A stretch of DNA of 64,000 bases from Konateibacter massiliensis. Its GTDB lineage: Bacteria; Bacillota; Clostridia; Lachnospirales; Lachnospiraceae. Shown one piece after another: positions 1-64,000 of this stretch. Position 1 is the first letter of the stretch; each line of letters begins with the position of its first letter. The position numbers and the translations under genes are program-made. The notes beneath the pieces are model-generated. The model was not told the DNA's origin and did no database searches. It was given only the letters and a program-made list of their open reading frames with translations. The DNA lies in the NCBI RefSeq assembly GCF_900184995.1, contig NZ_LT860099.1, forward strand, positions 832,269-896,268, written 5' to 3'.

Positions 1-1983
1 TTCCGCCTGTCATGGAGCGAAGCTCTGTTGAATATCCAAACAGCTCTGTCATCGGAACATCCGCCTCGATAAGCTGTTTTTCACCCTCTATCGGTGTCAT
101 ACCAAGTACTCTGCCGCGCCGTTTGTTCAAGTCTCCCATAATATCGCCTGTGTATCTGTCTGGAACAGTTACCTTCAAGGAAACAATCGGCTCAAGCAAT
201 ACCGGGGAAGCCTCCATAAATCCCTTTTTAAATGCCATCATCGTTGCCGTCTTAAATGCCATTTCAGAAGAATCGACCGGATGATAGGAACCGTCTATCA
301 ATGTTGCCTTTACGCCGACAACCGGATAAGCAGCTAAAGGCCCTTTCAAAACGCTCTCCTGAACCCCTTTCTCCACTGCCGGGAAAAAGTTCCTTGGAAC
401 CGCTCCGCCAAATACCTTCTCCTCAAACTCGTAAGGCTTCTCCATATTGTTGGACGGCTCAAAAGTCATTTTAACATCGCCGTACTGTCCGTGTCCGCCT
501 GACTGCTTTTTATATTTGCCCTGTACCTCCGCTTTCTTTTTAATGGTCTCGCGGAATGCAACCTTTGGTTTCGTCAGTTCAATTTCCACTTTATATTTGC
601 CAAGGAGCTTACTTACAATAATCTCTAAATGCTGTTCACCCATACCATACAAAAGCGCCTGGCGATTTTCTACGTCACTGACTACCTTTACCGTCTGATC
701 CTCATCCATAATTTTGGCAAGTGCCTGAGCAACCTTATCCTCATCCCCTTTTGTTTTCGCTTTATACCGCATATAAGTATATGGAATCGGAAGCTGTAGT
801 TTTTCATATACAATCGGCTCTGCCTTTGTGGACAGGGTATCTCCGGTCTTTGCATCGGTTAATTTCGCGATTGCTCCGATATCTCCCGCATACAGCTCGT
901 TCACCTCAATCGGCGTCTTTCCCTGAAGGATATACAGCTTGGAGAGTTTCTCCTCCACGTCCCTTTCGCTGTTGTAAATAACCGCGTCGCTCTTTAATAC
1001 CCCTGAGCAAACCTTTACAAGCGAATATTTTCCGATAAACGGATCTGCAATCGTCTTGAATATAAGTGCGGAAAACGGCTTTTTGTTATCATAGTTTGCC
1101 TCAAATATATTATTTGTCTTCGTATTCTTTCCGGCTTTTTTCACCTTATCCGGACTTGGAAAATACTTGACAATATCATTCAACAAATTATAAACTCCGC
1201 GAATCTCAGAGTTGGATCCCATTGCAACAGGAATTACGGTTCCGTCCATTACGTTTTCCCCAAGTGCCTGACGAACCTCTTCGTCACTGAACTCATCCCC
1301 GTTAAAATAACGTTCCATATATTCTTCGCTTGTCTCCGCCACTGCCTCCAATAATTTCTCTCTGTACCCCTCAAAATACTCTGTTAAATAGTCAGGGATC
1401 TCACAATCGATTTTGTCAGACAATCCATTAAATTTTCTGCCGCCCTGCTTTACAATGTTTACATATCCCACCAGTTTTTCATTTTCTCGAATCGGCATAA
1501 AAAACGGTGCAATCTTTTTCCATACAAATTCGTCAAATCATCCACTACCTGCCGAAAGCTCGCATTGTCATCATCCATGTTGGCAACAAAGAACATTCTG
1601 GGAAGATTATATTTCTCACAGATTTCCCATGCCTTCTCCGTTCCGACCGCCACTCCGGATTTACCCGAAACTACAATAATAGCCGCATCAGCCGCCTGAG
1701 CAGCCTCTTCTACTTCACCTACAAAATCAAAATAACCAGGAGTATCCAAAACATTGATCTTACAATCATCCCACGGTATCGGCACAATGGAAGTGTTGAT
1801 GGAAATTTCTCTTTTTGTCTCTTCTTTGTCAAAATCACTGAGTGTATTTCCTTCACTTACGTTGCCAATGCGCTTGGTAAGACCTGCTAAATGAGCCATG
1901 GCTTCGACTAATGACGTCTTGCCACAGCCACCGTGCCCTAAAAGAACTACATTACGAATCTGTTCGGTCTTGTAAACGTTCAT
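1..1983 (-). CDS. EF-G-like GTPase (EF-G-2 type), frameshifted, 3' end outside window
   Basis: Homologue of translation elongation factor G, of the EF-G-2/FusA-like paralogue type. The P-loop reads GHGGCGKTSL instead of the AHIDAGKTT of canonical EF-G, followed by DTPGYFDF (G3). The first frame covers about 155 codons from the ATG at 1983 (AGGAGG 7 nt upstream). It then derails at an A5 run (sense strand, 1519-1515): one extra A would restore the frame, which then stays open to position 1 and encodes EF-G domains II-V (e.g. KYKKQSGGHGQYGDV, FGYSTELRSMTGG). Some 30-40 C-terminal residues lie outside the window. A homopolymer error in the assembly is the simplest explanation; a true inactivating mutation is the alternative. 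The exact role of EF-G-2 proteins is uncertain; most are GTPases acting at the ribosome. Family assignment is secure, functionality is not. Confidence 0.88.
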
Positions 1984-2017
1984 ATAAATTCCTCCTATTC
2001 AATTAGTTAATGCTTGA

Positions 2018-2033
2018 CACAATTAAAATTGTG
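2018..2033. promoter_or_regulatory. Palindrome upstream of the EF-G-like gene
   Basis: Inverted repeat CACAATT-AA-AATTGTG, 35 nt upstream of the EF-G-like start codon, inside its leader. It could be a repressor operator or a small RNA hairpin. No further evidence is visible. Confidence 0.3.
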
Positions 2034-2145
2034 CGGTAGGTTAAAAGTGACATTATTACGTTTGTACATATTTTACTATTTTTTTTCGTTTTTTACAAGT
2101 TTATTATGCAAATTCAGCAATAAATTCTAATTAGTTTGAAAATTT

Positions 2146-2170
2146 CACTTTAAAGCGTTACACTTTAAAG
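2146..2170 (+). promoter_or_regulatory. Direct repeats upstream of the aroF promoter
   Basis: The 10-mer CACTTTAAAG occurs at 2146-2155 and again at 2161-2170, a 15-bp period, ending 10 bp before the -35 box of the aro operon. Tandem phased boxes at this position suggest binding of a regulator, possibly one responding to aromatic amino acids. The factor is not identified. Confidence 0.4.
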
Positions 2171-2180
2171 TAATACAGTA

Positions 2181-2209
2181 TTGACATTCCTCTTCAACTG
2201 GTTTACACT
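2181..2209 (+). promoter_or_regulatory. Sigma-A type promoter of aroF-tyrA-aroA
   Basis: Perfect -35 TTGACA at 2181-2186, 17-bp spacer, -10 TACACT at 2204-2209. Predicted start of transcription is about 2216, which leaves a leader of about 28 nt before the chosen aroF ATG. Confidence 0.65.
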
Positions 2210-2243
2210 ATATAAAATATATGAAATGAATGAGGAATTAGAC

Positions 2244-3257
2244 ATGATTATTGTAATGAAACCAAATGCACAGCAAAGCTCTATTGAAAATGTAATCCGA
2301 ATTGTCGAGGGAAAGGGGCTGGAAACACATCTCTCCACCGGTAAGGAGGTTACAATTATCGGTGTTGTCGGCGATAAAAGCAAGCTTGAGACAGATAACC
2401 TTGAAATCGCACCCGATGTAGATAAAATTGTTCCGGTAACGGAAAGCTATAAATTATCAAACAAGAAGTTTCATCCGGAACCTTCCATCGTCAAAGTAGG
2501 CAATACACAAATCGGCGGCGGCACCTTGACCATTATGGCTGGTCCTTGCGCGGTTGAGACGGAGGCACAGCTTTTATCTATCGCTCATGCCGTGAAGGCG
2601 GCAGGCGCTACCATTGTAAGAGGCGGTGCTTACAAGCCAAGAACTTCCCCTTACTCTTTCCAGGGACTTGAGGAGGAAGGCCTTCGCTACATGCAAAAGG
2701 CGAGAGAAGAAACCGGTCTTGCCACCATATGTGAGGTTACAAGCCTTGACGCTATCAATGCCGCTGTGAAGTATGTTGATATGATACAAATCGGCGCAAG
2801 AAATATGCAAAACTTCCACCTGTTAAAAGAAGCAGGCAAATCAGGACTTCCTGTTTTATTAAAGCGCGGTCTTGCCGCTACGATTGAGGAATGGCTCAAT
2901 GCTGCGGAATACATTATCGCAGAAGGAAATCCAAACGTTGTATTGTGTGAAAGAGGTATCCGTACATTTGAAACCGCTACAAGAAATACATTGGACATCA
3001 GTGCTGTTCCGGTTATGAAAGAAAAATCTCATCTTCCGATTATTGTAGACCCAAGCCATGCAACCGGCGTGCGCGCTTATGTGAAGCCTCTTGCAAAATG
3101 TGCAGTCGCAGTCGGCGCAGACGGACTTATGATCGAAGTACATAACGACCCTGCAAAAGCACTTTCTGACGGTCCTCAGTCTCTTACCTTTGAACAGTTT
3201 CAGCAATTGTCAGATGAGATTCGTCCGTACGCGACACTGGTAGGGAGGAAATTTTAA
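2244..3257 (+). CDS. aroF: 3-deoxy-7-phosphoheptulonate synthase (DAHP synthase)
   Basis: Condenses phosphoenolpyruvate and erythrose 4-phosphate, the first step of the shikimate pathway. 337 residues. An N-terminal ferredoxin-like regulatory domain (about 1-70) precedes a type I-beta TIM barrel with GPCAVE, GAYKPRTSPYSFQG, QIGARNMQN, LLKRG and VDPSHATG motifs. The N-terminal domain is the form that gives feedback inhibition in Thermotoga-type enzymes. The ATG at 2244 is chosen because GAGGAA lies just upstream, and because the longer in-frame TTG at 2181 is the -35 box itself. First gene of an operon; its stop overlaps the tyrA start (TAATG). Confidence 0.95.
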   Translation: MIIVMKPNAQQSSIENVIRIVEGKGLETHLSTGKEVTIIGVVGDKSKLETDNLEIAPDVDKIVPVTESYKLSNKKFHPEPSIVKVGNTQIGGGTLTIMAGPCAVETEAQLLSIAHAVKAAGATIVRGGAYKPRTSPYSFQGLEEEGLRYMQKAREETGLATICEVTSLDAINAAVKYVDMIQIGARNMQNFHLLKEAGKSGLPVLLKRGLAATIEEWLNAAEYIIAEGNPNVVLCERGIRTFETATRNTLDISAVPVMKEKSHLPIIVDPSHATGVRAYVKPLAKCAVAVGADGLMIEVHNDPAKALSDGPQSLTFEQFQQLSDEIRPYATLVGRKF

Positions 3258-4354
3258 TGAATGATTCACAGGTTGGCTTTATTGGCCTTGGCCTTATAGG
3301 AGGCTCCATTGCCAAAGCTATAAAAGCCAAGTATCCAAACAGCAAAATTACAGCCTATGATATTAATGTTCATGCGTTGCAGACAGCACAGGAGGACGGC
3401 ATTGTTGATAATGCCGTTTCTTCCGTAGAGGAAAACTTTTCCGACTGCGATATCATTTTTTTGTGTACGCCGGTGTCCTATAATGTCACTTATTTAGCTT
3501 CCTTGAAGGGACAGCTAAAAAGCACCTGCATTTTAACCGATGTGGGCAGCGTAAAAACCGATATCCATGAAAAAATCATACAATTTAATCTGGAGGAAAG
3601 CTTTATCGGCGGTCACCCGATGGCAGGCTCAGAGAAAACAGGCTACGAAAACTCTGTCGCCCACCTGATTGAAAATGCCTATTATGTGCTAACCCCCTCC
3701 TCAAAGGTAGATAGCAAGAAGGTTGACTTTTTCACGAATTTTGTGAAAAACCTCGGTTCCCTCCCTATCATTCTTAATTATAAGGAGCATGACTATGTGA
3801 CTGCGGCAATCAGCCATCTGCCTCATATCATTGCTTCAAGCCTAGTCAATCTCGTGGAAAAACGTGATTCCGAGGAACAGATTATGAAAAATATTGCGGC
3901 AGGAGGTTTTAAGGATATCACCCGTATTGCTTCCTCATCTCCTATCATGTGGCAGCAAATCTGCCTCACAAACAGAGAAAATATCTCCGCTCTTTTAAAT
4001 GACTATATCAAAGAATTAAGTCAGGTAAAAGCTTTGGTGGATTCCTCTCTTGAACAGGAGCTCTACGATATGTTTGACAATGCCAGAGAATACCGCAATT
4101 CTATCACAGACTCTTCTCTTGGACCAATTAAGAAGCTATATGAGCTATATTGTGATATAATAGATGAAGCTGGCGGAATTGCCACAATTGCGACGATACT
4201 TGCAAACAATCATATCAGTATTAAAAATATCGGTATTATCCATAATCGCGAATTTGTGGAAGGCGCTTTAAGAATTGAGTTTTATGACGAGGATTCTTCC
4301 AAGCGTGCTGTCGCTCTGCTAAAAAAATATCGCTACACCGTTTACGAGCGGTAA
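3257..4354 (+). CDS. tyrA: Prephenate dehydrogenase with C-terminal ACT domain
   Basis: Oxidative decarboxylation of prephenate to 4-hydroxyphenylpyruvate for tyrosine synthesis, NAD(P) dependent. The N-terminal Rossmann fold starts with GFIGLGLIGGS; GGHPMAGSEKTG is the conserved prephenate dehydrogenase motif. The last 65 residues or so (from IIDEAGGIATIATIL) look like an ACT domain, the usual site for tyrosine feedback. The start overlaps the aroF stop by one base, so the two are translationally coupled. Length 365 is normal for the ACT-containing class. Confidence 0.93.
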   Translation: MNDSQVGFIGLGLIGGSIAKAIKAKYPNSKITAYDINVHALQTAQEDGIVDNAVSSVEENFSDCDIIFLCTPVSYNVTYLASLKGQLKSTCILTDVGSVKTDIHEKIIQFNLEESFIGGHPMAGSEKTGYENSVAHLIENAYYVLTPSSKVDSKKVDFFTNFVKNLGSLPIILNYKEHDYVTAAISHLPHIIASSLVNLVEKRDSEEQIMKNIAAGGFKDITRIASSSPIMWQQICLTNRENISALLNDYIKELSQVKALVDSSLEQELYDMFDNAREYRNSITDSSLGPIKKLYELYCDIIDEAGGIATIATILANNHISIKNIGIIHNREFVEGALRIEFYDEDSSKRAVALLKKYRYTVYER

Positions 4355-4373
4355 CAGAAAGGATACTTTTGAG

Positions 4374-5651
4374 ATGAATTTAACAAAAGCTTCGAAATTA
4401 ACCGGTGAGATCACCGTTCCGGGAGACAAATCAATTTCCCATCGCACCATTATGCTCGGTGCCTTAGCAAAAGGGACAACGCAGGTCAAAGGCTTCCTGC
4501 AAGGTGCAGATTGCCTTTCCACCATTGACTGCTTCGGCAAAATGGGAATTGACATTGAAAATAAAAAAGATACTGTAATCATAAAAGGAAAAGGGCTTCA
4601 TGGGCTCACCAAACCAAATGGCATACTGGATGTCGGAAACAGCGGAACAACCGCAAGAATCATGTCCGGTATTTTGGCTGCACAGCCGTTTAAGACTGAG
4701 CTCACCGGCGATGCCTCCATTCAAAAACGTCCTATGGGCAGAATCATGGAGCCGCTCTCCCAGATGGGCGCTTCCATCACAAGCATCCATAACAACAATT
4801 GTGCTCCTCTTCACATAAACGGCTCTCCTCTTTCGGCAATCCACTACCACTCCAAGGTAGCTTCCGCTCAGGTGAAATCAGCCATTTTGCTTGCGGGACT
4901 GTTTGCAGAGGGAAAAACAAGTGTGACAGAGCCTTATGTATCAAGAAATCATACCGAAATTATGTTAAAATATTTCGGAGGCGATGTCATCACGGTTGGT
5001 ACAACAGCAACCGTATCACCAAATCCTGTCCTGACCGGACAGCAGGTAACCGTTCCGGGCGACATCTCCTCTGCTGCTTATTTTATTGTAGCAGGACTTA
5101 TTGTTCCAAATTCTGAAATCCTGATTAAAAACGTGGGAATCAACCCGACAAGAGACGGAATCCTCCGTGTATGTCAGGAAATGGGGGGAAACATTACCCT
5201 ATTGAACAAAAACGATGCAAATGGTGAGCAGACTGCCGATATCCTTGTCAAATCAAGTGAACTGACGGGCATCGAAATCGGAGGCAGCATCATTCCTACC
5301 TTAATTGATGAAATCCCTGCTATTTCCGTGCTTGCCTGCTTTGCAAAGGGAAAAACGGTAATCAAGGATGCCGCCGAACTAAAGGTGAAGGAATCAAATC
5401 GCCTTGATGTGTGTGTCAACCACCTTTCTGCCATGAATGCAGATATCACGGCAACTGATGATGGCATGATAATCAACGGGGGACGTCCGCTCCATGGCGC
5501 TGTTCTTGACAGCAAACTGGACCACCGCATTGCAATGTCCTTTGCCATCGCCGGATTGATGGCAGACGGAACGACAACCATTCAAAACAGCGACTGCGTT
5601 ACTATCTCCTATCCGAGCTTTTATGCGGATCTTGCCAGTCTGAAAAAATAA
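4374..5651 (+). CDS. aroA: 3-phosphoshikimate 1-carboxyvinyltransferase (EPSP synthase)
   Basis: Transfers enolpyruvate from PEP to shikimate 3-phosphate, the penultimate step to chorismate. 425 residues, two-domain inverted alpha/beta fold. Visible motifs are GDKSISHRTIM near the N-terminus, DVGNSGTTARIMSG, and the catalytic-region KVKESNRLD and LDHRIAMSFA. The ATG at 4374 follows AGAAAGGA by a normal spacing and lies 19 nt after tyrA. Last gene of the aro operon; a terminator follows. Confidence 0.95.
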   Translation: MNLTKASKLTGEITVPGDKSISHRTIMLGALAKGTTQVKGFLQGADCLSTIDCFGKMGIDIENKKDTVIIKGKGLHGLTKPNGILDVGNSGTTARIMSGILAAQPFKTELTGDASIQKRPMGRIMEPLSQMGASITSIHNNNCAPLHINGSPLSAIHYHSKVASAQVKSAILLAGLFAEGKTSVTEPYVSRNHTEIMLKYFGGDVITVGTTATVSPNPVLTGQQVTVPGDISSAAYFIVAGLIVPNSEILIKNVGINPTRDGILRVCQEMGGNITLLNKNDANGEQTADILVKSSELTGIEIGGSIIPTLIDEIPAISVLACFAKGKTVIKDAAELKVKESNRLDVCVNHLSAMNADITATDDGMIINGGRPLHGAVLDSKLDHRIAMSFAIAGLMADGTTTIQNSDCVTISYPSFYADLASLKK

Positions 5652-5661
5652 ATAAAAAACC

Positions 5662-5700
5662 TAAAGGTACCAAGATTATCTCATAATCTTGGTACCTTTA
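5662..5700 (-). terminator. Terminator facing the pilZ gene, probably bidirectional
   Basis: Perfect 18-bp stem (5662-5679 with 5683-5700) and a 3-nt loop. An A-rich tract on its left becomes a long U-tract on the minus strand, so it best fits termination of the queA-pilZ transcript. The plus side has only a short U run. Confidence 0.75.
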
Positions 5701-5712
5701 ATTCATGACAAG

Positions 5713-5742
5713 TGAAGCTGTTTACAGCTTCATTTTATTTTA
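5713..5742 (+). terminator. Terminator of the aro operon
   Basis: 8-bp stem TGAAGCTG/CAGCTTCA at 5713-5732 with a 4-nt loop, followed by a T-rich run on the plus strand. It sits 60 nt after the aroA stop. Confidence 0.65.
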
Positions 5743-5744
5743 CT

Positions 5745-6086
5745 CTATTTTGCATTATCTTCTACGCACTGATATACATCAATACGAAATTTCTCATTTT
5801 CGGACAACCCGACAAATTCACCGCCGTAGGATACCTTGTCTTCATTTGATAAGAGTGTCTTTCTGACTATCTTAATTACAACCTGTATCACTTCTTTGGT
5901 CCAAATTTCAATTTCCGTATCATAATAGTCACCAATTATCAAACCGGACTCGGAATAAAATCCCAAACCTTCCCGTGACATATCGTGTACTTCCACATCA
6001 ATCTTTTGATTATCTTCAACGTTACAGTGTCTTAACTGAATTTTGGCATTTAAAACACTTCTTTTGCACCTTCTTTTTTCTTCCAT
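5745..6086 (-). CDS. PilZ domain protein (predicted c-di-GMP binding)
   Basis: Stand-alone PilZ domain of 113 residues. The N-terminal RRCKR carries the RxxxR motif, DMSREGLG at about residue 35 is the D/NxSxxG motif, and YGGEFVG is the usual terminal strand. PilZ domains bind cyclic di-GMP and relay it to motility, surface or polysaccharide systems. No output domain is present, so it would act by protein-protein contact. It lies 17 nt after queA on the same strand, so the two are probably co-transcribed, with no obvious functional link. Confidence 0.85.
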   Translation of the reverse strand: MEEKRRCKRSVLNAKIQLRHCNVEDNQKIDVEVHDMSREGLGFYSESGLIIGDYYDTEIEIWTKEVIQVVIKIVRKTLLSNEDKVSYGGEFVGLSENEKFRIDVYQCVEDNAK

Positions 6087-6103
6087 TACTTTCCCCCATT
6101 TAC

Positions 6104-7129
6104 TTATCTGATAAACATTGCATCCCCAAAGCTAAAAAAGCGATAACGCTCCCTTACAGCAGTCTCATAGGCATTTAAAATATGTTCTTTTCCCGCCAGC
6201 GCTGAAACAAGCATCAGCAATGTGGATTCGGGTAAATGAAAATTGGTAATTAAACCATCAATCACTTTGAATTCATATCCCGGATAGATAAAGATCTCTG
6301 TCCAGCCGGAAGATGCTTTTACCAATCCGTTTTCATCCACTGCGGATTCAAGTGTTCTGCAACTCGTTGTCCCGACAGAGATTACACGGCTGCCTCGTTT
6401 TTTAGCCTCATTTATCTTATTTGCTTCCTTTTCTTCAATCAAAAAGAATTCGGAATGCATATGATGCTCTAATATATTATCTACCTTTACCGGACGAAAA
6501 GTTCCAAGTCCCACATGAAGTGTTACCCTTGCAATCTCAACGCCTTTGTCCTCAATCGCCTTCAGCAGTTCCTCTGTAAAATGCAATCCCGCAGTCGGCG
6601 CCGCCGCAGAACCTTCATTCTTTGCATACACCGTCTGGTAGCGGTTTTTATCCTTCAATTCATGGGTGATATAAGGCGGCAGGGGCATCTCTCCAAGTCT
6701 GTCTAATATTTCCTCAAAGATTCCCTCATACTCAAATCGTATCAGTCTGTTGCCTTCCTCCACGATATCAACCACCTCACCGATGAGCAAGCCATCTCCG
6801 AAGCTGATTCTCGTTCCGACCTTCGCCTTTTTACCAGGCTTAACCAATGTCTCCCATATATTGTCCGCTTTTCGCTTCAATAGCAAAACTTCAATCTTTG
6901 CCTGTGTTCCGACACGGCTTCCAATCAGTCTTGCAGGGATTACCTTCGTATCATTTATGACGATACAGTCTCCCTCGTTTAATTCATTCACAATTTCCTT
7001 AAAAATATGATGCTCGATATTTCCAGTTTCTTTATCTAAAATAAGGAGTCTTGAGCTTGATCTGTCTTCCAACGGATCTTGCGCAATCAGCTCCTCGGGT
7101 AAATCAAAATTAAAATCCGAAAGTTTCAT
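6104..7129 (-). CDS. queA: S-adenosylmethionine:tRNA ribosyltransferase-isomerase
   Basis: Transfers and isomerises the ribosyl group of SAM to 7-aminomethyl-7-deazaguanine in tRNA, giving epoxyqueuosine at the wobble position. 341 residues, full length. Characteristic stretches are [10 protein letters not shown] near the N-terminus, [41 protein letters not shown] and the C-terminal [16 protein letters not shown]. It starts with ATG at 7129. The other queuosine genes are not nearby. Confidence 0.95.
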
Positions 7130-7264
7130 CTCTGTCTCCTACATGTTACAAATTTAACAAATATAGTATATAAATACTACCTAACAAATATTATCACTAA
7201 CTATACTATCCTATTTTTTTAATAATAACAACTATTTTTTTGAAATTTGTAGAATTTTGGAAAT

Positions 7265-7439
7265 AGTTCGGCCATGCAGAAACGATTCTACAAAATGACC
7301 GCGAGTGCTTGCACTCTAAGGACATTTTGTAGAATCATTTCTATAGGGCGGACGCCCTACATGAATAATGTGCCACTCATGTAGTAAGATATCTGATATA
7401 GTTGTATGTCTGGCACATTATGAATGGCATGGCTGAACT
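7265..7439. repeat. Nested palindromic element between queA and pheT
   Basis: A 175-bp noncoding block made almost wholly of inverted repeats. Outer arms are 7265-7277/7427-7439 and 7278-7297/7323-7342. Small hairpins sit at 7303-7316 (GAGTGC/GCACTC) and 7345-7358 (AGGGCG/CGCCCT), another arm pair is 7357-7364/7377-7384, and a competing 16-bp pairing joins 7360-7375 and 7411-7426. The 12-mer TTTTGGAAATAG occurs on both sides (7255-7266 and 7447-7458). It could be a MITE-like foldback element or a structured RNA. The rest of the gap (7130-7254) is AT-rich with nothing recognisable. Confidence 0.55.
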
Positions 7440-7457
7440 GTTACACTTTTGGAAATA

Positions 7458-7485
7458 GCCGCCAATCCTGTTGCAGATTGACGGC
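7458..7485 (-). terminator. Probable terminator of pheST
   Basis: Hairpin GCCGTCAATC/GATTGGCGGC (one G-U pair) with an 8-nt loop, 12 nt after the pheT stop. The U-tract is weak, so efficiency is uncertain. Confidence 0.5.
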
Positions 7486-7497
7486 CATTATACTTTT

Positions 7498-9921
7498 TTA
7501 CTGTCTTAACTCAATTCCCAAGCTTCCAAGCTCTTTTAATATTTTATCCATGGACGCATTTACCTCTGTATCCTCCAGTGTCTTATCCTTCGCCCGGAAG
7601 GTGATGGAATAAGCAACTGATTTATATCCGTCCTTAATCTGAGAGCCCTCATAAATATCAAACAACTGATAGCTCTCCAAGATAGCTCCGCCCTTTTTAT
7701 CAAGAATATCCTCAATCTGACCGACTAAAATATCCTTTTTCATAACCATACTGATATCTCTCGTCATAGAAGGATATTTTGCAATACCCTCGTATTTTCT
7801 GTCGAAGGTTGCCAATTCCACGATATAAGGCATATCAATTACCGCAAGATAAACTCTGTCCTTAATGCTGTAAGCATCGCTTACCTCAGGGTGAACCTCA
7901 CCCAAATAGCCGATTACCTTACCTGCATATATCATGTCCGCCTGTCTTCCCGGATGCAGGAAAGATTTCTTGTTTGACGGGTCATATTTTACTTTTTGGT
8001 TTAAACCTACTTTTTCTAAAAACTCTTCCACAACGCCCTTCATGGTAAAGAAGTCGCCCTCTCCGTACATACCAAGCGTAAACTGCATTCTCTCCTCCGG
8101 AAGCTCAGTCACCGGGAGCTGCTTTGGAATATAAATATTGCTCATCTCATATAAGCGCACATCCTTGTTTCTTCTGTTAAAATTCGTGGACAGTGCGGTC
8201 ATCATTCCGTTTACAGAAGATGTTCTCATCATACTAAAGTCCTCTCCGAGCGGATTGGTGATGACAACAGCTTCTCTCATCTTGGAATCCTCTGGCAGTA
8301 AAAGCTTTTCAAATACCTTCGGACCTTCAAACGCATAGGTCATCATCTGACTAAAGCCACAGAATTCAGCAATATTTCTAGCTACTTCCTCGATTCTCAG
8401 TTTAAAGGATACTTTTCCGGTTGTTGCCTCTCCTGTCGGAAGGGTGGTCGGAATGTTGTCATAGCCGTAAAATCTTGCCACTTCCTCCGCCAAATCAGCC
8501 ATAGTAGTTACGTCCTGTCTCCATGACGGTACCATAACCTCCTTTGTGCTCTCATCATAGCCTAAATCAACATTTTTAAAATAGGTAATCATGGCAGCTT
8601 CTTCAATGTCTGTACCCAAAAGCTGATTAATCCACTTTGCATCGAAGGAAACGCGGTTTCCTTCTCTCCTTTTACCGTAAACATCAACGGTTCCGCCTAC
8701 TACCTCACCTGCTCCAAGCTCAACAATAAGCTGGCACGCTCTGTCAATTGCTGTTTTTGCAGTATTTGGGTCCAAACCTTTTTCAAATTTAGTAGAGGCA
8801 TCGGTTCTAAGTCCAACCTTCTTGCTGGAACGTCTGATGTTCGTTCCGTCAAAGCATGCTGCCTCAAAGAGTAATGTGCTAACATGATCGGTAATCATGG
8901 AGTTTTCGCCTCCCATGATTCCGGCAATCCCGACTGGCTTTTTGCCGTCACAAATCATAAGCACTGTCTCGTCAACCGGTCTTTCCTGTCCGTCCAGCGT
9001 AACAAACTTCTCTCCTGCCTCAGCACATTTCACAACAATTTCTTTGCCCTCAATCGTATCTAAGTCATAAGCATGCATCGGCTGTCCGTACTCCTCCATC
9101 ACATAGTTTGTGATGTCCACGAGGTTGTTAATCGGTCTGATGCCGTGCGCTGCAAGTCTTCTCTGCATCCATTCCGGTGATGGACCAACTTTAATATTTT
9201 TTACCACTCTGGCACAATAGCGCTTGCAAAGGTCTGTATTCTCGACAGATACCTTGATATAGTCATTTACATCTTCCGTATTTTCCTCAACGGTAACAAC
9301 AGGAAGGATAAACTTTTTCCCGAAGGTAGCCGCTGCTTCCCTTGCTACACCGATTACGCTGAAGCAATCAACACGGTTTGAGGTGATTTCATATTCAAAA
9401 ACAGCATCATGCAGTCCAAGTACTTCTACCGCATCACTTCCGACTACCGCATCGTCACCGAAAATATATATCCCTTCCTCCGGTGCGTTTGAATAATATT
9501 CCTTGGAACTTCCAAGCTCCTCTATCGAACAAAGCATTCCGTTTGACTCCACGCCGCGAAGCTTGCCCTTTTTAATTTTAATCCCGTTTTCCGGCAAAGC
9601 GCCGCCGTCATGTCCGCCTGCCACTCTTCCTCCGTCCAAAACAACAGGAATTTTATCGCCTTCCTTTACATTGGACGCACCGGTTACAATCTGCACCGGC
9701 TCTGTCTTTCCCACATCTACCTGACAGATAATCAGTTTGTCTGCATCCGGATGTCTTTCAATCGTCTTAATCTGTCCAACCACAATGTTTTCAAGATTTT
9801 TGTCTAATGCCTCATAGCCTTCTATTTTAGAACCGGACAACGTCATTGCATCTGTGTATTCCTGCAAGGTCACATCCAAATCCGGTACATATTCTTTAAT
9901 CCAAGATAATGCTGTAATCAT
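7498..9921 (-). CDS. pheT: Phenylalanine-tRNA ligase beta subunit
   Basis: Large subunit of the (alpha-beta)2 phenylalanyl-tRNA synthetase. 807 residues, full length. In order: an EMAP-type tRNA-binding domain (about 40-150, with VVGQIKTIERHPDADKL), the B3/B4 editing domain, B5 (MVPSWRQDV region), the catalytic-like core, and a C-terminal ferredoxin-fold anticodon-binding domain (KYPSMTRDISMVM). It starts 16 nt after the pheS stop, in one operon governed by the T-box leader upstream of pheS. Confidence 0.95.
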   Translation of the reverse strand: MITALSWIKEYVPDLDVTLQEYTDAMTLSGSKIEGYEALDKNLENIVVGQIKTIERHPDADKLIICQVDVGKTEPVQIVTGASNVKEGDKIPVVLDGGRVAGGHDGGALPENGIKIKKGKLRGVESNGMLCSIEELGSSKEYYSNAPEEGIYIFGDDAVVGSDAVEVLGLHDAVFEYEITSNRVDCFSVIGVAREAAATFGKKFILPVVTVEENTEDVNDYIKVSVENTDLCKRYCARVVKNIKVGPSPEWMQRRLAAHGIRPINNLVDITNYVMEEYGQPMHAYDLDTIEGKEIVVKCAEAGEKFVTLDGQERPVDETVLMICDGKKPVGIAGIMGGENSMITDHVSTLLFEAACFDGTNIRRSSKKVGLRTDASTKFEKGLDPNTAKTAIDRACQLIVELGAGEVVGGTVDVYGKRREGNRVSFDAKWINQLLGTDIEEAAMITYFKNVDLGYDESTKEVMVPSWRQDVTTMADLAEEVARFYGYDNIPTTLPTGEATTGKVSFKLRIEEVARNIAEFCGFSQMMTYAFEGPKVFEKLLLPEDSKMREAVVITNPLGEDFSMMRTSSVNGMMTALSTNFNRRNKDVRLYEMSNIYIPKQLPVTELPEERMQFTLGMYGEGDFFTMKGVVEEFLEKVGLNQKVKYDPSNKKSFLHPGRQADMIYAGKVIGYLGEVHPEVSDAYSIKDRVYLAVIDMPYIVELATFDRKYEGIAKYPSMTRDISMVMKKDILVGQIEDILDKKGGAILESYQLFDIYEGSQIKDGYKSVAYSITFRAKDKTLEDTEVNASMDKILKELGSLGIELRQ

Positions 9922-9937
9922 TGTTCTTCCTCCTTTA

Positions 9938-10957
9938 CTAGAATTGCTTTAAGAAACGGTAATCGTTTTCGTACAATAATCTCATGTCGTCAATTTCATA
10001 TTTAAGCAGTGCAATACGCTCTAGTCCCACACCAAACGCAAATCCTGTATATTTTTCCGGATCAATACCGCTCATTCTAAGCACGTTCGGATGCACCATA
10101 CCGCAGCCCAATATCTCTATCCAGCCCTCACCCTTGCAGAAACGACAGCCTTTTCCACCGCATTTATAGCAGGATACATCAAGCTCCGCACTTGGCTCTG
10201 TAAACGGGAAATAATGAGGACGGAATTTTACCTTTGTATCCGGTCCAAACAATTCCTTTGCAAATTCTGCCAAGGTTCCCTTTAAGTCAGCAAATGTAAT
10301 ATTTTTATCGATAACAAGACCTTCTATCTGGTGGAAGGTTGGAGAATGAGTCGCATCCACCTCGTCAGAACGGAATACTCTTCCCGGTGCAATCATACGG
10401 ATAGGAAGCTCACCCTTTTCCATCACTCGAACCTGTACCGGTGAAGTTGCTGTTCGAAGTACCATATTGCTGTTGATGTAGAATGTGTCCTGCTCATCCT
10501 TTGCAGGGTGGTTTTCCGGAATATTTAACGCCTCGAAGTTATAGTAATCCTCTTCGATTTCCGGTCCTTCTACAACCTCATAGCCCATGCCGATGAAAAT
10601 TCTCTGCACCTCTTCAAGCGCAATCGTATTCGGATGGCGATGACCGATGTAATTCTTCTTTGCCGGCAATGTTACATCAATTTCCTCGTTCTCAAGTTTT
10701 GCTTGCAGCACAGCCTTCTCAAGTTTTTTCTTCGTCTCCTCCAAAAATTCCTCAATTGCCTGTCTTGTATCGTTCACCATCTGACCTACCATCGGTTTTT
10801 CTTCCACCGGTACGTCCTTCATGGACTTTAACACTGCCGTAAGTTCACCCTTCTTACCCAAAAACGCAACTCTTACCTCATTTAATTTGTCTAATGCCTC
10901 TGAACCTTGAATCTGTTTGAATGCTTCTTCCTTGATACTTTGAAGTTTATCCTTCAT
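9938..10957 (-). CDS. pheS: Phenylalanine-tRNA ligase alpha subunit
   Basis: Catalytic subunit that activates phenylalanine and charges tRNA-Phe. The N-terminal coiled coil (about 1-90) is followed by the class II core with HPNTIALEEVQRIFIGMGYEV, THSPTFHQIEGLVID and GCGMVHPNVLRMSGID. The ATG at 10957 is preferred over an in-frame upstream start because GAAAGGAGA lies 6 nt before it; the resulting 339 residues match the family. Expression should respond to uncharged tRNA-Phe through the leader. Confidence 0.95.
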   Translation of the reverse strand: MKDKLQSIKEEAFKQIQGSEALDKLNEVRVAFLGKKGELTAVLKSMKDVPVEEKPMVGQMVNDTRQAIEEFLEETKKKLEKAVLQAKLENEEIDVTLPAKKNYIGHRHPNTIALEEVQRIFIGMGYEVVEGPEIEEDYYNFEALNIPENHPAKDEQDTFYINSNMVLRTATSPVQVRVMEKGELPIRMIAPGRVFRSDEVDATHSPTFHQIEGLVIDKNITFADLKGTLAEFAKELFGPDTKVKFRPHYFPFTEPSAELDVSCYKCGGKGCRFCKGEGWIEILGCGMVHPNVLRMSGIDPEKYTGFAFGVGLERIALLKYEIDDMRLLYENDYRFLKQF

Positions 10958-11040
10958 TATAAATCTCCTTTCTTGTTGTGGAATAAGAAATTGTGAGTTC
11001 ACTCACACTTCGCGCCCGAGCGTGCACTTTCCTTTGAATC

Positions 11041-11306
11041 AAAAAAACTCCGCCCCAAAAGGGACGAAGTTTAAAATTCCGTGGTACCACCCTAATTCCT
11101 GCAACAACTTCTTGCAGGCACTCAGTTGTGCTTAACGCGCACGAACGTTATTCTCTACTATTATTTCAAGAATACAACTCCGGTGGGAAATTCAATCATT
11201 ATCTGAACTTAAGGAAGCTTACAGCCGGTGACTCCCTCTCTCTGAAAGAAAATAATCATCTACTTGTGCGAATACACACACCATCATAGTTTTTTCCTTT
11301 AATCTG
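11041..11306 (-). promoter_or_regulatory. T-box leader riboswitch of pheST
   Basis: The minus-strand leader contains the T-box core GGGTGGTACCACGG (complement at 11080-11093), where UGGUACC fits the A73-CCA end of tRNA-Phe. It is followed by a G+C-rich terminator hairpin (11047-11072, GTCCC/GGGGC pairing) with a U7 tract. Upstream lies a long structured stem I region containing a UUC within AATTTCCCACC, a plausible Phe specifier. Uncharged tRNA-Phe would stabilise the antiterminator and allow transcription of pheS and pheT. Confidence 0.92.
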
Positions 11307-11312
11307 TATTCT

Positions 11313-11340
11313 ATTTTAACACATTCCAAATTTGTGTCAA
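11313..11340 (-). promoter_or_regulatory. Promoter of the pheST leader
   Basis: On the minus strand, -35 TTGACA (11340-11335), 16-bp spacer, -10 TAAAAT (11318-11313). Predicted transcription start is about 11306. It lies immediately after the yihY-family stop codon. Confidence 0.65.
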
Positions 11341-11342
11341 GT

Positions 11343-12176
11343 TTAATTTCGGAAAATACTCCGCCTCTCCTGGAAAATGTCTTGGAAATAGGCATTGATT
11401 TCCGCCCCCACAAGCATAATATACATACATCCATAAAGCCACAGCATGACAAGTATGATGGTCGTAAGGCTTCCGTACATATTGGAGAAACCGGCAGACA
11501 CATCAATGTAAATGGAAAATCCATAGGAAAAAAGAGTCCATGCAACCGATGCAATGACCGCACCCGGAAGCTGCTTCGTTCTCTTCGCCTTCTTCCACGG
11601 AATAAACTTAAACATAATCCAGAACAAAAGAGTTAAAACGCCCAGCACCGCAAAGTTCTTTACCTGCCCCAGCAGTCCGGTAAGCGTACTGACAAGCGGA
11701 TATTGCCGTTCAATAATAAGTAAAATCTTATTTCCGAATACGACAATGATGAGGGAAAGCACAACCGCCACCACAAAAATTATCATATAAAATGCCGCTC
11801 TAAGCCTCACTATAACATATCCCTGCCGCTCTTCCACGTCGTTAATTGTATTTAATGCCTGAATAATTGCCATAACACCTTTTCCCGCAGACCACACTGC
11901 GGCAATAGCCGAAATGGAAATAATAGCACCTGATTTATTATAAACCTCATCCACAATCGAAATTACCATCGGATCAATCGAGGAAGGAAGAATATCCACC
12001 GCCGTGGTAAGTAAATCTGCCTTTGTGACAGGTGTATACCGTATCAAAGTCAAAAGCAGCATGATAAACGGGATAAAGGATAAAATCAGGAAATACGCCG
12101 TCTGGGCAGCATACGCATTGATATGATCTTCCTTTAATTTTCTTAAAAAATCCCTAACTAGTAATATGAATCTCAT
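11343..12176 (-). CDS. YihY/BrkB family inner membrane protein
   Basis: 277 residues with about six predicted membrane helices; the N-terminal AAQTAYFLILSFIPFIMLLL and the later SIYIDVSAGFSNMYGSLTTI fit the family. Proteins of this family were once annotated as ribonuclease BN, which is not supported; a transport or envelope role is likelier. The gene starts 20 nt after the SpoIID-like gene and is probably co-transcribed with it. Confidence 0.85.
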   Translation of the reverse strand: MRFILLVRDFLRKLKEDHINAYAAQTAYFLILSFIPFIMLLLTLIRYTPVTKADLLTTAVDILPSSIDPMVISIVDEVYNKSGAIISISAIAAVWSAGKGVMAIIQALNTINDVEERQGYVIVRLRAAFYMIIFVVAVVLSLIIVVFGNKILLIIERQYPLVSTLTGLLGQVKNFAVLGVLTLLFWIMFKFIPWKKAKRTKQLPGAVIASVAWTLFSYGFSIYIDVSAGFSNMYGSLTTIILVMLWLYGCMYIMLVGAEINAYFQDIFQERRSIFRN

Positions 12177-12196
12177 GTCGCTCCTCCACTCATGTA

Positions 12197-14452
12197 TTAA
12201 TAGATACTCTCAAAGTCAACACCGCTGTAGAAATATTTCAGTATTTCATCATAGCTGTAACCCTTTGCTGCCATAATCTTTGCACCGTTCTGACTCATTC
12301 CGACGCCATGGCCGTAGCCGCCTCCGGTTATCTTAAAATCGGTCAGCTTCTTGTTATCATAAACCTTTTCAAAGATACAGTAAGCACTCGGAAGCAGGGA
12401 AAAACTGTCAATCACGCTGCCGTCTGACTTTGTCACCTGTGTCGATATCGGCGCCAGCAGATAGCGGATATTATATTCTGTTTTTACCTTAATTGTTTCT
12501 TTTGTGCCTTCTATTACAACAGTATCTAAAACTCCACCTGCATTCCGGTGTATTACTGTAATATTCTTAATGATTCCGATATTGGAAATTGCCTTGCTCT
12601 CATATTCTCCGTCTTTATTTTTCACGAGAATCAACTCCGGATTCACTTCGTATCTGGCTGCCACTCTGGAATTTAACGTGTTTGACAGCGTGGATACAGG
12701 AATTGTCGTGGTCCAACGATACCAAGGTTCATCACCCTCAAATGCATCGTAAATGTCCTTTGTGATAAAATCATAGAACACCGTCTCATCGGTCAAATCT
12801 AAGTCGCTGTCCTCCTCACCGATAAATTTCGGCTGTAAATAGCTTCTGTCTTCCTCATTTTGGTTTACCCACACCTCACTGTCCGTCGTATGACCGCTTG
12901 AGGTGGAAAAATAGTAGGTTTCAATGACATTTTCATCTTTCTCAAGCACCTGCCCATAGGTCTCCTTCACTGCCTGCGTACAAAGTGCTGATTCTCCTTG
13001 ATTGGAATAAACCTGATAGCTCACGCTGTCATCCACCTGTGCCCCATACTGGGAATAAGCATTATCCAAAATATGAATATAGGCATAGCTTCTGGCACAG
13101 ACAGCCTGCGCCTTAAGCGCCTCTATTCCATAGCTCTCCGGCATCTCACTCGGCACTACCATATAGAGATATTCCTCCATCGACACCTCATTGATAATAA
13201 TAAGTCCGCTGTCATCCTTCACAATCTCAATCGAACCGCGGTAAGAAGGATTTCCCGTTGCACGCTCCACCGACAAAAGCGTTATTTTTCCTGACAGGAT
13301 ATCCGGCACAATCTTAATACGTCCTGTTTCCCACAGCTCACTGTCTGCATCTATGCTGACCTCTTCATTTGCAGTATGCTTCTCCTCCTTGTCACCATAA
13401 TAAATCGTATAATCAGAGTCCCCTGTCACAACTGCATTTTCGTGGAAAATATTTTCATAATTATTGTTTTTAATCAAAACCCTTATGTTATCTACAACCA
13501 AGTCCTTCATAATCAGACCGGCACTGATTTTTCCGTCGGCAACAATAAATTCGGTAACATTATAACCAACTAAAAGGTCATTTATGCTCAATTCCTCAAG
13601 CTGCCCATACTCCTTATATACCTTAAATCCTTCCTCCAGCGGTACTTCGCCATAGTCTTCAATTTCAAGACTATCTGCCTTAACTGCCAGCAGCTTGCCA
13701 CTTATCTTGTCCCCTTTTATTTTAATTTGCTTAATTTCTCCCTGACTAAATACAATGTCTCCGATTGCGGAGGATATCTTTTCCTCCAACGGTCGGTTTG
13801 TATATTGAAAATATTTTCCGTCATTGAAAATTCGGAAGCCTTCCTCATCTCCCAGCACAAAATAAACATTATGCAGTTCATATTCAGTCTCTAGGTTTTT
13901 TACTACATAGATAATCTCATTCTCATATAAAATAACGTTGCAGCCGCGATATAAATAGTCAGTAAGCAAACGGCTGTTTTTCCATGTATAAATACCCTTG
14001 TCCGTATATATCTCATTATCGCTCAATGTATCTATGTTGCTGCTGTCTGCCAAAATAAATACGTCTCCGTAAGAAACCTTTTTTTCCGTATCAAGGCTTT
14101 CCAAAATTTTATCATAGAGTGCAAGCCAATTATCTTTTGTCACAAATTCCTTAGGGCTGGCTTCAACGTACTCTTCCTTCGCCTTTTCCTCCACCTGAAG
14201 CGTATCCAGAATTTTCTGCACATCACTGTTTGTCAAGTAGTCCTTACCTGTTTTCCCTAGCAGCGAAGTCCATGTATCCGCATCTTTTCCGGTAAAAATC
14301 AGCATATCTGATACATCTTCAATAGAAATGCACTTTGCAGTCTCCAACGGCCCTTCTATATTTGTGATATTTTTTATAATAATAACTCCTAAAATCAGTA
14401 TCCCAACTGCAATTAGCGCTATTTTAATTTTAAAACGATATTTATCAGCCAT
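12197..14452 (-). CDS. SpoIID/LytB domain membrane protein
   Basis: 751 residues. One membrane helix at the N-terminus (IKIALIAVGILILGVIII) leaves a long extracytoplasmic part. The C-terminal half carries the SpoIID/LytB domain: VSMEEYLYMVVPSEMP, EALKAQAVCARSYAY, YYFSTSSGHTTDSEVW and GGGYGHGVGMSQNGA. SpoIID proteins are peptidoglycan lytic transglycosylases acting on denuded glycan; LytB forms stimulate amidases. The N-terminal 350 residues are unassigned. The ATG at 14452 is preferred because GGGGG precedes it by 5 nt; an upstream in-frame GTG at 14494 lacks a good ribosome site. Confidence 0.85.
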   Translation of the reverse strand: MADKYRFKIKIALIAVGILILGVIIIKNITNIEGPLETAKCISIEDVSDMLIFTGKDADTWTSLLGKTGKDYLTNSDVQKILDTLQVEEKAKEEYVEASPKEFVTKDNWLALYDKILESLDTEKKVSYGDVFILADSSNIDTLSDNEIYTDKGIYTWKNSRLLTDYLYRGCNVILYENEIIYVVKNLETEYELHNVYFVLGDEEGFRIFNDGKYFQYTNRPLEEKISSAIGDIVFSQGEIKQIKIKGDKISGKLLAVKADSLEIEDYGEVPLEEGFKVYKEYGQLEELSINDLLVGYNVTEFIVADGKISAGLIMKDLVVDNIRVLIKNNNYENIFHENAVVTGDSDYTIYYGDKEEKHTANEEVSIDADSELWETGRIKIVPDILSGKITLLSVERATGNPSYRGSIEIVKDDSGLIIINEVSMEEYLYMVVPSEMPESYGIEALKAQAVCARSYAYIHILDNAYSQYGAQVDDSVSYQVYSNQGESALCTQAVKETYGQVLEKDENVIETYYFSTSSGHTTDSEVWVNQNEEDRSYLQPKFIGEEDSDLDLTDETVFYDFITKDIYDAFEGDEPWYRWTTTIPVSTLSNTLNSRVAARYEVNPELILVKNKDGEYESKAISNIGIIKNITVIHRNAGGVLDTVVIEGTKETIKVKTEYNIRYLLAPISTQVTKSDGSVIDSFSLLPSAYCIFEKVYDNKKLTDFKITGGGYGHGVGMSQNGAKIMAAKGYSYDEILKYFYSGVDFESIY

Positions 14453-14606
14453 ATTATCCCCCATACTGTTTCGTAGCTTTTTATTATTCTTCACATATAT
14501 CTCAATATATTAGGCTAATAAAAATAATATAACATTTTTTATACCATTCTATCATGATTATCCAATTTTTACAAATTTGTATTTTTTTGTCGAATTTCTT
14601 ATGATG

Positions 14607-14640
14607 TAAAAAAACACCAGCAGAATTGATATTCTGCTGA
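14607..14640 (-). terminator. Terminator of the NCS2 permease gene
   Basis: Stem CAGCAGAAT/ATTCTGCTG (14618-14639) with a 4-nt loop, and A7 on its left, which is a U-tract on the minus strand. It lies 27 nt after the permease stop. Confidence 0.8.
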
Positions 14641-14666
14641 TGCCTTAGTATATACCACAAACTTTT

Positions 14667-16058
14667 TTATAAGAATATATATTTCAATACAAACAATATC
14701 GCCAAAATATACATAATCAAGCTTATCTTCTTCTCTTTCGCCTTACCTGAAAGCACATTGATTAACACATAAGAGATTACACCGAAGAAAATACCTTCTG
14801 AGATACTGTATAAAAACGGCATCGCAAGAATACAGATAAATGCCGGAATTGCCTCTGCCATATCATCAAAGTCAATCTTTTTAATGGAGCCCATCATGTA
14901 AAATCCTACAATAATAAGTGCCGGAGCAGTTGCAAAAGATGGAATCGCTAAAAAGAGTGGAGACAGGAAAATGGAAAGTCCGAATAACAGACCCGTTGTA
15001 AGAGCTGTCAAACCGGTTCTTCCGCCCTCCGAAACACCTGTTGCACTTTCTACATATGCTGTTGTAGTTGAAGTTCCAAACAGAGCTCCAAGCGTTGTCG
15101 CAATCGCATCTGCAAGCATAGCTCCTTTGACTCTAGGAAGCTTGCCATCCTTGTCAAGCATGTTTGCCTTTGTCGCAACACCAATCAAGGTTCCAAGTGT
15201 ATCAAATAACTCTACAAATAAAAAGGAGCACACTACAATGGCGAAATTAATCGAAAGCATATCGGAAAAATCTAATTTAAATGCAACATCTTTAATGGAA
15301 GTGATCTGAAAGCCCTGTGTAAAATCAGGAAGTAAGCTATACACACCTGCTGCCACATCCACCTTATAGATTCCAGTCAACTGGCAGATGATACCTAATA
15401 CCCAAGTGCTGACAATACCTAACAAGATACCGCCCTTTACTTTCTTAATCAAAAATACGGCTGTCAGGATAATTCCAATCAATGCCAATATAACGCCAAC
15501 TCCTGTTGTGTTAAAGGTTTCCTTTGAAAATTTATGAAATTCAAGCAGCGTAGCTTCATTATGCTCTACAATTTTGGCATTTTGAAAGCCGATAAAAGAT
15601 ATAAACAAACCGATACCGCAGCTCACTGCATATTTTAATGTCTGAGGAATCGCATCAAACAGTGCCTCTCGAACTTTTGTCAGAGATAACACAATAAATA
15701 TAATACCCTCTACAAATACAGCTGCCAACGCCGTCTGCCATGAATATCCCATTGAAACTACAACGGTATAGCAAAAATATGCATTTAATCCCATACCCGG
15801 TGCCAGTCCAATCGGATAGTTTGCTATTAACGCCATCAGTATGGAACCAACACAGGCTGCTAATGCAGTTGCAATAAATACACCGCTCGGATTCATCTGA
15901 TCCCCTGGTGCCAGTCCTAAAATATCGTTAAATGCGGTCATAGTACTTGGGTTTACCGCAAGTATATATGCCATTGTCATGAAGGTGGTAATACCGGCTA
16001 ATACTTCTGTCTTTACATTAGTATTATTCTCCTTCAGCTTGAATAATTTTTCTATCAA
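14667..16058 (-). CDS. NCS2 family purine permease (PbuG/AzgA-like)
   Basis: Polytopic membrane transporter of about 463 residues with roughly 12-14 helices. The N-terminal GITTFMTMAYILAVNPSTM and the later NAYFCYTVV and TTTAYVESATGVSEGGRTGLTAL are signatures of the AzgA/PbuG branch, which takes up hypoxanthine, guanine or adenine by proton symport. The TTG at 16058 is favoured because AAGGAG lies 8 nt before it, whereas the in-frame GTG three codons earlier overlaps that site. No purine riboswitch is visible upstream. Exact substrate is not deducible. Confidence 0.88.
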   Translation of the reverse strand: MIEKLFKLKENNTNVKTEVLAGITTFMTMAYILAVNPSTMTAFNDILGLAPGDQMNPSGVFIATALAACVGSILMALIANYPIGLAPGMGLNAYFCYTVVVSMGYSWQTALAAVFVEGIIFIVLSLTKVREALFDAIPQTLKYAVSCGIGLFISFIGFQNAKIVEHNEATLLEFHKFSKETFNTTGVGVILALIGIILTAVFLIKKVKGGILLGIVSTWVLGIICQLTGIYKVDVAAGVYSLLPDFTQGFQITSIKDVAFKLDFSDMLSINFAIVVCSFLFVELFDTLGTLIGVATKANMLDKDGKLPRVKGAMLADAIATTLGALFGTSTTTAYVESATGVSEGGRTGLTALTTGLLFGLSIFLSPLFLAIPSFATAPALIIVGFYMMGSIKKIDFDDMAEAIPAFICILAMPFLYSISEGIFFGVISYVLINVLSGKAKEKKISLIMYILAILFVLKYIFL

Positions 16059-16197
16059 GTTAATCACTCCTTGTAAGTTATATTTTTTACCATTGAAGAG
16101 TATAGCAAACTATTTTACATAAATCAAATATATTTTACAAATTATTTCATATTTTTTCTATTATAATAAGAAATCCGAATGAATTTTCTATGATATT

Positions 16198-16235
16198 AAA
16201 AAAGCAACATCTAGTGAACTAGAGTTGCTTTTTTT
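16198..16235. terminator. Bidirectional terminator-like hairpin
   Basis: Imperfect stem AGCAAC-CTAG/CTAG-GTTGCT (16203-16229) with a TGAA loop, A-run on the left and T-run on the right. It lies downstream of the 6S RNA gene on the minus strand and may end stray transcription from there. Confidence 0.6.
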
Positions 16236-16329
16236 CATCATTAGTATAACATCTTTTGTATTTTATATACCTTTGTACTTTAAAATTCTTTCGTGCTTTA
16301 AAGTCTTTTGTATTTAATCATTCTTTTGC

Positions 16330-16508
16330 AAAGTCCCAAAATGCCGTTTCCTGCGATTTTGACGCCTAGCCAAGCTAGGTGGGTATCCGCACCTGCTCTT
16401 CTGCCGTCCACTCAAAGGAGGCTTGACATCATAACAGCGATATAGGAATCCCTTTAATTCAAATGTAGGTTCAAAATAGCAGGGTGTCGAACACCTCAGG
16501 AATTAATT
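16330..16508 (-). ncRNA. ssrS: 6S RNA
   Basis: Minus-strand transcript folding into the long rod of 6S RNA, which mimics an open promoter and holds the sigma-70 type RNA polymerase in stationary phase. The closing stem pairs UUCCUGAGGUG (5' end near 16502) with CAUUUUGGGA (3' end near 16334). Next come CCUGC/GCAGG and UUUUGA/UCAAAA. A 3'-side bubble hairpin CCUAGC-UUG-GCUAGG and GGGAUUCC/GGAUACCC follow. CUGAGGUGUUCG and CGGCAUUUUGGGA also resemble the E. coli 6S ends. A strong promoter sits directly upstream. Ends are approximate. Confidence 0.8.
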
Positions 16509-16515
16509 TAATGTA

Positions 16516-16544
16516 ATTATACTATATTATCTCCTTTTTTTCAA
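16516..16544 (-). promoter_or_regulatory. Promoter of the 6S RNA gene
   Basis: Minus strand: -35 TTGAAA (16544-16539), 17-bp spacer, perfect -10 TATAAT (16521-16516). Predicted start about 16508, matching the 5' arm of the RNA. Confidence 0.75.
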
Positions 16545-16598
16545 CAACTATATCAAATAACCTTTTACAATATTTGACAAAAAATTGTCTCAGAAATT

Positions 16599-19500
16599 CT
16601 ATTTACTTATTTTTACTTTGCTTACGGCGCTATACTTGCCGTATATTTTGTTACCGGAAGCATCCACCTTATATGCCCTTACTTTTACATAATAGGTCGA
16701 GCCCTTTGTCAGCTTTTTAATCGTTGTACTCTTTCCTTTTATAAGGGTTGTGGTTACATTCTTCTTAAACTTGCTGTCTGTCGCATAAACAACCTCATAT
16801 CCTTTTGCCTTGCTCACTGCCTTTATTGTAAGCTTCATCGTGCTCTTACCTGAATTTTTAAGGCTGCTGATGCTTGCCTTATCAACCGTTATCTTTTCCC
16901 ACTTTGCATAGACAGTGATTGCTTTTTTGCTTCCCTTCTTAATCTGTGTTATTTTGGTCTTGAATTTCTTGTCTGTGTACCAGCCCTTGAAGGTATAGCC
17001 CGTCCGAGTCGGTGTCTGTAGCTTCACTGCTTTATTGCCTACAAAGCCGGACAAATTCTTTTCGTTGTTCGTTCCCCCGTTTAACTTATAAGTAATTTTA
17101 TAACCTATGGTTATCTGGCAAGAGGACTTTATTCCGCTTCCGTCGGCTGCTGTAGCTGTGATTGTCACTGTTCCGTTTTTCTTTCCGGTCACAACACCAC
17201 TCTGGTCTACGGTTGCTATTTTACTGTCTGAGGTTGACCATGTAACAGCCTTATTCTCAGCGTTGTTAGGTGCTGCCGTTGCGGTTAAGTTATTTTTTGT
17301 ACCGATACCGATAACGGAGGCGTTTCCGCTTATTGTGATACTTGATACCTTAACTGCCGGAGTCTCAACAATCGGTTTTTCTGCATTTTTCGACCACTTC
17401 GCATATAAGGTTATATCCGCGGTTACCTTATCACTTGCAAAGTTCCATGTGCTTGAGAACGCGCTGTCCTTATACCAGCCTGCAAAAGTATATCCGGCTT
17501 TTACCGGAACGGCAGGCTCTGCTATCACATTTCCGGATTCGATCTTCTGGGATGCAACGCTATTTCCTCCGTTTGTTTCAAAGTTAACGGTAAAGGTCTT
17601 AATTTCCGGTTCCTCTGCCGCTTTTTTTGTCACAGTAATGACATATGTCATAAAATTCGTACCATCCTGTGAACCAACTATAATTGAAATTACATTGTCT
17701 CCTTCCTGCAAAGTCAGGTTTGACAAATCACATGCTTTGTTATTTAATTTTGCCTCTATGCTGCATCCCGTGGAAGCTTTTTCATAATTTACGGAAATGG
17801 AATTCACTGTCGCAGCCACGGTCGCGCTGTATTCCTCTATATCCCGTTTAAATTCAGGCGAAAATGCAATACCTTCTATAGAAAGTGTCTTTAAATAAGC
17901 CAATGTACTCGCATCTTCTTTTTCCACTTCCAACGTATATTCCTTTGTTGTCGTTCCATCCTCAGCCGTCACAACAATCAAAATTGTGTTGATTCCCGTA
18001 TTCAGCTCCACTTCAACCGGATTGCTTCCATCGTATGTAGTGCCGTTAATCTTGCAGCTTCCAAAACCAATCGTAGGTGTTAAAAAGATGGATGCCGTCT
18101 CTGAATCTACAGTTGCTGCATAGGTTGTATCTCCCGTACTGTCTATCACAACATCATTTGCAGACAGATCAAAAAGGGTTGCATCATTATAGTCATATGG
18201 CGCACCTACGCATACCCGGAAATAATCTATGCAAAGATCTCCTGTATTTGTGCCATTCGAAAAGAAATTAAAATAATCTAGCTTCTTATCCTGTGTTCGC
18301 AATGGCTGATTACTCAGCACCGGTGTTGTCATATCGTTCACGTAAAAATCAAAGGTACCTGTATCTACATTCACAACATTTCGTACAATATCCCACTTTC
18401 CAATTGTATATGCCTTTGCATTAACAGTGCTGGAAGCACCTTTTACATTATGTGTTATAATATTTCCTTTTGAATGTGCAAATGTTGCAATTGGGTTGGC
18501 ATTGGTTGCAGGATCTGTATTTTTCCAATCAGCCGTATTATAAGAGTACATACCGATTTGGTTGGCGCTGCCGCCGCTGCTTATTCTTTTTAACCTTGCT
18601 TCAATTGTAACGGTTCCGCTAAGATTCAAAGCCTGAGAATTATATAAATTCATGCTTCCGCTTGCTGTTTTTGTCAGTTGCATATATTTATTTCCGGCTG
18701 CCTCGCTGTCTTCCACCACCGCAATTGTATTGGCAGAGGCAGTATTATACACATGAAGCACATCATTTCCCGTAAAATCTCCTATGGTATATTGGTCGAA
18801 ATCCTCATTTATCAAATAGCTTGTAGCGCTGATATCCTTTGACATAACCAGTTCGAGCGTTGTTGCGGTTGCTGGACGAACCAGTACATTTTCCTTGCTC
18901 ACGGTAATATAACCTGTTTTTTCTACCGTAAGAGTATATCCAGCCCCAAGATTGACCGGAACCTCACCGAAAGTAAAACTTCCGCTGCCATCAGTCTGTG
19001 TCGTCATGATTTCACCTAATCTGACGGTCGCTCCTGCTATTACACCATTTGCATTTTTTACAATACCGGTTATTGTTCCGGTAGTAGCTTGGCTCTCTCC
19101 GAGTGTAAGATTTTGATTTACTACTTTTGTGCCGGAAACCTGCACTGTCTCTACCTTACCATCCGCATACTTGTCCATAGCCGAAGTAATATTATAACTA
19201 CCCTCTACAACCGAGGCAAATGCATAATATCCATTTTCATCGGTTTGCGTCGTCGTTGTTTCATTTAATGTAACCGTCGCACCGGAAATCTTATAGCCAT
19301 ACTCGTCATAGACATAACCATGAATCGTACCATAGCCCTCTTGTCCCTGAAACTCTGAAATACCGATATCCGGATCATCATTATAAATGCTGTTGCCGAA
19401 TAAGTCCGTCGTTCCAAGAATGGCACTCGAAAATACAAATCCAGCCTCTGCAAGTTTTGCATCCATGTCAATTCCTTGGTTGATTAACGGTGATGTTTCT

Positions 19501-21236
19501 GCCAGTGAAAAGTTACCTAGATTTTCAATGCTGTCAACTGAACTATTTGCAAATTGCGGATTGACCGTCAATGCATTCCCATCACTTGATACACTGCTGG
19601 TTCCTTTTCCATAATAGCAGTTATTGCTGTAGCTAAGACCTGTTCCCTCTGCCAGCACTGCACTGGTAGTTTTACTTGCTGCATTATAAAAAATATTGTT
19701 TGAAAAATAATGCATATTTGATGTGTTCGAATGATAGCTTGAACCTCCTGATGAATTTACAAAATTAACGGTTGAAGCTTCAACGGTATTGTAAAAAATA
19801 TTGTTATAAATATAATTATAGCCTCTGTCGCCATGCGGATTGAGATAACGTTTTGAAGCATCCTGCACTACGTTATAGCGAACAACTGATGTTCCGTATA
19901 TAAAGCCACATAATAAAATTCCATCGCCTGTTTCATGTGTATAATTATACTGAATGATTACGTTTGTTGCCTTTTTATCCGGATCAATCGCATTGGAATC
20001 TGCACCACCTGCTTTCGCCCGCACACCATATATTTCATTATACTGAATGGCTACATCATCTGCATAGTAAAGCTCTATGGCACTTGTTCCCGCCTCTTTT
20101 GAAACATTTCGCTGAATGACAGCACCCTGAACACTGGTCAGATAAATTGTATCACATGCATACTCAGAACCTGCATGGCTCAAAAAATTATCCTGAACGA
20201 CAACATTGGTATGCGGATTCCAATTTTCACTTGCATATGCCGGTTTTTTCAGCGAATCGTCTCCGTTTGCCCATTGTACATTATAGCCCGGTTCCGAAGA
20301 ATCTGCCTTGTCACCCTTCCACTGCTTGAAAATAATACCTCCAAAGGAATTATCGATAAGAACATTTTTTTCTATCGTGACATCGTGAAACGTTGTTGGC
20401 TGTGCATCTGCCACGTTTGGCTGAAGTGTCTCAAAGATGATAGCCCCGGTTTTCTTTGATTTATCCCAGCCGGTTCCCTTTGTGATACCCGGTGTTGCGC
20501 CGTCATCTGTTCCGCTGATCCAGCAATCCTCACCTGTCACATCATGAATATAAAGGTTATGAATCTCAAAGCCATTTAGCTGTCCTCCATCCTGTCCGGC
20601 AACGTGCAAACCTCTTACATCAGACAGTGCAGAACCGTTTGTATTATTTACTGCAATGCTTGCCAGACCGGAAAGTGCCGGCGCTGTATTGGAAATATCA
20701 AGATTGGATATATCCCAGTATTGCTGGTTATAGAGATAAACAACATCCTCAACCTGCGCATTTCCGGAAAGCTTCGGCATATTTCCCTCACCGTAGCTGC
20801 TTAATATAATCGGCTCATCTGCTGTACCCGAGCCTAATGGGTGCAGAGTCGTCTCTGACCATTCACATCCCGCTTTTAAAAGAATGCGGTCACCCGCTTC
20901 AAATTCTTTGGCATTGACCGGTTCAAAATCCTTCCATGCCGCTTCTTTAGATGTACCAGAATTTGTATTGTCTCCGTTTTCTGCATCTACATAATAGCTG
21001 GTTCCGGTTCCTTCCGGTGTATCCTCATCCGTAACGGTCGGAACTGTCCCGCTTTCTACCTGCTCCCCGTAGGTCTTCATTTCACTGTTTCCTGCAACCG
21101 CTATAATAGACTGCATATTCGTTGCAACTGTCTCTTCCTCTGCCTGTACCGGTATGGCAAATATTCCCCCAAATATCATCTCCATTACCAGACATCCCGC
21201 AATAACTCTTTTTCGTAGTCCTCTCCTGACTTTCAT
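16599..21236 (-). CDS. Large secreted modular surface protein with parallel beta-helix
   Basis: 1545 residues. The signal peptide ends near VQA (about residue 32). Approximate order: a right-handed parallel beta-helix of the polysaccharide-lyase/DUF1565 type (80-640, many N/D-rich turns), two carboxypeptidase-regulatory-like beta sandwiches (GTIHGYVYDEYGYKISGATV, GTITGIVKNANGVIAGATV), a concanavalin-like region, two cadherin-like beta-sandwich domains (FDLSANDVVI, TLAYLKTLSIEG), an InlB B-repeat (1207-1282), a Big_2 Ig-like domain (1283-1379), a second InlB repeat (1380-1448) and an Fn3-like C-terminal domain. No LPXTG anchor is seen. A glycan-degrading or adhesive surface protein is likely; substrate unknown. 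AAAGGAG precedes the ATG. Confidence 0.85.
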   Translation of the reverse strand: MKVRRGLRKRVIAGCLVMEMIFGGIFAIPVQAEEETVATNMQSIIAVAGNSEMKTYGEQVESGTVPTVTDEDTPEGTGTSYYVDAENGDNTNSGTSKEAAWKDFEPVNAKEFEAGDRILLKAGCEWSETTLHPLGSGTADEPIILSSYGEGNMPKLSGNAQVEDVVYLYNQQYWDISNLDISNTAPALSGLASIAVNNTNGSALSDVRGLHVAGQDGGQLNGFEIHNLYIHDVTGEDCWISGTDDGATPGITKGTGWDKSKKTGAIIFETLQPNVADAQPTTFHDVTIEKNVLIDNSFGGIIFKQWKGDKADSSEPGYNVQWANGDDSLKKPAYASENWNPHTNVVVQDNFLSHAGSEYACDTIYLTSVQGAVIQRNVSKEAGTSAIELYYADDVAIQYNEIYGVRAKAGGADSNAIDPDKKATNVIIQYNYTHETGDGILLCGFIYGTSVVRYNVVQDASKRYLNPHGDRGYNYIYNNIFYNTVEASTVNFVNSSGGSSYHSNTSNMHYFSNNIFYNAASKTTSAVLAEGTGLSYSNNCYYGKGTSSVSSDGNALTVNPQFANSSVDSIENLGNFSLAETSPLINQGIDMDAKLAEAGFVFSSAILGTTDLFGNSIYNDDPDIGISEFQGQEGYGTIHGYVYDEYGYKISGATVTLNETTTTQTDENGYYAFASVVEGSYNITSAMDKYADGKVETVQVSGTKVVNQNLTLGESQATTGTITGIVKNANGVIAGATVRLGEIMTTQTDGSGSFTFGEVPVNLGAGYTLTVEKTGYITVSKENVLVRPATATTLELVMSKDISATSYLINEDFDQYTIGDFTGNDVLHVYNTASANTIAVVEDSEAAGNKYMQLTKTASGSMNLYNSQALNLSGTVTIEARLKRISSGGSANQIGMYSYNTADWKNTDPATNANPIATFAHSKGNIITHNVKGASSTVNAKAYTIGKWDIVRNVVNVDTGTFDFYVNDMTTPVLSNQPLRTQDKKLDYFNFFSNGTNTGDLCIDYFRVCVGAPYDYNDATLFDLSANDVVIDSTGDTTYAATVDSETASIFLTPTIGFGSCKINGTTYDGSNPVEVELNTGINTILIVVTAEDGTTTKEYTLEVEKEDASTLAYLKTLSIEGIAFSPEFKRDIEEYSATVAATVNSISVNYEKASTGCSIEAKLNNKACDLSNLTLQEGDNVISIIVGSQDGTNFMTYVITVTKKAAEEPEIKTFTVNFETNGGNSVASQKIESGNVIAEPAVPVKAGYTFAGWYKDSAFSSTWNFASDKVTADITLYAKWSKNAEKPIVETPAVKVSSITISGNASVIGIGTKNNLTATAAPNNAENKAVTWSTSDSKIATVDQSGVVTGKKNGTVTITATAADGSGIKSSCQITIGYKITYKLNGGTNNEKNLSGFVGNKAVKLQTPTRTGYTFKGWYTDKKFKTKITQIKKGSKKAITVYAKWEKITVDKASISSLKNSGKSTMKLTIKAVSKAKGYEVVYATDSKFKKNVTTTLIKGKSTTIKKLTKGSTYYVKVRAYKVDASGNKIYGKYSAVSKVKISK

Positions 21237-21391
21237 AAGTCTGCCCTCTCTCCTTTATTTGTTTTTGGTAAATTTTACTCGTTACACCCCTAATATTAAT
21301 GAATAGCTTCCAATATAACCATGGAATTATCCAACAAACAAGTTGAAAAAAACCGACTTTCTGTCAAAAAGATCTAACAATTTCCTACGAT

Positions 21392-21421
21392 ATAAAAAAA
21401 GCACCTCCGAAGAAGTGCCTT
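21392..21421 (-). terminator. Terminator of leuCD
   Basis: Hairpin AGGCACTTC/GAGGTGCTT with TTCG loop and U7 on the minus strand, 18 nt after the leuD stop. Confidence 0.8.
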
Positions 21422-21438
21422 TCTGTATTAGCTCATAA

Positions 21439-21924
21439 TTATTTTGTATTAATATAGTTAATCAAACCCTCTGCCGCAATAATCTTCTGCATAAACTCAG
21501 GGAAGGATTGACCTTGATAATTTACGTTCTTTGTTTTGTTATAAATCACACCGCTGTCAAAATCCACCTCAATCTCATCTCCTGCTTCAATTCCCTGTGC
21601 CGCTTCCGGGCACTCGATAATCGGAAGTCCGATGTTAATCGCATTGCGGTAAAAAATACGTGCAAAGGTTTCTGCAATTACACAGCTCACTCCGGCTGCT
21701 TTGATTGCAATTGGCGCGTGCTCTCTGGATGATCCACAGCCAAAATTCTTGTTTGCCACAATAATATCGCCCTTGTTCACCTTTTTTACAAAATCTTTAT
21801 CAATATCCTCCATACAGTGCTGTGCCAGCTCCGCCGGATCGGATGAATTTAAGTATCTTGCCGGAATAATAACATCCGTATCTACATTATCGCCAAATTT
21901 AAAGACGGTTCCGTTTGCTTTCAT
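21439..21924 (-). CDS. leuD: 3-isopropylmalate dehydratase small subunit
   Basis: Swivel-domain subunit of isopropylmalate isomerase in leucine synthesis. 161 residues; [16 protein letters not shown] at the N-terminus and [19 protein letters not shown] are the family signatures. It starts 11 nt after the leuC stop and forms the active enzyme with LeuC. The [10 protein letters not shown] motif holds the substrate-binding residues. Confidence 0.95.
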
Positions 21925-21935
21925 TCTGTTCCCTC

Positions 21936-23198
21936 CTATTCTTCCTCACAAGGACATGAAATTTTGCCCGTAATTGCACTTGCTGCCGCTACCGCAGGAC
22001 TTGCAAGATAAACCTCTGACTTCACATGTCCCATACGTCCTACAAAGTTTCGGTTTGTCGTGGATATACAGCGCTCACCCTCTGCCAGAATACCCATGTA
22101 TCCGCCAAGGCAAGGACCACAGGTCGGAGTGCTCACAACTGCGCCGGCATTGATGAAAATTTGGACTAAGCCTTCGTTGATGGCATCCAAATAAATTTTT
22201 TGTGTTGCCGGAATAACAATACAGCGGATTCCCTTTGCTACCTTTTTACCATCCAATACTTCTGCTGCAATTCTCATATCATCCAATCTTCCGTTTGTAC
22301 AGGAGCCGATTACAACCTGGTCAATTTTTACATCGCCAACCTCATCAATCGTTCTTGTATTTTCCGGTAAGTGCGGGAATGCCACAGTAGGCTTTAATTC
22401 TGATAAGTCGATTGTAAATTCCTGCTCGTACTCTGCATCCGCATCTGCCTCGTATATTTTATATTCTCTCTTGGAATGTTCTCTCATATAAGCCTCTGCC
22501 AAATTATCCACCGGGAAAATTCCGTTCTTTGCACCTGCCTCAATCGCCATATTCGCGACAGTGAAACGGTCGTCCATCGTGAGATTTGCCACGCCTTCTC
22601 CCACAAATTCCATCGACTGATAACGTGCACCATCAACGCCAATCATACCAATGATGTGAAGAATTAAATCTTTTCCGCTTACCCATTTGGAAAACTTGCC
22701 AACCAAGTTAAATTTGATTGCTGACGGAATCTTAAACCAAGCCTTACCCGTCGCCATGCCCGCTGCCATGTCCGTGCTGCCGACACCCGTTGAAAACGCT
22801 CCGAGCGCTCCATACGTGCAAGTATGAGAATCCGCACCGATTACAACATCACCCGCAACAACCAGACCTTTTTCCGGAAGAAGGGCATGCTCGATTCCCA
22901 TCTCTCCCACCTCAAAATAATTTGTAATATCGTGCTTTGCCGCAAATTCTCTCACACATTTGCAATGCTCCGCTGATTTTATATCCTTGTTCGGTACAAA
23001 GTGGTCCGGAACCAAAGCTATTTTATCCTTATCAAACACGGTTGTCACTTTCATTTTATCCATCTCATGTATCGCAACCGGTGAAGTGATGTCATTTCCC
23101 AGTACAAGATCCAAATCAGCCTCTATCAATTGCCCCGCTTTCACCTCTGAAAGTCCTGCATGTGCCGCCAATATTTTCTGCGTCATGGTCATACCCAT
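21936..23198 (-). CDS. leuC: 3-isopropylmalate dehydratase large subunit
   Basis: 4Fe-4S subunit of isopropylmalate isomerase, aconitase family, 420 residues of the short (archaeal/clostridial) type. [21 protein letters not shown] and [10 protein letters not shown] are present, and [11 protein letters not shown] gives the cluster cysteines together with the cysteine of GSCTNG. The ATG at 23198 has AAGGAGG upstream. A second in-frame ATG two codons later is possible. Transcribed away from the LysR gene at 23538. Confidence 0.95.
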
Positions 23199-23296
23199 AT
23201 CAAATTTCCTCCTTTATACCCATTCGAGTAATATTTATTATTGATATTTTACCATATTAACTGTTATAATTAAAATACATAATATGAATACTTGTT

Positions 23297-23311
23297 ATAA
23301 CACTGCGTTAT
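23297..23311. promoter_or_regulatory. LysR-type operator candidate between leuC and the regulator gene
   Basis: Perfect dyad ATAAC-N5-GTTAT, with the T-N11-A shape of LysR binding boxes, in the 340-bp divergent gap about 100 bp upstream of leuC. The adjacent LysR protein is the obvious candidate binder. Confidence 0.45.
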
Positions 23312-23391
23312 GGTAACTTTATTGCTAACGTACTAAATTTATCATTTGCTACTCACGTATTTACGTATTCGTCACAAGGCTTAGAGGGCAA

Positions 23392-23470
23392 AAAGTGCGA
23401 AGCACTTTGATGCAGGGTATGACAGTGCCTGGGGAAGCTCGCTTACCCAGACACTGTCGTATCCTGTATC
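23392..23470 (+). repeat. Paired hairpins in the leuC-lysR gap
   Basis: A 7-bp hairpin (AAAGTGC-GAA-GCACTTT, 23392-23408) abuts a 30-bp imperfect hairpin (23409-23438 with 23441-23470, 25 of 30 positions complementary, 2-nt turn). Three of the five deviations are G-U pairs if the plus strand is transcribed, which would place the structure in the lysR leader. An intergenic repeat element is the alternative. Confidence 0.5.
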
Positions 23471-23537
23471 GAAATTGCACCATCGGTGCTTTTGTTCCTC
23501 TAGTTCTTTACCAATATCAAATAGCGAGGAAAAATCA

Positions 23538-24443
23538 ATGGACCAAAATTTATCTCTTTATAAAATTTTTTATACTGTGGCAATAGCCGGAAATATCTCA
23601 AAGGCAGCAAAGGAGCTTTACATCAGCCAGCCAGCAATCAGTAAATCCATCACAAAGCTGGAGCAAAGTCTCGATACGATACTGTTTTTTCGAAATTCTA
23701 GAGGTGTTCAGCTTACCGAAGAGGGAAGCATTCTTTTCAAATATTTGGACTCTGCTTTCTCCACCATCTCAACCGCCGAGGAACAAATCAAACGGATTAA
23801 AGAGCTGGATATCGGACATATCACCATCGGCGTGAGCACCACCCTCTGTAAATATGTACTTTTGCCATATTTACAGAAATTTATCGAGCAATGCCCTCAT
23901 ATTAGAATCACAATCGAATGTCAATCCACCGACAAAACACTTCAACTGCTGGAGGAAAACAAAATTGACATCGGGCTTATTGGCAAGTCTAATACGCTGA
24001 AAAACATTGACTTCTACTCCCTGGGGGAAATTGAGGATATCTTTGTCGCCACAAACACTTACCTCAACAATTTAAAAATACGAGACGCTGTGGGAAGCAA
24101 TGATATTTTCAAAACCGCAACGCTTATGCTGCTGAACAAGGAGAACATGACAAGACAATACATCGATGATTATCTGATTGAAAATATGATTGAAACAAAT
24201 AACTTAATTGAGATTAGTACAATGGATTTGCTCATCGAGTTTGCGAAAATCGGACTTGGAGTCGCCTGTGTCATCAAGGAATTTGTAAAGCTTGACCTGC
24301 AAAACAAAACATTGGTTCAAATTCCCCTGAAGCAGCCTCTTAATAAGCGTGAAATCGGCTTTGCATACTCCAAAAACATCCCTCTCTCTTCCGCCGCCGA
24401 AAACTTCATTCGTTCCTTTCAGGAATATGAGGGTGCTATCTAA
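23538..24443 (+). CDS. LysR family transcriptional regulator
   Basis: 301 residues. N-terminal winged helix-turn-helix (YKIFYTVAIAGNISKAAKELYISQPAISKSITKLE) followed by a periplasmic-binding-type effector domain (from about residue 90, IGVSTTLCKYVLLPYL). The ATG at 23538 is used because GCGAGGA lies 7 nt upstream; the longer upstream frame runs into the hairpin element. Divergent from leuCD and next to ilvC, it probably controls branched-chain amino acid genes, perhaps with an isopropylmalate-like effector. That last point is inference. Confidence 0.88.
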   Translation: MDQNLSLYKIFYTVAIAGNISKAAKELYISQPAISKSITKLEQSLDTILFFRNSRGVQLTEEGSILFKYLDSAFSTISTAEEQIKRIKELDIGHITIGVSTTLCKYVLLPYLQKFIEQCPHIRITIECQSTDKTLQLLEENKIDIGLIGKSNTLKNIDFYSLGEIEDIFVATNTYLNNLKIRDAVGSNDIFKTATLMLLNKENMTRQYIDDYLIENMIETNNLIEISTMDLLIEFAKIGLGVACVIKEFVKLDLQNKTLVQIPLKQPLNKREIGFAYSKNIPLSSAAENFIRSFQEYEGAI

Positions 24444-24480
24444 GGCCAAAGAATGTATATAACAATTTCCTATAAAATAA

Positions 24481-24522
24481 AAAGCTTTTGAAATCGTTTA
24501 AAATTTCAAAAGCTTTTATTTT
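24481..24522. terminator. Bidirectional terminator between lysR and ilvC
   Basis: 14-bp perfect stem (24481-24494 with 24503-24516) flanked by A- and T-runs; it serves the two converging genes. Confidence 0.85.
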
Positions 24523-24530
24523 AATTATAA

Positions 24531-25583
<1,053 letters not shown>

Positions 25584-25649
25584 TCATCGATTTCTATGAA
25601 CTTTCTTGATTTTTCAATATATTTATGAATTGCCCCAGATAAGCTGTGG

Positions 25650-26147
25650 CTATAAATATGTTACGTCATCACTGCCGCGGGATAAGCCCGTAATACCGGT
25701 TCTCGCCAACTCTAATATCTCATAGCCCTCCAACAGACCGATAAAAGCTTCCAGCTTTGACTGATTTCCTGTCAGCTCGATAACCATCGACTGGGTTGCC
25801 ACGTCCACTATCTTAGCTCTGAAAATATCTGCAATTGCAATAATCGCCTGCCTGTCCTTCGTACCCGCCTTGACCTTTAGCAAAATAAGCTCTCTGCAAA
25901 CAGATTCTCCTTCATCCAGCTTCTTGATATCTCTCACATCCTCGAGCTTTCGAAGCTGTTTTTCAATCTGCTCCAAAATAGGTTCGTCGCCACTCACAAC
26001 AACGGTCATTCTTGAAAATCGTGGATCTGCTGTAACACCAACGGTCAAACTGTCTATGTTATAACCTCTGCGGCTAAACATTCCAGCAATACGGCTCAGT
26101 ACACCAGAGGTATTATCTACCAGCATGGAAAATACTCTTACTTTCAT
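25650..26147 (-). CDS. ilvN: Acetolactate synthase small (regulatory) subunit
   Basis: 165 residues: N-terminal ACT domain (MLVDNTSGVLSRIAGMFSRR) and the second conserved domain (AIADIFRAKIVDV, EGYEILELARTGITGLSR). It confers valine feedback on acetolactate synthase. The start at 26147 matches the family; the frame upstream is open but contains the promoter and has no ribosome site. The catalytic subunit gene is not adjacent in this window. Confidence 0.93.
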   Translation of the reverse strand: MKVRVFSMLVDNTSGVLSRIAGMFSRRGYNIDSLTVGVTADPRFSRMTVVVSGDEPILEQIEKQLRKLEDVRDIKKLDEGESVCRELILLKVKAGTKDRQAIIAIADIFRAKIVDVATQSMVIELTGNQSKLEAFIGLLEGYEILELARTGITGLSRGSDDVTYL

Positions 26148-26196
26148 ATGCAAACCTACTCTCTTTGTTAAACTATTTTTTAATTCACTAATATTT

Positions 26197-26225
26197 ATTC
26201 TAACAACGATTCCTTTCTTTGTCAA
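26197..26225 (-). promoter_or_regulatory. Promoter of ilvN-ilvC
   Basis: Minus strand: -35 TTGACA (26225-26220), 17-bp spacer, -10 TAGAAT (26202-26197). The leader would be about 45 nt. No T-box or leader peptide rich in branched-chain codons is evident. Confidence 0.7.
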
Positions 26226-26362
26226 TGTTGGCGCAGTTTTGTTGTATACCTTTTTGTTATACAAGATATAACTTAGGGCAATGTTTTTATGTATTATAGA
26301 AGCATATATATAGAAATAAAATTTATTTTTTACTAAAAATATTAAAGATGCCAATCCAGAGC

Positions 26363-26406
26363 AAAGGCATAACCGGGCAAACGAGCTCGCCTGGCTATGC
26401 CTTTAT
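26363..26406 (-). terminator. Terminator after the small helical protein gene
   Basis: Stem GGCATAGCC-GGC/GCC-GGTTATGCC with a 10-nt loop, just downstream of the 26417 stop. Only a short U run follows. Confidence 0.6.
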
Positions 26407-26416
26407 TTTCCGTATG

Positions 26417-26653
26417 TTATTCATCCTTATCAGAAAAGTTCTTCATACTTTGACTTAGGTTGTCAACAGCTTTTCCGGCAAGTCTTGCTGTTGTCTTCAT
26501 TCTTTCCTCCATTTTATCTGCGACATTTCCAGCCATCTGAGTTGCCGTCTTAGCACCCTTTTTCACTCCTTCTGCTGCCTCTTTTGTTGTCTCCTTTGTC
26601 TCATCAAGCACATCATTGACCATCTGCTTCATATCTGATTTGATTTTTCCCAT
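26417..26653 (-). CDS. Small amphipathic helical protein, function unknown
   Basis: 78 residues, rich in Lys, Glu, Thr and Ala, with no strong hydrophobic segment. Nearly the whole length is predicted amphipathic helix with repeated ETTKEAAEGVKKGA/ATQMAGNVADKM-type elements, as in YtxH-tail, LEA-like or apolipoprotein-like stress proteins. AAAAAGGA lies at a good distance before the ATG. Single-gene transcript. Function is not known. Confidence 0.65.
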   Translation of the reverse strand: MGKIKSDMKQMVNDVLDETKETTKEAAEGVKKGAKTATQMAGNVADKMEERMKTTARLAGKAVDNLSQSMKNFSDKDE

Positions 26654-26769
26654 GGAATCCTTTTTACCACCTCTCTTTGTTTTGAATTAGTATGTGCAGT
26701 TTGAGGATGGATATTCTTGCCTTTCATTTTTCTTTATATTTTTATTTTATTGGCTTCGCATTATGCTCA

Positions 26770-27243
26770 CTATCTTCTGCTTTGAAATTTAGCTGAAATA
26801 GTTGCACGCTGTAAGACATGTCCGTCCATTTTATTTAACAGGTCTCTCTTCTTACTGTTTGCCGCGGAGTCTATTTTGCAATCTAAAATATATACAGTAA
26901 ACACGTATGTGTGGATAGCCTTGAATGGCGGCTTCGGCCCCTTATACCTATTCCTTCCGTAAGAAATCCCTTGGACAGCACCACCTAGACTATCTACCGA
27001 TCTGCCGCGTGGTATCCCCTCCGGAATAACCTCCTGTACCGGTATATTCCATATCACCCAATGGTTATAGTTCGGAAATATGGGATGTGATGCATCATCT
27101 AAAGTAATCATAATAGATTTTGCATTTTGAGCGATACCCACTAATTCAAGTTCCGGCGATAAATCTTCTCCTCGAGCTGTATATCTTACAGGTATCCACC
27201 CTCCCTCATCAAATGCATTGCTTTTAACTTTTAATGTTTCCAT
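26770..27243 (-). CDS. PEBP / YbhB-YbcL family protein
   Basis: 157-residue phosphatidylethanolamine-binding (Raf-kinase-inhibitor-like) fold. Family landmarks are LSPELELVG, TLDDASHPIFPNYNHWVIWNIP (the ligand-site D-P and H-W motif), and GRNRYKGPKPP. Bacterial members have no settled function. GGGGGG lies upstream of the ATG. It is one of four genes here with the shared TTGATAGYTAG promoter. Confidence 0.88.
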   Translation of the reverse strand: METLKVKSNAFDEGGWIPVRYTARGEDLSPELELVGIAQNAKSIMITLDDASHPIFPNYNHWVIWNIPVQEVIPEGIPRGRSVDSLGGAVQGISYGRNRYKGPKPPFKAIHTYVFTVYILDCKIDSAANSKKRDLLNKMDGHVLQRATISAKFQSRR

Positions 27244-27287
27244 GTATTTTCCCCCCTGTGCTAATTATAGAAACAATTCTCATGAGT

Positions 27288-27319
27288 AGAATATCACCAT
27301 ACTTACTAGCTATCAATAT
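27288..27319 (-). promoter_or_regulatory. Shared-motif promoter of the PEBP gene
   Basis: Minus strand ATATTGATAGCTAG (27319-27306); TTGATA as -35 (27316-27311), 17-bp spacer, -10 TATTCT (27293-27288). The same arrangement occurs at 28967-28998, 29695-29726 and 31280-31311. Confidence 0.65.
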
Positions 27320-27353
27320 TATATTCCATGCAACATTCATATTTTTGTCAATA

Positions 27354-27382
27354 AATAAGAGCACTCTTTGTATGCTCTTATT
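27354..27382. terminator. Terminator of the tail-fibre-like gene
   Basis: 10-bp stem AATAAGAGCA/TGCTCTTATT with a 9-nt loop and T-run on the plus strand; A-rich on the left gives U's on the minus strand. It serves the gene ending at 27397. Confidence 0.7.
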
Positions 27383-27396
27383 TTTTAAAATATTTA

Positions 27397-27987
27397 TTAT
27401 TCGCTTTCAGTTACTACAATAGCAAAATTACAAGACTTTCCGGCAAGATTTTTATTTCCTGTATAAAAACTTAGATAATTACCATAGCGTGATAATTTAA
27501 AATCATTTGCAAAATTTCCAGAAGCCCCAAAGACATTTACATTACTAATTTCTACTGTTGTGCTACTAGGTATATAAAAGCTATTTGTATAATAAAACCC
27601 GCTATCAGACGGTGTGTTAAATATCTGCATTTTTATTTGTGTATCTCCTAGCCCTTGAAACTCTGAATAAAGTTCTTTTCCCATAGCTGCGGAAAGTGCC
27701 GTTTCAGTATCATCTGTTTCTAAATCATTTGCTATTTTAACACTTGCTATTCCATCCTCTGATACCTGTAGGCCTGCTCCTATTTTAACATGTCCTAAAA
27801 TATCTGCATTAGCAATTCCTCCAATATGGTTATCCAGAACATCGGCATTGTTGTTGAGAACATCGACAATATCTGCACTATCTAGCTTTTGGACCCCTTT
27901 TGGCGTAGTTGTTATTGCTGCGAAGCTTGTAATTCCTAAAATTGAAACCATTGCAACTGTTCCTAAAAATACTTTAATTTTTTTCAT
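27397..27987 (-). CDS. Secreted protein with phage-tail-fibre-like motifs
   Basis: 196 residues with a clear signal peptide (MKKIKVFLGTVAMVSILG, cleavage near FAA). The middle carries LGHVKIGAGLQVSEDGIASV and TETALSAAMGKELYSEF, short motifs typical of phage tail-fibre/collar proteins. Phage fibres carry no signal peptide, so this looks like a fibre-derived segment placed under a secretion signal. The C-terminal 80 residues look beta-rich. AAAGGGG precedes the ATG. A surface or released binding protein is possible; the function is not established. Confidence 0.65.
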   Translation of the reverse strand: MKKIKVFLGTVAMVSILGITSFAAITTTPKGVQKLDSADIVDVLNNNADVLDNHIGGIANADILGHVKIGAGLQVSEDGIASVKIANDLETDDTETALSAAMGKELYSEFQGLGDTQIKMQIFNTPSDSGFYYTNSFYIPSSTTVEISNVNVFGASGNFANDFKLSRYGNYLSFYTGNKNLAGKSCNFAIVVTESE

Positions 27988-28131
27988 TGATTATATCCCC
28001 TTTGTTTTTCTTTAAATTATATATGGTAAATTATGTAAATATAAGTCTTATAATCGACAATTTGTTATGTTATCATTAGAGTTTAGACAATTTCAGCTTT
28101 TTCTTCTCTTTAATGTGTATATTCGGCACAC

Positions 28132-28156
28132 AAAAAGCACCCAAAAGGATGCTTTT
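28132..28156 (-). terminator. Terminator-like hairpin downstream of the CPBP-like gene
   Basis: Stem AAAAGCACC/GGATGCTTTT with an AAAA loop. A-run on the left gives a U-tract on the minus strand. Confidence 0.55.
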
Positions 28157-28265
28157 CTAATTTTATTAGACTCTAACTCAAACCACACGAAGTCCAATTT
28201 TTATTAACATTTAAGAATTATAATCGCTCTAACATTATAAAGGTAAAGATTCTATATGTTTTTTA

Positions 28266-28925
28266 CTATATCATAAAAGCCAGTGCTATAAATATATAAG
28301 CATATTTAAAGTTCCGGTTCAGTAGTAGATATATCATACCATAAACCAATGCAAATGCCATAACTCCTATCCCAACATAAAGGCTTCCTTGTGTCAATGT
28401 ATGTATCGCCCCCCATGTACAGCATAAAATAATACCTCCCCACGGAATTGAACTCATTTTGCCCATCAAAGCTTCACCGAATTTTTGACCAAAAGCAAGA
28501 ATCAGAACTACCAACATCACCTCAAACCAATAGTAAATATACTGAAATACAAACAGTAATAACCCTTTACTCTGAAATTCCCCAACCACTTTCAGAATAC
28601 CCCAATCAAATGCATTGACTCCAATACAAGCAATTGCTAAAAATATACTTATCATAATCCCTTTTCTAGTCGGCTTAGTTACTGATATAACATCAAAATC
28701 GAGTTTTTTCTTTGAACTATTGATGAGAAAAAAGGTCATAACTCCCCAACATATTATCGTAAGAATCCAATGAATTATCCGTTGTATGGGAGTATAGTCA
28801 TTGCTGCCCACTCCGCCAAAGAGCATTGGCTCTAATACCCCAACCAACAATAATTCTATTCCTAATCCTGCAAACGCATATAATGCATACCATAAATAAT
28901 CCCATGTAACTTTGTTCTGTTTCAA
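28266..28925 (-). CDS. Polytopic membrane protein, CPBP-protease-like
   Basis: 219 residues with about seven predicted membrane helices. The C-terminal part (WFEVMLVVLILAFG, then GGIILCCTWGAIHTL and a following helix) resembles the CPBP/Abi intramembrane protease fold, but the paired glutamates of the EExxxR motif are not intact, so protease activity is doubtful. The TTG at 28925 is taken as start: GTGGAGG lies 8 nt upstream, and the alternative ATG at 28964 would sit at the predicted transcription start. CPBP proteins often act in peptide processing or immunity to bacteriocins. Confidence 0.55.
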   Translation of the reverse strand: MKQNKVTWDYLWYALYAFAGLGIELLLVGVLEPMLFGGVGSNDYTPIQRIIHWILTIICWGVMTFFLINSSKKKLDFDVISVTKPTRKGIMISIFLAIACIGVNAFDWGILKVVGEFQSKGLLLFVFQYIYYWFEVMLVVLILAFGQKFGEALMGKMSSIPWGGIILCCTWGAIHTLTQGSLYVGIGVMAFALVYGMIYLLLNRNFKYAYIFIALAFMI

Positions 28926-28966
28926 TGTTATATCCTCCACCCTATCAAATTTTAATTTATACATTT

Positions 28967-28998
28967 ATGATACAAAAATTTCTGCTAACTATCAATAT
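28967..28998 (-). promoter_or_regulatory. Shared-motif promoter of the CPBP-like gene
   Basis: Minus strand ATATTGATAGTTAG (28998-28985); TTGATA -35 (28995-28990), 17-bp spacer, -10 TATCAT (28972-28967). Confidence 0.65.
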
Positions 28999-29134
28999 TT
29001 AATTCTCAATGTACGACTTTTCAACTAAATTTTATTTTACACTTTGCCCTGCAGGAACTTGTCTCTTTTCTGAATTTCAAAAAATATATGTAATTAGTGG
29101 CAGCATATATTGAATACTTACCACTAAAATGCAA

Positions 29135-29608
29135 TTACTTCCAATCACTTAAACTAAATGTTTGATGTGTTATGTCATATTTTATCTGATTCCTAATTGC
29201 GTCTGTAATTGATAATGATGTGATACATCCCCAGAATGCTTTTCCATAAGCCTGTAATGCCGCGGGTATAGAAGCTATTGCGGCAGACATTTGAGCTACT
29301 GGTGTTGCCAGCGAACTAGCGGTTGCTGCTGAGTATACAATTGTTGTAGCCGCAGCTACACCGACTTTGTGACACTCATCTATCTGTTTTTTTACTGCTT
29401 CCTCCAGGTTGTCAGGATATGTTACATATGCATATACTCTAAATCTGCTTGTTCTGCGCTTGGTACATGGAGTCTTTATGTCTTGCCTGCACGTTCTACC
29501 CGGGTTTCTCAATGTTGGACACGGAACCTTTGTCCAACCTGTTACACACATATCTGCTTTTATCTCTGGATAATCAAAAGAAAAAAGTGTTTTTTCTTCA
29601 CGAGCCAC
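29135..29608 (-). CDS. Orphan protein with cysteine-rich N-terminal half
   Basis: 157 residues, not recognised. The first 60 residues are basic and contain four cysteines (CVTGWTKVPCP, RTCRQD, TPCTKRR). Two further cysteines occur later (DECHKVG, WGCITS). An alanine-rich hydrophobic stretch (about 85-120, AAATTIVYSAATASSLATPV) could be a membrane helix or the hydrophobic part of a bacteriocin-like peptide. No standard signal peptide. GTG start with AAAAAGGA about 9 nt upstream. It lies between a CPBP-like gene and an aminotransferase gene. Confidence 0.55.
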   Translation of the reverse strand: MAREEKTLFSFDYPEIKADMCVTGWTKVPCPTLRNPGRTCRQDIKTPCTKRRTSRFRVYAYVTYPDNLEEAVKKQIDECHKVGVAAATTIVYSAATASSLATPVAQMSAAIASIPAALQAYGKAFWGCITSLSITDAIRNQIKYDITHQTFSLSDWK

Positions 29609-29694
29609 TTAATAATTTCCTTTTTGAACTATAGTATGCCTTTGTACCCAAATATGTTAAATGTTTGCCATATTTACTGAACATGGATAATTGA

Positions 29695-29726
29695 ATATTG
29701 ATAGTTAGTTAGATGTATGATAATCT
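29695..29726 (+). promoter_or_regulatory. Shared-motif promoter of the aminotransferase gene
   Basis: Plus strand ATATTGATAGTTAG (29695-29708); TTGATA -35 (29698-29703), 17-bp spacer, weak -10 TAATCT (29721-29726). The in-frame ATG at 29713 falls inside it, which argues against that start. Confidence 0.6.
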
Positions 29727-29787
29727 ATTTGTGAAGATTATCAATACAATCTGTACTAGAAAATTTAATGATTGGCAGGCGAAAAAC

Positions 29788-30942
29788 ATGAAAACTTTAA
29801 ACTGTAATTATGAAGTACTTAACCCCACTATCGTTTCTGGTGATAATTGTTATGTTTTTGATGAAAAGGAAAAAAAATATCTGGATTTTGAATCCGGTGT
29901 CTGGTGTACTGCATTAGGACATAATAACCCACAAATAAATGAAGCAATAATAAGTCAGTTAAAGAATATTAGTCATACCGGTTATCGCTATACAACAAAA
30001 GTTGTTGATGAAGCAGCCGGAAAGGTTCTTGAATTACTTCATTTTAATGAGGGAAAATGTGTTTTCCTCAGTTCCGGCAGTGAAGCTGTCGAATTCGGAG
30101 TTCAATTAGCCAAGAAGATTATGGAAAAACCTTATTTTCTTTGTCTGAATAATTATTTTCTATCCTCTTACGGTATTTCTGCAACGCGAAATAAGGAAGA
30201 ATGGATTTCCCTTGATTTATCAAAATACGATGGAAATATAGATGAATTTTTAGCAGATGTACCCTTTGACAAAATAGGCGCATTTATTTTTGAGCCGGGT
30301 AATGCTTCTGGTACGGTTAAACTTCCTGAAAAAGCTTTGATTAAAGAGATAGCCGATAAAGTAAAATCAAATGGCGGAATTATTGTTGTTGATGAGGTAA
30401 CCACAGGAACCGGGAGAACGGGTAAATGGTTTGGGTTTGAACATTATGATATCCATCCGGATATTATTTCTATAGGAAAAGGTATCGGAAACGGGTACCC
30501 CGTCAGTGTTGTTGCATTATCAAAAGAGATATCAGATGCCGCTGAAAAATCCGGCTTCAAATATGCTCAATCACACCAAAATGATCCTCTGGGCTGCACT
30601 GTTGTAAAAACAGTTGTTTCCACTATTGAAAGCGGCAATCTTATACAAAGAGCATCGAAAATGGGTACCATTTTAGACTTTGAATTTAACTCTCTATCTC
30701 AAAAGTATAAATGCATTAAGGAAGTCCGTGGAGTTGGGTTGATGTTTGTAATAGAGTTTGAGAAAGATATTGATTTTCCATTGGAAAAAGTCCACAAAGA
30801 ACTATTTGAAGCAGGTTATATTGTAGGCGCTAATGTTCCTGCCAATTTATTGAGGTTTTATCCACCTCTTACTATTGAAGAAACACAGATTAAAAGCCTG
30901 GTAAATGCCCTTGAGACAATTCTGCTCAGATACATAAGCTAA
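29788..30942 (+). CDS. Class III PLP-dependent aminotransferase
   Basis: 384 residues from the ATG at 29788 (GGCAGG 8 nt upstream). Fold-type I aminotransferase of the acetylornithine/ornithine/GABA group: SGSEAVEFGVQLAK binds the PLP phosphate, FEPGNASG and VVDEVTTGTGRTGKWFGFEHY give the PLP-ring aspartate, and SIGKGIGNGYPVS contains the Schiff-base lysine. Substrate cannot be deduced. It stands alone between orphan genes rather than in an arginine operon, so a specialised amine or amino-acid substrate is likely. Confidence 0.85.
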   Translation: MKTLNCNYEVLNPTIVSGDNCYVFDEKEKKYLDFESGVWCTALGHNNPQINEAIISQLKNISHTGYRYTTKVVDEAAGKVLELLHFNEGKCVFLSSGSEAVEFGVQLAKKIMEKPYFLCLNNYFLSSYGISATRNKEEWISLDLSKYDGNIDEFLADVPFDKIGAFIFEPGNASGTVKLPEKALIKEIADKVKSNGGIIVVDEVTTGTGRTGKWFGFEHYDIHPDIISIGKGIGNGYPVSVVALSKEISDAAEKSGFKYAQSHQNDPLGCTVVKTVVSTIESGNLIQRASKMGTILDFEFNSLSQKYKCIKEVRGVGLMFVIEFEKDIDFPLEKVHKELFEAGYIVGANVPANLLRFYPPLTIEETQIKSLVNALETILLRYIS

Positions 30943-30948
30943 AAAAAG

Positions 30949-30988
30949 TAAAACTACTAACTATGAGTATTTAGGTTAGTAGTTTTTT
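30949..30988 (+). terminator. Terminator of the aminotransferase gene
   Basis: 11-bp perfect stem AAACTACTAAC/GTTAGTAGTTT (30951-30961, 30975-30985) with a 13-nt loop and T6. It also abuts the gene remnant on the other strand. Confidence 0.85.
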
Positions 30989-31220
30989 ATATGGTTATTC
31001 CAAAGCATATATTAGCAAAACCAAGCTCTCGGATGATAGTAAAGCTTTTATCATCGTCAATCTTAAAAATCTCCTTTGCCGTAAATAGTGGTGATATTGC
31101 TTGTTTAAGACCCGAGGAAAAAAGCCGCAAGCCAAGCCCCGAAAAAACAAACCATTTAAACAATATTCCAAAGATACTGACTTTCGAATTACATAATATC
31201 GTTTCGATTACCTCTCCTAT
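30987..31220 (-). pseudogene. Truncated membrane-protein remnant
   Basis: Minus-strand open frame of about 78 codons without a credible start codon. Its end reads FTAKEIFKIDDDKSF then TIIRELGFANICFGI, the style of small DUF-type four-helix membrane proteins, and stops abruptly against the aminotransferase terminator. A promoter of the shared TTGATAGTTAG type lies upstream, so an intact gene probably once stood here. Family placement is by recollection only. Confidence 0.4.
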
Positions 31221-31279
31221 CTAAAATGCAAATAATCTACCGTTGCATTTTCTATACTAAATTTCGATTTTCTAAAACA

Positions 31280-31311
31280 AGAATACACCAATCAAAGCTA
31301 ACTATCAATAT
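31280..31311 (-). promoter_or_regulatory. Shared-motif promoter upstream of the remnant
   Basis: Minus strand ATATTGATAGTTAG (31311-31298); TTGATA -35 (31308-31303), 17-bp spacer, -10 TATTCT (31285-31280). Confidence 0.6.
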
Positions 31312-31500
31312 AAATTTTCCAATATACAATCATGTATTAACGCCTAATTGCGTCACTCACGAGTCACCCCTAACACACCGAATTTCCATATCTTCCAATG
31401 GCTGTTTCTTTTACCAGTCTTTAAATATTACAATTCTGTTTCATTAGTGTTACAATTAACTTGTTCTTAAGAAAACAAACTATAAAGGAGGATATGTGAT

Positions 31501-31569
31501 ATGTGTTTCAACTTTAACTCATGTAACTTAAGCGACCTTTTAAATTTGATTGCTCAATACTGTAAATAA
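31501..31569 (+). CDS. 22-residue cysteine-containing peptide
   Basis: Tiny ORF beginning MCFNFNSCNL and ending QYCK, with three cysteines. AAAGGAGG stands at good distance before the ATG, and a strong terminator follows at 31586-31619, so it looks like a self-contained transcript. It could be a signalling peptide, a RiPP precursor or a leader. No modification or export gene is adjacent. The stretch 31221-31500 shows only the shared promoter motif and no gene. Confidence 0.45.
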   Translation: MCFNFNSCNLSDLLNLIAQYCK

Positions 31570-31585
31570 ATTTTTTCTTGAACGG

Positions 31586-31619
31586 TTCAGCCTCTAGGGG
31601 CTGGACCTTTCTTTTTGAT
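31586..31619 (+). terminator. Terminator after the 22-residue peptide
   Basis: Stem GGTTCAGCC-TCTA-GGGGCTGGACC followed by TTTCTTTTT on the plus strand. Confidence 0.8.
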
Positions 31620-31703
31620 ACTCGCATGTTTTCTTGTTGATATAACCCAAAGGGATATACACATAAAAATATTGAGCGGTTAAAATCAAAACTATCTAAA
31701 ATA

Positions 31704-31750
31704 AAATAAGGCGCACTGACCAAATTAGGAACAATGCGCCTTATCATTTT
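31704..31750. terminator. Bidirectional hairpin near the left prophage boundary
   Basis: 10-bp stem ATAAGGCGCA/TGCGCCTTAT (31706-31715, 31735-31744), 19-nt loop, A/T-rich flanks on both sides. On the minus strand it could end the prophage late transcript or that of the small peptide ORF at 31845. Confidence 0.6.
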
Positions 31751-31844
31751 TATATTTTCCAATGTACTAATTCTACACATTTCCAAACGTTAGTACAATG
31801 TTTATCACTACTCAAATGCTTAATTTCACTACATTCCTTAGAAC

Positions 31845-31937
31845 TTACCAGCGTCCGCAGCTTCCTGGATCGAAGCAGTAGCCCTTGATTTTACTAGGTT
31901 TAAACCCCCTATTGTTTGTTACCAGAGTGTTACTCAT
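31845..31937 (-). CDS. Possible 30-residue peptide with C-terminal Cys pair
   Basis: Small minus-strand ORF ending KGYCFDPGSCGRW. The tail looks protein-like, with two cysteines six residues apart and glycines, but no convincing ribosome site precedes the ATG. It may be a RiPP-type precursor, the end of a degraded gene, or chance. It lies between the endolysin and the hairpin at 31704. Confidence 0.3.
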   Translation of the reverse strand: MSNTLVTNNRGFKPSKIKGYCFDPGSCGRW

Positions 31938-32024
31938 AAGCACCGACACTTTTTAGCACTGCTTTTTACCTTTCAATAAATCAGAGGGTATGCCGCCCAT
32001 GAGCCATGCGCTCCCTATACAATA

Positions 32025-33305
32025 TTATATCTTTGTGCAGTAGTCAAGAGCTATCCAGCCTGCGCCGCTCTTCAATTTTCCCCAGCCTTTCACGCTGCCT
32101 TTTCCCTCTTTCTCTTCTGTGATAGTAAATGTGCCTTTTCCCGTGTATTCCCCTGTTGCTGCATAGTTCGTGCCTGCCCCTGTCCTTATACGTAGGTCTA
32201 AGGTGTCAACCTTTACCTTATACGGTGTTTTAATCTCCGCTGCCTTTACCTCTGCTTGGCTGCCGCTTCTGTCCCCAGCATATTTGTTGTAATAAATTAC
32301 GCCGTATTCAGCCCTCTTTTTCTTTACTGCCTCGCTCTGGTCTGCTGGTTTCTCATATCCAGTCAATACCGCATCAGATGCCGCCTGCACCGTTCCTGCT
32401 CCCTTTAGTGCTGCCATGACTGACTTGTATCCCTGCAATTCCTGCCACAAAAAGGAAAGCTGCATGTTCAAATTTCCGATAGAAGCACCCGCAGCCTTTG
32501 CGCAATCAAGTAACGCCTGCTTTCGTGTGTAATACGTCCATTGTGCCAGCCCATAGCCCGCACTGTCTTTTACAAAGTTCTTATAACTTCCATTGTCTAC
32601 GGCTGCCGTGTACTCTGTATCATTCATGCCCAGCTTGGTATTATACGTGTTTTGCAAATTGCAGGCATTAAGCCCGCTTTCAGCATGCAAGTTACCCATA
32701 ACGCCCGCTGCTGCGCATGTGTTTAAGCCTTTGCTTATCAGAAAGTCCCAGATTGTCTTTTCTGTGCTTGTTTCGCTTGCAGTGCTGCCGCTGCTGACTT
32801 TGTTTTTAAATTCTTCCCATGTATGCCCTGTGGTGTTATATACATACGGGTTAGGGCAAACCTTGCCCGTTACGTCGTAGTGTCTTATCACATTCGACGC
32901 AGGCACGTTGTATTTTTCCATTAAGTACCTTGTCAGCTCCGCTGCACTTTCTACGGTTGCGTCCTCAAAATACCAGTCTTTATCATTAGCGCCCAGACTT
33001 GCCGTATTTTTCTTTCTCACACACATTTCAATGCCGATAGAGTTAGCGTTTCTGCACTCTGCATGCTTATATGTATTCGCCCCGCAATGCCATGCTATGT
33101 TAGCATCTTCCACACTCTGCCATATCGCCCCGTCAAATCCTACAAAGTAATGAGCTGACGCATTACGGTTGCCGCCAGCATAATACTGACAATTTTCCGT
33201 TGCACCGCCCAGCGCTCCCACGTAATGAATGACAATATATTTAATTCGTGAAGCATTTCCCGCATTGTGATTGTATCCCGTCAAAAGTTTATTGATTGTT
33301 TTCAT
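32025..33305 (-). CDS. Phage endolysin: amidase, tail-lysozyme-type and SH3 domains
   Basis: 426 residues. An N-terminal Amidase_2 domain (about 1-145) carries the zinc ligands in YIVIHYVG and HYDVTGKVCP. The middle (about 155-310) is a phage tail-lysozyme-type domain (AAGVMGNLHAESGLN, GYGLAQWTYYTRKQ), probably a second catalytic unit with the Glu in NLHAESG. A bacterial SH3 domain (about 350-426) would bind the wall. N-acetylmuramoyl-L-alanine amidase activity is expected. It lies directly downstream of the holin gene. Confidence 0.93.
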   Translation of the reverse strand: MKTINKLLTGYNHNAGNASRIKYIVIHYVGALGGATENCQYYAGGNRNASAHYFVGFDGAIWQSVEDANIAWHCGANTYKHAECRNANSIGIEMCVRKKNTASLGANDKDWYFEDATVESAAELTRYLMEKYNVPASNVIRHYDVTGKVCPNPYVYNTTGHTWEEFKNKVSSGSTASETSTEKTIWDFLISKGLNTCAAAGVMGNLHAESGLNACNLQNTYNTKLGMNDTEYTAAVDNGSYKNFVKDSAGYGLAQWTYYTRKQALLDCAKAAGASIGNLNMQLSFLWQELQGYKSVMAALKGAGTVQAASDAVLTGYEKPADQSEAVKKKRAEYGVIYYNKYAGDRSGSQAEVKAAEIKTPYKVKVDTLDLRIRTGAGTNYAATGEYTGKGTFTITEEKEGKGSVKGWGKLKSGAGWIALDYCTKI

Positions 33306-33379
33306 ATATATTTACCGCCTTTCTGGGTAAAATAAAGCGCCTGCGGTTTCCCGTAAGCGCTTTGCCTGCCTGTTACCTT

Positions 33380-33862
33380 TTATTCTTTTTTGTATGAGTA
33401 TGTATCCTTTCCCCCTGCGCTGCCGTCCAGTTCGTCTGTGTCTGGCAGTTCATCTGTATACTTTGTTAAAAAAGCTCTCACTTTTTCCCATACCCTTTTT
33501 ACTGGCAGCCCGCATAATGTCATGTTTTTAAAGATGCTTGTAATTTCATAGGCAATGTAAAGCAAAGAGAAAAATTCTGCTACGCCTACGCTTGTAAGTC
33601 CTAAATAAGTCCTTACCGTCTCTGGGATAAATCCGATAAGATTTATTTTAACCAGTAAGTCGATTGCCAGCATAAACACTAAAGAAATCAACATAGCTAC
33701 TTTTCTGATTGCTCCATTGATGCCAGCGCAGCTATTGAACTTTCTTTCTTTGATTGCCCGTAATACTCCAAAAATCGTATCGAATACGATAGCCAATACT
33801 ACCAGCTGAATAATTTTGTTATGTGTTCCTGCGTTGATAAATTCCATAAATTTCATTTCCAT
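33380..33862 (-). CDS. Phage holin (toxin-secretion/phage-lysis type)
   Basis: 160 residues with three to four membrane segments (IIQLVVLAIVFDTIFGVL, VAMLISLVFMLAIDLL, VGVAEFFSLLYIAYEI) and a hydrophilic tail, the pattern of the Cph1/TcdE holin superfamily. It forms the membrane lesion that lets the endolysin out. AGGTAGG precedes the ATG. Confidence 0.88.
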   Translation of the reverse strand: MEMKFMEFINAGTHNKIIQLVVLAIVFDTIFGVLRAIKERKFNSCAGINGAIRKVAMLISLVFMLAIDLLVKINLIGFIPETVRTYLGLTSVGVAEFFSLLYIAYEITSIFKNMTLCGLPVKRVWEKVRAFLTKYTDELPDTDELDGSAGGKDTYSYKKE

Positions 33863-33878
33863 AGTTCCTACCTTTCTC

Positions 33879-34037
33879 TTATTGCAGTTCCTCTGCTCGC
33901 TCTTTCAGTTCTGCGCCGTCATATCCTGCCGTTTGCTCCCAGTTTTCCAGAGCGGTTATTAAGTCAGCAATAAGCCTGCCTTGTTTTTCAATGGTTTCCT
34001 GCTGTTCTTCTACTACCCTTAATAAATAGCTTTTCAT
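33879..34037 (-). CDS. Small phage protein, function unknown
   Basis: 52 residues, starting MKSYLLRVVEEQQETIEKQG, mostly one predicted coiled-coil helix and strongly charged. It lies between the RT gene and the holin with tight spacing. The ribosome site is modest (GAGTGAGAG). It could be a holin partner or late accessory protein. Confidence 0.6.
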   Translation of the reverse strand: MKSYLLRVVEEQQETIEKQGRLIADLITALENWEQTAGYDGAELKERAEELQ

Positions 34038-34061
34038 GCTCTCACTCCTGCGCTTTGCTGG

Positions 34062-35123
34062 CTATGCCCCTGCCTTTATGGCATCAGCTGCCAGCGCTAT
34101 AATTTTCTTTTGTAAGTGGTAGCTGTCTGCGTGCCCTGCATGCCCCGTCCAGCTGTCTATACTCTTTTGCAGCTGCTCTTTTGTTATCGTTCCTTTCTGG
34201 TACTTCTTAATTGTTCTTTTGATACGCTTGATACTGTCACGCCTAACCTTTCTATGCGTAGCCCTGTGCTTGTATCCTACAAAATCTATGCCGTTTTTTG
34301 CTGCCAAAATTGTAGTTTTAGGGTTAAGCTCTAACCGCAGCTCTTCCCTCAAAAACCTTTCAATATCTGCCAACCAGTACCGCAGCTGCTCTTTATCTGG
34401 GCTTGATATGATAAAGTCGTCCATGTAGCGCATATAGTGCCTTGCGCCCAGATTATGCTTAACATACTGGTCTAATCTATTGAGGTATACATTGGCAAAC
34501 AGCTGGCTTGTAAGGTTTCCTACTGGTATGCCTGTGCCGTCTGGCATTGTCCCGTTATGGTCTATAATTTCGTCCGTCAGTCTCAAAGTGCCAGTGTCTT
34601 TTATAACCTTGCGTATTTCAGCCTTAAGCACGTCATGGTTAATACTTTGGAAATAATGGTGTATGTCTGCCTTTATGACATATAGCGGCTGTTCTGGGTG
34701 AAATTTCTGCCACACATGCAGCCAGTCTTTTAGTGTATCAGATGCACCGTGCATGCCTTTGCCTTTTCGGCAGGCGTAGGAATGAAAAATAAACCTTTTA
34801 TTGAAAAGAGGTTCTAACACATTGTTTACGGTATGTTGTATCACTCTGTCATAAAAAGGCAGCGCCATTATCTGCCGCTCTTTTGGTTCGAACACTTTAA
34901 AGTATCGGTATTCGCTCGGCTTGTAAGTCAGATTGATAATGTCATTGCGTACCTTTTCTAAATTTTCCTCTTTGTCTTTTGTAAAAATAAGCACTTCTTT
35001 TCTGTACCTCTTGCACTTTCTGGCTTTGTTGTAGGCTTTCTGTACGTTCTCATATTCAGCCATAACCTCTACCAGTGTTACTGTATCCCCTCTTTTGTTT
35101 GTAACGTGCCCTATTCGTTTCAA
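34062..35123 (-). CDS. DGR reverse transcriptase
   Basis: 353 residues. Copies the template RNA with adenine-specific errors for mutagenic homing. The palm motifs are visible: IKADIHHYF at about 150-158 (first catalytic Asp), GIPVGNLTSQ at 198-207, and YMDD at 233-236. VGNLTSQ fits the [IVL]GxxxSQ form that separates DGR enzymes from group II intron and retron RTs. No maturase or endonuclease domain is present. TTG start with AGGGG upstream. It sits after target gene, avd and template repeat on the same strand, the classic cassette order. Confidence 0.95.
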   Translation of the reverse strand: MKRIGHVTNKRGDTVTLVEVMAEYENVQKAYNKARKCKRYRKEVLIFTKDKEENLEKVRNDIINLTYKPSEYRYFKVFEPKERQIMALPFYDRVIQHTVNNVLEPLFNKRFIFHSYACRKGKGMHGASDTLKDWLHVWQKFHPEQPLYVIKADIHHYFQSINHDVLKAEIRKVIKDTGTLRLTDEIIDHNGTMPDGTGIPVGNLTSQLFANVYLNRLDQYVKHNLGARHYMRYMDDFIISSPDKEQLRYWLADIERFLREELRLELNPKTTILAAKNGIDFVGYKHRATHRKVRRDSIKRIKRTIKKYQKGTITKEQLQKSIDSWTGHAGHADSYHLQKKIIALAADAIKAGA

Positions 35124-35290
35124 TATTGCAAGCCCCTGCCTTTCGCCGCAGCTACTAACCAGCAGCCGTATTTTTTCTCTTTGCCTTACGGCGGGACAAC
35201 CGCTCTGACTATAGAATATTAAGCACTTGCCTATATTCAGTGTCCTTGCTAGTGTTCCATAGAAACGCTAAGCCTATAATGCTCTCACTA

Positions 35291-35416
35291 AGTCACACGC
35301 CCCACGAACCCCAATGTTCGCGTTGACATTCCACGGATAATTGTTGCAATTCACGGCACGGGAACCCGCATTAACGCCATTGTTCCAATTGCCGCCCGCT
35401 ATCAGCGCTGCCAAAG
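35291..35416 (-). repeat. DGR template repeat (TR)
   Basis: 126 bp matching 35855-35980. On the sense strand it holds nine AAT/AAC codons, an ATA and a TAT at the places that vary in the target. No protein reads through it; with the noncoding 35124-35290 and the spacer toward avd it would form the DGR template RNA that primes and templates cDNA synthesis. The 323-bp gap between RT and avd is therefore RNA-coding rather than empty. Confidence 0.95.
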
Positions 35417-35447
35417 GGCTGTAGTAAGCAGCTGCCCCATATAAAGG

Positions 35448-35804
35448 CTATTTCTTTGCCTTAACCTCTTCTATCAGTTCTCCCAGCATAATGCCTATTT
35501 CTTTTAGCTTTCTGCCGCTCTCTCCATAGTGCTGCGTGTTCATGGCGCTATACTTTAGGTCATTTGCAAGCCTTATAAGCTCCTTGCTTTCTTGTAACGC
35601 CGTGTCCGCAGCATATAAATGGCTTTTCGTCCCCGTCTTATCCCATTTCACAACCTCTAACAATATTTCCAGTATTGCGTTTCTGGTTGCTGTCTGTAAG
35701 CTGAATTTTTCATACTTTGGGTACTTACTTAGCAGTGGATAGATATATAGCAAGAAGTCGTATATTTTCTGGTGTAATCTGTCTGTTTTGTCTTGTAGTG
35801 TCAC
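35448..35804 (-). CDS. avd: Avd, DGR accessory variability protein
   Basis: 118 residues, all-helical, of the four-helix-bundle (S23-like) Avd family: LQDKTDRLHQKIYDFLLYIYPLLSKYPK at the start, TATRNAILEILLEV in the middle, KLKEIGIMLGELIEE at the end. Avd forms a basic pentamer that binds the RT and template RNA and is needed for mutagenic homing. GTG start. It lies 42 nt after the target gene and directly before the template repeat. Confidence 0.9.
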   Translation of the reverse strand: MTLQDKTDRLHQKIYDFLLYIYPLLSKYPKYEKFSLQTATRNAILEILLEVVKWDKTGTKSHLYAADTALQESKELIRLANDLKYSAMNTQHYGESGRKLKEIGIMLGELIEEVKAKK

Positions 35805-35826
35805 GCCTCATAAACTCCCCTCTTTC

Positions 35827-35845
35827 GGCTGGGCTTTCGCCCGCC
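35827..35845 (-). promoter_or_regulatory. GAAA-loop hairpin downstream of the variable repeat
   Basis: On the sense strand GGCGGGC-GAAA-GCCCAGCC, a 7-bp stem with one bulged A, one base after the target stop codon. In the Bordetella phage DGR a GRNA-tetraloop hairpin/cruciform at this place is needed for homing, so this is the likely counterpart. Confidence 0.75.
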
Positions 35846-35846
35846 T

Positions 35847-36974
35847 CTACATGGAGTCACACGCCCCACGAACCCCAATGCTCGCGTGGACAGCCCACGG
35901 ACAATAGTGGCAATACACGGCACGGGAACCCGCAGGAACGCCATTGCCCCAATAGCCGCCCGCTAACAGCGCTGCCAAAGAATAAGCATAATACTGGTAA
36001 ATGTTCCCGTGTTTGTCGCCTAATGGGCTTTTCAAATCCCAGCCCCATGCCTGCGTTGCGTGATAAGTTGCGTCTGTTACGTGTTCCGCTCTTGTTATAA
36101 GGTCATTCAGCCATTCCCACACACGCCCCACGGCATCTACGCAGCCTACAGTAGAAACAGCATTTACAACGCTGCCAGTCACTCCACGCCCCGTATTGGT
36201 GCTGGCGCTCCATGCGTTTGTATTTGCATCTGCTAAGCCCTGCGGACTTCCAAAGGCATAAGCGCAAAACTCACTATAATCTGGCATGCGCTTGCCGCTC
36301 TTCATAAGCCTTTCGGTAAAGGTGTACCAGTTCATGCCCTCTGTGCCTGTCATTGGTGCGCTATTGTATTCTGACTTTAAGCCATATGCGCCGTCGTCAG
36401 AGTTTAAGTAAATATCAATCCATGTGCCGCCACCTAAGTACGTCATGCCCTCTGGGTTACATTTGGGGCGGTGTCCCAATGTCCATACGCTGCGTGGTAC
36501 AATTCCGTTGCTTACCGCACTTTCCCAGCCAGTACCAAAAATAACGCCGCTGCCGTTCACTGGCTGCATATTGCTGTCAACCTTTCGGCATCTGCCATAA
36601 TGAAAGCCGCCAATTTTACGGCTATTACTTGCGTTCCAGCCAGACGGATACGTAGAGTTAAGAGAAATAATATAGGTTTCGTCTGCGCTATCTACCCTAC
36701 TATCGCAGATATAAACGTAGTAATCATTTCCCACGCTAAATGCGCTGCCAATATCCAAATTTCCTGCGGTCAATCTCGTTGCTGCCGTCTGGAAAATCCC
36801 CGCACCGCCTACAGCAATTACGCACCCGTCAACTAAAGTAAGCTCGTCAGCTCCACTGGCGTATAAATACTCATTGTTTGGCGCTACAATGTCGCTGATT
36901 GTTGCCATTTTGTTTACGTTTAAAAGTGCCCTGCGGTCTGTTTTTGTAATGTCGTCTACCAATAATCTACTCAT
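35847..36974 (-). CDS. DGR-diversified receptor-binding protein, C-type-lectin-like fold
   Basis: 375 residues. The N-terminal part (MSRLLVDDITKTDRR and following) is probably the tail-attachment region. The C-terminal 200 residues have the formylglycine-generating-enzyme/C-type lectin style (RMPDYSEFCAYAFG, GRVWEWLND, LAGGYWGNG, SIGVRGACDS). The variable repeat covers residues 332-374; codons differing from the template encode L, Y, G, P, Y, H, Y, C, A, H and S. Expected to be the tail-tip ligand for the host surface. Its start overlaps the preceding gene by 8 bases. Confidence 0.93.
   Translation of the reverse strand: MSRLLVDDITKTDRRALLNVNKMATISDIVAPNNEYLYASGADELTLVDGCVIAVGGAGIFQTAATRLTAGNLDIGSAFSVGNDYYVYICDSRVDSADETYIISLNSTYPSGWNASNSRKIGGFHYGRCRKVDSNMQPVNGSGVIFGTGWESAVSNGIVPRSVWTLGHRPKCNPEGMTYLGGGTWIDIYLNSDDGAYGLKSEYNSAPMTGTEGMNWYTFTERLMKSGKRMPDYSEFCAYAFGSPQGLADANTNAWSASTNTGRGVTGSVVNAVSTVGCVDAVGRVWEWLNDLITRAEHVTDATYHATQAWGWDLKSPLGDKHGNIYQYYAYSLAALLAGGYWGNGVPAGSRAVYCHYCPWAVHASIGVRGACDSM
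35855..35980 (-). repeat. DGR variable repeat (VR)
   Basis: 126 bp aligned without gaps to 35291-35416. The 14 substitutions fall in 11 codons and all replace template A's on the sense strand (to T, G or C). The 3' end (GGTTCGTGGGGCGTGTGACT) is identical to the template and is G-rich, as expected for the initiation site of mutagenic homing. Confidence 0.95.
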
Positions 36975-37404
36975 ACTGTTTTAATACTCCTTTCAGTGCG
37001 TTAATGTCGTCTGTAGTCATTCCTGCTGCCTTTGCGTCCTTTTCCAGCGCAATTATTGTATTTCCTGCTGTAATGTTCTTAGAGAGAGTTAATACGGTTC
37101 TGTCGTTGCTTTCCTCTCCTTTTGCTTTCGCCTCGTCACTCTGTATATGTGTAACGGCTGTTATCGTTCCTGTTACGTCGCCTGCCTTGAATTTCATATT
37201 TACTGCTGCCTCGTCGCAGTAGTAAATAGTGGCTGCTTTCTTTTCCTCTGCCACCCCTACAATAGCGCACTGTATATAACGCTGCTTTTCAAGACTTTCA
37301 ATCTTTTCCAGCAATTCTGCTGCTGGCAGCTCTCCACCCGCTACCATTGCAAGGCAATTATAGTAATCTTCTTTAGTCTTTAAAGTTTTTGGAAATCCTT
37401 TCAT
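36967..37404 (-). CDS. Phage tail-region protein, unknown
   Basis: 145 residues, no recognised domain. The first half (LKTKEDYYNCLAMVAGGELP, LLEKIESLEKQRYIQ) is helical; the rest is beta-rich and ends in a short helix (MTTDDINALKGVLKQ). It overlaps the DGR target by 8 nt and follows the upper-baseplate-like gene by 14 nt, so it may be a chaperone or connector of the receptor-binding protein. Confidence 0.7.
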   Translation of the reverse strand: MKGFPKTLKTKEDYYNCLAMVAGGELPAAELLEKIESLEKQRYIQCAIVGVAEEKKAATIYYCDEAAVNMKFKAGDVTGTITAVTHIQSDEAKAKGEESNDRTVLTLSKNITAGNTIIALEKDAKAAGMTTDDINALKGVLKQYE

Positions 37405-37418
37405 AGTCTACCTCTTTC

Positions 37419-38549
37419 TTAAAATGTATTTGCCAGATAGGAGTTGCCCGCATAGGCAAGCCCTAATACCGCTGTTTCCTCTGTTCTTTCGTAATGCTGG
37501 CTCATGTATGCAGCTCCCATGTAGCAAAGCCCTAACACGGCATCATGTTTATAATTAATTCCCCAGCCGCTTTCCACCAACGTAAGCCGTTTGTCCAGCT
37601 CATTTAAAGCCTCTTTTGTTTCTGTGCTGCTGTTCTCTGCCTGCTGCCTTAATTGCTGCACCGCCTCTGTCAATCCGTCAATTTCTAATTGCAGGCTTCC
37701 CGCTGCATCTTCTCCCAGCTTATCTTTAATGCTTTGAAACCATGTGTTAAATTCCGTCTCTGCTTCGGACTGAAAAAGAGTAATCTTAGCCACAAAGTCT
37801 GTGTAAGCGTTCAGCAGTTCGCTTTCCTTATGGTCTAACTCATTCTCAAAAGCATTGTACCTATCATCAAATTTACTTTCATACGCTGCAAAAAGGCTTT
37901 CTGTTCTGCTTATGTATTCGTTGTAAATCCCCGCAATGTCTTTTAGGTACTTATCCATGTCCTGCTTGTATACGCTAAATTCGTCCAGCACTGCTTGACT
38001 GTAGGTATTGAAAAAATCGTCAAACTGTTTTGTAAGTACGCTTGGGTCTATCTCTTCCACTGTACCCGTTACAATACCGCACACGCTGCTATTAAATCGC
38101 TGGTCTGTAATATTTGCGGTCTGTACCCTCGTAACGCCTTTACCTACGTAAATATCTGCTAGTGCCAGCTCCCATATTTCCGTATTCCGTGTAACCGCTG
38201 CTGCCGTTGGTTTCGCTGACGGCGTGCCCTTTAATACCGCTAAGTATATATCTCTCTTTGGTAAGTCCCAGCGCACTACCACTCTGTCTATGCGGTGTAG
38301 TGCTCCCTCTGCCGTATCCAGTGTGATGCTCTGGCTTACTGGATTTTTGTACGCATAGCCGTTAATAAACGCATAGCCCATGTTTACTCTAATTTCCATG
38401 CCGTTATATGCTATGACTTGCAGCCCGTCGCTGGGTTTTGGAAAAACGCCGTTTGCAATGAACGTAGCAAAATACCACGCCCAATCTTCGGCTTTGTATA
38501 CTCTGTCATGCTCTATGGCATTAAACGGTATGCAATTTGCCATTTCCAT
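37419..38549 (-). CDS. Baseplate upper / tail-fibre scaffold protein
   Basis: 376 residues. The N-terminal 150 residues (GLQVIAYNGMEIRVNMGYAFINGYAY, RIDRVVVRWDL) resemble the BppU-type N-terminal domain that docks to Dit or Tal. A long coiled coil of about 150 residues follows (KQFDDFFNTYSQAV onward), and the end has short repeats (LGLCYMGAAYMSQ, LGLAYAGNSYLA). Probably links the receptor-binding protein to the tail tip. The stop and the next start share one base at 38549. Confidence 0.75.
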   Translation of the reverse strand: MEMANCIPFNAIEHDRVYKAEDWAWYFATFIANGVFPKPSDGLQVIAYNGMEIRVNMGYAFINGYAYKNPVSQSITLDTAEGALHRIDRVVVRWDLPKRDIYLAVLKGTPSAKPTAAAVTRNTEIWELALADIYVGKGVTRVQTANITDQRFNSSVCGIVTGTVEEIDPSVLTKQFDDFFNTYSQAVLDEFSVYKQDMDKYLKDIAGIYNEYISRTESLFAAYESKFDDRYNAFENELDHKESELLNAYTDFVAKITLFQSEAETEFNTWFQSIKDKLGEDAAGSLQLEIDGLTEAVQQLRQQAENSSTETKEALNELDKRLTLVESGWGINYKHDAVLGLCYMGAAYMSQHYERTEETAVLGLAYAGNSYLANTF

Positions 38550-39700
38550 TACCTCACTTTCCTAATTTGGTCTACCAGTGTCGGTAAGCTGTCGCCAAAC
38601 GTCGCCTCTATGGTTTCGCTGCCTTTCTGGTATGTTTCCGTCACTTCTGTTATTCTGGCATCTATTTGTATGCCCCACTTAGTTTCCTTGCAAGTAATTC
38701 TGTCCCCTAAGTTAAAGTCCCGCTTAAACTTTAGGTTTGAATTGGTATTAATGGTGCTTACAAAGTTTATATTTTTCCCGTAGCTTTCCAGCTCTGCCCC
38801 GCCTCTTGTACTAAGCATCTGTATATAGGTTTCCAAAGGTATTGTTATCTCGGTTTCCCCGCTGGTATATTTTCTTGCAATGTCTGTAGCATCACAAAAA
38901 ACCTCTTCCAGTTCCAGACCTGTTGCGCCCTCTTTATCTACGGTTGTCACTGGCTGGCTGCCGCTGTCGTCAGCTGCACCCTGCACATAGATAAAGTTTT
39001 TGCAGTTTTCTATACTGGCTGTGTATTCCTGCTCGTTTACATTATCAAAGTCCCTTGAAAAGATGCAGGGGGTATTACTCTCATTGTTTTTTGCTGTTAG
39101 GTCTTTCCCCTTATACAAATAAAAACCGTATTGCTTTGTCCTTTCGTTAAGCAGGATTTCATACCCCAGCTTTCCAGCCTGCGCCCTTGTCTTTACTTCT
39201 AGCCCTAAGTCTGCGTATACCTCGTTTGCATACTCTACTTGGCTGCCCTCTATGGTGTCCTGCCCCAACATTACAAAACGGGAGAAACGGCGCTTTGTGC
39301 TTGCCCCGCTGCCGCAGTTTTTCGCTATCATAAGGTTAATTAGGTTCTGGTTGGTTTCCGTGGTTACAATCTGCGGCGTAATGCAGCGCTTAGAAAGCCA
39401 TCTGCTTAGCATAAACCCTTGTGCCTCTAGCTGTTCTAACCCGTTCTCGTCTTTTGTAATATGCACATATGTAATTTGTGCAGCCCTGCGCCATATGCCC
39501 CCAGCGTCCGTAACTTCCTGCTTTCCGTCGTGCTTTGTAATAATATTGCCCTCTGCCAGCAATTTGCTGTTGTTCTCCGTTATTGGTGCTAACAGGCTGA
39601 ATGTTCCAACGTCAAAATATTTCATGTGCCATATAAGGCTTGCCAGCTCGTCTATAGCCCCTAACGGTTCTATTTCCGTATCAAATACTCTTAGCTCCAT
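38549..39700 (-). CDS. Siphovirus Gp37-like tail protein
   Basis: 383 residues resembling the ReqiPepy6 Gp37-like family of tail-tip proteins: ELRVFDTEIEPLGAID, WHMKYFDVGTFSLLAP, then LSRWLSKRCITP and RDFNLGDRITCKETKWGIQ near the end. Members are related to the tail-associated hub (gp27-like fold). It follows Dit, as expected for the tail tip. Confidence 0.85.
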   Translation of the reverse strand: MELRVFDTEIEPLGAIDELASLIWHMKYFDVGTFSLLAPITENNSKLLAEGNIITKHDGKQEVTDAGGIWRRAAQITYVHITKDENGLEQLEAQGFMLSRWLSKRCITPQIVTTETNQNLINLMIAKNCGSGASTKRRFSRFVMLGQDTIEGSQVEYANEVYADLGLEVKTRAQAGKLGYEILLNERTKQYGFYLYKGKDLTAKNNESNTPCIFSRDFDNVNEQEYTASIENCKNFIYVQGAADDSGSQPVTTVDKEGATGLELEEVFCDATDIARKYTSGETEITIPLETYIQMLSTRGGAELESYGKNINFVSTINTNSNLKFKRDFNLGDRITCKETKWGIQIDARITEVTETYQKGSETIEATFGDSLPTLVDQIRKVR

Positions 39701-39703
39701 ATG

Positions 39704-40591
39704 TCACACTCCTAAATACTCTTTGTTATAGAAAATCGCTACTTCCAGCGAATTTATTCCGCTGGCTGCATCATATCTAAAATTGTTATCCCCTATGGCA
39801 AGCTGCATAAAGGTGCTATCTACGTCCACGTATCGGAAATAGTCCGTTTCCTCTCCGTCTCGTGTCAGCTTTGCGCCTTTGCTGCCATACTTGGTACTTA
39901 CCTCTATTACGTCGCCTGTCTGCATTGTTATATTTAGCTGTATAAATTCCTCTGTGTCCACATTCAGTAGTATTGGGTTTGTCACTGTCCCCAGCGCCGT
40001 AAACCTTATGCGCATGCCCGTGGATACGTCGCCCTCATTGTAACAGTCCACTATTACGCTTTCTGCTCTGTATCCAAAAATCATGCTTTTATCGTTATCC
40101 TGTTCTATTTCACAAGGGAACTCCCACGCAGCTACCCAGCTCGCAATATCTTCTTTTTCCTCGTCATTTTCACGCCAGAACGGGTTAAGACATTCCAGCT
40201 GTATGTTAAATTCAATCAAAACACTTTTTCGCTCTAACTTTGGCTCTCCATGCGCTCTACAGTTTATTACCCGTTTAAATCCCCCGTATTCATATGTTAG
40301 CGTGCCGTCCAACTCTGGATTTAATATTTTAAGCATCTGGCGGCGCAGTTCCAACGCCTGCGCCTTATCCCTTGTATTGATGTGCCCCAGTATATCTATG
40401 TCCCTCGCTTCGATACGCTGCCCTATATAGGTATCTCCGTGCTGTCCCATGCTGTTTGTGCTGTATATTACATTCGTAACGCCTGCGATACCGTCAACGT
40501 CCTTACTGATATTGCAATGGTATATGCTATTAATTCCCAGTTCTAAGCTCTCGCCCCTTGAATTTGTGTAAATGAGTTTTTCATTTTCCAT
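39704..40591 (-). CDS. Distal tail protein (Dit-like)
   Basis: 295 residues. N-terminal phage-tail domain (LIYTNSRGESLELG, GQRIEARDIDILGHI, LRRQMLKILNP) and a C-terminal galectin-like beta domain (WEFPCEIEQDNDK, then NITMQTGDVIEVST). Dit forms the hexameric ring joining the tail tube to the tip. Directly after the tape measure gene. Confidence 0.88.
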   Translation of the reverse strand: MENEKLIYTNSRGESLELGINSIYHCNISKDVDGIAGVTNVIYSTNSMGQHGDTYIGQRIEARDIDILGHINTRDKAQALELRRQMLKILNPELDGTLTYEYGGFKRVINCRAHGEPKLERKSVLIEFNIQLECLNPFWRENDEEKEDIASWVAAWEFPCEIEQDNDKSMIFGYRAESVIVDCYNEGDVSTGMRIRFTALGTVTNPILLNVDTEEFIQLNITMQTGDVIEVSTKYGSKGAKLTRDGEETDYFRYVDVDSTFMQLAIGDNNFRYDAASGINSLEVAIFYNKEYLGV

Positions 40592-40594
40592 AAC

Positions 40595-43500
40595 TTATAC
40601 CGTCCTTGCTATCATTTTAAACTGCCTAGCTGCCTCTTTCTGCTGCTTAGCATAGTCTGTAGTATCTGCGTATATGTTCTGAATGACCGTAAATCCTGCC
40701 CCGCCGCCTTTTTTCGGTTTTGGGTTCTTTCCGTCGTCAAAGTCAATGTCTTTGCTTACATTAACCTTAGCGCCTATATCAAACTCGCTTGGTATAGCGT
40801 CCTCAATTTGTTTGTTTACATTCTCCATTTCATCAGAGAAACCAACGCCAATACCCTGCGCCATATATACGCCTACCTCGTCTCTAAACTTCCTTGACGG
40901 GCTGTTAATGTCTAAAGCGTCCTTTGCAGCATCTAAAAGGCTGCTTGCAAGGCTTTTAACTTTGTCTTTCAACCAGTCCCAGCCTGCGCTTATTCCGTCC
41001 CAGATGCCAGAAACAATGTTGCCGCCGATTGTCTTAAAATCACTGCCGATATTGGAAAAGGCATCTTTAATGCCCGTTACGCAATTTTTCATACCCTCTA
41101 CGGCTTTGTCTTTTACTTCTGTGCCCCATGTAGTCACTTTTGAGATAGCCCCAGAAATACTGTTATATATCTTTTCTGGAATTTCTTTTACCACGGTTAC
41201 AATGCCCGTAACCATGCTATTCATTACCTCTTTTGCTTTTTCAAGCATATTACTGCCCCATGTTGCCACCTTTGTAACAGCTCCTATGATGCTATTCCAT
41301 ATTTTCTCTGGTGTCTGGGTTACGATTGTTACAATGCCCGTAAGCATGGTGTTCATTACTTCTTTTGCTTTTTCAAGCATGTTGCCGCCCCATGTTGCCA
41401 CCTTGGTAACAGCTCCTATGATGCTATTCCATATTTTCTCTGGTGTCTGGGTTACAATAGCCACAATGCCCGTAAGCATAACATTCATTACCTCTTTTGC
41501 CTTGGTAAGCATGTTTAAGCCCCATGTCGCTATTTTGTTTACCGCATCAGAAACGCTGTTCGCTATTGCTTCTGGCACTGTTTTTGTAATACTAAGTATG
41601 CTATCTTTCATGTTTGAAATGACTTGCATTGCTTTTGCTGGCAGTTCTTTTATTCCATTCAGCATGCCAGCTACCAAAAAGCCGCCCTGCTCTGCCATGA
41701 CAGTAGAGGGGCTGTTAATGCCGAAAAATTTCTTTATTCCGTTTAAGATTTCCTTGCCAATTTCAAGTATTGCCTGCCCCACTTTTGGTATGCCGTCAAC
41801 CAATCCCTTAACCAGCCCAGTTATAATATGTGGTATGGCTTCGTCTAAGGATTTTTTAACCTCTGGTATTGCCTTAATCATTGCCCCCAGCAACGTTATA
41901 CTTGCTTTCAGTATCTTTGGTGCTGCTGCCGCCAGCCCTGTTACTATAGCGGTTATGATTTCTGGCAGTGCCTCTACCAGCTGCGGTATCGCTTGTATTA
42001 GCCCGTCTGCCAAAGCCGTTATTATCACTGCTGCATTTTCCAGAATAAGGGGTACTGCTTCTGTAATGTAATTTATGTAGGTCTTTATTATTTCTGGTAG
42101 TGCTGCTATTAATACTGGTAAAGCATTAACCAGCCCTTGCACCAAACCTTTTATAAGTTCCAATCCCGCATTAATCAATAATGGAGCGTTTTCTATAAGT
42201 GTCTGAACAACCATAAGCACCGCTTCTATTATGCTTGGTATCAGTCCTGGTAACGCTTGCGCCATGCCCTCTGCCAGCCCAACAATAATGTTTGCTGCGC
42301 CCTCTGCTATCGTTGGTATCAAATCCACTATGCCGCTAATCAGTGTTGTAATAATCTCAACGGCGCTTTGGGTAAGCGTTGGAATTGTCTGTATAATTCC
42401 GTCTGTCAATGACTTAAGCATATCAACGCCAGCCTGCACGATTGTAGGCGCATTTTGTACGATACCGTCGCCCAATCCCTTTACAATTTCTACGGCAAAC
42501 TGTGCTATTTGCGGTATCATTTCCGTTAAGCCACTAACCATATTCTTTAGTGCCGTTCCGAAACTTTCAGCCAGTTTTCCAACGTCGCCGCCTGCCTCTG
42601 CTGCCCCTGTTTGTAGCTCATTTGCAAATTGGCTAAATATTGGTAATGCCTGCTCGCCTATCGGCATGATAAAGCTGGTTTGCAATATCCTGCCTGCCCC
42701 CTGCATAGCCTCGCCAAAGGTATCATACTTTATGGCATTGATTGCCCCCATAGCGTCTGTGGTCTTGCTTATCTGTCCGTCCACATTCATTAGTGAGGTC
42801 ATAGCATCAGCGCCCATATCTTCCCACATAGTACCCATTAAACCTACGCCAGCGGTGTATTGCAGTGTCGTGTCGTCCGTATTTTTCAGTGCCTCGCTAA
42901 TTTTGCTCATTGCCTCTTTCGCACCGTCGCCGCCTGCTTGGAATTTTCCTACTAATTCTTTTGCATTAAGCCCCAGACTGGTAAGGTAGTCATTGGCTGT
43001 ACCGTCATTCATACGTATACTAAATTCCTTAAATGCGTCGCCCATTTTGTCAACGCTCCACACGCCCGTATCAGCGCCATTTTTTATTGAATTAAACATA
43101 TCCTCTGCGCTTAACCCAGCCTGCGCATACTGATTGCTGTATTCATTGATAACGTCCAGCAAATCCCCGTTTTTATTTAATCCACTCTGTGCGCCCTGCG
43201 CAATTAGGTTATAAGCCTCGTCGCCGCTTACTCCAAACTTTTGCATAAGCTGCGTAGCTGCTCTTGTGCTTTCTGCAACGTCCATATCAAACGTATCACG
43301 CAGGGTTAATGCGTTCGTTGTCATTTTTTCCAGCTCGTCTGCGCCCATATCGCCTGCCTGCTGCTTTACAGTCGCCATAGATGCTGCTATGTCCTCGAAC
43401 CCCTCGCCATAATTCCCGTTGTAGATATTCTCCATAACTTGCTTATACTGGTCTGCCTCGTCCGTTGCTGTACCCGTTGATGCTACAAAGTCGTTTAATG

Positions 43501-44095
43501 CTCCCTTTGCCTCGTCTGCTTGGCTTACTGTGTATCCTAACCCAGCCACTACCGCTGCGCCAATGCCTGCCGCTGCTGCCCCAACAAGCCCTATGCCTTT
43601 TGACATAGCGCCGCCCAGACCGCCCAATATTCCACCCAGTCCAGAGAACTTGCCGCCTGCCTGTTCTGCCTGTTCGCCGCTTTCTTCAATCTCTTTTCCC
43701 ATGTCGTCTGCGGCTTTTTCAGCTTTCCCCAGCTCGTCAGCCGTTTTGTTTAGTTCCTGCTCGGTCTTTACAAGTGCTGCTTTCTGGTAATTAAGCTGCG
43801 TTTCCAGCTTCTTGCTTGCCTCGCTATTATCTCCCGTGGCTTTCTTACACTTTTCTAGTGCTGCCTCGGTTTCCTTAACCTTTTTTGCCTGCTCGTCATA
43901 TGTTTTTTGCAGTACGCCTTGTTTTGCTTTCAGTGCATCTGCGCTGCTGGCATTGTCCTTATATTCAGCCGTTACAAGTTTCATTTCCGAATTAAGCACT
44001 TTAAGGGTGCTGTTAATTTCCTTGCAGGCTGCTTTATACTCTGCCTCTCCGTCAAAACTAAGCCTTGTTTTTATATTCTCTGTTTTGTCAGCCAT
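40595..44095 (-). CDS. Tail tape measure protein
   Basis: 1166 residues; length sets the tail length. N-terminal coiled coil (about 10-150), a glycine/alanine-rich hydrophobic part, then the tape-measure domain (GDMGADELEKMTTNALTLRD, AGLSAEDMFNSIKNGADTG). A long run of hydrophobic amphipathic helices follows (about 500-800) and 44-residue tandem repeats at about 860-1000. GGGGG lies upstream of the ATG. Large antisense ORFs in this gene are composition artefacts. Confidence 0.93.
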   Translation of the reverse strand: MADKTENIKTRLSFDGEAEYKAACKEINSTLKVLNSEMKLVTAEYKDNASSADALKAKQGVLQKTYDEQAKKVKETEAALEKCKKATGDNSEASKKLETQLNYQKAALVKTEQELNKTADELGKAEKAADDMGKEIEESGEQAEQAGGKFSGLGGILGGLGGAMSKGIGLVGAAAAGIGAAVVAGLGYTVSQADEAKGALNDFVASTGTATDEADQYKQVMENIYNGNYGEGFEDIAASMATVKQQAGDMGADELEKMTTNALTLRDTFDMDVAESTRAATQLMQKFGVSGDEAYNLIAQGAQSGLNKNGDLLDVINEYSNQYAQAGLSAEDMFNSIKNGADTGVWSVDKMGDAFKEFSIRMNDGTANDYLTSLGLNAKELVGKFQAGGDGAKEAMSKISEALKNTDDTTLQYTAGVGLMGTMWEDMGADAMTSLMNVDGQISKTTDAMGAINAIKYDTFGEAMQGAGRILQTSFIMPIGEQALPIFSQFANELQTGAAEAGGDVGKLAESFGTALKNMVSGLTEMIPQIAQFAVEIVKGLGDGIVQNAPTIVQAGVDMLKSLTDGIIQTIPTLTQSAVEIITTLISGIVDLIPTIAEGAANIIVGLAEGMAQALPGLIPSIIEAVLMVVQTLIENAPLLINAGLELIKGLVQGLVNALPVLIAALPEIIKTYINYITEAVPLILENAAVIITALADGLIQAIPQLVEALPEIITAIVTGLAAAAPKILKASITLLGAMIKAIPEVKKSLDEAIPHIITGLVKGLVDGIPKVGQAILEIGKEILNGIKKFFGINSPSTVMAEQGGFLVAGMLNGIKELPAKAMQVISNMKDSILSITKTVPEAIANSVSDAVNKIATWGLNMLTKAKEVMNVMLTGIVAIVTQTPEKIWNSIIGAVTKVATWGGNMLEKAKEVMNTMLTGIVTIVTQTPEKIWNSIIGAVTKVATWGSNMLEKAKEVMNSMVTGIVTVVKEIPEKIYNSISGAISKVTTWGTEVKDKAVEGMKNCVTGIKDAFSNIGSDFKTIGGNIVSGIWDGISAGWDWLKDKVKSLASSLLDAAKDALDINSPSRKFRDEVGVYMAQGIGVGFSDEMENVNKQIEDAIPSEFDIGAKVNVSKDIDFDDGKNPKPKKGGGAGFTVIQNIYADTTDYAKQQKEAARQFKMIARTV
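41130..41530 (-). repeat. 132-bp tandem repeats in the tape measure gene
   Basis: Three to four copies of a 44-residue unit with consensus NMLEKAKEVMNTMLTGIV then PEKIWNSIIGAVTKVATW. The two central copies are almost identical at the DNA level; the outer ones are diverged. Loss or gain of units would change tail length. Confidence 0.85.
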
Positions 44096-44098
44096 GAA

Positions 44099-44709
44099 TT
44101 ACAATCCCCCTAAAGCTATGTCAATGTCGTCCAGTTCCTCTGCGGGCTGTTTTGTCGCCTTTTCCTGTCTGAATATGTGCGGGTTGTATTCTTTGTGGTA
44201 TTTAAAAAGCGTTACAATCTGGTAAGGTGTCTTACTCCATGCCTCACGCTCTCTATATCCTAAAAGCCCCGTCGCAATATAAAGCAGCCGTGCAGTATCT
44301 AACTTTCCTGCACGGCTGTTATGTTTCCCTCGGTATTCTCTTCTGTGTCGTCCTCTTGGCTGTCTGTTTCTGCCGCCTCACTATCGCCTGCCGTTCCTGC
44401 TGCAAACGACGCATAAATAGCCCTCTGTATCTCTTTCATGTTACCTACATGTATTAGCCTGCCTACTTGCTGCTCGGTTAATAATGTTGCGTTTTCGTCC
44501 TCGTATAAAAGCCCCTCATTGATAAGCAGGGTAAGTAACCACTTTGTATCTTTTACCCAGTCCTTATTATTTTCATTGAAAATCTCATTAATTTTGTCAT
44601 AGCCGCCAAATTTGTCTTGCAGCTCGTCTAAGGCATTAAGGGAAAATAGTAAAACATAATCTTTCCCCTTAAGGTTTACCGAATATCCACCGTTTTTAAT
44701 TGCGCTCAT
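44099..44709 (-). CDS. Tail assembly chaperone gpGT (product of -1 frameshift)
   Basis: The gpG frame is read for 129 codons to the slippery site at 44323-44329, then the ribosome would slip back one base and continue for 74 codons in the T frame to the stop at 44099, giving about 203 residues. The T part (GKLDTARLLYIATGLLGYRE, PYQIVTLFKYHKEYNPHIF) has no start codon of its own and would otherwise be untranslated. As in phage lambda, G and GT together load the tape measure protein during tail assembly. The GT end lies 3 nt before the tape measure start. Confidence 0.85.
44286..44329 (-). promoter_or_regulatory. Programmed -1 ribosomal frameshift signal
   Basis: Slippery heptamer G-GGA-AAC in the gpG frame (44329-44323), 5-nt spacer, then a perfect 10-bp stem AGCCGTGCAG/CTGCACGGCT with a 12-nt loop (44317-44286). 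The gpG stop codon lies in the descending arm region, so slippage must precede it. Confidence 0.88.
44299..44709 (-). CDS. Tail assembly chaperone gpG
   Basis: 136 residues: YSVNLKGKDYVLLFSLNALDELQDKFGG at the start and an acidic tail ending NITAVQES. Product of normal termination at the TAG at 44299-44301. Position between major tail protein and tape measure is the standard one for this chaperone. Confidence 0.85.
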   Translation of the reverse strand: MSAIKNGGYSVNLKGKDYVLLFSLNALDELQDKFGGYDKINEIFNENNKDWVKDTKWLLTLLINEGLLYEDENATLLTEQQVGRLIHVGNMKEIQRAIYASFAAGTAGDSEAAETDSQEDDTEENTEGNITAVQES

Positions 44710-44755
44710 GTATTAAATAAGGCGCAGCCCCATGCTGCGCCTATCTCCTTTCTTT

Positions 44756-45319
44756 TTATGCTCCCTCTATTTCCTCTGCTGGTTCTGGCACTTCTGTAAA
44801 CCATGTTGTCGCTGCCGCCTCGGTTTCTTTTCCCACAAAGTCCGCTTTCCATTTTCCGTCTTTCTTTCTGGTCGTAAAATCTGCCTCAACGTCTGGCGTG
44901 TTAAATTTAATACTTTCGCCTTTTGTCTCATACTTTTCGGACGGCACTTTAAATTTACATTTAAGCAGCCAAACGTAGCGATATTTACCGCCCGTTTTCT
45001 TGGCTCTAAAGCCTACGGCAACATACGGCGGCTCGTCGTCTTTTCCAGCCCATACAACCTTATTTTTGTCTACCATTTGCCCCAGCATTTCCGCTAATAC
45101 CTCTGGCGTAAGGTCTTTTATTCCCAGCTTTAAAGTACCGCTTGCAAATTCCGTTACGCTTTCACTCAATGTATCGTCTGCGTATAAGCTGCCGTCTGCT
45201 GTTTTTACTGATAAGTCAGCCGTCATAGCCTCTGCCATTTTTTTAGGTGTTCCGTAAGTCTCTGCGCCGTTGGTTTCTGTGCATACGGCATAAAATAAAT
45301 CTTTTAAACCTAATGTCAT
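44756..45319 (-). CDS. Major tail protein
   Basis: 187 residues, phi13-type major tail tube protein: MTLGLKDLFYAVCTETNGAE at the start, SLYADDTLSESVTEFASGTL, then PPYVAVGFRAKKTGGKYRYVW. The acidic C-terminal tail is typical. AAAGGAGTG precedes the ATG. Forms the tube rings. Confidence 0.9.
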   Translation of the reverse strand: MTLGLKDLFYAVCTETNGAETYGTPKKMAEAMTADLSVKTADGSLYADDTLSESVTEFASGTLKLGIKDLTPEVLAEMLGQMVDKNKVVWAGKDDEPPYVAVGFRAKKTGGKYRYVWLLKCKFKVPSEKYETKGESIKFNTPDVEADFTTRKKDGKWKADFVGKETEAAATTWFTEVPEPAEEIEGA

Positions 45320-45326
45320 TGTCTTG

Positions 45327-45653
45327 TCACTCCTTTAATATTTCAATCGTGATAGGTACTATCCAGTACCCCGTTTCAGTTTCGTAATTTTCAGCATCTA
45401 CGCTGTTGATATAAATTCCTGCTGCTGTCAAAACTTCCAGCGTCTTGCTTAACTGCGTCTCAAAATCGCCTTTATGAAAAAGCGTTACTCTGTATAGCTC
45501 CCTGCTGCCGCTGTCTGCGTCGTCGGTTCGCAGCGCTGCACCTTTTAACAGCCGCAAGAAAGTATAATAAGCTGGTGGCTTTATCTCGCCAGTGTATACG
45601 CCTCTCTGTGCTGGCAATCCTGCGCTTTCTAAAACTTCCTTTAAGCTATCCAT
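45327..45653 (-). CDS. Tail completion / minor tail protein
   Basis: 108 residues from the ATG at 45653 (GGGAGAG upstream). The short length, alpha/beta pattern and place between the gp10-like and major tail genes fit the tail-terminator class (DUF3168-like). It overlaps the gp10-like gene by 8 nt. Sequence match alone is weak. Confidence 0.7.
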   Translation of the reverse strand: MDSLKEVLESAGLPAQRGVYTGEIKPPAYYTFLRLLKGAALRTDDADSGSRELYRVTLFHKGDFETQLSKTLEVLTAAGIYINSVDAENYETETGYWIVPITIEILKE

Positions 45654-46077
45654 TTGTTTCACTCTCCCATACTTCCAGCTGCGCAGCGGATACCTTGCTT
45701 TGTGCTTTTTCATTTGCTACGGTCATATATGGTCTTGCAGGCTGGCTGCTTGTGCCATACTCCGCAACAAAGCCAATCGTTGCGTAACGCACATTGCTTT
45801 TATCTCCTTTTCTGTCGTTCCCGTGCTTGGCTTTTCCCTGCGGGTATACGTCAACGTACTTTTCCGTATCGTCGCCCTTAACCGCCGTTGCTTTTATGGA
45901 ATTTACAAAGCCTGCCGTTTCCTCAATTCCCATAGCTTTTGCCTCTGCTTTCTGCGCCTCTATAAGCACATCAGCGCCAGCCTTTAGCATTTTGGGTACT
46001 GCTTTTACTGTAGCCTGCTCTCTGTTACTAAATGCCTCTATGACTTTTTCTAAGCCAACTGTATTAAACTCTCCCAT
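45646..46077 (-). CDS. HK97 gp10-like head-tail protein
   Basis: 143 residues; VEKV-type N-terminal helix, then a C-terminal YGTSSQPARPYMTVANEK motif characteristic of the HK97 gp10 family. Connects head to tail or helps tail completion. Confidence 0.88.
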   Translation of the reverse strand: MGEFNTVGLEKVIEAFSNREQATVKAVPKMLKAGADVLIEAQKAEAKAMGIEETAGFVNSIKATAVKGDDTEKYVDVYPQGKAKHGNDRKGDKSNVRYATIGFVAEYGTSSQPARPYMTVANEKAQSKVSAAQLEVWESETNG

Positions 46078-46078
46078 A

Positions 46079-46408
46079 TTACGCCCCCTCGTCTTTATGG
46101 CGTAAATCTGTGAGTGTAAGCTCTATTGTGTCGTCGTCAATGTCGTAAGTTTTAAGGACAAAATAACGCTTTCCGTCCACTTCTACCGTGTCCTCGCCCT
46201 CATAATCTGCCTTATGAACTTCACATTTTCTTTCTACCACTTTGCCCGTCTGCTGGCTCTTAAAATACTCTGCATACCCTACAGATTTCATATTGCAAAA
46301 AACAGTACGACTGTTTTCAGCTTTTGGCTCTGCGAAACCATTTGTATTAACCCGCTGGTCGCCCTCTTTTTCTTTGACAAGGGTTATTTCATCTACCCAT
46401 TCAGCCAC
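46079..46408 (-). CDS. Head-tail adaptor (head closure) protein
   Basis: 109 residues from the GTG at 46408, which overlaps the end of the preceding gene and has GAGG 6 nt upstream. VAEWVDEITLVKEK at the start and VDGKRYFVLKTYDIDDDTIELT at the end fit the SPP1 gp16-like head closure family. A longer in-frame reading to 46543 lies inside the neighbour and is not credible. Confidence 0.8.
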   Translation of the reverse strand: MAEWVDEITLVKEKEGDQRVNTNGFAEPKAENSRTVFCNMKSVGYAEYFKSQQTGKVVERKCEVHKADYEGEDTVEVDGKRYFVLKTYDIDDDTIELTLTDLRHKDEGA

Positions 46409-46742
46409 TCTGCGCCTCGCTTTCCCCGCTTTCGGTGTCCGTTTCGGACACTGGCAGCGTGTTGTACTCTTTTGACATTGCAAGTCGCATCTTAAGCGTA
46501 TCGTATGACTGTCTGAATTTTTCCGCTTTATCGTTGTAGCCAAATTCAGCTTTACAATATAGCGTAACAGCCCTTTTTATCAGTTCGTCGGTTTCATTTA
46601 TCACTTTTACGCCGTCGTTCTTTAAATCCGCTTTGCAGGCTGCTATACAATCCTCTATTTCTTCCGTGATTTTCTCGCTAGTGCTGCTGATACGCAGCGC
46701 CGCACGCATTTTTCCTGTTAATGTAGTGGCATTTGCTGCCAT
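46401..46742 (-). CDS. Head-tail connector (gp6-like)
   Basis: 113 residues, mostly helical: LTGKMRAALRISSTSEKITEEI, DELIKRAVTLYCKAEFGY, then FRQSYDTLKMRLAMS. This is the gp6/gp15-like adaptor family. It contains one of the two GTGTCCGTTTCGGACAC palindromes (46435-46451). Confidence 0.85.
   Translation of the reverse strand: MAANATTLTGKMRAALRISSTSEKITEEIEDCIAACKADLKNDGVKVINETDELIKRAVTLYCKAEFGYNDKAEKFRQSYDTLKMRLAMSKEYNTLPVSETDTESGESEAQSG
46435..46451. promoter_or_regulatory. Candidate parS site, copy 1
   Basis: Perfect palindrome GTGTCCG-TTT-CGGACAC, identical to the one inside parB at 55273-55289. A centromere for the phage ParB is the hypothesis; both copies also encode VSETDT, so shared amino acids could be part of the cause. 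Confidence 0.4.
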
Positions 46743-46796
46743 ACCCTGCACCCTCTTTCAAGAAACAAGCAGGACTATGTAAAATAGCCCTGCTGC

Positions 46797-47219
46797 TTAT
46801 TCTTCAATTACGGCAACTTTCGCAGTTACCAGCTCTGCTGCACGTTCTGCGCTTACTCTAAGCACTTCCCCTGCCTCTTTAATTTCGTTAAGCTGTTTGT
46901 CTAAGTATCTGGTAATTGTCTTTACTTTTACTTTTCCCGTCTCTGCCTTTTCCTCTGGCTCTTCCTGCTCTTTTGTCTGCGGCTGCTCTTCGGTCTGCTC
47001 CGTTGGTTCTGTTTCTTCTTTGGCTGCCTGTTCTGCTGCTTCCTTTTCCTCTTCTGTAAGCTCGCTTTCCTCTGGTATGTCTACCTCTACGGCTGAAATT
47101 CTTGCCGCCAGCTCTTTTATCGTTCCTACGTCACTTACGCCCAGTTTCTTTGCTAAGTCCTGCAAGTCGGCTTTCTTCATGCTTTCCAGCTGCTTAACGT
47201 CTAAGTATCCTTTTGCCAT
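46797..47219 (-). CDS. SAP/HeH-like phage structural-region protein
   Basis: 140 residues from the ATG at 47219 (AAGGTGG upstream). A SAP/Rho-N-like helical hairpin (LESMKKADLQDLAKKLGV, GTIKELAARI) is followed by a very acidic, Glu/Gln/Thr-rich linker and a short helical end. Such proteins follow the capsid gene in many HK97-like phages; the role is unclear, perhaps head decoration or nucleic-acid contact. Confidence 0.75.
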   Translation of the reverse strand: MAKGYLDVKQLESMKKADLQDLAKKLGVSDVGTIKELAARISAVEVDIPEESELTEEEKEAAEQAAKEETEPTEQTEEQPQTKEQEEPEEKAETGKVKVKTITRYLDKQLNEIKEAGEVLRVSAERAAELVTAKVAVIEE

Positions 47220-47273
47220 ACAATCCACCTTTCTGGCAGCCAGCGCTTTCACGCCCTCGGCTGCCTTATGTAC

Positions 47274-48515
47274 TTATACAGATGCAATTTTTTTCAATGT
47301 TACAAGACTGTTCTTGTCAACTACCTTACCGTCTGCCAGCATGATACCTTTTGTTACCATGTCGTCTGTTTCGTTATCCTCGTACTTCTTAACGCCCATT
47401 GCATAATTAGTGTTAAGCACGTAGTCTTTAAAGTTGAACAGAAAGCCAAACGCCGTGCCAGCTGCCAATGTCTTAACGTAACTTTTCACGTAGTCGCAGC
47501 ATACTACTGGTCTGCCTAAAAGGCTTCTTTCTGGCTTTCCTGCAATGCCGTAGTTCACTCTACCAATCGGCTGCCCGTTAGTATCTGTTAGTCCGTAATA
47601 CTGCATGAACGTTTTCTTACTCATGCACCACACTGCCCCATTTTCGTAAGCCTGCGGTAATGCTGCCTCTGCTGCAATTAAATCATTGTATGACGGTGCG
47701 GCGCTTTCTACTTCCTGCCCCTCTGCTGGTGTTTCTGCTAATATTCCCTTTGGCTTTCCTACCCCGTCGCCGTCAATAATTGCCTGTTCAATCGCCTTTG
47801 TCATAGCCTCTACGATATTGTTAATAAGCAGAGTTTCAAAGGCACTGATTGCCATTGTGTCTACTTCCAATGAAACAGCAACGGCACAACGCAGCTTATG
47901 GTATGCAAAAGTAATCATACCGTCTTTTTTAATGTCCTTTTTCTGCTTGTCGCTGCCTGCCCCCTCGTTTACCCATGTTGCCGTAGGCTTTACGGTTGAA
48001 ACAGGAATAGAAACACCGCCTTTATATGCAGTTCTTGTGACAAGCGCCAAAATCATTCCCGTACTTTCCAGTCTTTCTACAATCTGGTTCAGTACCGTAG
48101 TCGGAATAGTTGCGCCTACATCTGTTGTGCTACTTATTGCATCAGCTCTGTACTCTTTTGGCAGCGCTGCACCTCTACACACATACTGCATAAATGCTTT
48201 TCTGTACTTCATGCTGCCGTACTTGTCGCCGTCTCCCTCTCCGCTGCCGTCTGCTCCTTTGAAATTACGCAGCACTGTAGGAGCTGCACCCTCTCCGCTG
48301 CCGTCTGCGCCGTCTATGGGTTCGCCTGCTGCGATTCTTTCCAGTAACTTCTTTCTTTTTTCTGCCGTTTCTATCAGTGCTGCCCTCTGTTCTGTAAGCT
48401 CTGTTACCTCTGTTTCCAATGTTGTAATTTCTGCATCTGTCAGCTGCGCCGCTCTTGTGTTCAGTTCATTTCTAATCTGGGATAGTCTTTCCTCAATCTC
48501 TTTTAATGTTTTCAT
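47274..48515 (-). CDS. HK97-fold major capsid protein
   Basis: 413 residues. N-terminal coiled-coil delta domain (LKEIEERLSQIRNELNTR) followed by a Gly/Ser-rich linker where the protease probably cuts, then the HK97 fold (GATIPTTVLNQIVERLESTG, ALVTRTAYKGGVSIPV, SLEVDTMAISAFETLL, KGILAETPAEG). The ATG at 48515 fits AAAGGAG better than the one at 48524. Confidence 0.95.
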   Translation of the reverse strand: MKTLKEIEERLSQIRNELNTRAAQLTDAEITTLETEVTELTEQRAALIETAEKRKKLLERIAAGEPIDGADGSGEGAAPTVLRNFKGADGSGEGDGDKYGSMKYRKAFMQYVCRGAALPKEYRADAISSTTDVGATIPTTVLNQIVERLESTGMILALVTRTAYKGGVSIPVSTVKPTATWVNEGAGSDKQKKDIKKDGMITFAYHKLRCAVAVSLEVDTMAISAFETLLINNIVEAMTKAIEQAIIDGDGVGKPKGILAETPAEGQEVESAAPSYNDLIAAEAALPQAYENGAVWCMSKKTFMQYYGLTDTNGQPIGRVNYGIAGKPERSLLGRPVVCCDYVKSYVKTLAAGTAFGFLFNFKDYVLNTNYAMGVKKYEDNETDDMVTKGIMLADGKVVDKNSLVTLKKIASV

Positions 48516-48539
48516 GTGTTGCATTCTCCTTTTCTGGTT

Positions 48540-49136
48540 TTATAAACTTGTTTTAATCTTTAGCAAATGCACCCGCCTGTTAAGCAGCTCCTGCCGCTCT
48601 GCTTCATAACTCCTATTTGCAAAGCTACGGGCGCTTATTTCAGTATCTCCGTTTGCTGGTATGCTCACGGCTGATACGTCATAAACTTTTTTGATTTTCA
48701 ATATGTTTCTTGTCCGTGTTGTCCTATCATAGCTTTCCTCTGCCACCGTAAACGCCCATGACATTTTAGTTATCATTCCTGCGTCTATATCTTGGTAAAG
48801 TCCTCTTGCTAGGTCGGTCTTGCCTAAATCAGCTGCCACTAAAAGCCCCTTGTAGTCGGGGATTAAAATAAGCGTCTTATTTGATTGTCTGGCGAATACC
48901 CTGCCCTCATGGTCATATTGCATAATAACGTCGCTCATGTCTGCGCCGTCCAATGCGTGTGCGTCTATTCTTTCGTAAAACTTTGTACCGTCCTCAAATT
49001 CATAGAGTAGGTACGGATTGTCAAATGTTGTAGCGTACCCCTCTACGTAATACTCTGTATCAATTCTTTTCGTTGCTGCCTGCGCAGAGAGAGGCGCAGC
49101 CAGCGCCCTATACTCCCTATCTTTTTTAATTGGCAT
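48540..49136 (-). CDS. HK97-type prohead protease
   Basis: 198 residues, serine protease of the U35/herpesvirus assemblin type. YYVEGYATTFDNPYLL, VIMQYDHEGRVFAR (catalytic His region) and YDVSAVSIPANGDTEI (SxP with the nucleophile) are visible. It matures the capsid protein. It overlaps the portal gene by 11 nt. Confidence 0.93.
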   Translation of the reverse strand: MPIKKDREYRALAAPLSAQAATKRIDTEYYVEGYATTFDNPYLLYEFEDGTKFYERIDAHALDGADMSDVIMQYDHEGRVFARQSNKTLILIPDYKGLLVAADLGKTDLARGLYQDIDAGMITKMSWAFTVAEESYDRTTRTRNILKIKKVYDVSAVSIPANGDTEISARSFANRSYEAERQELLNRRVHLLKIKTSL

Positions 49137-50394
49137 CTGTTACACCCTCTTTCTTTTCTGGTTCTTCTGTTGCTTGCGGTTCAACCTGTGGCGGCTGTTC
49201 TGTCGTTGGTGGCTGCTGCGTAACGGCTGGTATTGGTGGCTTGTCATTCTTTCCAAGTTCGCTTACTTCCGTGTATTCTTTTCGGATATAATACTTTTCC
49301 CCGTCCTCAACATGTGCCATATTCCATATATCCATTACCCCGTTGCGATTAAGTAACGCACGGTCAAAAAGCTGCGTACTTACTTGCAGCTTTGTTGTGT
49401 TTGAGGCATATTGTAGGCGGTTTGCACTAAACGTTATCGCATTATTGCACGCAATTTGGCGCTGTGTATAGGTCATATTTGACATAACAAGCGATAGCTG
49501 TATTGCAAATGGTTCTATTTTCCCCTCATAATAAGCGTTCCACGTTTCCTCATTAAATTTATTTTGCAGTATATCCATGTTTGTACCAAAATGGGTACAT
49601 ACATTGTCTTGTATCTGCTGCATTTGCATAGCGTTTGGCGTGTATGGTTTGCTTTCCACTTGCTTTAGTTCCGAAAATTTGTTGTCATAAATAATCATGC
49701 CGCTTTTGTTGTCAGCGCTTAAGTTCTCTTCCGTAAACCGCTCACGCTCTTTTTGTATGTCCTCTGGCTTTAGCATATTTGCTATCTTTGCCAGAAAGCG
49801 TATGTTTGCAGAATTTTTGACAGCGTTTATAATCCCCTCATTCTGGGTATGTATTAACTGCATGGTAGGCTTTAAAGTGCTATTATCCTCTCCGAAAAGG
49901 TCGTCACTGTATTCAAAATCAGTCATTATGCCTACCTTTTCAAATTCAATCGCCCCATGTTCGCCATTAGCAAATAAATACCGTAAGTACACCTGTCCTG
50001 CTGCCTCTACTACCTCGCAGCGCTGCGCCCGTAGCGGATACCAGCCGCATAGCCCCCCTAATTCGTCCTCTATAGGCACAATAAAAGCGGTGTGTTCCAC
50101 CGCTACAATAGTTGCCACCCTTTTTATGAATTTTACGGTATCCATAAAGTAATTAGGTTTGAATTGTAAAGTTCTTTCCAGATGCTTATAGGCGCTGCCC
50201 GTAATCTCTGGTTTTAGTTTGCTGCAATGTGTTGCAAAGCTATTTACTGCCGTTCTGGTTAAATCCATTTCATATACGCCGCCGTTAAAGCTCGTAAACG
50301 TAGGGCTATATCCATTCAGCATCTTAAAGTAGCTGTCTATCATTCGCAGCTGTTTGCCGTGGAATAAATAATCTATAAATTTCGTACCGTTCAC
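49126..50394 (-). CDS. Phage portal protein
   Basis: 422 residues, HK97 gp3-like. LRMIDSYFKMLNGYSPTF at the start, VAVEHTAFIVPIEDELGG, NPNAMQMQQIQ-like segment and FNEETWNAYYEGKIEPFAIQL are typical of clostridial phage portals. Pro/Gln/Glu-rich C-terminal tail. Twelve copies form the DNA entry ring. Confidence 0.92.
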   Translation of the reverse strand: MNGTKFIDYLFHGKQLRMIDSYFKMLNGYSPTFTSFNGGVYEMDLTRTAVNSFATHCSKLKPEITGSAYKHLERTLQFKPNYFMDTVKFIKRVATIVAVEHTAFIVPIEDELGGLCGWYPLRAQRCEVVEAAGQVYLRYLFANGEHGAIEFEKVGIMTDFEYSDDLFGEDNSTLKPTMQLIHTQNEGIINAVKNSANIRFLAKIANMLKPEDIQKERERFTEENLSADNKSGMIIYDNKFSELKQVESKPYTPNAMQMQQIQDNVCTHFGTNMDILQNKFNEETWNAYYEGKIEPFAIQLSLVMSNMTYTQRQIACNNAITFSANRLQYASNTTKLQVSTQLFDRALLNRNGVMDIWNMAHVEDGEKYYIRKEYTEVSELGKNDKPPIPAVTQQPPTTEQPPQVEPQATEEPEKKEGVTDAN

Positions 50395-50402
50395 TCTCCT
50401 TT

Positions 50403-52058
50403 CTATGCGGCGTTTTTAAGCAGCTCCCCGCACTCTTCCCACCATTTCTGTCTTACCGTCATTGCATCTATGACAGATACAAAGCCGTCTATATGCGCTC
50501 GCTGCTCAATCTTTATCGGTCTGAATTTTCTTGTTTCCATATTGTGCTTAAGCGCAACATTTAGGAAATGTGTCTTTAGTAAATTGTTTTCAGCAATCTT
50601 AAAATTGCCGTCCTTTATGATGCCCTCAAATTCCCGTATGACGGGTGTAAGGTTTTCCCCTTGGAAAACGTCGTCCATGTGAAAACCGTAGTTTGACATA
50701 TCGTTTATGAGGTACTGTGCGCTATACCTGTCGTAGCCTATCTTTAGTGGTCTTATTCCGTATGTTTCAAGCAGCATTGTAAACCAGTTATAAACGTCCT
50801 TGTAGTCTACGTAGTTCTCGCCGCTTAGTGTTATTAGCCCTTGTTTGACGAAAATATCATATGGCACGCCGTCCGTGCTTTGCAGAAACTCCACCCTGCC
50901 CCGTGGCATGAAAAATTGAGTAAACGCATAGAGCTTGCCACCTTTTTCAATTACCACACTGGCTGCCGTTAAGTCCGTGGTCTGGCTCAAATCAATGCCG
51001 CCAACTGCGTAACAGTCTCTAAAGTCCTCTAAAGTCTTTTCAACGCCCGCATTGTCAACTGTCACATATTCCAGCCATGCAATAGAGCTGTTTTGCTTAA
51101 TATTGCAGTATTTTGTCATAAACTCTGCTTTTTTACTTAAGCTGCCCTCTGCTACGGCTATTTCATCAACAAAAAAGCTTTCTTTTACAGATACGCCCAT
51201 GTTAGGGTTGGCTTTTTTAAGCTCTTCTAAGTCGTTCCACTTTTCCACGTCGTCTATCATGTAAAGGAACGGCAAAAGCCTGCGTTCTTTGCTGTTGCCC
51301 TTTAAAAAGCTAGTGCTACGTTTCATCAGCTCGTCATATATGCTGTCATTTATATATCCAGCTGTGCTGATACTCAAAATCATTGGTTGTGTACGTGCGC
51401 CTAATGCCGATTTCATAACTTCATACTGCTTAAGTCCTGCGTCCCCGCTCCATGCTGCCATTTCGTCACATACTACTAACTGCGGGTTAAATCCGTCAGA
51501 CTTCTTGGCGTTAAAAGCAATGGGCTTTATTACGGTGTTATTCTCTGCTATATAAATATCGCTGCGCCGCTTTTTCGCCAGTTCTGCTAATTCGTCCTCT
51601 GCCTGCACCATTTGGTAAAATCCGTCGTATACTAACGCTGCTTGGTCTAGTTTCGGCGCTAAGCAATAGATTTCCTGCCCGTACTCTGGCTCAATGTATG
51701 CCATGTAGGCAATAATTGCAGATGCAAATAAACTTTTGCCGTTTTTTCTGCCAATAACAATAAATATTTCTCTAAAAACACGTATTTTTTCTGCATCTTG
51801 TACGCCAAAAATAACAGAAACTATGGCTTTTTGCCATAGTTCCAATCTCAATAAATCATTGCGCCCCTTGCTGTGGTGACAAAAATTTTCTATAAACTTA
51901 ATAGCCTTATTTGCCGCTTTGGGATTAAAAAAATACTCCTGTTTTTGCAGCCCGTCTACAATGATTTTGTATATTGCTTTTATCCACTTTCCCGCTACGA
52001 TTTCGCCGCTTGTAATCTTAGAATGGTACTCATAGATATAGTTTGCATAGGGTATCAT
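50403..52058 (-). CDS. Terminase large subunit
   Basis: 551 residues. The ATPase half contains IVIGRKNGKSLFASAIIAYM (Walker A region, variant) and VVCDEMAAW (Walker B). The nuclease half contains AVGGIDLSQTTDLTAAS and the C-terminal acidic residues near HIDGFVSVIDAM. Packages DNA into the prohead. Family as in HK97-like cos or headful phages. Confidence 0.94.
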   Translation of the reverse strand: MIPYANYIYEYHSKITSGEIVAGKWIKAIYKIIVDGLQKQEYFFNPKAANKAIKFIENFCHHSKGRNDLLRLELWQKAIVSVIFGVQDAEKIRVFREIFIVIGRKNGKSLFASAIIAYMAYIEPEYGQEIYCLAPKLDQAALVYDGFYQMVQAEDELAELAKKRRSDIYIAENNTVIKPIAFNAKKSDGFNPQLVVCDEMAAWSGDAGLKQYEVMKSALGARTQPMILSISTAGYINDSIYDELMKRSTSFLKGNSKERRLLPFLYMIDDVEKWNDLEELKKANPNMGVSVKESFFVDEIAVAEGSLSKKAEFMTKYCNIKQNSSIAWLEYVTVDNAGVEKTLEDFRDCYAVGGIDLSQTTDLTAASVVIEKGGKLYAFTQFFMPRGRVEFLQSTDGVPYDIFVKQGLITLSGENYVDYKDVYNWFTMLLETYGIRPLKIGYDRYSAQYLINDMSNYGFHMDDVFQGENLTPVIREFEGIIKDGNFKIAENNLLKTHFLNVALKHNMETRKFRPIKIEQRAHIDGFVSVIDAMTVRQKWWEECGELLKNAA

Positions 52059-52060
52059 TG

Positions 52061-52414
52061 TTACTCGTCCTTTAGCGCAGCAAGTTTACTGTTTTTCCGC
52101 TTTGCAGGCGGCACTAAATCGGTCAACTGCTTAATGATTGCCGCATAGTTTTTGCTTAGCGCTATATAGGTTTCTGCCTCTGGGCTTTTCTTTGTTCCGA
52201 ATTGGTTTTCGCCATTCTTATACTCACTCGTCCAGCCCTCTGCCTCTATAATTTTCCCTAAGTCGTCAAGCTCTATTCCCATGAAAGCAGCCTTTTCTAT
52301 CAGCGGCGTTACCAGCTTCTTTTTATTTTCGTCTAAATCGCTGAAAATTCCTTTAAGTCTGGTCTTTTCTGACTTAATCCGTTGTTCTTTTGTTTTCTCT
52401 TTCCTTGTCGTCAT
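52061..52414 (-). CDS. Terminase small subunit, P27 family
   Basis: 117 residues from the ATG at 52414. SEKTRLKGIFSDLDENKKKLVTPL, AAFMGIELDDL, PEAETYIALSKNYAAIIKQL and DLVPPAKRK are P27-family features. It ends 2 nt before the large subunit start. Recognises the packaging site. Confidence 0.88.
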   Translation of the reverse strand: MTTRKEKTKEQRIKSEKTRLKGIFSDLDENKKKLVTPLIEKAAFMGIELDDLGKIIEAEGWTSEYKNGENQFGTKKSPEAETYIALSKNYAAIIKQLTDLVPPAKRKNSKLAALKDE

Positions 52415-52510
52415 TTCTTTACCCCGCTTTCCTGCCACCACACCCCCTACACCACGCATGCGCAACCTTGCAGGGTAAAATTAGGGTATCCCCCTCGGTA
52501 TCTGTCCCCT

Positions 52511-52810
52511 TTACTTTCTTTTCGCAATAGGGGGGACTATGTTCCCTGTTTCGTCGAACCTATACCGTAATGTCCTCTCTCGCTTGTGGTGTTCCTTGTT
52601 GTGGCAATCTTGGCATAGCGCCTCTAGGTTATCCCAGCTAAGCGTTATGTTTAGATTGTTTATGGTGTCCCTTGAAAGCCAGCGTTTATGATGCACCACC
52701 TTGGCAGGCTCTCCGCAACGCTCGCACACATAGTCTTGTGACACTAAGTAGGCGGCTCTGGTTTGTTCCCATGCCGCAGATAAATAAAAACTCTTAGCCC
52801 ATTCTTTCAT
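52511..52810 (-). CDS. HNH endonuclease
   Basis: 99 residues: two CxxC pairs around the HNH core (CERCGEPAKVVHHKRWLSRD, NNLEALCQDCHNKEH-type end). HNH proteins next to terminase genes take part in cos cleavage with the terminase. The 96-bp GC-rich gap to the small subunit (52415-52510) is a plausible place for the cos site, though no cos motif is recognisable. Confidence 0.92.
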   Translation of the reverse strand: MKEWAKSFYLSAAWEQTRAAYLVSQDYVCERCGEPAKVVHHKRWLSRDTINNLNITLSWDNLEALCQDCHNKEHHKRERTLRYRFDETGNIVPPIAKRK

Positions 52811-52836
52811 GCTGTCCCTCTCTTTCTCTTTAAGTT

Positions 52837-52950
52837 CCCAGCGCCCTAAGTTTCATGCGCTGGGTGGAGGCTTAAGAATGTAAACAAAAAGAGCAGGTGT
52901 CCTGCTGCCGCTGCTGCGGTTAAGCTATCGCCTACTCTTTTCATGCTATC
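52837..52950. terminator. Structured gap between regulator and HNH genes
   Basis: Two dyads: CCCAGCGC/GCGCTGGG (about 52838-52865) and AAAAGAG-AGG/CCT-CTCTTTT flanking an inner AGCAGG-TGT-CCTGCT hairpin (52885-52942). They separate the early transcript from the late HNH-terminase operon and may terminate transcription; the late promoter should lie here as well but no sigma-A boxes are clear. Confidence 0.4.
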
Positions 52951-53000
52951 ATTATACCTCTCTGAATATCCCATGTAAACACCACGATTTTACCATTTAA

Positions 53001-53402
53001 TTACCATACCTCTGTACGCCTTACATAGTGTGTTACTCCCTTGTACGTTGCTATTCGCCTGCTCTGTATGTTATGTTCTTTTAATATGCTCTTAATCTCT
53101 ATCAGCATATCTGTAAATATCCTTGCATAACCCACGTTGCTATATCGTCTGTGATAATCTGAATAGCTCCACCAATCCATGATATCTACTACAGCTCTCT
53201 GGTTGGTTAGGTTTATCGGTTCTGCTTCTGTATCTTCCAGCAGCAGCTTAAGTATGTATGCTGTCGTGTGTCCCTGCATGCGCCCCGTCATTCTAATGTC
53301 TATCTTTATCGGTTCGTCTATTAGATATGCCCGCTGCCAGTCGTGCAACTTATACCCTAGCGCCTGCTCTACTACCCTTATTGTGCCTGCATCTATTGCC
53401 AT
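53001..53402 (-). CDS. Phage protein with P-loop-like stretch, unknown
   Basis: 133 residues from the ATG at 53402 (AAGGAG upstream). ALGYKLHDWQRAYLIDEP followed by GRMQGHTTAYILKLLL has the look of the Q-motif and Walker A of terminase or helicase ATPases, but the lysine of GKT is replaced by His and the protein is far too short. It may be a regulator that mimics or derives from such an ATPase. Overlaps nothing; 3 nt before it stops the late regulator gene. Confidence 0.6.
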   Translation of the reverse strand: MAIDAGTIRVVEQALGYKLHDWQRAYLIDEPIKIDIRMTGRMQGHTTAYILKLLLEDTEAEPINLTNQRAVVDIMDWWSYSDYHRRYSNVGYARIFTDMLIEIKSILKEHNIQSRRIATYKGVTHYVRRTEVW

Positions 53403-53403
53403 G

Positions 53404-53985
53404 TTATTTACTCCTTTCCTCGTCAATGCCCCAAAGCAATACCGATAGCTCATTAATGATGGCTGTTACCCAGCGTCTCGGTGTGTTCTTACCTGTTTCC
53501 AATTCCTCTGCAATGTCCGCATAGTCTTTGCCCTGTATAAAGTACAGTTCAAACGCCTTGTACTCAACCTCTCTGCCTGCTGCCTTTCGCCTGCGCTCTA
53601 TCTCTTCTACTGCCTTGTCTATGTGCGCTGTCATAATAAGCGTTTTAAATCTGCTGCGCCGTATGCTCTGTAGGTATAGCCTCTGCTGTTCGTCTGTCAT
53701 GCCGTCAAGCTCTAACTGCCCGCCGTCGCTTATAGCGTTTTCAATATGGAAAACAGCATCACGATAGCATTTCATAAGCGTAAATGTGTTGTGGTACTTA
53801 TCTCTTTTCCGTTCTCTCTCTTCTTGCTTTTTAAGCTCCGTAATTGCCGTTTTGGCAGCCCTCTTTATCATGTCCTCAAAATCACTTGTAGGAAGTGCTA
53901 CCCAGCTTTCGCCCTCTGCCGCCTTGCTTTCTGTTTCTTCTCTGATTTTTGTTGTAAATCCCTTAATCTCTTCTACTGCCTGCAT
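53404..53985 (-). CDS. ArpU/RinA-like late transcription regulator
   Basis: 193 residues from the ATG at 53985 (AAGGAG 8 nt upstream). Long charged N-terminal helices (MIKRAAKTAITELKKQEERE), then a C-terminal sigma-4-like helix-turn-helix (YFIQGKDYADIAEELETGKN, TPRRWVTAIINELS). Proteins of this shape located just before HNH-terminase genes activate late transcription in Gram-positive phages. Confidence 0.75.
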   Translation of the reverse strand: MQAVEEIKGFTTKIREETESKAAEGESWVALPTSDFEDMIKRAAKTAITELKKQEERERKRDKYHNTFTLMKCYRDAVFHIENAISDGGQLELDGMTDEQQRLYLQSIRRSRFKTLIMTAHIDKAVEEIERRRKAAGREVEYKAFELYFIQGKDYADIAEELETGKNTPRRWVTAIINELSVLLWGIDEERSK

Positions 53986-54009
53986 TTTTCTCACTCCTTG
54001 CTTTTTCCA

Positions 54010-54417
54010 TTAACTGAATGGTAGTTCATTCTCTAGCCCCTCTGGAATTGTCATAAACTCGTCGCCTGCATCTGGCATCTGCTGCCCTGCTGCTGTTCGT
54101 GCCTCTGCCTCTGCTTTCGTTTCTCCAAAGCCTACGTTGCTTGCCACAACCTCTGTATAATACACTCTTTGCCCGCTCTGTCTGCTTTCGTAGCTGCCTG
54201 TTTTGATTTTCCCTACAACCTCTGCCTTATTGCCTTTTCCTAACCACTTATCCACCCATTCCGCAGTACGTCCAAAGCACTTGATATTAATAAAGTCCGT
54301 GTCTTTTCCGTCGTCTACCGCCAGTGTAAAGCGGGCTATTGCGGTGCTATCGTCTTGCCCGCCATATCTTAACTCTGGGTTCTTTGTTAATCTCCCAGAA
54401 AGCGCTACGCTATTCAT
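54010..54417 (-). CDS. ssb: Single-stranded DNA-binding protein
   Basis: 135 residues: OB-fold start MNSVALSGRLTKNPELRYG, DFINIKCFGRTAEWVDKWLGKG, EVVASNVGFGE, a short linker and the acidic tip LENELPFS that binds partner proteins. Phage-encoded SSB for DNA replication. Confidence 0.95.
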   Translation of the reverse strand: MNSVALSGRLTKNPELRYGGQDDSTAIARFTLAVDDGKDTDFINIKCFGRTAEWVDKWLGKGNKAEVVGKIKTGSYESRQSGQRVYYTEVVASNVGFGETKAEAEARTAAGQQMPDAGDEFMTIPEGLENELPFS

Positions 54418-54508
54418 TGTTTTTATTCCCCCTGCCGTTCATTTTCTTTAGTTGCTGGTAAATGTCCACCAGTAAGCACACTATGATAATCAATAAAACA
54501 TTTGTCAT
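54410..54508 (-). CDS. 32-residue single-span membrane peptide
   Basis: Begins MTNVLLIIIVCLLVDIYQQL: one membrane helix followed by a basic tail. AAGGAG precedes the ATG. Its start overlaps the previous stop (ATGA) and its stop overlaps the ssb start, so it is locked into the operon, which supports real translation. Function unknown. Confidence 0.65.
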   Translation of the reverse strand: MTNVLLIIIVCLLVDIYQQLKKMNGRGNKNNE

Positions 54509-55053
54509 TCGCTGCACTCCTTATCTGTCCATTGATGCGGCAGCTCGTCGTAAATTACCGTCCCTGCTCTGTATCCGTCTTTAGAGGCTTTCACCGCCTT
54601 TACCATTTCTGGATAATTTGCCTTATAGTGCTGCAATTGGTCTTGCTGCATGATTTCAACTATCTTTTTAGCTGCGCTATGGCTGTTTGTGATTAACTTA
54701 AGTTCACTGCTGCCGTTCCATGTGCAGCTTTCATATACTCCATAATCGCATACAACGGGCTTGACTTCCCAGTTTAACCCGCAGCCCTCAATTTCCAACG
54801 GTTGCATATTGTCGGCTGCGCTCTTGCATACTGTGCCTGCTGCATCAAACGCCCCGCCTATGGTTCGCATAGCTCCCGCCAGCGCACTTGTGAACATTTC
54901 AGCCATTCTGCTTATTGTTCCGCTTATATCCATGCTGGCAAGGGCTTTAATTGCCCTTACCTGTTGTTTGCGCTGCTTTCTCTTGTCTATGCTGTCTGGT
55001 GGGTTAATACCGTGTCGCTTTTTATAATTCTTTTTCCACTGTCTGTACCTCAT
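54505..55053 (-). CDS. Phage early protein, unknown
   Basis: 182 residues. Basic N-terminus (YRQWKKNYKKRHG, DKRKQRKQQ), a helical middle with small residues (AEMFTSALAGAMRTIGGAFD), then a beta-rich part with CDYGVYESCTWNG. No known domain recognised. Start overlaps the parB stop by four bases (ATGA), so translation is coupled to ParB. Confidence 0.65.
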   Translation of the reverse strand: MRYRQWKKNYKKRHGINPPDSIDKRKQRKQQVRAIKALASMDISGTISRMAEMFTSALAGAMRTIGGAFDAAGTVCKSAADNMQPLEIEGCGLNWEVKPVVCDYGVYESCTWNGSSELKLITNSHSAAKKIVEIMQQDQLQHYKANYPEMVKAVKASKDGYRAGTVIYDELPHQWTDKECSE

Positions 55054-56222
55054 GCCGTCGCCTCGCTTTCTGGCGTAGCCTCTTCATAGTCTGTTATGCT
55101 CTGCTGCCCCTCTATCTGTTCGTCTGCTCCTTTTGGCTCTTCTGGGTGCTGGCAGCGCATCATAATGTCATGCAGTAAATATAAATCGTCCTCATTTACC
55201 TTGTCTGCCTGCTGCATAATTGCTCTGGCTGTAAATACTACCCACTCTGTATTATTCCAGTCTTTCTGCGGCGTGTCCGTTTCGGACACCTTTAGTACGG
55301 CATCTGCTGCCGCTTTCGTGGCTGCACTTACACTCTCTTTTACCCATTCCCGCATAACCTTTGCGTGCTGGGCTGCAATTTCTGCCTGCTTTGCCTTTTC
55401 CTCTGCCTCTAGGCGCTTACGCTCTGCTTTCTCAATTTCCTTTTCGCTTTCCTCTTCCTGTTTCTCTGCGTCTAACTGCGCCTCTTCGGCATCTGCTGCC
55501 GCTTTCGCTGCTGTTTTCTCCGCTACCTTAAGTGCTATTTCCTTGGCTCGTATGTCCTCGCCTGCTGCTACTTGGTTCGCAATGGCTGCCTGCTCTTCTG
55601 GTGGCAGCTTAGCAGCCTCATAAGCTGCTGTAATTCCGATATTCCCATTTTTCAGCTGTTCTTTTACCTCTGGCGTAGCATTATTGTTAATGCTCTCCAT
55701 TCTGGCTACATTAGTGCTGCTCTCATTCATCATGGCTGCGATTAAATCCCGCATTTTCCCTTGTATCTCTAAGCCGTCCTCTTCCTTGGCTCTGATAAGC
55801 GCCGCTTTTGTGCGCTCTACTAGTCTGGTCTTTTCATAAGCCGTTAATGGCTGCGTGTATCCATTGCCCGCCAGTAAGGAAAGCTCATACATTGCCTCGC
55901 TCATATCCTTGTAACGATATAGCACTTTTTCGTATTCCTTGTGCCCCCGCTCCAAATTAAAGATATTAGCAGCATTTCTGCGGTGTCCGTCGATTATTCT
56001 AAATTCTCCGTTTACTCTTGCCAATACTGTAGGCTGCTCCTGTCCTACATGTAAAAAGCTGTCTGCCAGCTCTTCTATGTTCTCTAAATTCTGGTGCGTG
56101 TTCTCTGGTGCAGCCTTTACCTCGTTAGGGCTTAAGTAAATATCTGTGTATTTGTCTACGGTTGCCGCTGTCCCTGTTTTGCTCTTTGCATTTAAAATAT
56201 CATTGATACCAAATTTAGCCAT
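55050..56222 (-). CDS. parB: ParB-like DNA-binding partition protein
   Basis: 390 residues. N-terminal ParB/Srx fold (LSPNEVKAAPENTHQNLENI, FRIIDGHRRNAAN with the CTP-binding GHRR box), a helix-turn-helix region (ESSTNVARMESINNNATPEV, GNIGITAAYEAAKLP) and a long charged coiled coil (about 225-300). In partition systems ParB spreads from parS and is moved by ParA. It contains a copy of the palindrome GTGTCCGTTTCGGACAC. It follows parA by 5 nt. Confidence 0.88.
   Translation of the reverse strand: MAKFGINDILNAKSKTGTAATVDKYTDIYLSPNEVKAAPENTHQNLENIEELADSFLHVGQEQPTVLARVNGEFRIIDGHRRNAANIFNLERGHKEYEKVLYRYKDMSEAMYELSLLAGNGYTQPLTAYEKTRLVERTKAALIRAKEEDGLEIQGKMRDLIAAMMNESSTNVARMESINNNATPEVKEQLKNGNIGITAAYEAAKLPPEEQAAIANQVAAGEDIRAKEIALKVAEKTAAKAAADAEEAQLDAEKQEEESEKEIEKAERKRLEAEEKAKQAEIAAQHAKVMREWVKESVSAATKAAADAVLKVSETDTPQKDWNNTEWVVFTARAIMQQADKVNEDDLYLLHDIMMRCQHPEEPKGADEQIEGQQSITDYEEATPESEATA
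55273..55289. promoter_or_regulatory. Candidate parS site, copy 2
   Basis: Same 17-bp perfect palindrome as at 46435-46451, here inside parB. Location of parS within or beside parAB is common. Confidence 0.4.
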
Positions 56223-56227
56223 ATTCT

Positions 56228-57031
56228 TTACCTCTCTTTCCCTGTGTACGCTGTTGCAAATTTCTTATAGCTTTGTGCCGCTCCGCAGCATGGGCTATAC
56301 TCATAAATCGGTTTGCGCATAAATGAATTTTCCGCTACTTTCTTGGAATATTTGATAATTCCCAAAATGTCATATTTGCCCTGCTGCCCCAGCCACTCTA
56401 CGCCCGCTGCCTCGCCGTCCGTGTTCTGATACACTGTTACCAGAACGCCCCGCAGGGTTAGTGACGGGTTAAGGGCTTTTGCGTCCTCTATCTGCTCTGT
56501 TACAATGTCCAGCCCCTCTAATGCGTCCTCGTCAATCTTGACGGGTACTATAACCTCGTCTGTGATTGCCAGCGCATTTACCACGTTAAGCCCTATGTCT
56601 GGGGGATTGTCGATAATGCAGTAGTCATATGCCTGCTCTACTGGCAGGCTATCAACAACCGCCCAGCCGTGCCCTAGCACTTGTGCGCTTAATAATTTCT
56701 TATACCGCTCTGTCTGGTTCTCACTTTCCGCTTTTGTCAAATTCCACGTAGCCCCGAAAAGCGACATATTGGCTGTTATGATATCCATACCCTCATATGC
56801 TGTGTGATTTATCAGTTGTTCTGGCTTCTCCCACTCTCCGCTAAGCAGCTTTGTTATTGGCGCTACGTTCTCTGCATCATATCTGCCATATGCTTTACTT
56901 AAATTTCCCTGCTTGTCATTATCCAGCAGCAGGACTTTATAGCCTCTGCGCCATAACTCGTATGCCATGTTTGCTGCCGTAAAGGTCTTGGCTACGCCCC
57001 CCTTAAGATTTAAAATGCTTATCGTTTTCAT
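56228..57031 (-). CDS. parA: ParA/Soj-type partition ATPase
   Basis: 267 residues. Deviant Walker A NLKGGVAKTFTAANMA, LLLDNDKQGNLSKAYG (Walker A' Asp), YDYCIIDNPPDIGLNVVNA (Walker B) and PVKIDEDALEGLD. No N-terminal HTH, so type Ib-like. With ParB it would position or segregate the element when it is extrachromosomal. Confidence 0.93.
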   Translation of the reverse strand: MKTISILNLKGGVAKTFTAANMAYELWRRGYKVLLLDNDKQGNLSKAYGRYDAENVAPITKLLSGEWEKPEQLINHTAYEGMDIITANMSLFGATWNLTKAESENQTERYKKLLSAQVLGHGWAVVDSLPVEQAYDYCIIDNPPDIGLNVVNALAITDEVIVPVKIDEDALEGLDIVTEQIEDAKALNPSLTLRGVLVTVYQNTDGEAAGVEWLGQQGKYDILGIIKYSKKVAENSFMRKPIYEYSPCCGAAQSYKKFATAYTGKER

Positions 57032-57076
57032 TCTTAGCCTCTCTCTTTCCTGCGCCGCCTCTTGCGCATCTGTTCG

Positions 57077-57370
57077 TTACTCTGTTTTCTGTTCTTGTGT
57101 TATATCTGTATCCATTGCCTGCCCGCAGTTCTCGCAATAATTTTTTATTCTGATACCCATAAAACCTCTATCAGAAACGCTGCGATTGCAAACAGGGCAT
57201 TTATAGGTTTCAAAGTTCGGCAAGTTCTTAGCTGCCAGCTTTTCTGCGTCTTTGCCCTCGAATATTGTCGTTTTCCTTGGCTTCATCTTCTGGGCTTTCT
57301 TCTTTGCCTCTGCTGCCGTGCAGTAGTCGCATTGCCAGCCGCATTTTTCATTAATTTTACACTTTGTCAT
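57077..57370 (-). CDS. Zinc-ribbon protein
   Basis: 97 residues with eight or more cysteines: CGWQCDYC near the N-terminus and a C-terminal ribbon KCPVCNRSV...KNYCENCGQAM. Presumably a small DNA- or protein-binding phage factor. Overlaps the nuclease gene by 14 nt. Confidence 0.7.
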   Translation of the reverse strand: MTKCKINEKCGWQCDYCTAAEAKKKAQKMKPRKTTIFEGKDAEKLAAKNLPNFETYKCPVCNRSVSDRGFMGIRIKNYCENCGQAMDTDITQEQKTE

Positions 57371-57764
57371 GTTTTTCCTCGCTTTCTAAGCTCTCTGGGC
57401 TTAATAAATATTCTTCTAGCAGCTTAGCTGCATCTTGCCAGCAATAGCATACTGCTATGTAATATCCCTGCTGCCCCAGAAACTTAAGCCAGCGTTTCTG
57501 ATTGGCTGTTGTTGTATTCTTTCCAGCTTTAAGCTCTATGTATAGCCCGTGGTACTTTCCCCTTGCTACTGGCAAATGAATATCTGGCACGCCAGCTTTT
57601 ACGCCCTGTCTCTTAAGGGCTATCGCCGTTGCCTTATCTCTCTTACCGCCATTTGGTACGTGGTGTAAATATTCCAGTTCTGGCATACGCTGCATTTGAT
57701 AGGCAGCCCAGCTAAATAATGCCTCTTGATGTCCGCTTTCGTCGTCCAGTCTAAAATTTCTCAT
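57357..57764 (-). CDS. VRR-NUC domain nuclease
   Basis: 135 residues from the ATG at 57764 (GAGAGG 8 nt upstream). EYLHHVPNGGKRDKATAIAL, KAGVPDIHLPVARGKYHGLY and ELKAGKNTTTANQKRW hold the PD-(D/E)xK catalytic set of VRR-NUC proteins, which cleave branched DNA. Common in phage replication modules. Confidence 0.93.
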   Translation of the reverse strand: MRNFRLDDESGHQEALFSWAAYQMQRMPELEYLHHVPNGGKRDKATAIALKRQGVKAGVPDIHLPVARGKYHGLYIELKAGKNTTTANQKRWLKFLGQQGYYIAVCYCWQDAAKLLEEYLLSPESLESEEKHDKV

Positions 57765-57768
57765 GCTC

Positions 57769-57882
57769 TTAACCTCTCCATTCTTCAAATTCTTTCATAA
57801 TCCAGCCTGCTGTAGAAAATGCCATACTCGCCAGCAGCACTACTGCCGCCAGTGCAACGGCTATTAAAAATACTGCTACCAC
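57769..57882 (-). CDS. 37-residue single-span membrane peptide
   Basis: GTG start one base after the rep stop, with GGGGGG upstream. Hydrophobic alanine/valine-rich helix (VFLIAVALAAVVLLASMAF), then KEFEEWRG. The ribosome binding site of the nuclease gene lies in its last codons. Function unknown. Confidence 0.55.
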   Translation of the reverse strand: MVAVFLIAVALAAVVLLASMAFSTAGWIMKEFEEWRG

Positions 57883-57883
57883 A

Positions 57884-58648
57884 TTATCCCCCCCTCTCTT
57901 CCAGTTTTATTAACGTGTATCTAAAATACCCATATCCGTAATACTCTGGGCTATGTACTCCTTTGCTTACGCTGTCTTTATCCACGTAGTAACCTTTTAT
58001 CGGTCTTGCCTCTGACTTAAACCATTCTCTATCTGTCACAATCCTATATTCTGGTTCTGGTCTTACAAGGTTCTTGCTGCAATTCCAGCGCTTGCCTTGT
58101 AACCCCTTTTCGTCCTTTAAGTGCTTATCTGTGTATTTGATAAAATAGCTTGCCAGCTGTGCGTAGTTTCCACTATCGTCCAGAGGGAATACCTTTACTC
58201 TGTTATGTCCCTCATAGGCTTTGTACCAGCACTCTTGTAAAATCTTTGTGTCTATCTGGTTAATGACTAAGTGATGATGCCTAGCCCCTTTCTCCCCTAT
58301 CTCCATTACGTGAATATACTTAAGCTCTAACCCAGCCTTTTTATATTCCTTTCGTGCCTCTCTCAAAAATAAATCTATGTCCTGCCGCATCTGCTCTTTG
58401 GTTCTATCTGGCTGCCCTTTCTTGCGTATGTAGTCCAGCTCTAAGTGATAGTCCCCATATTCAAAATTGGCGTTCATCAAAATACGCAGCTTTCTTTCTG
58501 CCTGCCTTGTATTAATTTTTTTCTGCTGCTCCTTGGTGGGCTTTACCTTATCCCCTCTTTCAATCCCTTTCTTTTTGTATCTGCTTGTAAAGTAACGCTC
58601 TACCTCTATCGTTTTACCAGCTTTTACTATCCTTTCTACGTATGGCAT
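57884..58648 (-). CDS. HUH-type replication initiator (Rep)
   Basis: 254 residues from the ATG at 58648 (AAAGGAG 7 nt upstream). GARHHHLVINQ is the HUH metal-binding motif and ASYFIKYTDKHLKDE places the catalytic tyrosines (YxxxY/K form) about 90 residues later, as in rolling-circle Rep proteins of plasmids, microviruses and many Firmicutes integrated elements. It should nick a double-strand origin and start rolling-circle replication. Upstream, the 185-bp gap 58655-58833 carries strong hairpins and may be the origin. Confidence 0.85.
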   Translation of the reverse strand: MPYVERIVKAGKTIEVERYFTSRYKKKGIERGDKVKPTKEQQKKINTRQAERKLRILMNANFEYGDYHLELDYIRKKGQPDRTKEQMRQDIDLFLREARKEYKKAGLELKYIHVMEIGEKGARHHHLVINQIDTKILQECWYKAYEGHNRVKVFPLDDSGNYAQLASYFIKYTDKHLKDEKGLQGKRWNCSKNLVRPEPEYRIVTDREWFKSEARPIKGYYVDKDSVSKGVHSPEYYGYGYFRYTLIKLEERGG

Positions 58649-58654
58649 CCGCAT

Positions 58655-58833
58655 TGCTCCTTTTAGTTATTCCTGTCGGTTAGTTAATACTTTTATCAAG
58701 TGGTAAGAGGGGTTGAAACCCCTTGTTTTTCTTGACTTTTTGCCATACATAGCTTATACTTTTTTATAGATGAATAAAGCTGTATAGCTTAGCGCCTATG
58801 GTATTCCAGTACCGTAGGCGCTTTTCCTTTTGC
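58655..58833. other. Hairpin-rich gap upstream of rep, candidate origin
   Basis: Two strong dyads: AGGGGTT-GA-AACCCCT (58708-58723) and a 13-bp stem 58791-58803/58810-58822 with loop TTCCAG. Neither has a U-tract in the direction of the surrounding minus-strand genes, so simple termination is not the best explanation; T-runs do follow on the plus strand. Confidence 0.4.
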
Positions 58834-59334
58834 TCACTTCTTTTTGCCGTAGTAGCCCTTTGCATACTCATAGGCTTTCTGGTAAGGCTTTCTACAATCG
58901 TATCCAGTACATGAGTGTAAGGCGTAGCCTTTGCAGTAGTTGCAGGCGCACTGCTTGGCGTATTCCACTGCCTGCCGTTCCTGCTGGCTTTCATCATATT
59001 TCAGTTTGCGTGCAAGGTGCAGGGCATCTATAGCAGCAATCCCCATTACTGCGGCTGTCTCAATTTCCCTACTCATTCCCTCGCTTACTCCGTACTTTGT
59101 GCCTACTATGACAAAATCGCAGCTTTTCAGCAGCTCTAACCCCGCTGTAAGCCCTATTAACCGTTCCTTTTCTTTTTTCTCGTCTAAGCACTGTGTCATG
59201 TATAAATGGGGCGTTATCGGCGCTAGTCCTGCGTTTAATGCCTGTCTTGTAAGTGATTGCGCATACTCTATGTTTCTGGTAAGCTCTATGTCGTTCTCTG
59301 CCCTATATGGGCTGCATATGTATACCGTCCTCAT
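58834..59334 (-). CDS. DUF4406-like nucleoside deoxyribosyltransferase-fold protein
   Basis: 166 residues. VYICSPYRAENDIELTRN, APITPHLYMTQCL and FVIVGTKYGVSEGMSREIE match the DUF4406/DUF7768 group with the nucleoside 2-deoxyribosyltransferase fold. The C-terminal 50 residues add a cysteine-rich tail (CACNYCKGYALHSCTGYDC) that could bind zinc. Possibly nucleotide metabolism or base modification. Confidence 0.85.
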   Translation of the reverse strand: MRTVYICSPYRAENDIELTRNIEYAQSLTRQALNAGLAPITPHLYMTQCLDEKKEKERLIGLTAGLELLKSCDFVIVGTKYGVSEGMSREIETAAVMGIAAIDALHLARKLKYDESQQERQAVEYAKQCACNYCKGYALHSCTGYDCRKPYQKAYEYAKGYYGKKK

Positions 59335-59648
59335 GCTTTCGCCCCTTTGCTCTCGTGTTCTGCCCTCTTTTCTTCATTCTCTGCCAGCATTGCTGTAAGC
59401 TGCATCAACTCGTCGCCGCTCTTTTCGTCCAGAAAGCCGCTGTTTACGCAGCATGCAGTGTATCCGCAAATCATCATAAAATGAGCGTCTACCTCTTCTG
59501 GTGTTTTCTGGGCTTTCAAATCCTCAATCATGCCCGTTAAAATCTGGATATTCTTAAGCCCTAATTCCCCGCCCGTTCCGTGTGCCTCTATTCTGATTTC
59601 GTGCATCTGTGGTCTACCATTTCCGTTAAACATTGTTCTACTTTGCAT
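59331..59648 (-). CDS. Phage early protein, unknown
   Basis: 105 residues from the ATG at 59648 (AAAGGAGAGG upstream). Helical, with IQILTGMIEDLKAQKTPEEV and FMMICGYTACCVNSGFLDEK; the cysteine run is unusual. Overlaps its neighbours by a few bases on both sides. Confidence 0.65.
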   Translation of the reverse strand: MQSRTMFNGNGRPQMHEIRIEAHGTGGELGLKNIQILTGMIEDLKAQKTPEEVDAHFMMICGYTACCVNSGFLDEKSGDELMQLTAMLAENEEKRAEHESKGAKA

Positions 59649-60396
59649 TTTCTGCCTCTCCTTTTCTCTCAATCGTTCTAACTGATACCTCATAAGCTGT
59701 TCTTGTCTCTGTCAGATGCTCTACGGGCTGACCGCCTGCATAAAGCGTCTGTAATACTTTTTCGTACTCTCTGCTCTGGCATCTTCCAAACACTTCCACC
59801 GTGTCGCCCTGCTGCCACGTCGCTACCTCGTCTGCTGTTTCTTGCCAACAAATACAAGGGATAAAGCACCAGCCACCCGTAAGCACACTTTTTACCTTAA
59901 GCATAATGTCTGAAATGCGTTTGCCTCTTGGTGTCTCTCTATGCGTCGGTGCATATGCCAGCTCTCCCATTATGGCTACGTCGTCCTGAAGCATAGCCTT
60001 TGGAGAAAACGCTATGTATTCAGCCAGTACAAATACCAGTACCTTACCGCTTTCAAAGTCTTTGAGTGTCTGCAATTTTCCTGCTACTAAAAGCCTGCTG
60101 CCTGCGGCATATTCTGCCAGTATGTCAAACTTTACGCCGCCGCACGTCTCAAATGCAGTGCTACCCTTAAAGACTACTACCACCTCGTCCAGTGCTCCGC
60201 TTGGTCGTGGTGTTTCCAGCTTTGCTATGTATCCCTCGTAGTGCAGACCGCATAGCGTTGTTATTTCCTCAATTTCTTTCAGCTCTCCCGCCAGCCCAAC
60301 GGAATTATTGTTTAATCCCCCACTGGTTAGCTCTTCCTTAATAGCGCTGTCAATGTCCTTAAGGAAGTTTGGCTTTGTTTCCTCTTTTTTTACCAT
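59638..60396 (-). CDS. OB-fold SSB-like protein (two OB domains)
   Basis: 252 residues. The second half (PTHRETPRGKRISDIMLKV, FIPCICWQETADEVATWQQG, VEVFGRCQSREYEK, RTAYEVSVRTIE) follows the pattern of SSB-like OB-fold proteins found in clostridial plasmids and prophages. The first half (EGYIAKLETPRPSGALDEVV, GSRLLVAGKLQTLKDF) looks like a second OB-fold. Probably binds single-stranded DNA during replication, beside the separate classical ssb. Confidence 0.7.
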   Translation of the reverse strand: MVKKEETKPNFLKDIDSAIKEELTSGGLNNNSVGLAGELKEIEEITTLCGLHYEGYIAKLETPRPSGALDEVVVVFKGSTAFETCGGVKFDILAEYAAGSRLLVAGKLQTLKDFESGKVLVFVLAEYIAFSPKAMLQDDVAIMGELAYAPTHRETPRGKRISDIMLKVKSVLTGGWCFIPCICWQETADEVATWQQGDTVEVFGRCQSREYEKVLQTLYAGGQPVEHLTETRTAYEVSVRTIERKGEAENAK

Positions 60397-60671
60397 TTCC
60401 TACGTTTTCCTTTCATGGTGTCTATTTCCTTGCCGAATATGTAGCGCTCCATGCTTACAATCTCTCCATTTATAAGCGCCCTGTTCTTGTACCACCAACC
60501 GCCCGCCGTATCTTTGTAATAATCCGTTACGGTGTGTCCAGCTATTTTGCTGCCTATGTACTCTACGCCCCTGTCCCCTGCTCCATGAGCCGCCATGCTC
60601 TCAATGCTCCACGCTCTGCTATATGCAAGCTCTAACAGTTCTGGGCTTAGCTCTCTATAATCCGCTTTCAT
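60390..60671 (-). CDS. Phage early protein, unknown
   Basis: 93 residues from the ATG at 60671 (GAAAGGGG upstream). YRELSPELLELAYSRAWSI at the start, then GHTVTDYYKDTAGGWWYKNR and a basic end. No domain recognised. Overlaps both neighbours slightly. Confidence 0.65.
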   Translation of the reverse strand: MKADYRELSPELLELAYSRAWSIESMAAHGAGDRGVEYIGSKIAGHTVTDYYKDTAGGWWYKNRALINGEIVSMERYIFGKEIDTMKGKRRKW

Positions 60672-60840
60672 TGTCTGCCCCTTTCTGCTGCTTTCGCTTG
60701 TATTTGCAGTAATGCCAGACACAATTAACCTTGTAGCTGTTTTCGTTGTAGTCTTTGCTTTTGCACCCTATCGGCGCATTGTATATGCACTCTTTGCAAT
60801 AGTCTGGGTGTGCAGGGTGTAGAATAATTTCCGCTGCCAT
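60655..60840 (-). CDS. Small cysteine-rich protein
   Basis: 61 residues with CKECIYNAPIGCKS and NCVWHYCKYK, i.e. five cysteines and a histidine suitable for a metal site. The C-terminus is basic. Its start shares one base with the stop of the DUF2786 gene. Confidence 0.65.
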   Translation of the reverse strand: MAAEIILHPAHPDYCKECIYNAPIGCKSKDYNENSYKVNCVWHYCKYKRKQQKGADNESGL

Positions 60841-61430
60841 TACTTTTCTGTAGGCTGATAGCCTGCGCTTTCTATCATGGCTGCTCTGGTTCTCTTTTTT
60901 ATAGCGTCTTGCATTGCCATACGGCTTAAGTCCTCTGGTGTCAGCTCTGTTATGTCAATATCTCTGCGTGGCGCATCTGTTGGAAATATCTTTTGAGCTT
61001 GGATAAAAGCGCACATAAAATTGTCTAATTCTTCATAAAAGACATTGCGGTAAAACTCAAATTCAAGTTCTATCTCTATCTTTTGGGCTTTGGTGCAGTA
61101 AATACCTATTTTCTGTCGTGTTCCATGACTTCTATAATACTCCCGCCCTGCTGCTGCGCCGATAACCTTATACATGCACTGCTTAAGTAGCGTAATCTCA
61201 TGCTTTCCTTTGTAACTGAATAGAAAATACTCTGCCTCTTCTGTTTCCAGCTCTTCCAGTGTCTCTATGCCGTTCTTTGCTAACAGCTTTTCCAGCATTG
61301 CTGCTGCCGTGGTCTTTTCTCCACCTACGCCACGCTCTGCCAACGCTTGCAGCTTCTTAATTCGCTGTATCGTTTTTTCGTCCACTCTTTTACCTCTCTT
61401 CCGTTTTGGCGGCGCTCTTGATTTCTCCAT
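60840..61430 (-). CDS. DUF2786 domain protein
   Basis: 196 residues. Residues about 20-60 (IQRIKKLQALAERGVGGEKT, AMLEKLLAKNGI) match DUF2786, found in many phage and plasmid early regions; the C-terminal part is helical and unassigned. An alternative GTG at 61385 with GAGAGG upstream would remove the basic first 15 residues. Confidence 0.75.
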   Translation of the reverse strand: MEKSRAPPKRKRGKRVDEKTIQRIKKLQALAERGVGGEKTTAAAMLEKLLAKNGIETLEELETEEAEYFLFSYKGKHEITLLKQCMYKVIGAAAGREYYRSHGTRQKIGIYCTKAQKIEIELEFEFYRNVFYEELDNFMCAFIQAQKIFPTDAPRRDIDITELTPEDLSRMAMQDAIKKRTRAAMIESAGYQPTEK

Positions 61431-61771
61431 ATGCGCCCACTCCTGCTCTGGCGTATGTATACCGTGTTGCCCTTTTCACATTAAAAAGTGCCTAAACCTG
61501 TTGACCGTCCACATACTCTCTAGCTGGTATGACCGCTGCTATTTTTTCACGGTATCCAGATTGCAGCTATTAGCTTGCTGCCGTCTGCGTGTAGGTTGCC
61601 ACCCTACTACTAATACGGGCGAGTGGGATTGAACCACCCCGCCTATGTGTACTGCGTCCAGTACAGCAGTAACCCCATTACTCATACAAACGCACCTAGA
61701 ATTGTTTGTACTTTCCTGCGTTACGCCCGCTTATTGGCGGCTGCCGCCGCCGTAAATGCTCTCTAAGCTAA
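61431..61771. other. 340-bp gene-free region with a tRNA-like element
   Basis: No ORF with a ribosome site. The right half holds a cloverleaf-like fold (61615-61730, listed separately). The left half has a GCAGC/GCTGC dyad around 61563-61581. It could be a single-strand origin, a leader RNA of the DUF2786 gene, or a decayed tRNA locus. Confidence 0.35.
61615..61730 (-). ncRNA. tRNA-like cloverleaf, probably not a standard tRNA
   Basis: Minus strand: acceptor-like stem GCGGGCG/CGCCCGT, then UA, D-like stem ACGC/GCGT with a 24-nt loop, hairpin AGTAA/TTACT, hairpin GTACTG-GACG-CAGTAC and a correct T arm GGTGG-TTCAATC-CCACT. About 116 nt, too long for a normal tRNA, no encoded CCA, and the anticodon arm is irregular (an ATGGGGT loop would give GGG, proline). 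Confidence 0.4.
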
Positions 61772-61984
61772 TCACGCCGTTGCCCCTCTTAGCCTTTCAA
61801 GCTCTTTTTCTATGTTTTTCCCGCTATAATCTTCCAGCAGCTTAGGGCTTATGTTATAAGTCCAAATCGACGACATTTTAACTGCCGTTCCTATCGGTAA
61901 TACCCCACGCTGCATAGCCACTCTTACATATTGTGGGCTGGCATTTATAATGGCTGCTGCCTCTACCGTTGTAATCTTTGCCAT
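61772..61984 (-). CDS. Excisionase-like winged-helix DNA-binding protein
   Basis: 70 residues: MAKITTVEAAAIINASPQYV, then AMQRGVLPIGTAVKM and YNISPKLLEDYSG, the shape of MerR/Xis-type helix-turn-helix proteins. May act in excision or as an early regulator. No integrase is visible beside it. Confidence 0.7.
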   Translation of the reverse strand: MAKITTVEAAAIINASPQYVRVAMQRGVLPIGTAVKMSSIWTYNISPKLLEDYSGKNIEKELERLRGATA

Positions 61985-62036
61985 TCTTAAGCCTCGCTTT
62001 CGTTATTACTTTGGGCGGGCAAGCCCCCGCCCTTTG

Positions 62037-62216
62037 CTATACTGCCTGTTTCTGCCTGCTTGTGCTGCATGCTATAAAGCCTTGAATGTAGATGCTAACT
62101 TTCTCTTGCTGCTCTGCTGGCAGTCCTGCCACTTCCTGCATAAGCTCTGCGAACTTATCAAAGCCGCTTTTTTCTTCTCTTACGTCCGTTACTGCTGCAA
62201 TCGTGTTTTTCTTCAT
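62037..62216 (-). CDS. Small phage early protein, unknown
   Basis: 59 residues, with AAAGGAG upstream of the ATG. It starts MKKNTIAAVTDVREEKSGFD and contains the helical FAELMQEVAGLPAEQQEKVS and a final FIACSTSRQ. The LPxEQQxxV..yI.GfI pattern recurs in many small early phage regulators. Lies between the excisionase-like gene and the divergent plus-strand gene. Confidence 0.7.
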   Translation of the reverse strand: MKKNTIAAVTDVREEKSGFDKFAELMQEVAGLPAEQQEKVSIYIQGFIACSTSRQKQAV

Positions 62217-62241
62217 GCCGTCAGCTCCTTTCTTGTTTGTG

Positions 62242-62271
62242 TTGTTTGATGTTCTTCATTTATGGTATAAT
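62242..62271 (+). promoter_or_regulatory. Plus-strand promoter of the 63-residue gene
   Basis: -35 TTGTTT (62242-62247), 18-bp spacer, perfect -10 TATAAT (62266-62271). Start of transcription about 62278. Confidence 0.6.
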
Positions 62272-62293
62272 CCCCATGAAAGGGGGTAGTGAT

Positions 62294-62485
62294 ATGGTTT
62301 TTAAGGTTTCAGATTTATTAGCTCTCGCTACAGAGCTAAACAAAGACAAAATGCAGTACGTTTCTTTCAGTGAATACAAAGACGCTGATAGCAGCGGTTT
62401 TTCTGTTAAAGCCGCTCTAAACTCCGAAGAGCCAGACGCTATAGACTATGAAGAATTAGAAAGCGTACCGAACATTGAACTTTAA
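62294..62485 (+). CDS. 63-residue protein on the opposite strand to the early operon
   Basis: ATG at 62294 with AGGGGG upstream and its own promoter. Acidic (VSDLLALATELNKDKMQYVS; EEPDAIDYEELE). Not recognised. The only plus-strand gene between the repressor and the left end, and it sits tail-to-tail against the Rep paralogue. Confidence 0.65.
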   Translation: MVFKVSDLLALATELNKDKMQYVSFSEYKDADSSGFSVKAALNSEEPDAIDYEELESVPNIEL

Positions 62486-62497
62486 GCATATGCGGGG

Positions 62498-62977
62498 TTA
62501 TCGCCCCGCTTTTGCTATGTCCTTAGATATGTGGTATCTCCCTGTCCTCTGGCTCTCCATGTATTCTGCTATTTCTTTTAGGTGTTCGTGTGACTGAACG
62601 CTACATATACGGCTTTTCCCGTAATTCCAGCAGCTTTGCTTTATTACTGGTTCTGCAACTCTTTCCAGTGTTATTATCTCGTTTCCCAGCCCATTTACGA
62701 TTAATTCCACTCTGTCAATCTTGCTGCTTGTATAGAGGTTGTAAACTGGTACGGCTACATACTTAAGCTCTTTCCTTGCTGCCCTATAATTCTTTCTAAG
62801 ATTTCTGATAAACTCGTCAAACTGCGCTATTCTGTCAGCTCCGCTTGCCTCTTCTCCGCTTGCCACATAGCCAAGTGTTATTGCAATGTCCCCAGCCTTA
62901 AAATTGCTGCATATCTGCTGAACCAGTTTAGGGCGCTGGCTTCTCCCGCTACTCTCAACTCTTGTTACGTATGGCAT
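62498..62977 (-). CDS. Rep paralogue lacking the HUH motif
   Basis: 159 residues. It parallels the Rep encoded at 57884-58648: same start (MPYVTRV against MPYVERI), NFKAGDIAITLGYV against NFEYGDYHLELDYI, FIRNLRKNYRAARKELKYVAV against FLREARKEYKKAGLELKYIHV, and QSCWNYG against QECWYKA. At the place of ARHHHLVIN it has SKIDRVELIVN, so the metal-binding histidines are lost, and the tyrosine region is shortened. Likely a regulator of Rep or origin rather than a nuclease. AAAGGAG precedes the ATG. Confidence 0.7.
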   Translation of the reverse strand: MPYVTRVESSGRSQRPKLVQQICSNFKAGDIAITLGYVASGEEASGADRIAQFDEFIRNLRKNYRAARKELKYVAVPVYNLYTSSKIDRVELIVNGLGNEIITLERVAEPVIKQSCWNYGKSRICSVQSHEHLKEIAEYMESQRTGRYHISKDIAKAGR

Positions 62978-62992
62978 GTTATCGCTCCTTTC

Positions 62993-63226
62993 TTAACCCT
63001 CAATGATTTCCTGTATCTGGTCGCTGTAATCCTCTAAGCTGTCTGCTGCCTCTTCCAGAGTGCCAGCATATTCCTGCATCTGCTCGCCTCTCTCGCTTTC
63101 CTGCAATCCCTCTGGCATATTGTCGTAAGCCTCTTGTTCCTCTTCCTGCGCCTCTCTGATAATGTCTAGTGCCTGCTGCAAAAGCTCGTTTGCTTTCTCT
63201 AAACTCTTTCTTCTTGCCTTATTCAT
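62993..63226 (-). CDS. Acidic coiled-coil early protein
   Basis: 77 residues, a single long helix with KSLEKANELLQQALDIIREA and ADSLEDYSDQIQEIIEG. Common as a small early protein in clostridial prophages and plasmids, function unknown. AGAGGG upstream of the ATG. Confidence 0.7.
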   Translation of the reverse strand: MNKARRKSLEKANELLQQALDIIREAQEEEQEAYDNMPEGLQESERGEQMQEYAGTLEEAADSLEDYSDQIQEIIEG

Positions 63227-63244
63227 GGTTTGCCCTCTCTTTCG

Positions 63245-63451
63245 TTACGCTTTAAGTGCCTCGGCTCTTTTTTCTATTGCCTCGTCCATACTGTTAAACT
63301 CGTCTACATATAAATCGTAGTTTTCACGGCTGGCATATCCACCGTCTGCCAGTACTGCGTGATATTCTTCTGGTAACTCGCCCTCTGCGTATACCCATGC
63401 GTTTACTTTTCCGCTGTCTGTAAATGTGCTTACTAAATATGCTTTCATCAT
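63245..63451 (-). CDS. First gene of the minus-strand early operon, unknown
   Basis: 68 residues from the ATG at 63451 (GAGAGG 8 nt upstream). MMKAYLVSTFTDSGKVNAWV, then AVLADGGYASRENYDLYVDE; compact alpha/beta. Position next to the repressor is that of cro or an early regulator, but there is no HTH. Confidence 0.65.
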   Translation of the reverse strand: MMKAYLVSTFTDSGKVNAWVYAEGELPEEYHAVLADGGYASRENYDLYVDEFNSMDEAIEKRAEALKA

Positions 63452-63512
63452 AATTACTACCTCTCTTTCGTTGTATTTTCTGGTTCGGCTCAATTCGTAC
63501 CCCGCTTGTACA

Positions 63513-63592
63513 AGTAAACTACATTTACATTATAGTTAATCTAATTTACTATGTCAATACATTTTTTATTTTTTTGTTGATTAAGTTTACTT
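63513..63592. promoter_or_regulatory. Repressor operator region between divergent promoters
   Basis: Three related sites with the form AGTAAA-N5-TTTACT: GTAAA-CTACA-TTTAC (63514-63528), AGTTAA-TCTAA-TTTACT (63534-63550) and a half site around 63584-63592. They overlap the -10 and spacer of the early promoter and the spacer of the repressor promoter, the layout of a CI-type switch. Confidence 0.6.
63529..63557 (-). promoter_or_regulatory. Early lytic promoter (minus strand)
   Basis: Perfect -35 TTGACA (63557-63552), 17-bp spacer, perfect -10 TATAAT (63534-63529). It would drive the early operon and is covered by the operator sites. Confidence 0.85.
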
Positions 63593-63605
63593 TTTGTGCT
63601 ATTTT
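63577..63605 (+). promoter_or_regulatory. Repressor promoter (plus strand)
   Basis: -35 TTGATT (63577-63582), 17-bp spacer, -10 TATTTT (63600-63605). Confidence 0.55.
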
Positions 63606-63634
63606 ATATTTATACTTGTGAAAGGAGGCTTTTT

Positions 63635-64000
63635 GTGAATACACGTTTAAAAGAATTACGAACGCATCTAGGATTAAGTCAAGAAGCATTTGGCGAAACT
63701 GTGGGCGTTACCAAAGCGGCTATAAGCAGGATAGAAAGTGGCACTAACTCATTATCCGATAGAATGATTTTATCTATTACCACTCAATTCAATGTAAATG
63801 AAGAATGGTTGCGGACTGGCAACGGGGAAATGTTTAACAACCTTACCCCAGACGAAGAATTAGCGTACATAGTGGGAAATGCGATTCCCGCAGCATCAGA
63901 TTATGTAAAGGATACGTTTATAGCTCTTGGGAAGTTGTCGAAAGAATTTTCTAAGGAAGATTGGGAAGTAGTAAAGAAATTTGTAGATGCTTTGGCAGGA
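63635..64000 (+). CDS. XRE/CI-type phage repressor, C-terminus outside window
   Basis: First 122 codons from a GTG with AAAGGAGG 6 nt upstream. N-terminal helix-turn-helix LKELRTHLGLSQEAFGETV, then GVTKAAISRIESG, and WLRTGNGEMF, the usual end of the XRE domain in clostridial phage repressors. Divergent from the early operon, which it should silence in the lysogen. Whether a peptidase or other C-terminal domain follows is not visible. Confidence 0.9.
   Translation, partial: MNTRLKELRTHLGLSQEAFGETVGVTKAAISRIESGTNSLSDRMILSITTQFNVNEEWLRTGNGEMFNNLTPDEELAYIVGNAIPAASDYVKDTFIALGKLSKEFSKEDWEVVKKFVDALAG

Follow-up and report, generated by a model that had tools for sequence, protein, structure and literature searches.

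The cassette at positions 34062-36974 of the window (the whole 64,000-nucleotide stretch of Konateibacter massiliensis DNA analysed here) is almost certainly a phage-encoded diversity-generating retroelement (DGR) that belongs with the BPP-1 or Mtd type. DGRs are programmed, targeted hypermutation systems in phages, and much of their mechanism is known from one Gram-negative phage. The original prediction, made from the letters of this DNA, had called the cassette a complete DGR, and our analysis supports this call: its reverse transcriptase (RT), its accessory protein (Avd) and its target are homologous to the corresponding BPP-1 parts, and they accompany a template repeat (TR) and a variable repeat (VR). 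The DGR family is already known, and the cassette is an ordinary, very complete and evidently active addition to it.

The two 126-bp repeats, both read on the minus strand, are the TR at 35291-35416 and the VR at 35855-35980, the latter lying at the 3' end of the target gene. As predicted, they align without gaps and differ at 14 positions in 11 codons, nine of which are AAY codons, and the changes include a Cys from TAT (TAT>TGT) and a Pro from AAT (AAT>CCT); overall, the VR is 89% identical to the TR. The claim that every difference falls on an adenine of the template sense strand likewise holds for 14 of 14 positions on the minus (coding) strand, with five A>G, five A>C and four A>T changes. 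Given 26 adenines among the 126 template bases, the chance of this outcome is 7e-12 (hypergeometric). An ordinary duplication, in which copies of a C-terminal segment diverged under selection on binding residues while an unrelated RT happened to lie nearby, would also leave a repeat pair, and one genome shows only such a pair. However, such a history sits badly with differences confined to a single letter of a single copy, with relatives that display the same adenine-specific pattern (see below), with a TR that falls outside every minus-strand frame of at least 60 aa, and with an RT and Avd that adjoin in the BPP-1 order. We therefore give it next to no credence.

Within the TR, 15 codons hold an adenine and one of them (GCA) is silent, leaving 14 codons that can be re-coded. 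When all A substitutions were expanded, none could create a stop codon, and roughly 1.9e14 proteins came within reach. The GC-rich 3' ends of TR and VR are identical in the window, with no IMH/IMH* difference; many distant relatives have C>T there, and we counted the lack of such a difference against the DGR reading. A whole-genome search with the template at E 0.001 returned only the template itself and the known VR, and a search of the window and of L096 for further VRs gave nothing beyond chance-level 13-base matches.

The gene that carries the VR (35847-36974, minus strand) encodes a 375-aa Mtd-type receptor-binding tail protein, with the VR at its C-terminal end. It matches PF21916 (mtd_2nd, 1.2e-40) and the tail protein family phrog_11262 (1.7e-92), as well as Mtd in the PDB (1yu1 at 1.1e-20 with phmmer; 1yu4 at 1.8e-32 with a profile, over positions 29-365 of 365), and the homology to Mtd extends through the VR. 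The putative C-type-lectin fold of the variable domain rests on this homology (1.8e-32), AlphaFold models of the target being poor (pLDDT 30.0 from nine close sequences and 48.7 from 26 sequences, with the C-terminal part lowest). In the phage collection, the target matched nine records at E 1e-5, all at 60% identity or less, and among 98 genomes (its own and relatives from the genus, family and order) it was found in its own and in G037 (53% identity) only. The proposed Avd homologue is a 118-aa protein (35448-35804, minus strand) that exceeds the cut-offs of both NCBIfam (NF033474 DivGenRetAVD, 87.7 bits against 80) and Pfam (PF22296 bAvd, 69 bits against 40) and also matches the Avd family phrog_3206.

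The RT (34062-35123, minus strand, 353 aa) has an open frame with both the VGNLTSQ and the YMDD motif, as had been claimed, and it begins with a TTG start that is conserved in 11 of 11 loci (L003-L013). It matches RVT_1 (4.4e-21) and phrog_1423 (1.4e-135), and its best solved match is the BPP-1 RT (8ub7, 9e-52). One might suspect that the enzyme serves a group II intron, a retron or a DRT defence system and that the repeats are coincidental, since group II intron, Drt3a and retron models, together with 78 PADLOC models, match it as well. Yet all nine matches to NCBIfam RT models lie far below cut-off (the best being 144/300, 76/200 and 60/235 bits), whereas the BPP-1 RT leads the solved matches by 104 bits (179 against 75 for the next). 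Besides, TR, VR and Avd adjoin the gene, and a repeat pair biased to one letter is present in 67 of the best 80 of 434 confirmed genome loci. In a tree of 34 RTs (19 chosen DGR RTs plus those 15 of 19 non-DGR candidates, L106-L124, that passed a length filter), the cassette RT falls into well-supported sets of four (100/100) and eight (99/99) rows consisting exclusively of DGR RTs. A single clade of all 19 labelled DGR RTs was marginally rejected (AU test, p-AU 0.045), which we count against the DGR reading; this is because the unlabelled L119, in whose 2741 bp no repeats were found, falls among the labelled DGR RTs. Taken together, the RT groups with DGR RTs, so that a placement outside the DGR clade, which the original prediction had named as refuting, did not come about; a role in one of the other systems appears so improbable as to be negligible.

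To assess the DGR across its relatives, we compared the window with 11 viral-contig loci and the best 80 of 434 confirmed genome loci (92 sources in total). In 78 of the 92, we found a repeat pair with 70% or more of its differences on a single template letter; the exceptions were L013, L025, L031, L034, L051, L052, L067, L068, L071, L076, L086, L088, L090 and L091. The RT was 74-83% identical in the 17 genome loci L014-L030, 11 of which are labelled Lachnospiraceae. In 25 close TR/VR pairs, 296 of 304 differences fell at template adenines, corresponding to 46% of adenines versus 0.32% of other sites. This set excludes L003 (same as the window) and L013, both set aside in advance, as well as L005 with its one-base indel and L025, which yielded no pair; as two VRs occur twice, it comprises 23 distinct VRs. 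A side observation concerns L029, whose adenine-poor TR (17 adenines) shows just four differences from its VR, so that the template is seemingly partly fixed.

The original prediction had further stated that homing has happened. Taken alone, a single genome attests to adenine-specific divergence only, and it is from the relatives that recent homing follows. In 11 loci chosen for their similar TRs, VRs compared at shared template bases differed at 803 of 1451 adenine sites and at 48 of 5423 others (55 pairs, sharing members), which agrees with the A-confined change that had been suggested as a check and not with the equal rate at other sites that would have refuted the prediction; the TRs of these loci differed by 1.0 and their upstream 600 bp by 40.6 on average. 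Between L006 and L030, one of 600 upstream positions and none in the TR differ, whereas the VR differs at 18 of 27 adenine sites and two of 99 others. This is the pattern that recent mutagenic homing predicts. Similarly, L010 and L021 differ at three of 600 upstream positions, and their VRs at 14 of 26 adenine sites and none of 98 others. Judged from such sequence comparisons, activity of the DGR in this lineage is well supported.

This bears on the question of whether the DGR, although once functional, is now inactive in this genome, its VR being a fossil of past homing. A single VR state is known for the strain, as would suit this explanation; L003 shows no difference across the 7124 bp that were compared and probably represents this very genome. 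On the other hand, the RT frame is open and has its motifs, Avd, the hairpin and the RNA pairing (see below) are all kept, and relatives with near-identical flanks carry unlike VRs. We see only a slim chance that the element is inactive and favour a working DGR. Two further observations were counted against the DGR reading. In the metagenome contig L013, only 10 of 21 TR/VR differences fall at adenines; its TR seems to combine the L014 and L004 types, and its VR is of the L014 type, which points to a phage mosaic or an assembly chimera. The metagenome contigs L011 and L012 share a break in the RT frame: following IPV and ahead of the GNLTSQ motif, both carry a common foreign sequence (L011:4603-4666, L012:4603-4659). 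This sequence recurs twice at the opposite end of L101, close to a frame that we take to be AAA-ATPase-like, and probably marks where a mobile element ends.

Two parts of the cassette were absent from the original prediction, namely a hairpin after the VR and a conserved pairing of the spacer RNA with the 3' end of the template. The DNA hairpin (35827-35845, minus strand; GGC-GGGC-GAAA-GCCC-A-GCC) combines a 7-bp stem, one bulged A and a GAAA loop, and it lies 9 bp after the VR, directly past the stop codon of the target. The fold of the surrounding DNA (35815-35860) has a z of -2.7, with 2 of 200 shuffles equally good; an automated finder of perfect stems misses the hairpin because of the bulge. 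By eye, the motif is present in all 26 close sequences including the window (25 with GAAA, one with GGAA), and none of the 24 sequences checked has it in the segment that follows the TR. According to Guo 2011 (PMC3240598), BPP-1 homing requires the hairpin stem, an element by which BPP-1 recognises its target, and such elements have GC-rich stems of 7-10 bp with GRNA loops, 4-34 bp after the VR; in spacing, loop and stem, the hairpin described here fits that description.

The DGR RNA region (pre-TR, TR and spacer; 35193-35438, minus strand) was delimited with an 18-sequence alignment. Here, the pre-TR stretch 35438-35426 pairs with spacer positions 35205-35193, and the last five TR bases together with three spacer bases (35295-35288) pair with spacer positions 35214-35206. 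The pairing holds in 99.7% of 900 cells (18 distinct sequences), as compared to 35-49% for slid versions. Six pairs have changes on both sides, giving 16 such cells versus 3.1 in shuffles (0 of 500 reach it), while the number of further pair types, 18, is not above shuffles (489 of 500 reach it); the latter is the one of five covariation measures that fails to do so, and the structure tested was derived from the same 18-sequence alignment. Folded alone, the window's RNA region is weak (z -1.1, with 12 of 100 shuffles equally good), and this, like the unremarkable number of pair types, was counted against the DGR reading. Among 37 chosen sources, an RNA model of the TR end and spacer (R1) matched L025 at 1.3e-25 as well as ten loci at a greater distance (E 0.00014 to 0.13), some of which are near-copies of each other. 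In nine of the ten, R1 sits exactly at the TR 3' end, and in L034, in which no TR was identified, it sits upstream of the RT. R1 did not match the BPP-1 locus, and an Rfam search of window positions 30-40 kb returned nothing at gathering thresholds.

As for the error spectrum, A>G was the commonest change, both in the close pairs (195 of 296) and in 74 pairs (522 of 904; the 78 sources with a pair minus L003 and three of unequal length), with selection and codon position not separated from mutation in these and the following counts. In the 23 distinct close VRs, changed NAC sites had become G in 64, C in 10 and T in one case, and changed NAT sites G in 41, C in eight and T in 15 cases; A>T is hence nearly absent at NAC in the close clade (1/75 changes). 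In 49 distant VRs, A>C was lower at NAC than at NAT (27/207 versus 39/126). Relative to A>G, A>T was more frequent at the first A of AAC than at that of AAT (94:107 versus 32:64), with p 0.033 over the whole set and p 0.09 for the close clade. In E. coli, the BPP-1 RT reportedly misincorporates chiefly C, which gives A>G, and makes more A>C at NAC and more A>T where AAC has its first A (PMC12875486). By that account, our clade shares with the BPP-1 RT both the preference for A>G and the excess of A>T at that AAC position, but it lacks the rise of A>C at NAC.

Changes at bases other than adenine, eight in the close pairs, were counted against the DGR reading. Six of the eight are T>G, which is also the commonest non-adenine change in the 74 pairs (17 of 46, five at one position). 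At TR index 15, a T>G stands beside A14>G in L007, L019, L022, L024 and L030; by eye, it is found in five of seven close loci with A14>G and in none of 18 others, and it could mean that the RT misreads U, or else that recombination took place where the homing tract ends. It is conceivable that, in this Clostridia branch, Mtd-type DGRs employ a template RNA of their own, with a covarying clamp between TR 3' end and spacer that is unmatched in BPP-1, as well as partly their own error rules (A>T nearly never at AC, no raised A>C there, and occasional U misreading, visible as T>G, as a second mutagenic channel). For the time being, we consider this proposal rather unlikely, and the less likely in view of the A>G preference and the raised A>T that the clade shares with the BPP-1 RT.

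The cassette lies inside a prophage that spans ~34.8 kb from core to core. Its attL (31833-31871, 39 bp) has two mismatches to attR (C7:898940-898978), the latter being at the 3' end of a gene that is presumably serine-dehydratase-like, and an integrase gene (L096:2713-3789, PF00589) lies beside the att site. Outside the DGR, the adjoining context consists of an endolysin with amidase and tail lysozyme domains (32025-33305, minus strand; PF01510, PF18013) and a holin (33380-33862, minus strand; PF05105). The window also holds terminase, capsid, portal, tape measure and tail genes, and no tRNA was found in it. The tape-measure gene contains three 132-bp tandem units (44 codons each) at 41122-41517. 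Elsewhere in the same genome there is a second, unrelated DGR (G000:C7, about 309290-311825; L105:1292-3824). Its RT is 33% identical to the cassette RT, its Avd-like gene has a PHROG match and stays below the NCBIfam cut-off, its TR and VR (82 bp) differ at 14 positions, all at A, and its target has weak Hoc-like similarity.

As to how the cassette might work, we propose that an RNA of pre-TR, TR and spacer folds such that the 3' end of the TR is held against the spacer. From this template RT and Avd would then make a cDNA that carries many errors at positions facing an adenine, and this cDNA would replace the VR at the 3' end of the tail gene, with the GAAA hairpin and the GC-rich 3' end common to both repeats presumably serving as guides. 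In this scheme, the RNA intermediate, its priming, the direction of homing and the switching of receptors are carried over from the BPP-1 system. The receptor-binding protein would thereby be re-coded at up to 14 codons without incurring a stop, which may allow phage populations to sample, and switch between, receptors. While the cassette adds a member to the family and no new principle, the intact, evidently active BPP-1-type clade in Lachnospiraceae-type prophages offers a natural series for the study of template folding and error rules in different phage lineages. Less ordinary are the merely distant named phage relatives of the target, the near absence of A>T at AC sites, the occasional T>G and the presence of a second DGR.

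DGRs of gut phages are well documented: a large survey (PMC8144416) counts more than 30,000 DGRs in six lineages, three of them mostly phage, and a 2012 survey touches on DGRs, Lachnospiraceae and Mtd. Prophages of gut Firmicutes of the genus Faecalibacterium carry DGRs according to PMC5883640, which calls the targets of Lagaffe and Epona homologous to MTD. The RTs of FP_Lagaffe, FP_Mushu, FP_Toutatis and FP_Brigit are 34-39% identical to the cassette RT, and these four phages are outside the nine records that matched the cassette target at E 1e-5. The closest target among phage records is that of the Chromohalobacter phage YPCBV-1 (OP380511), a distant relative (target 38% identical over 81%, RT 37.8% identical). 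The RT-Avd-RNA complex of BPP-1 has been solved, and the RT and Avd chains of PDB entry 8ub7 match those of the cassette. Compared with BPP-1 itself (NC_005357), whose RT (Brt) is 34.5% identical to the cassette RT, the hairpin stem has 7 bp with a bulged A rather than 8 bp, the spacer measures 167 instead of 144 nt, and the TR starts 31 bp after the avd stop codon, whereas it abuts avd in BPP-1. Nonetheless, both elements follow the order mtd-VR-avd-TR-brt, with the VR at the 3' end of the target gene, a GAAA hairpin just past the stop codon, and the endolysin and att site on the same side.
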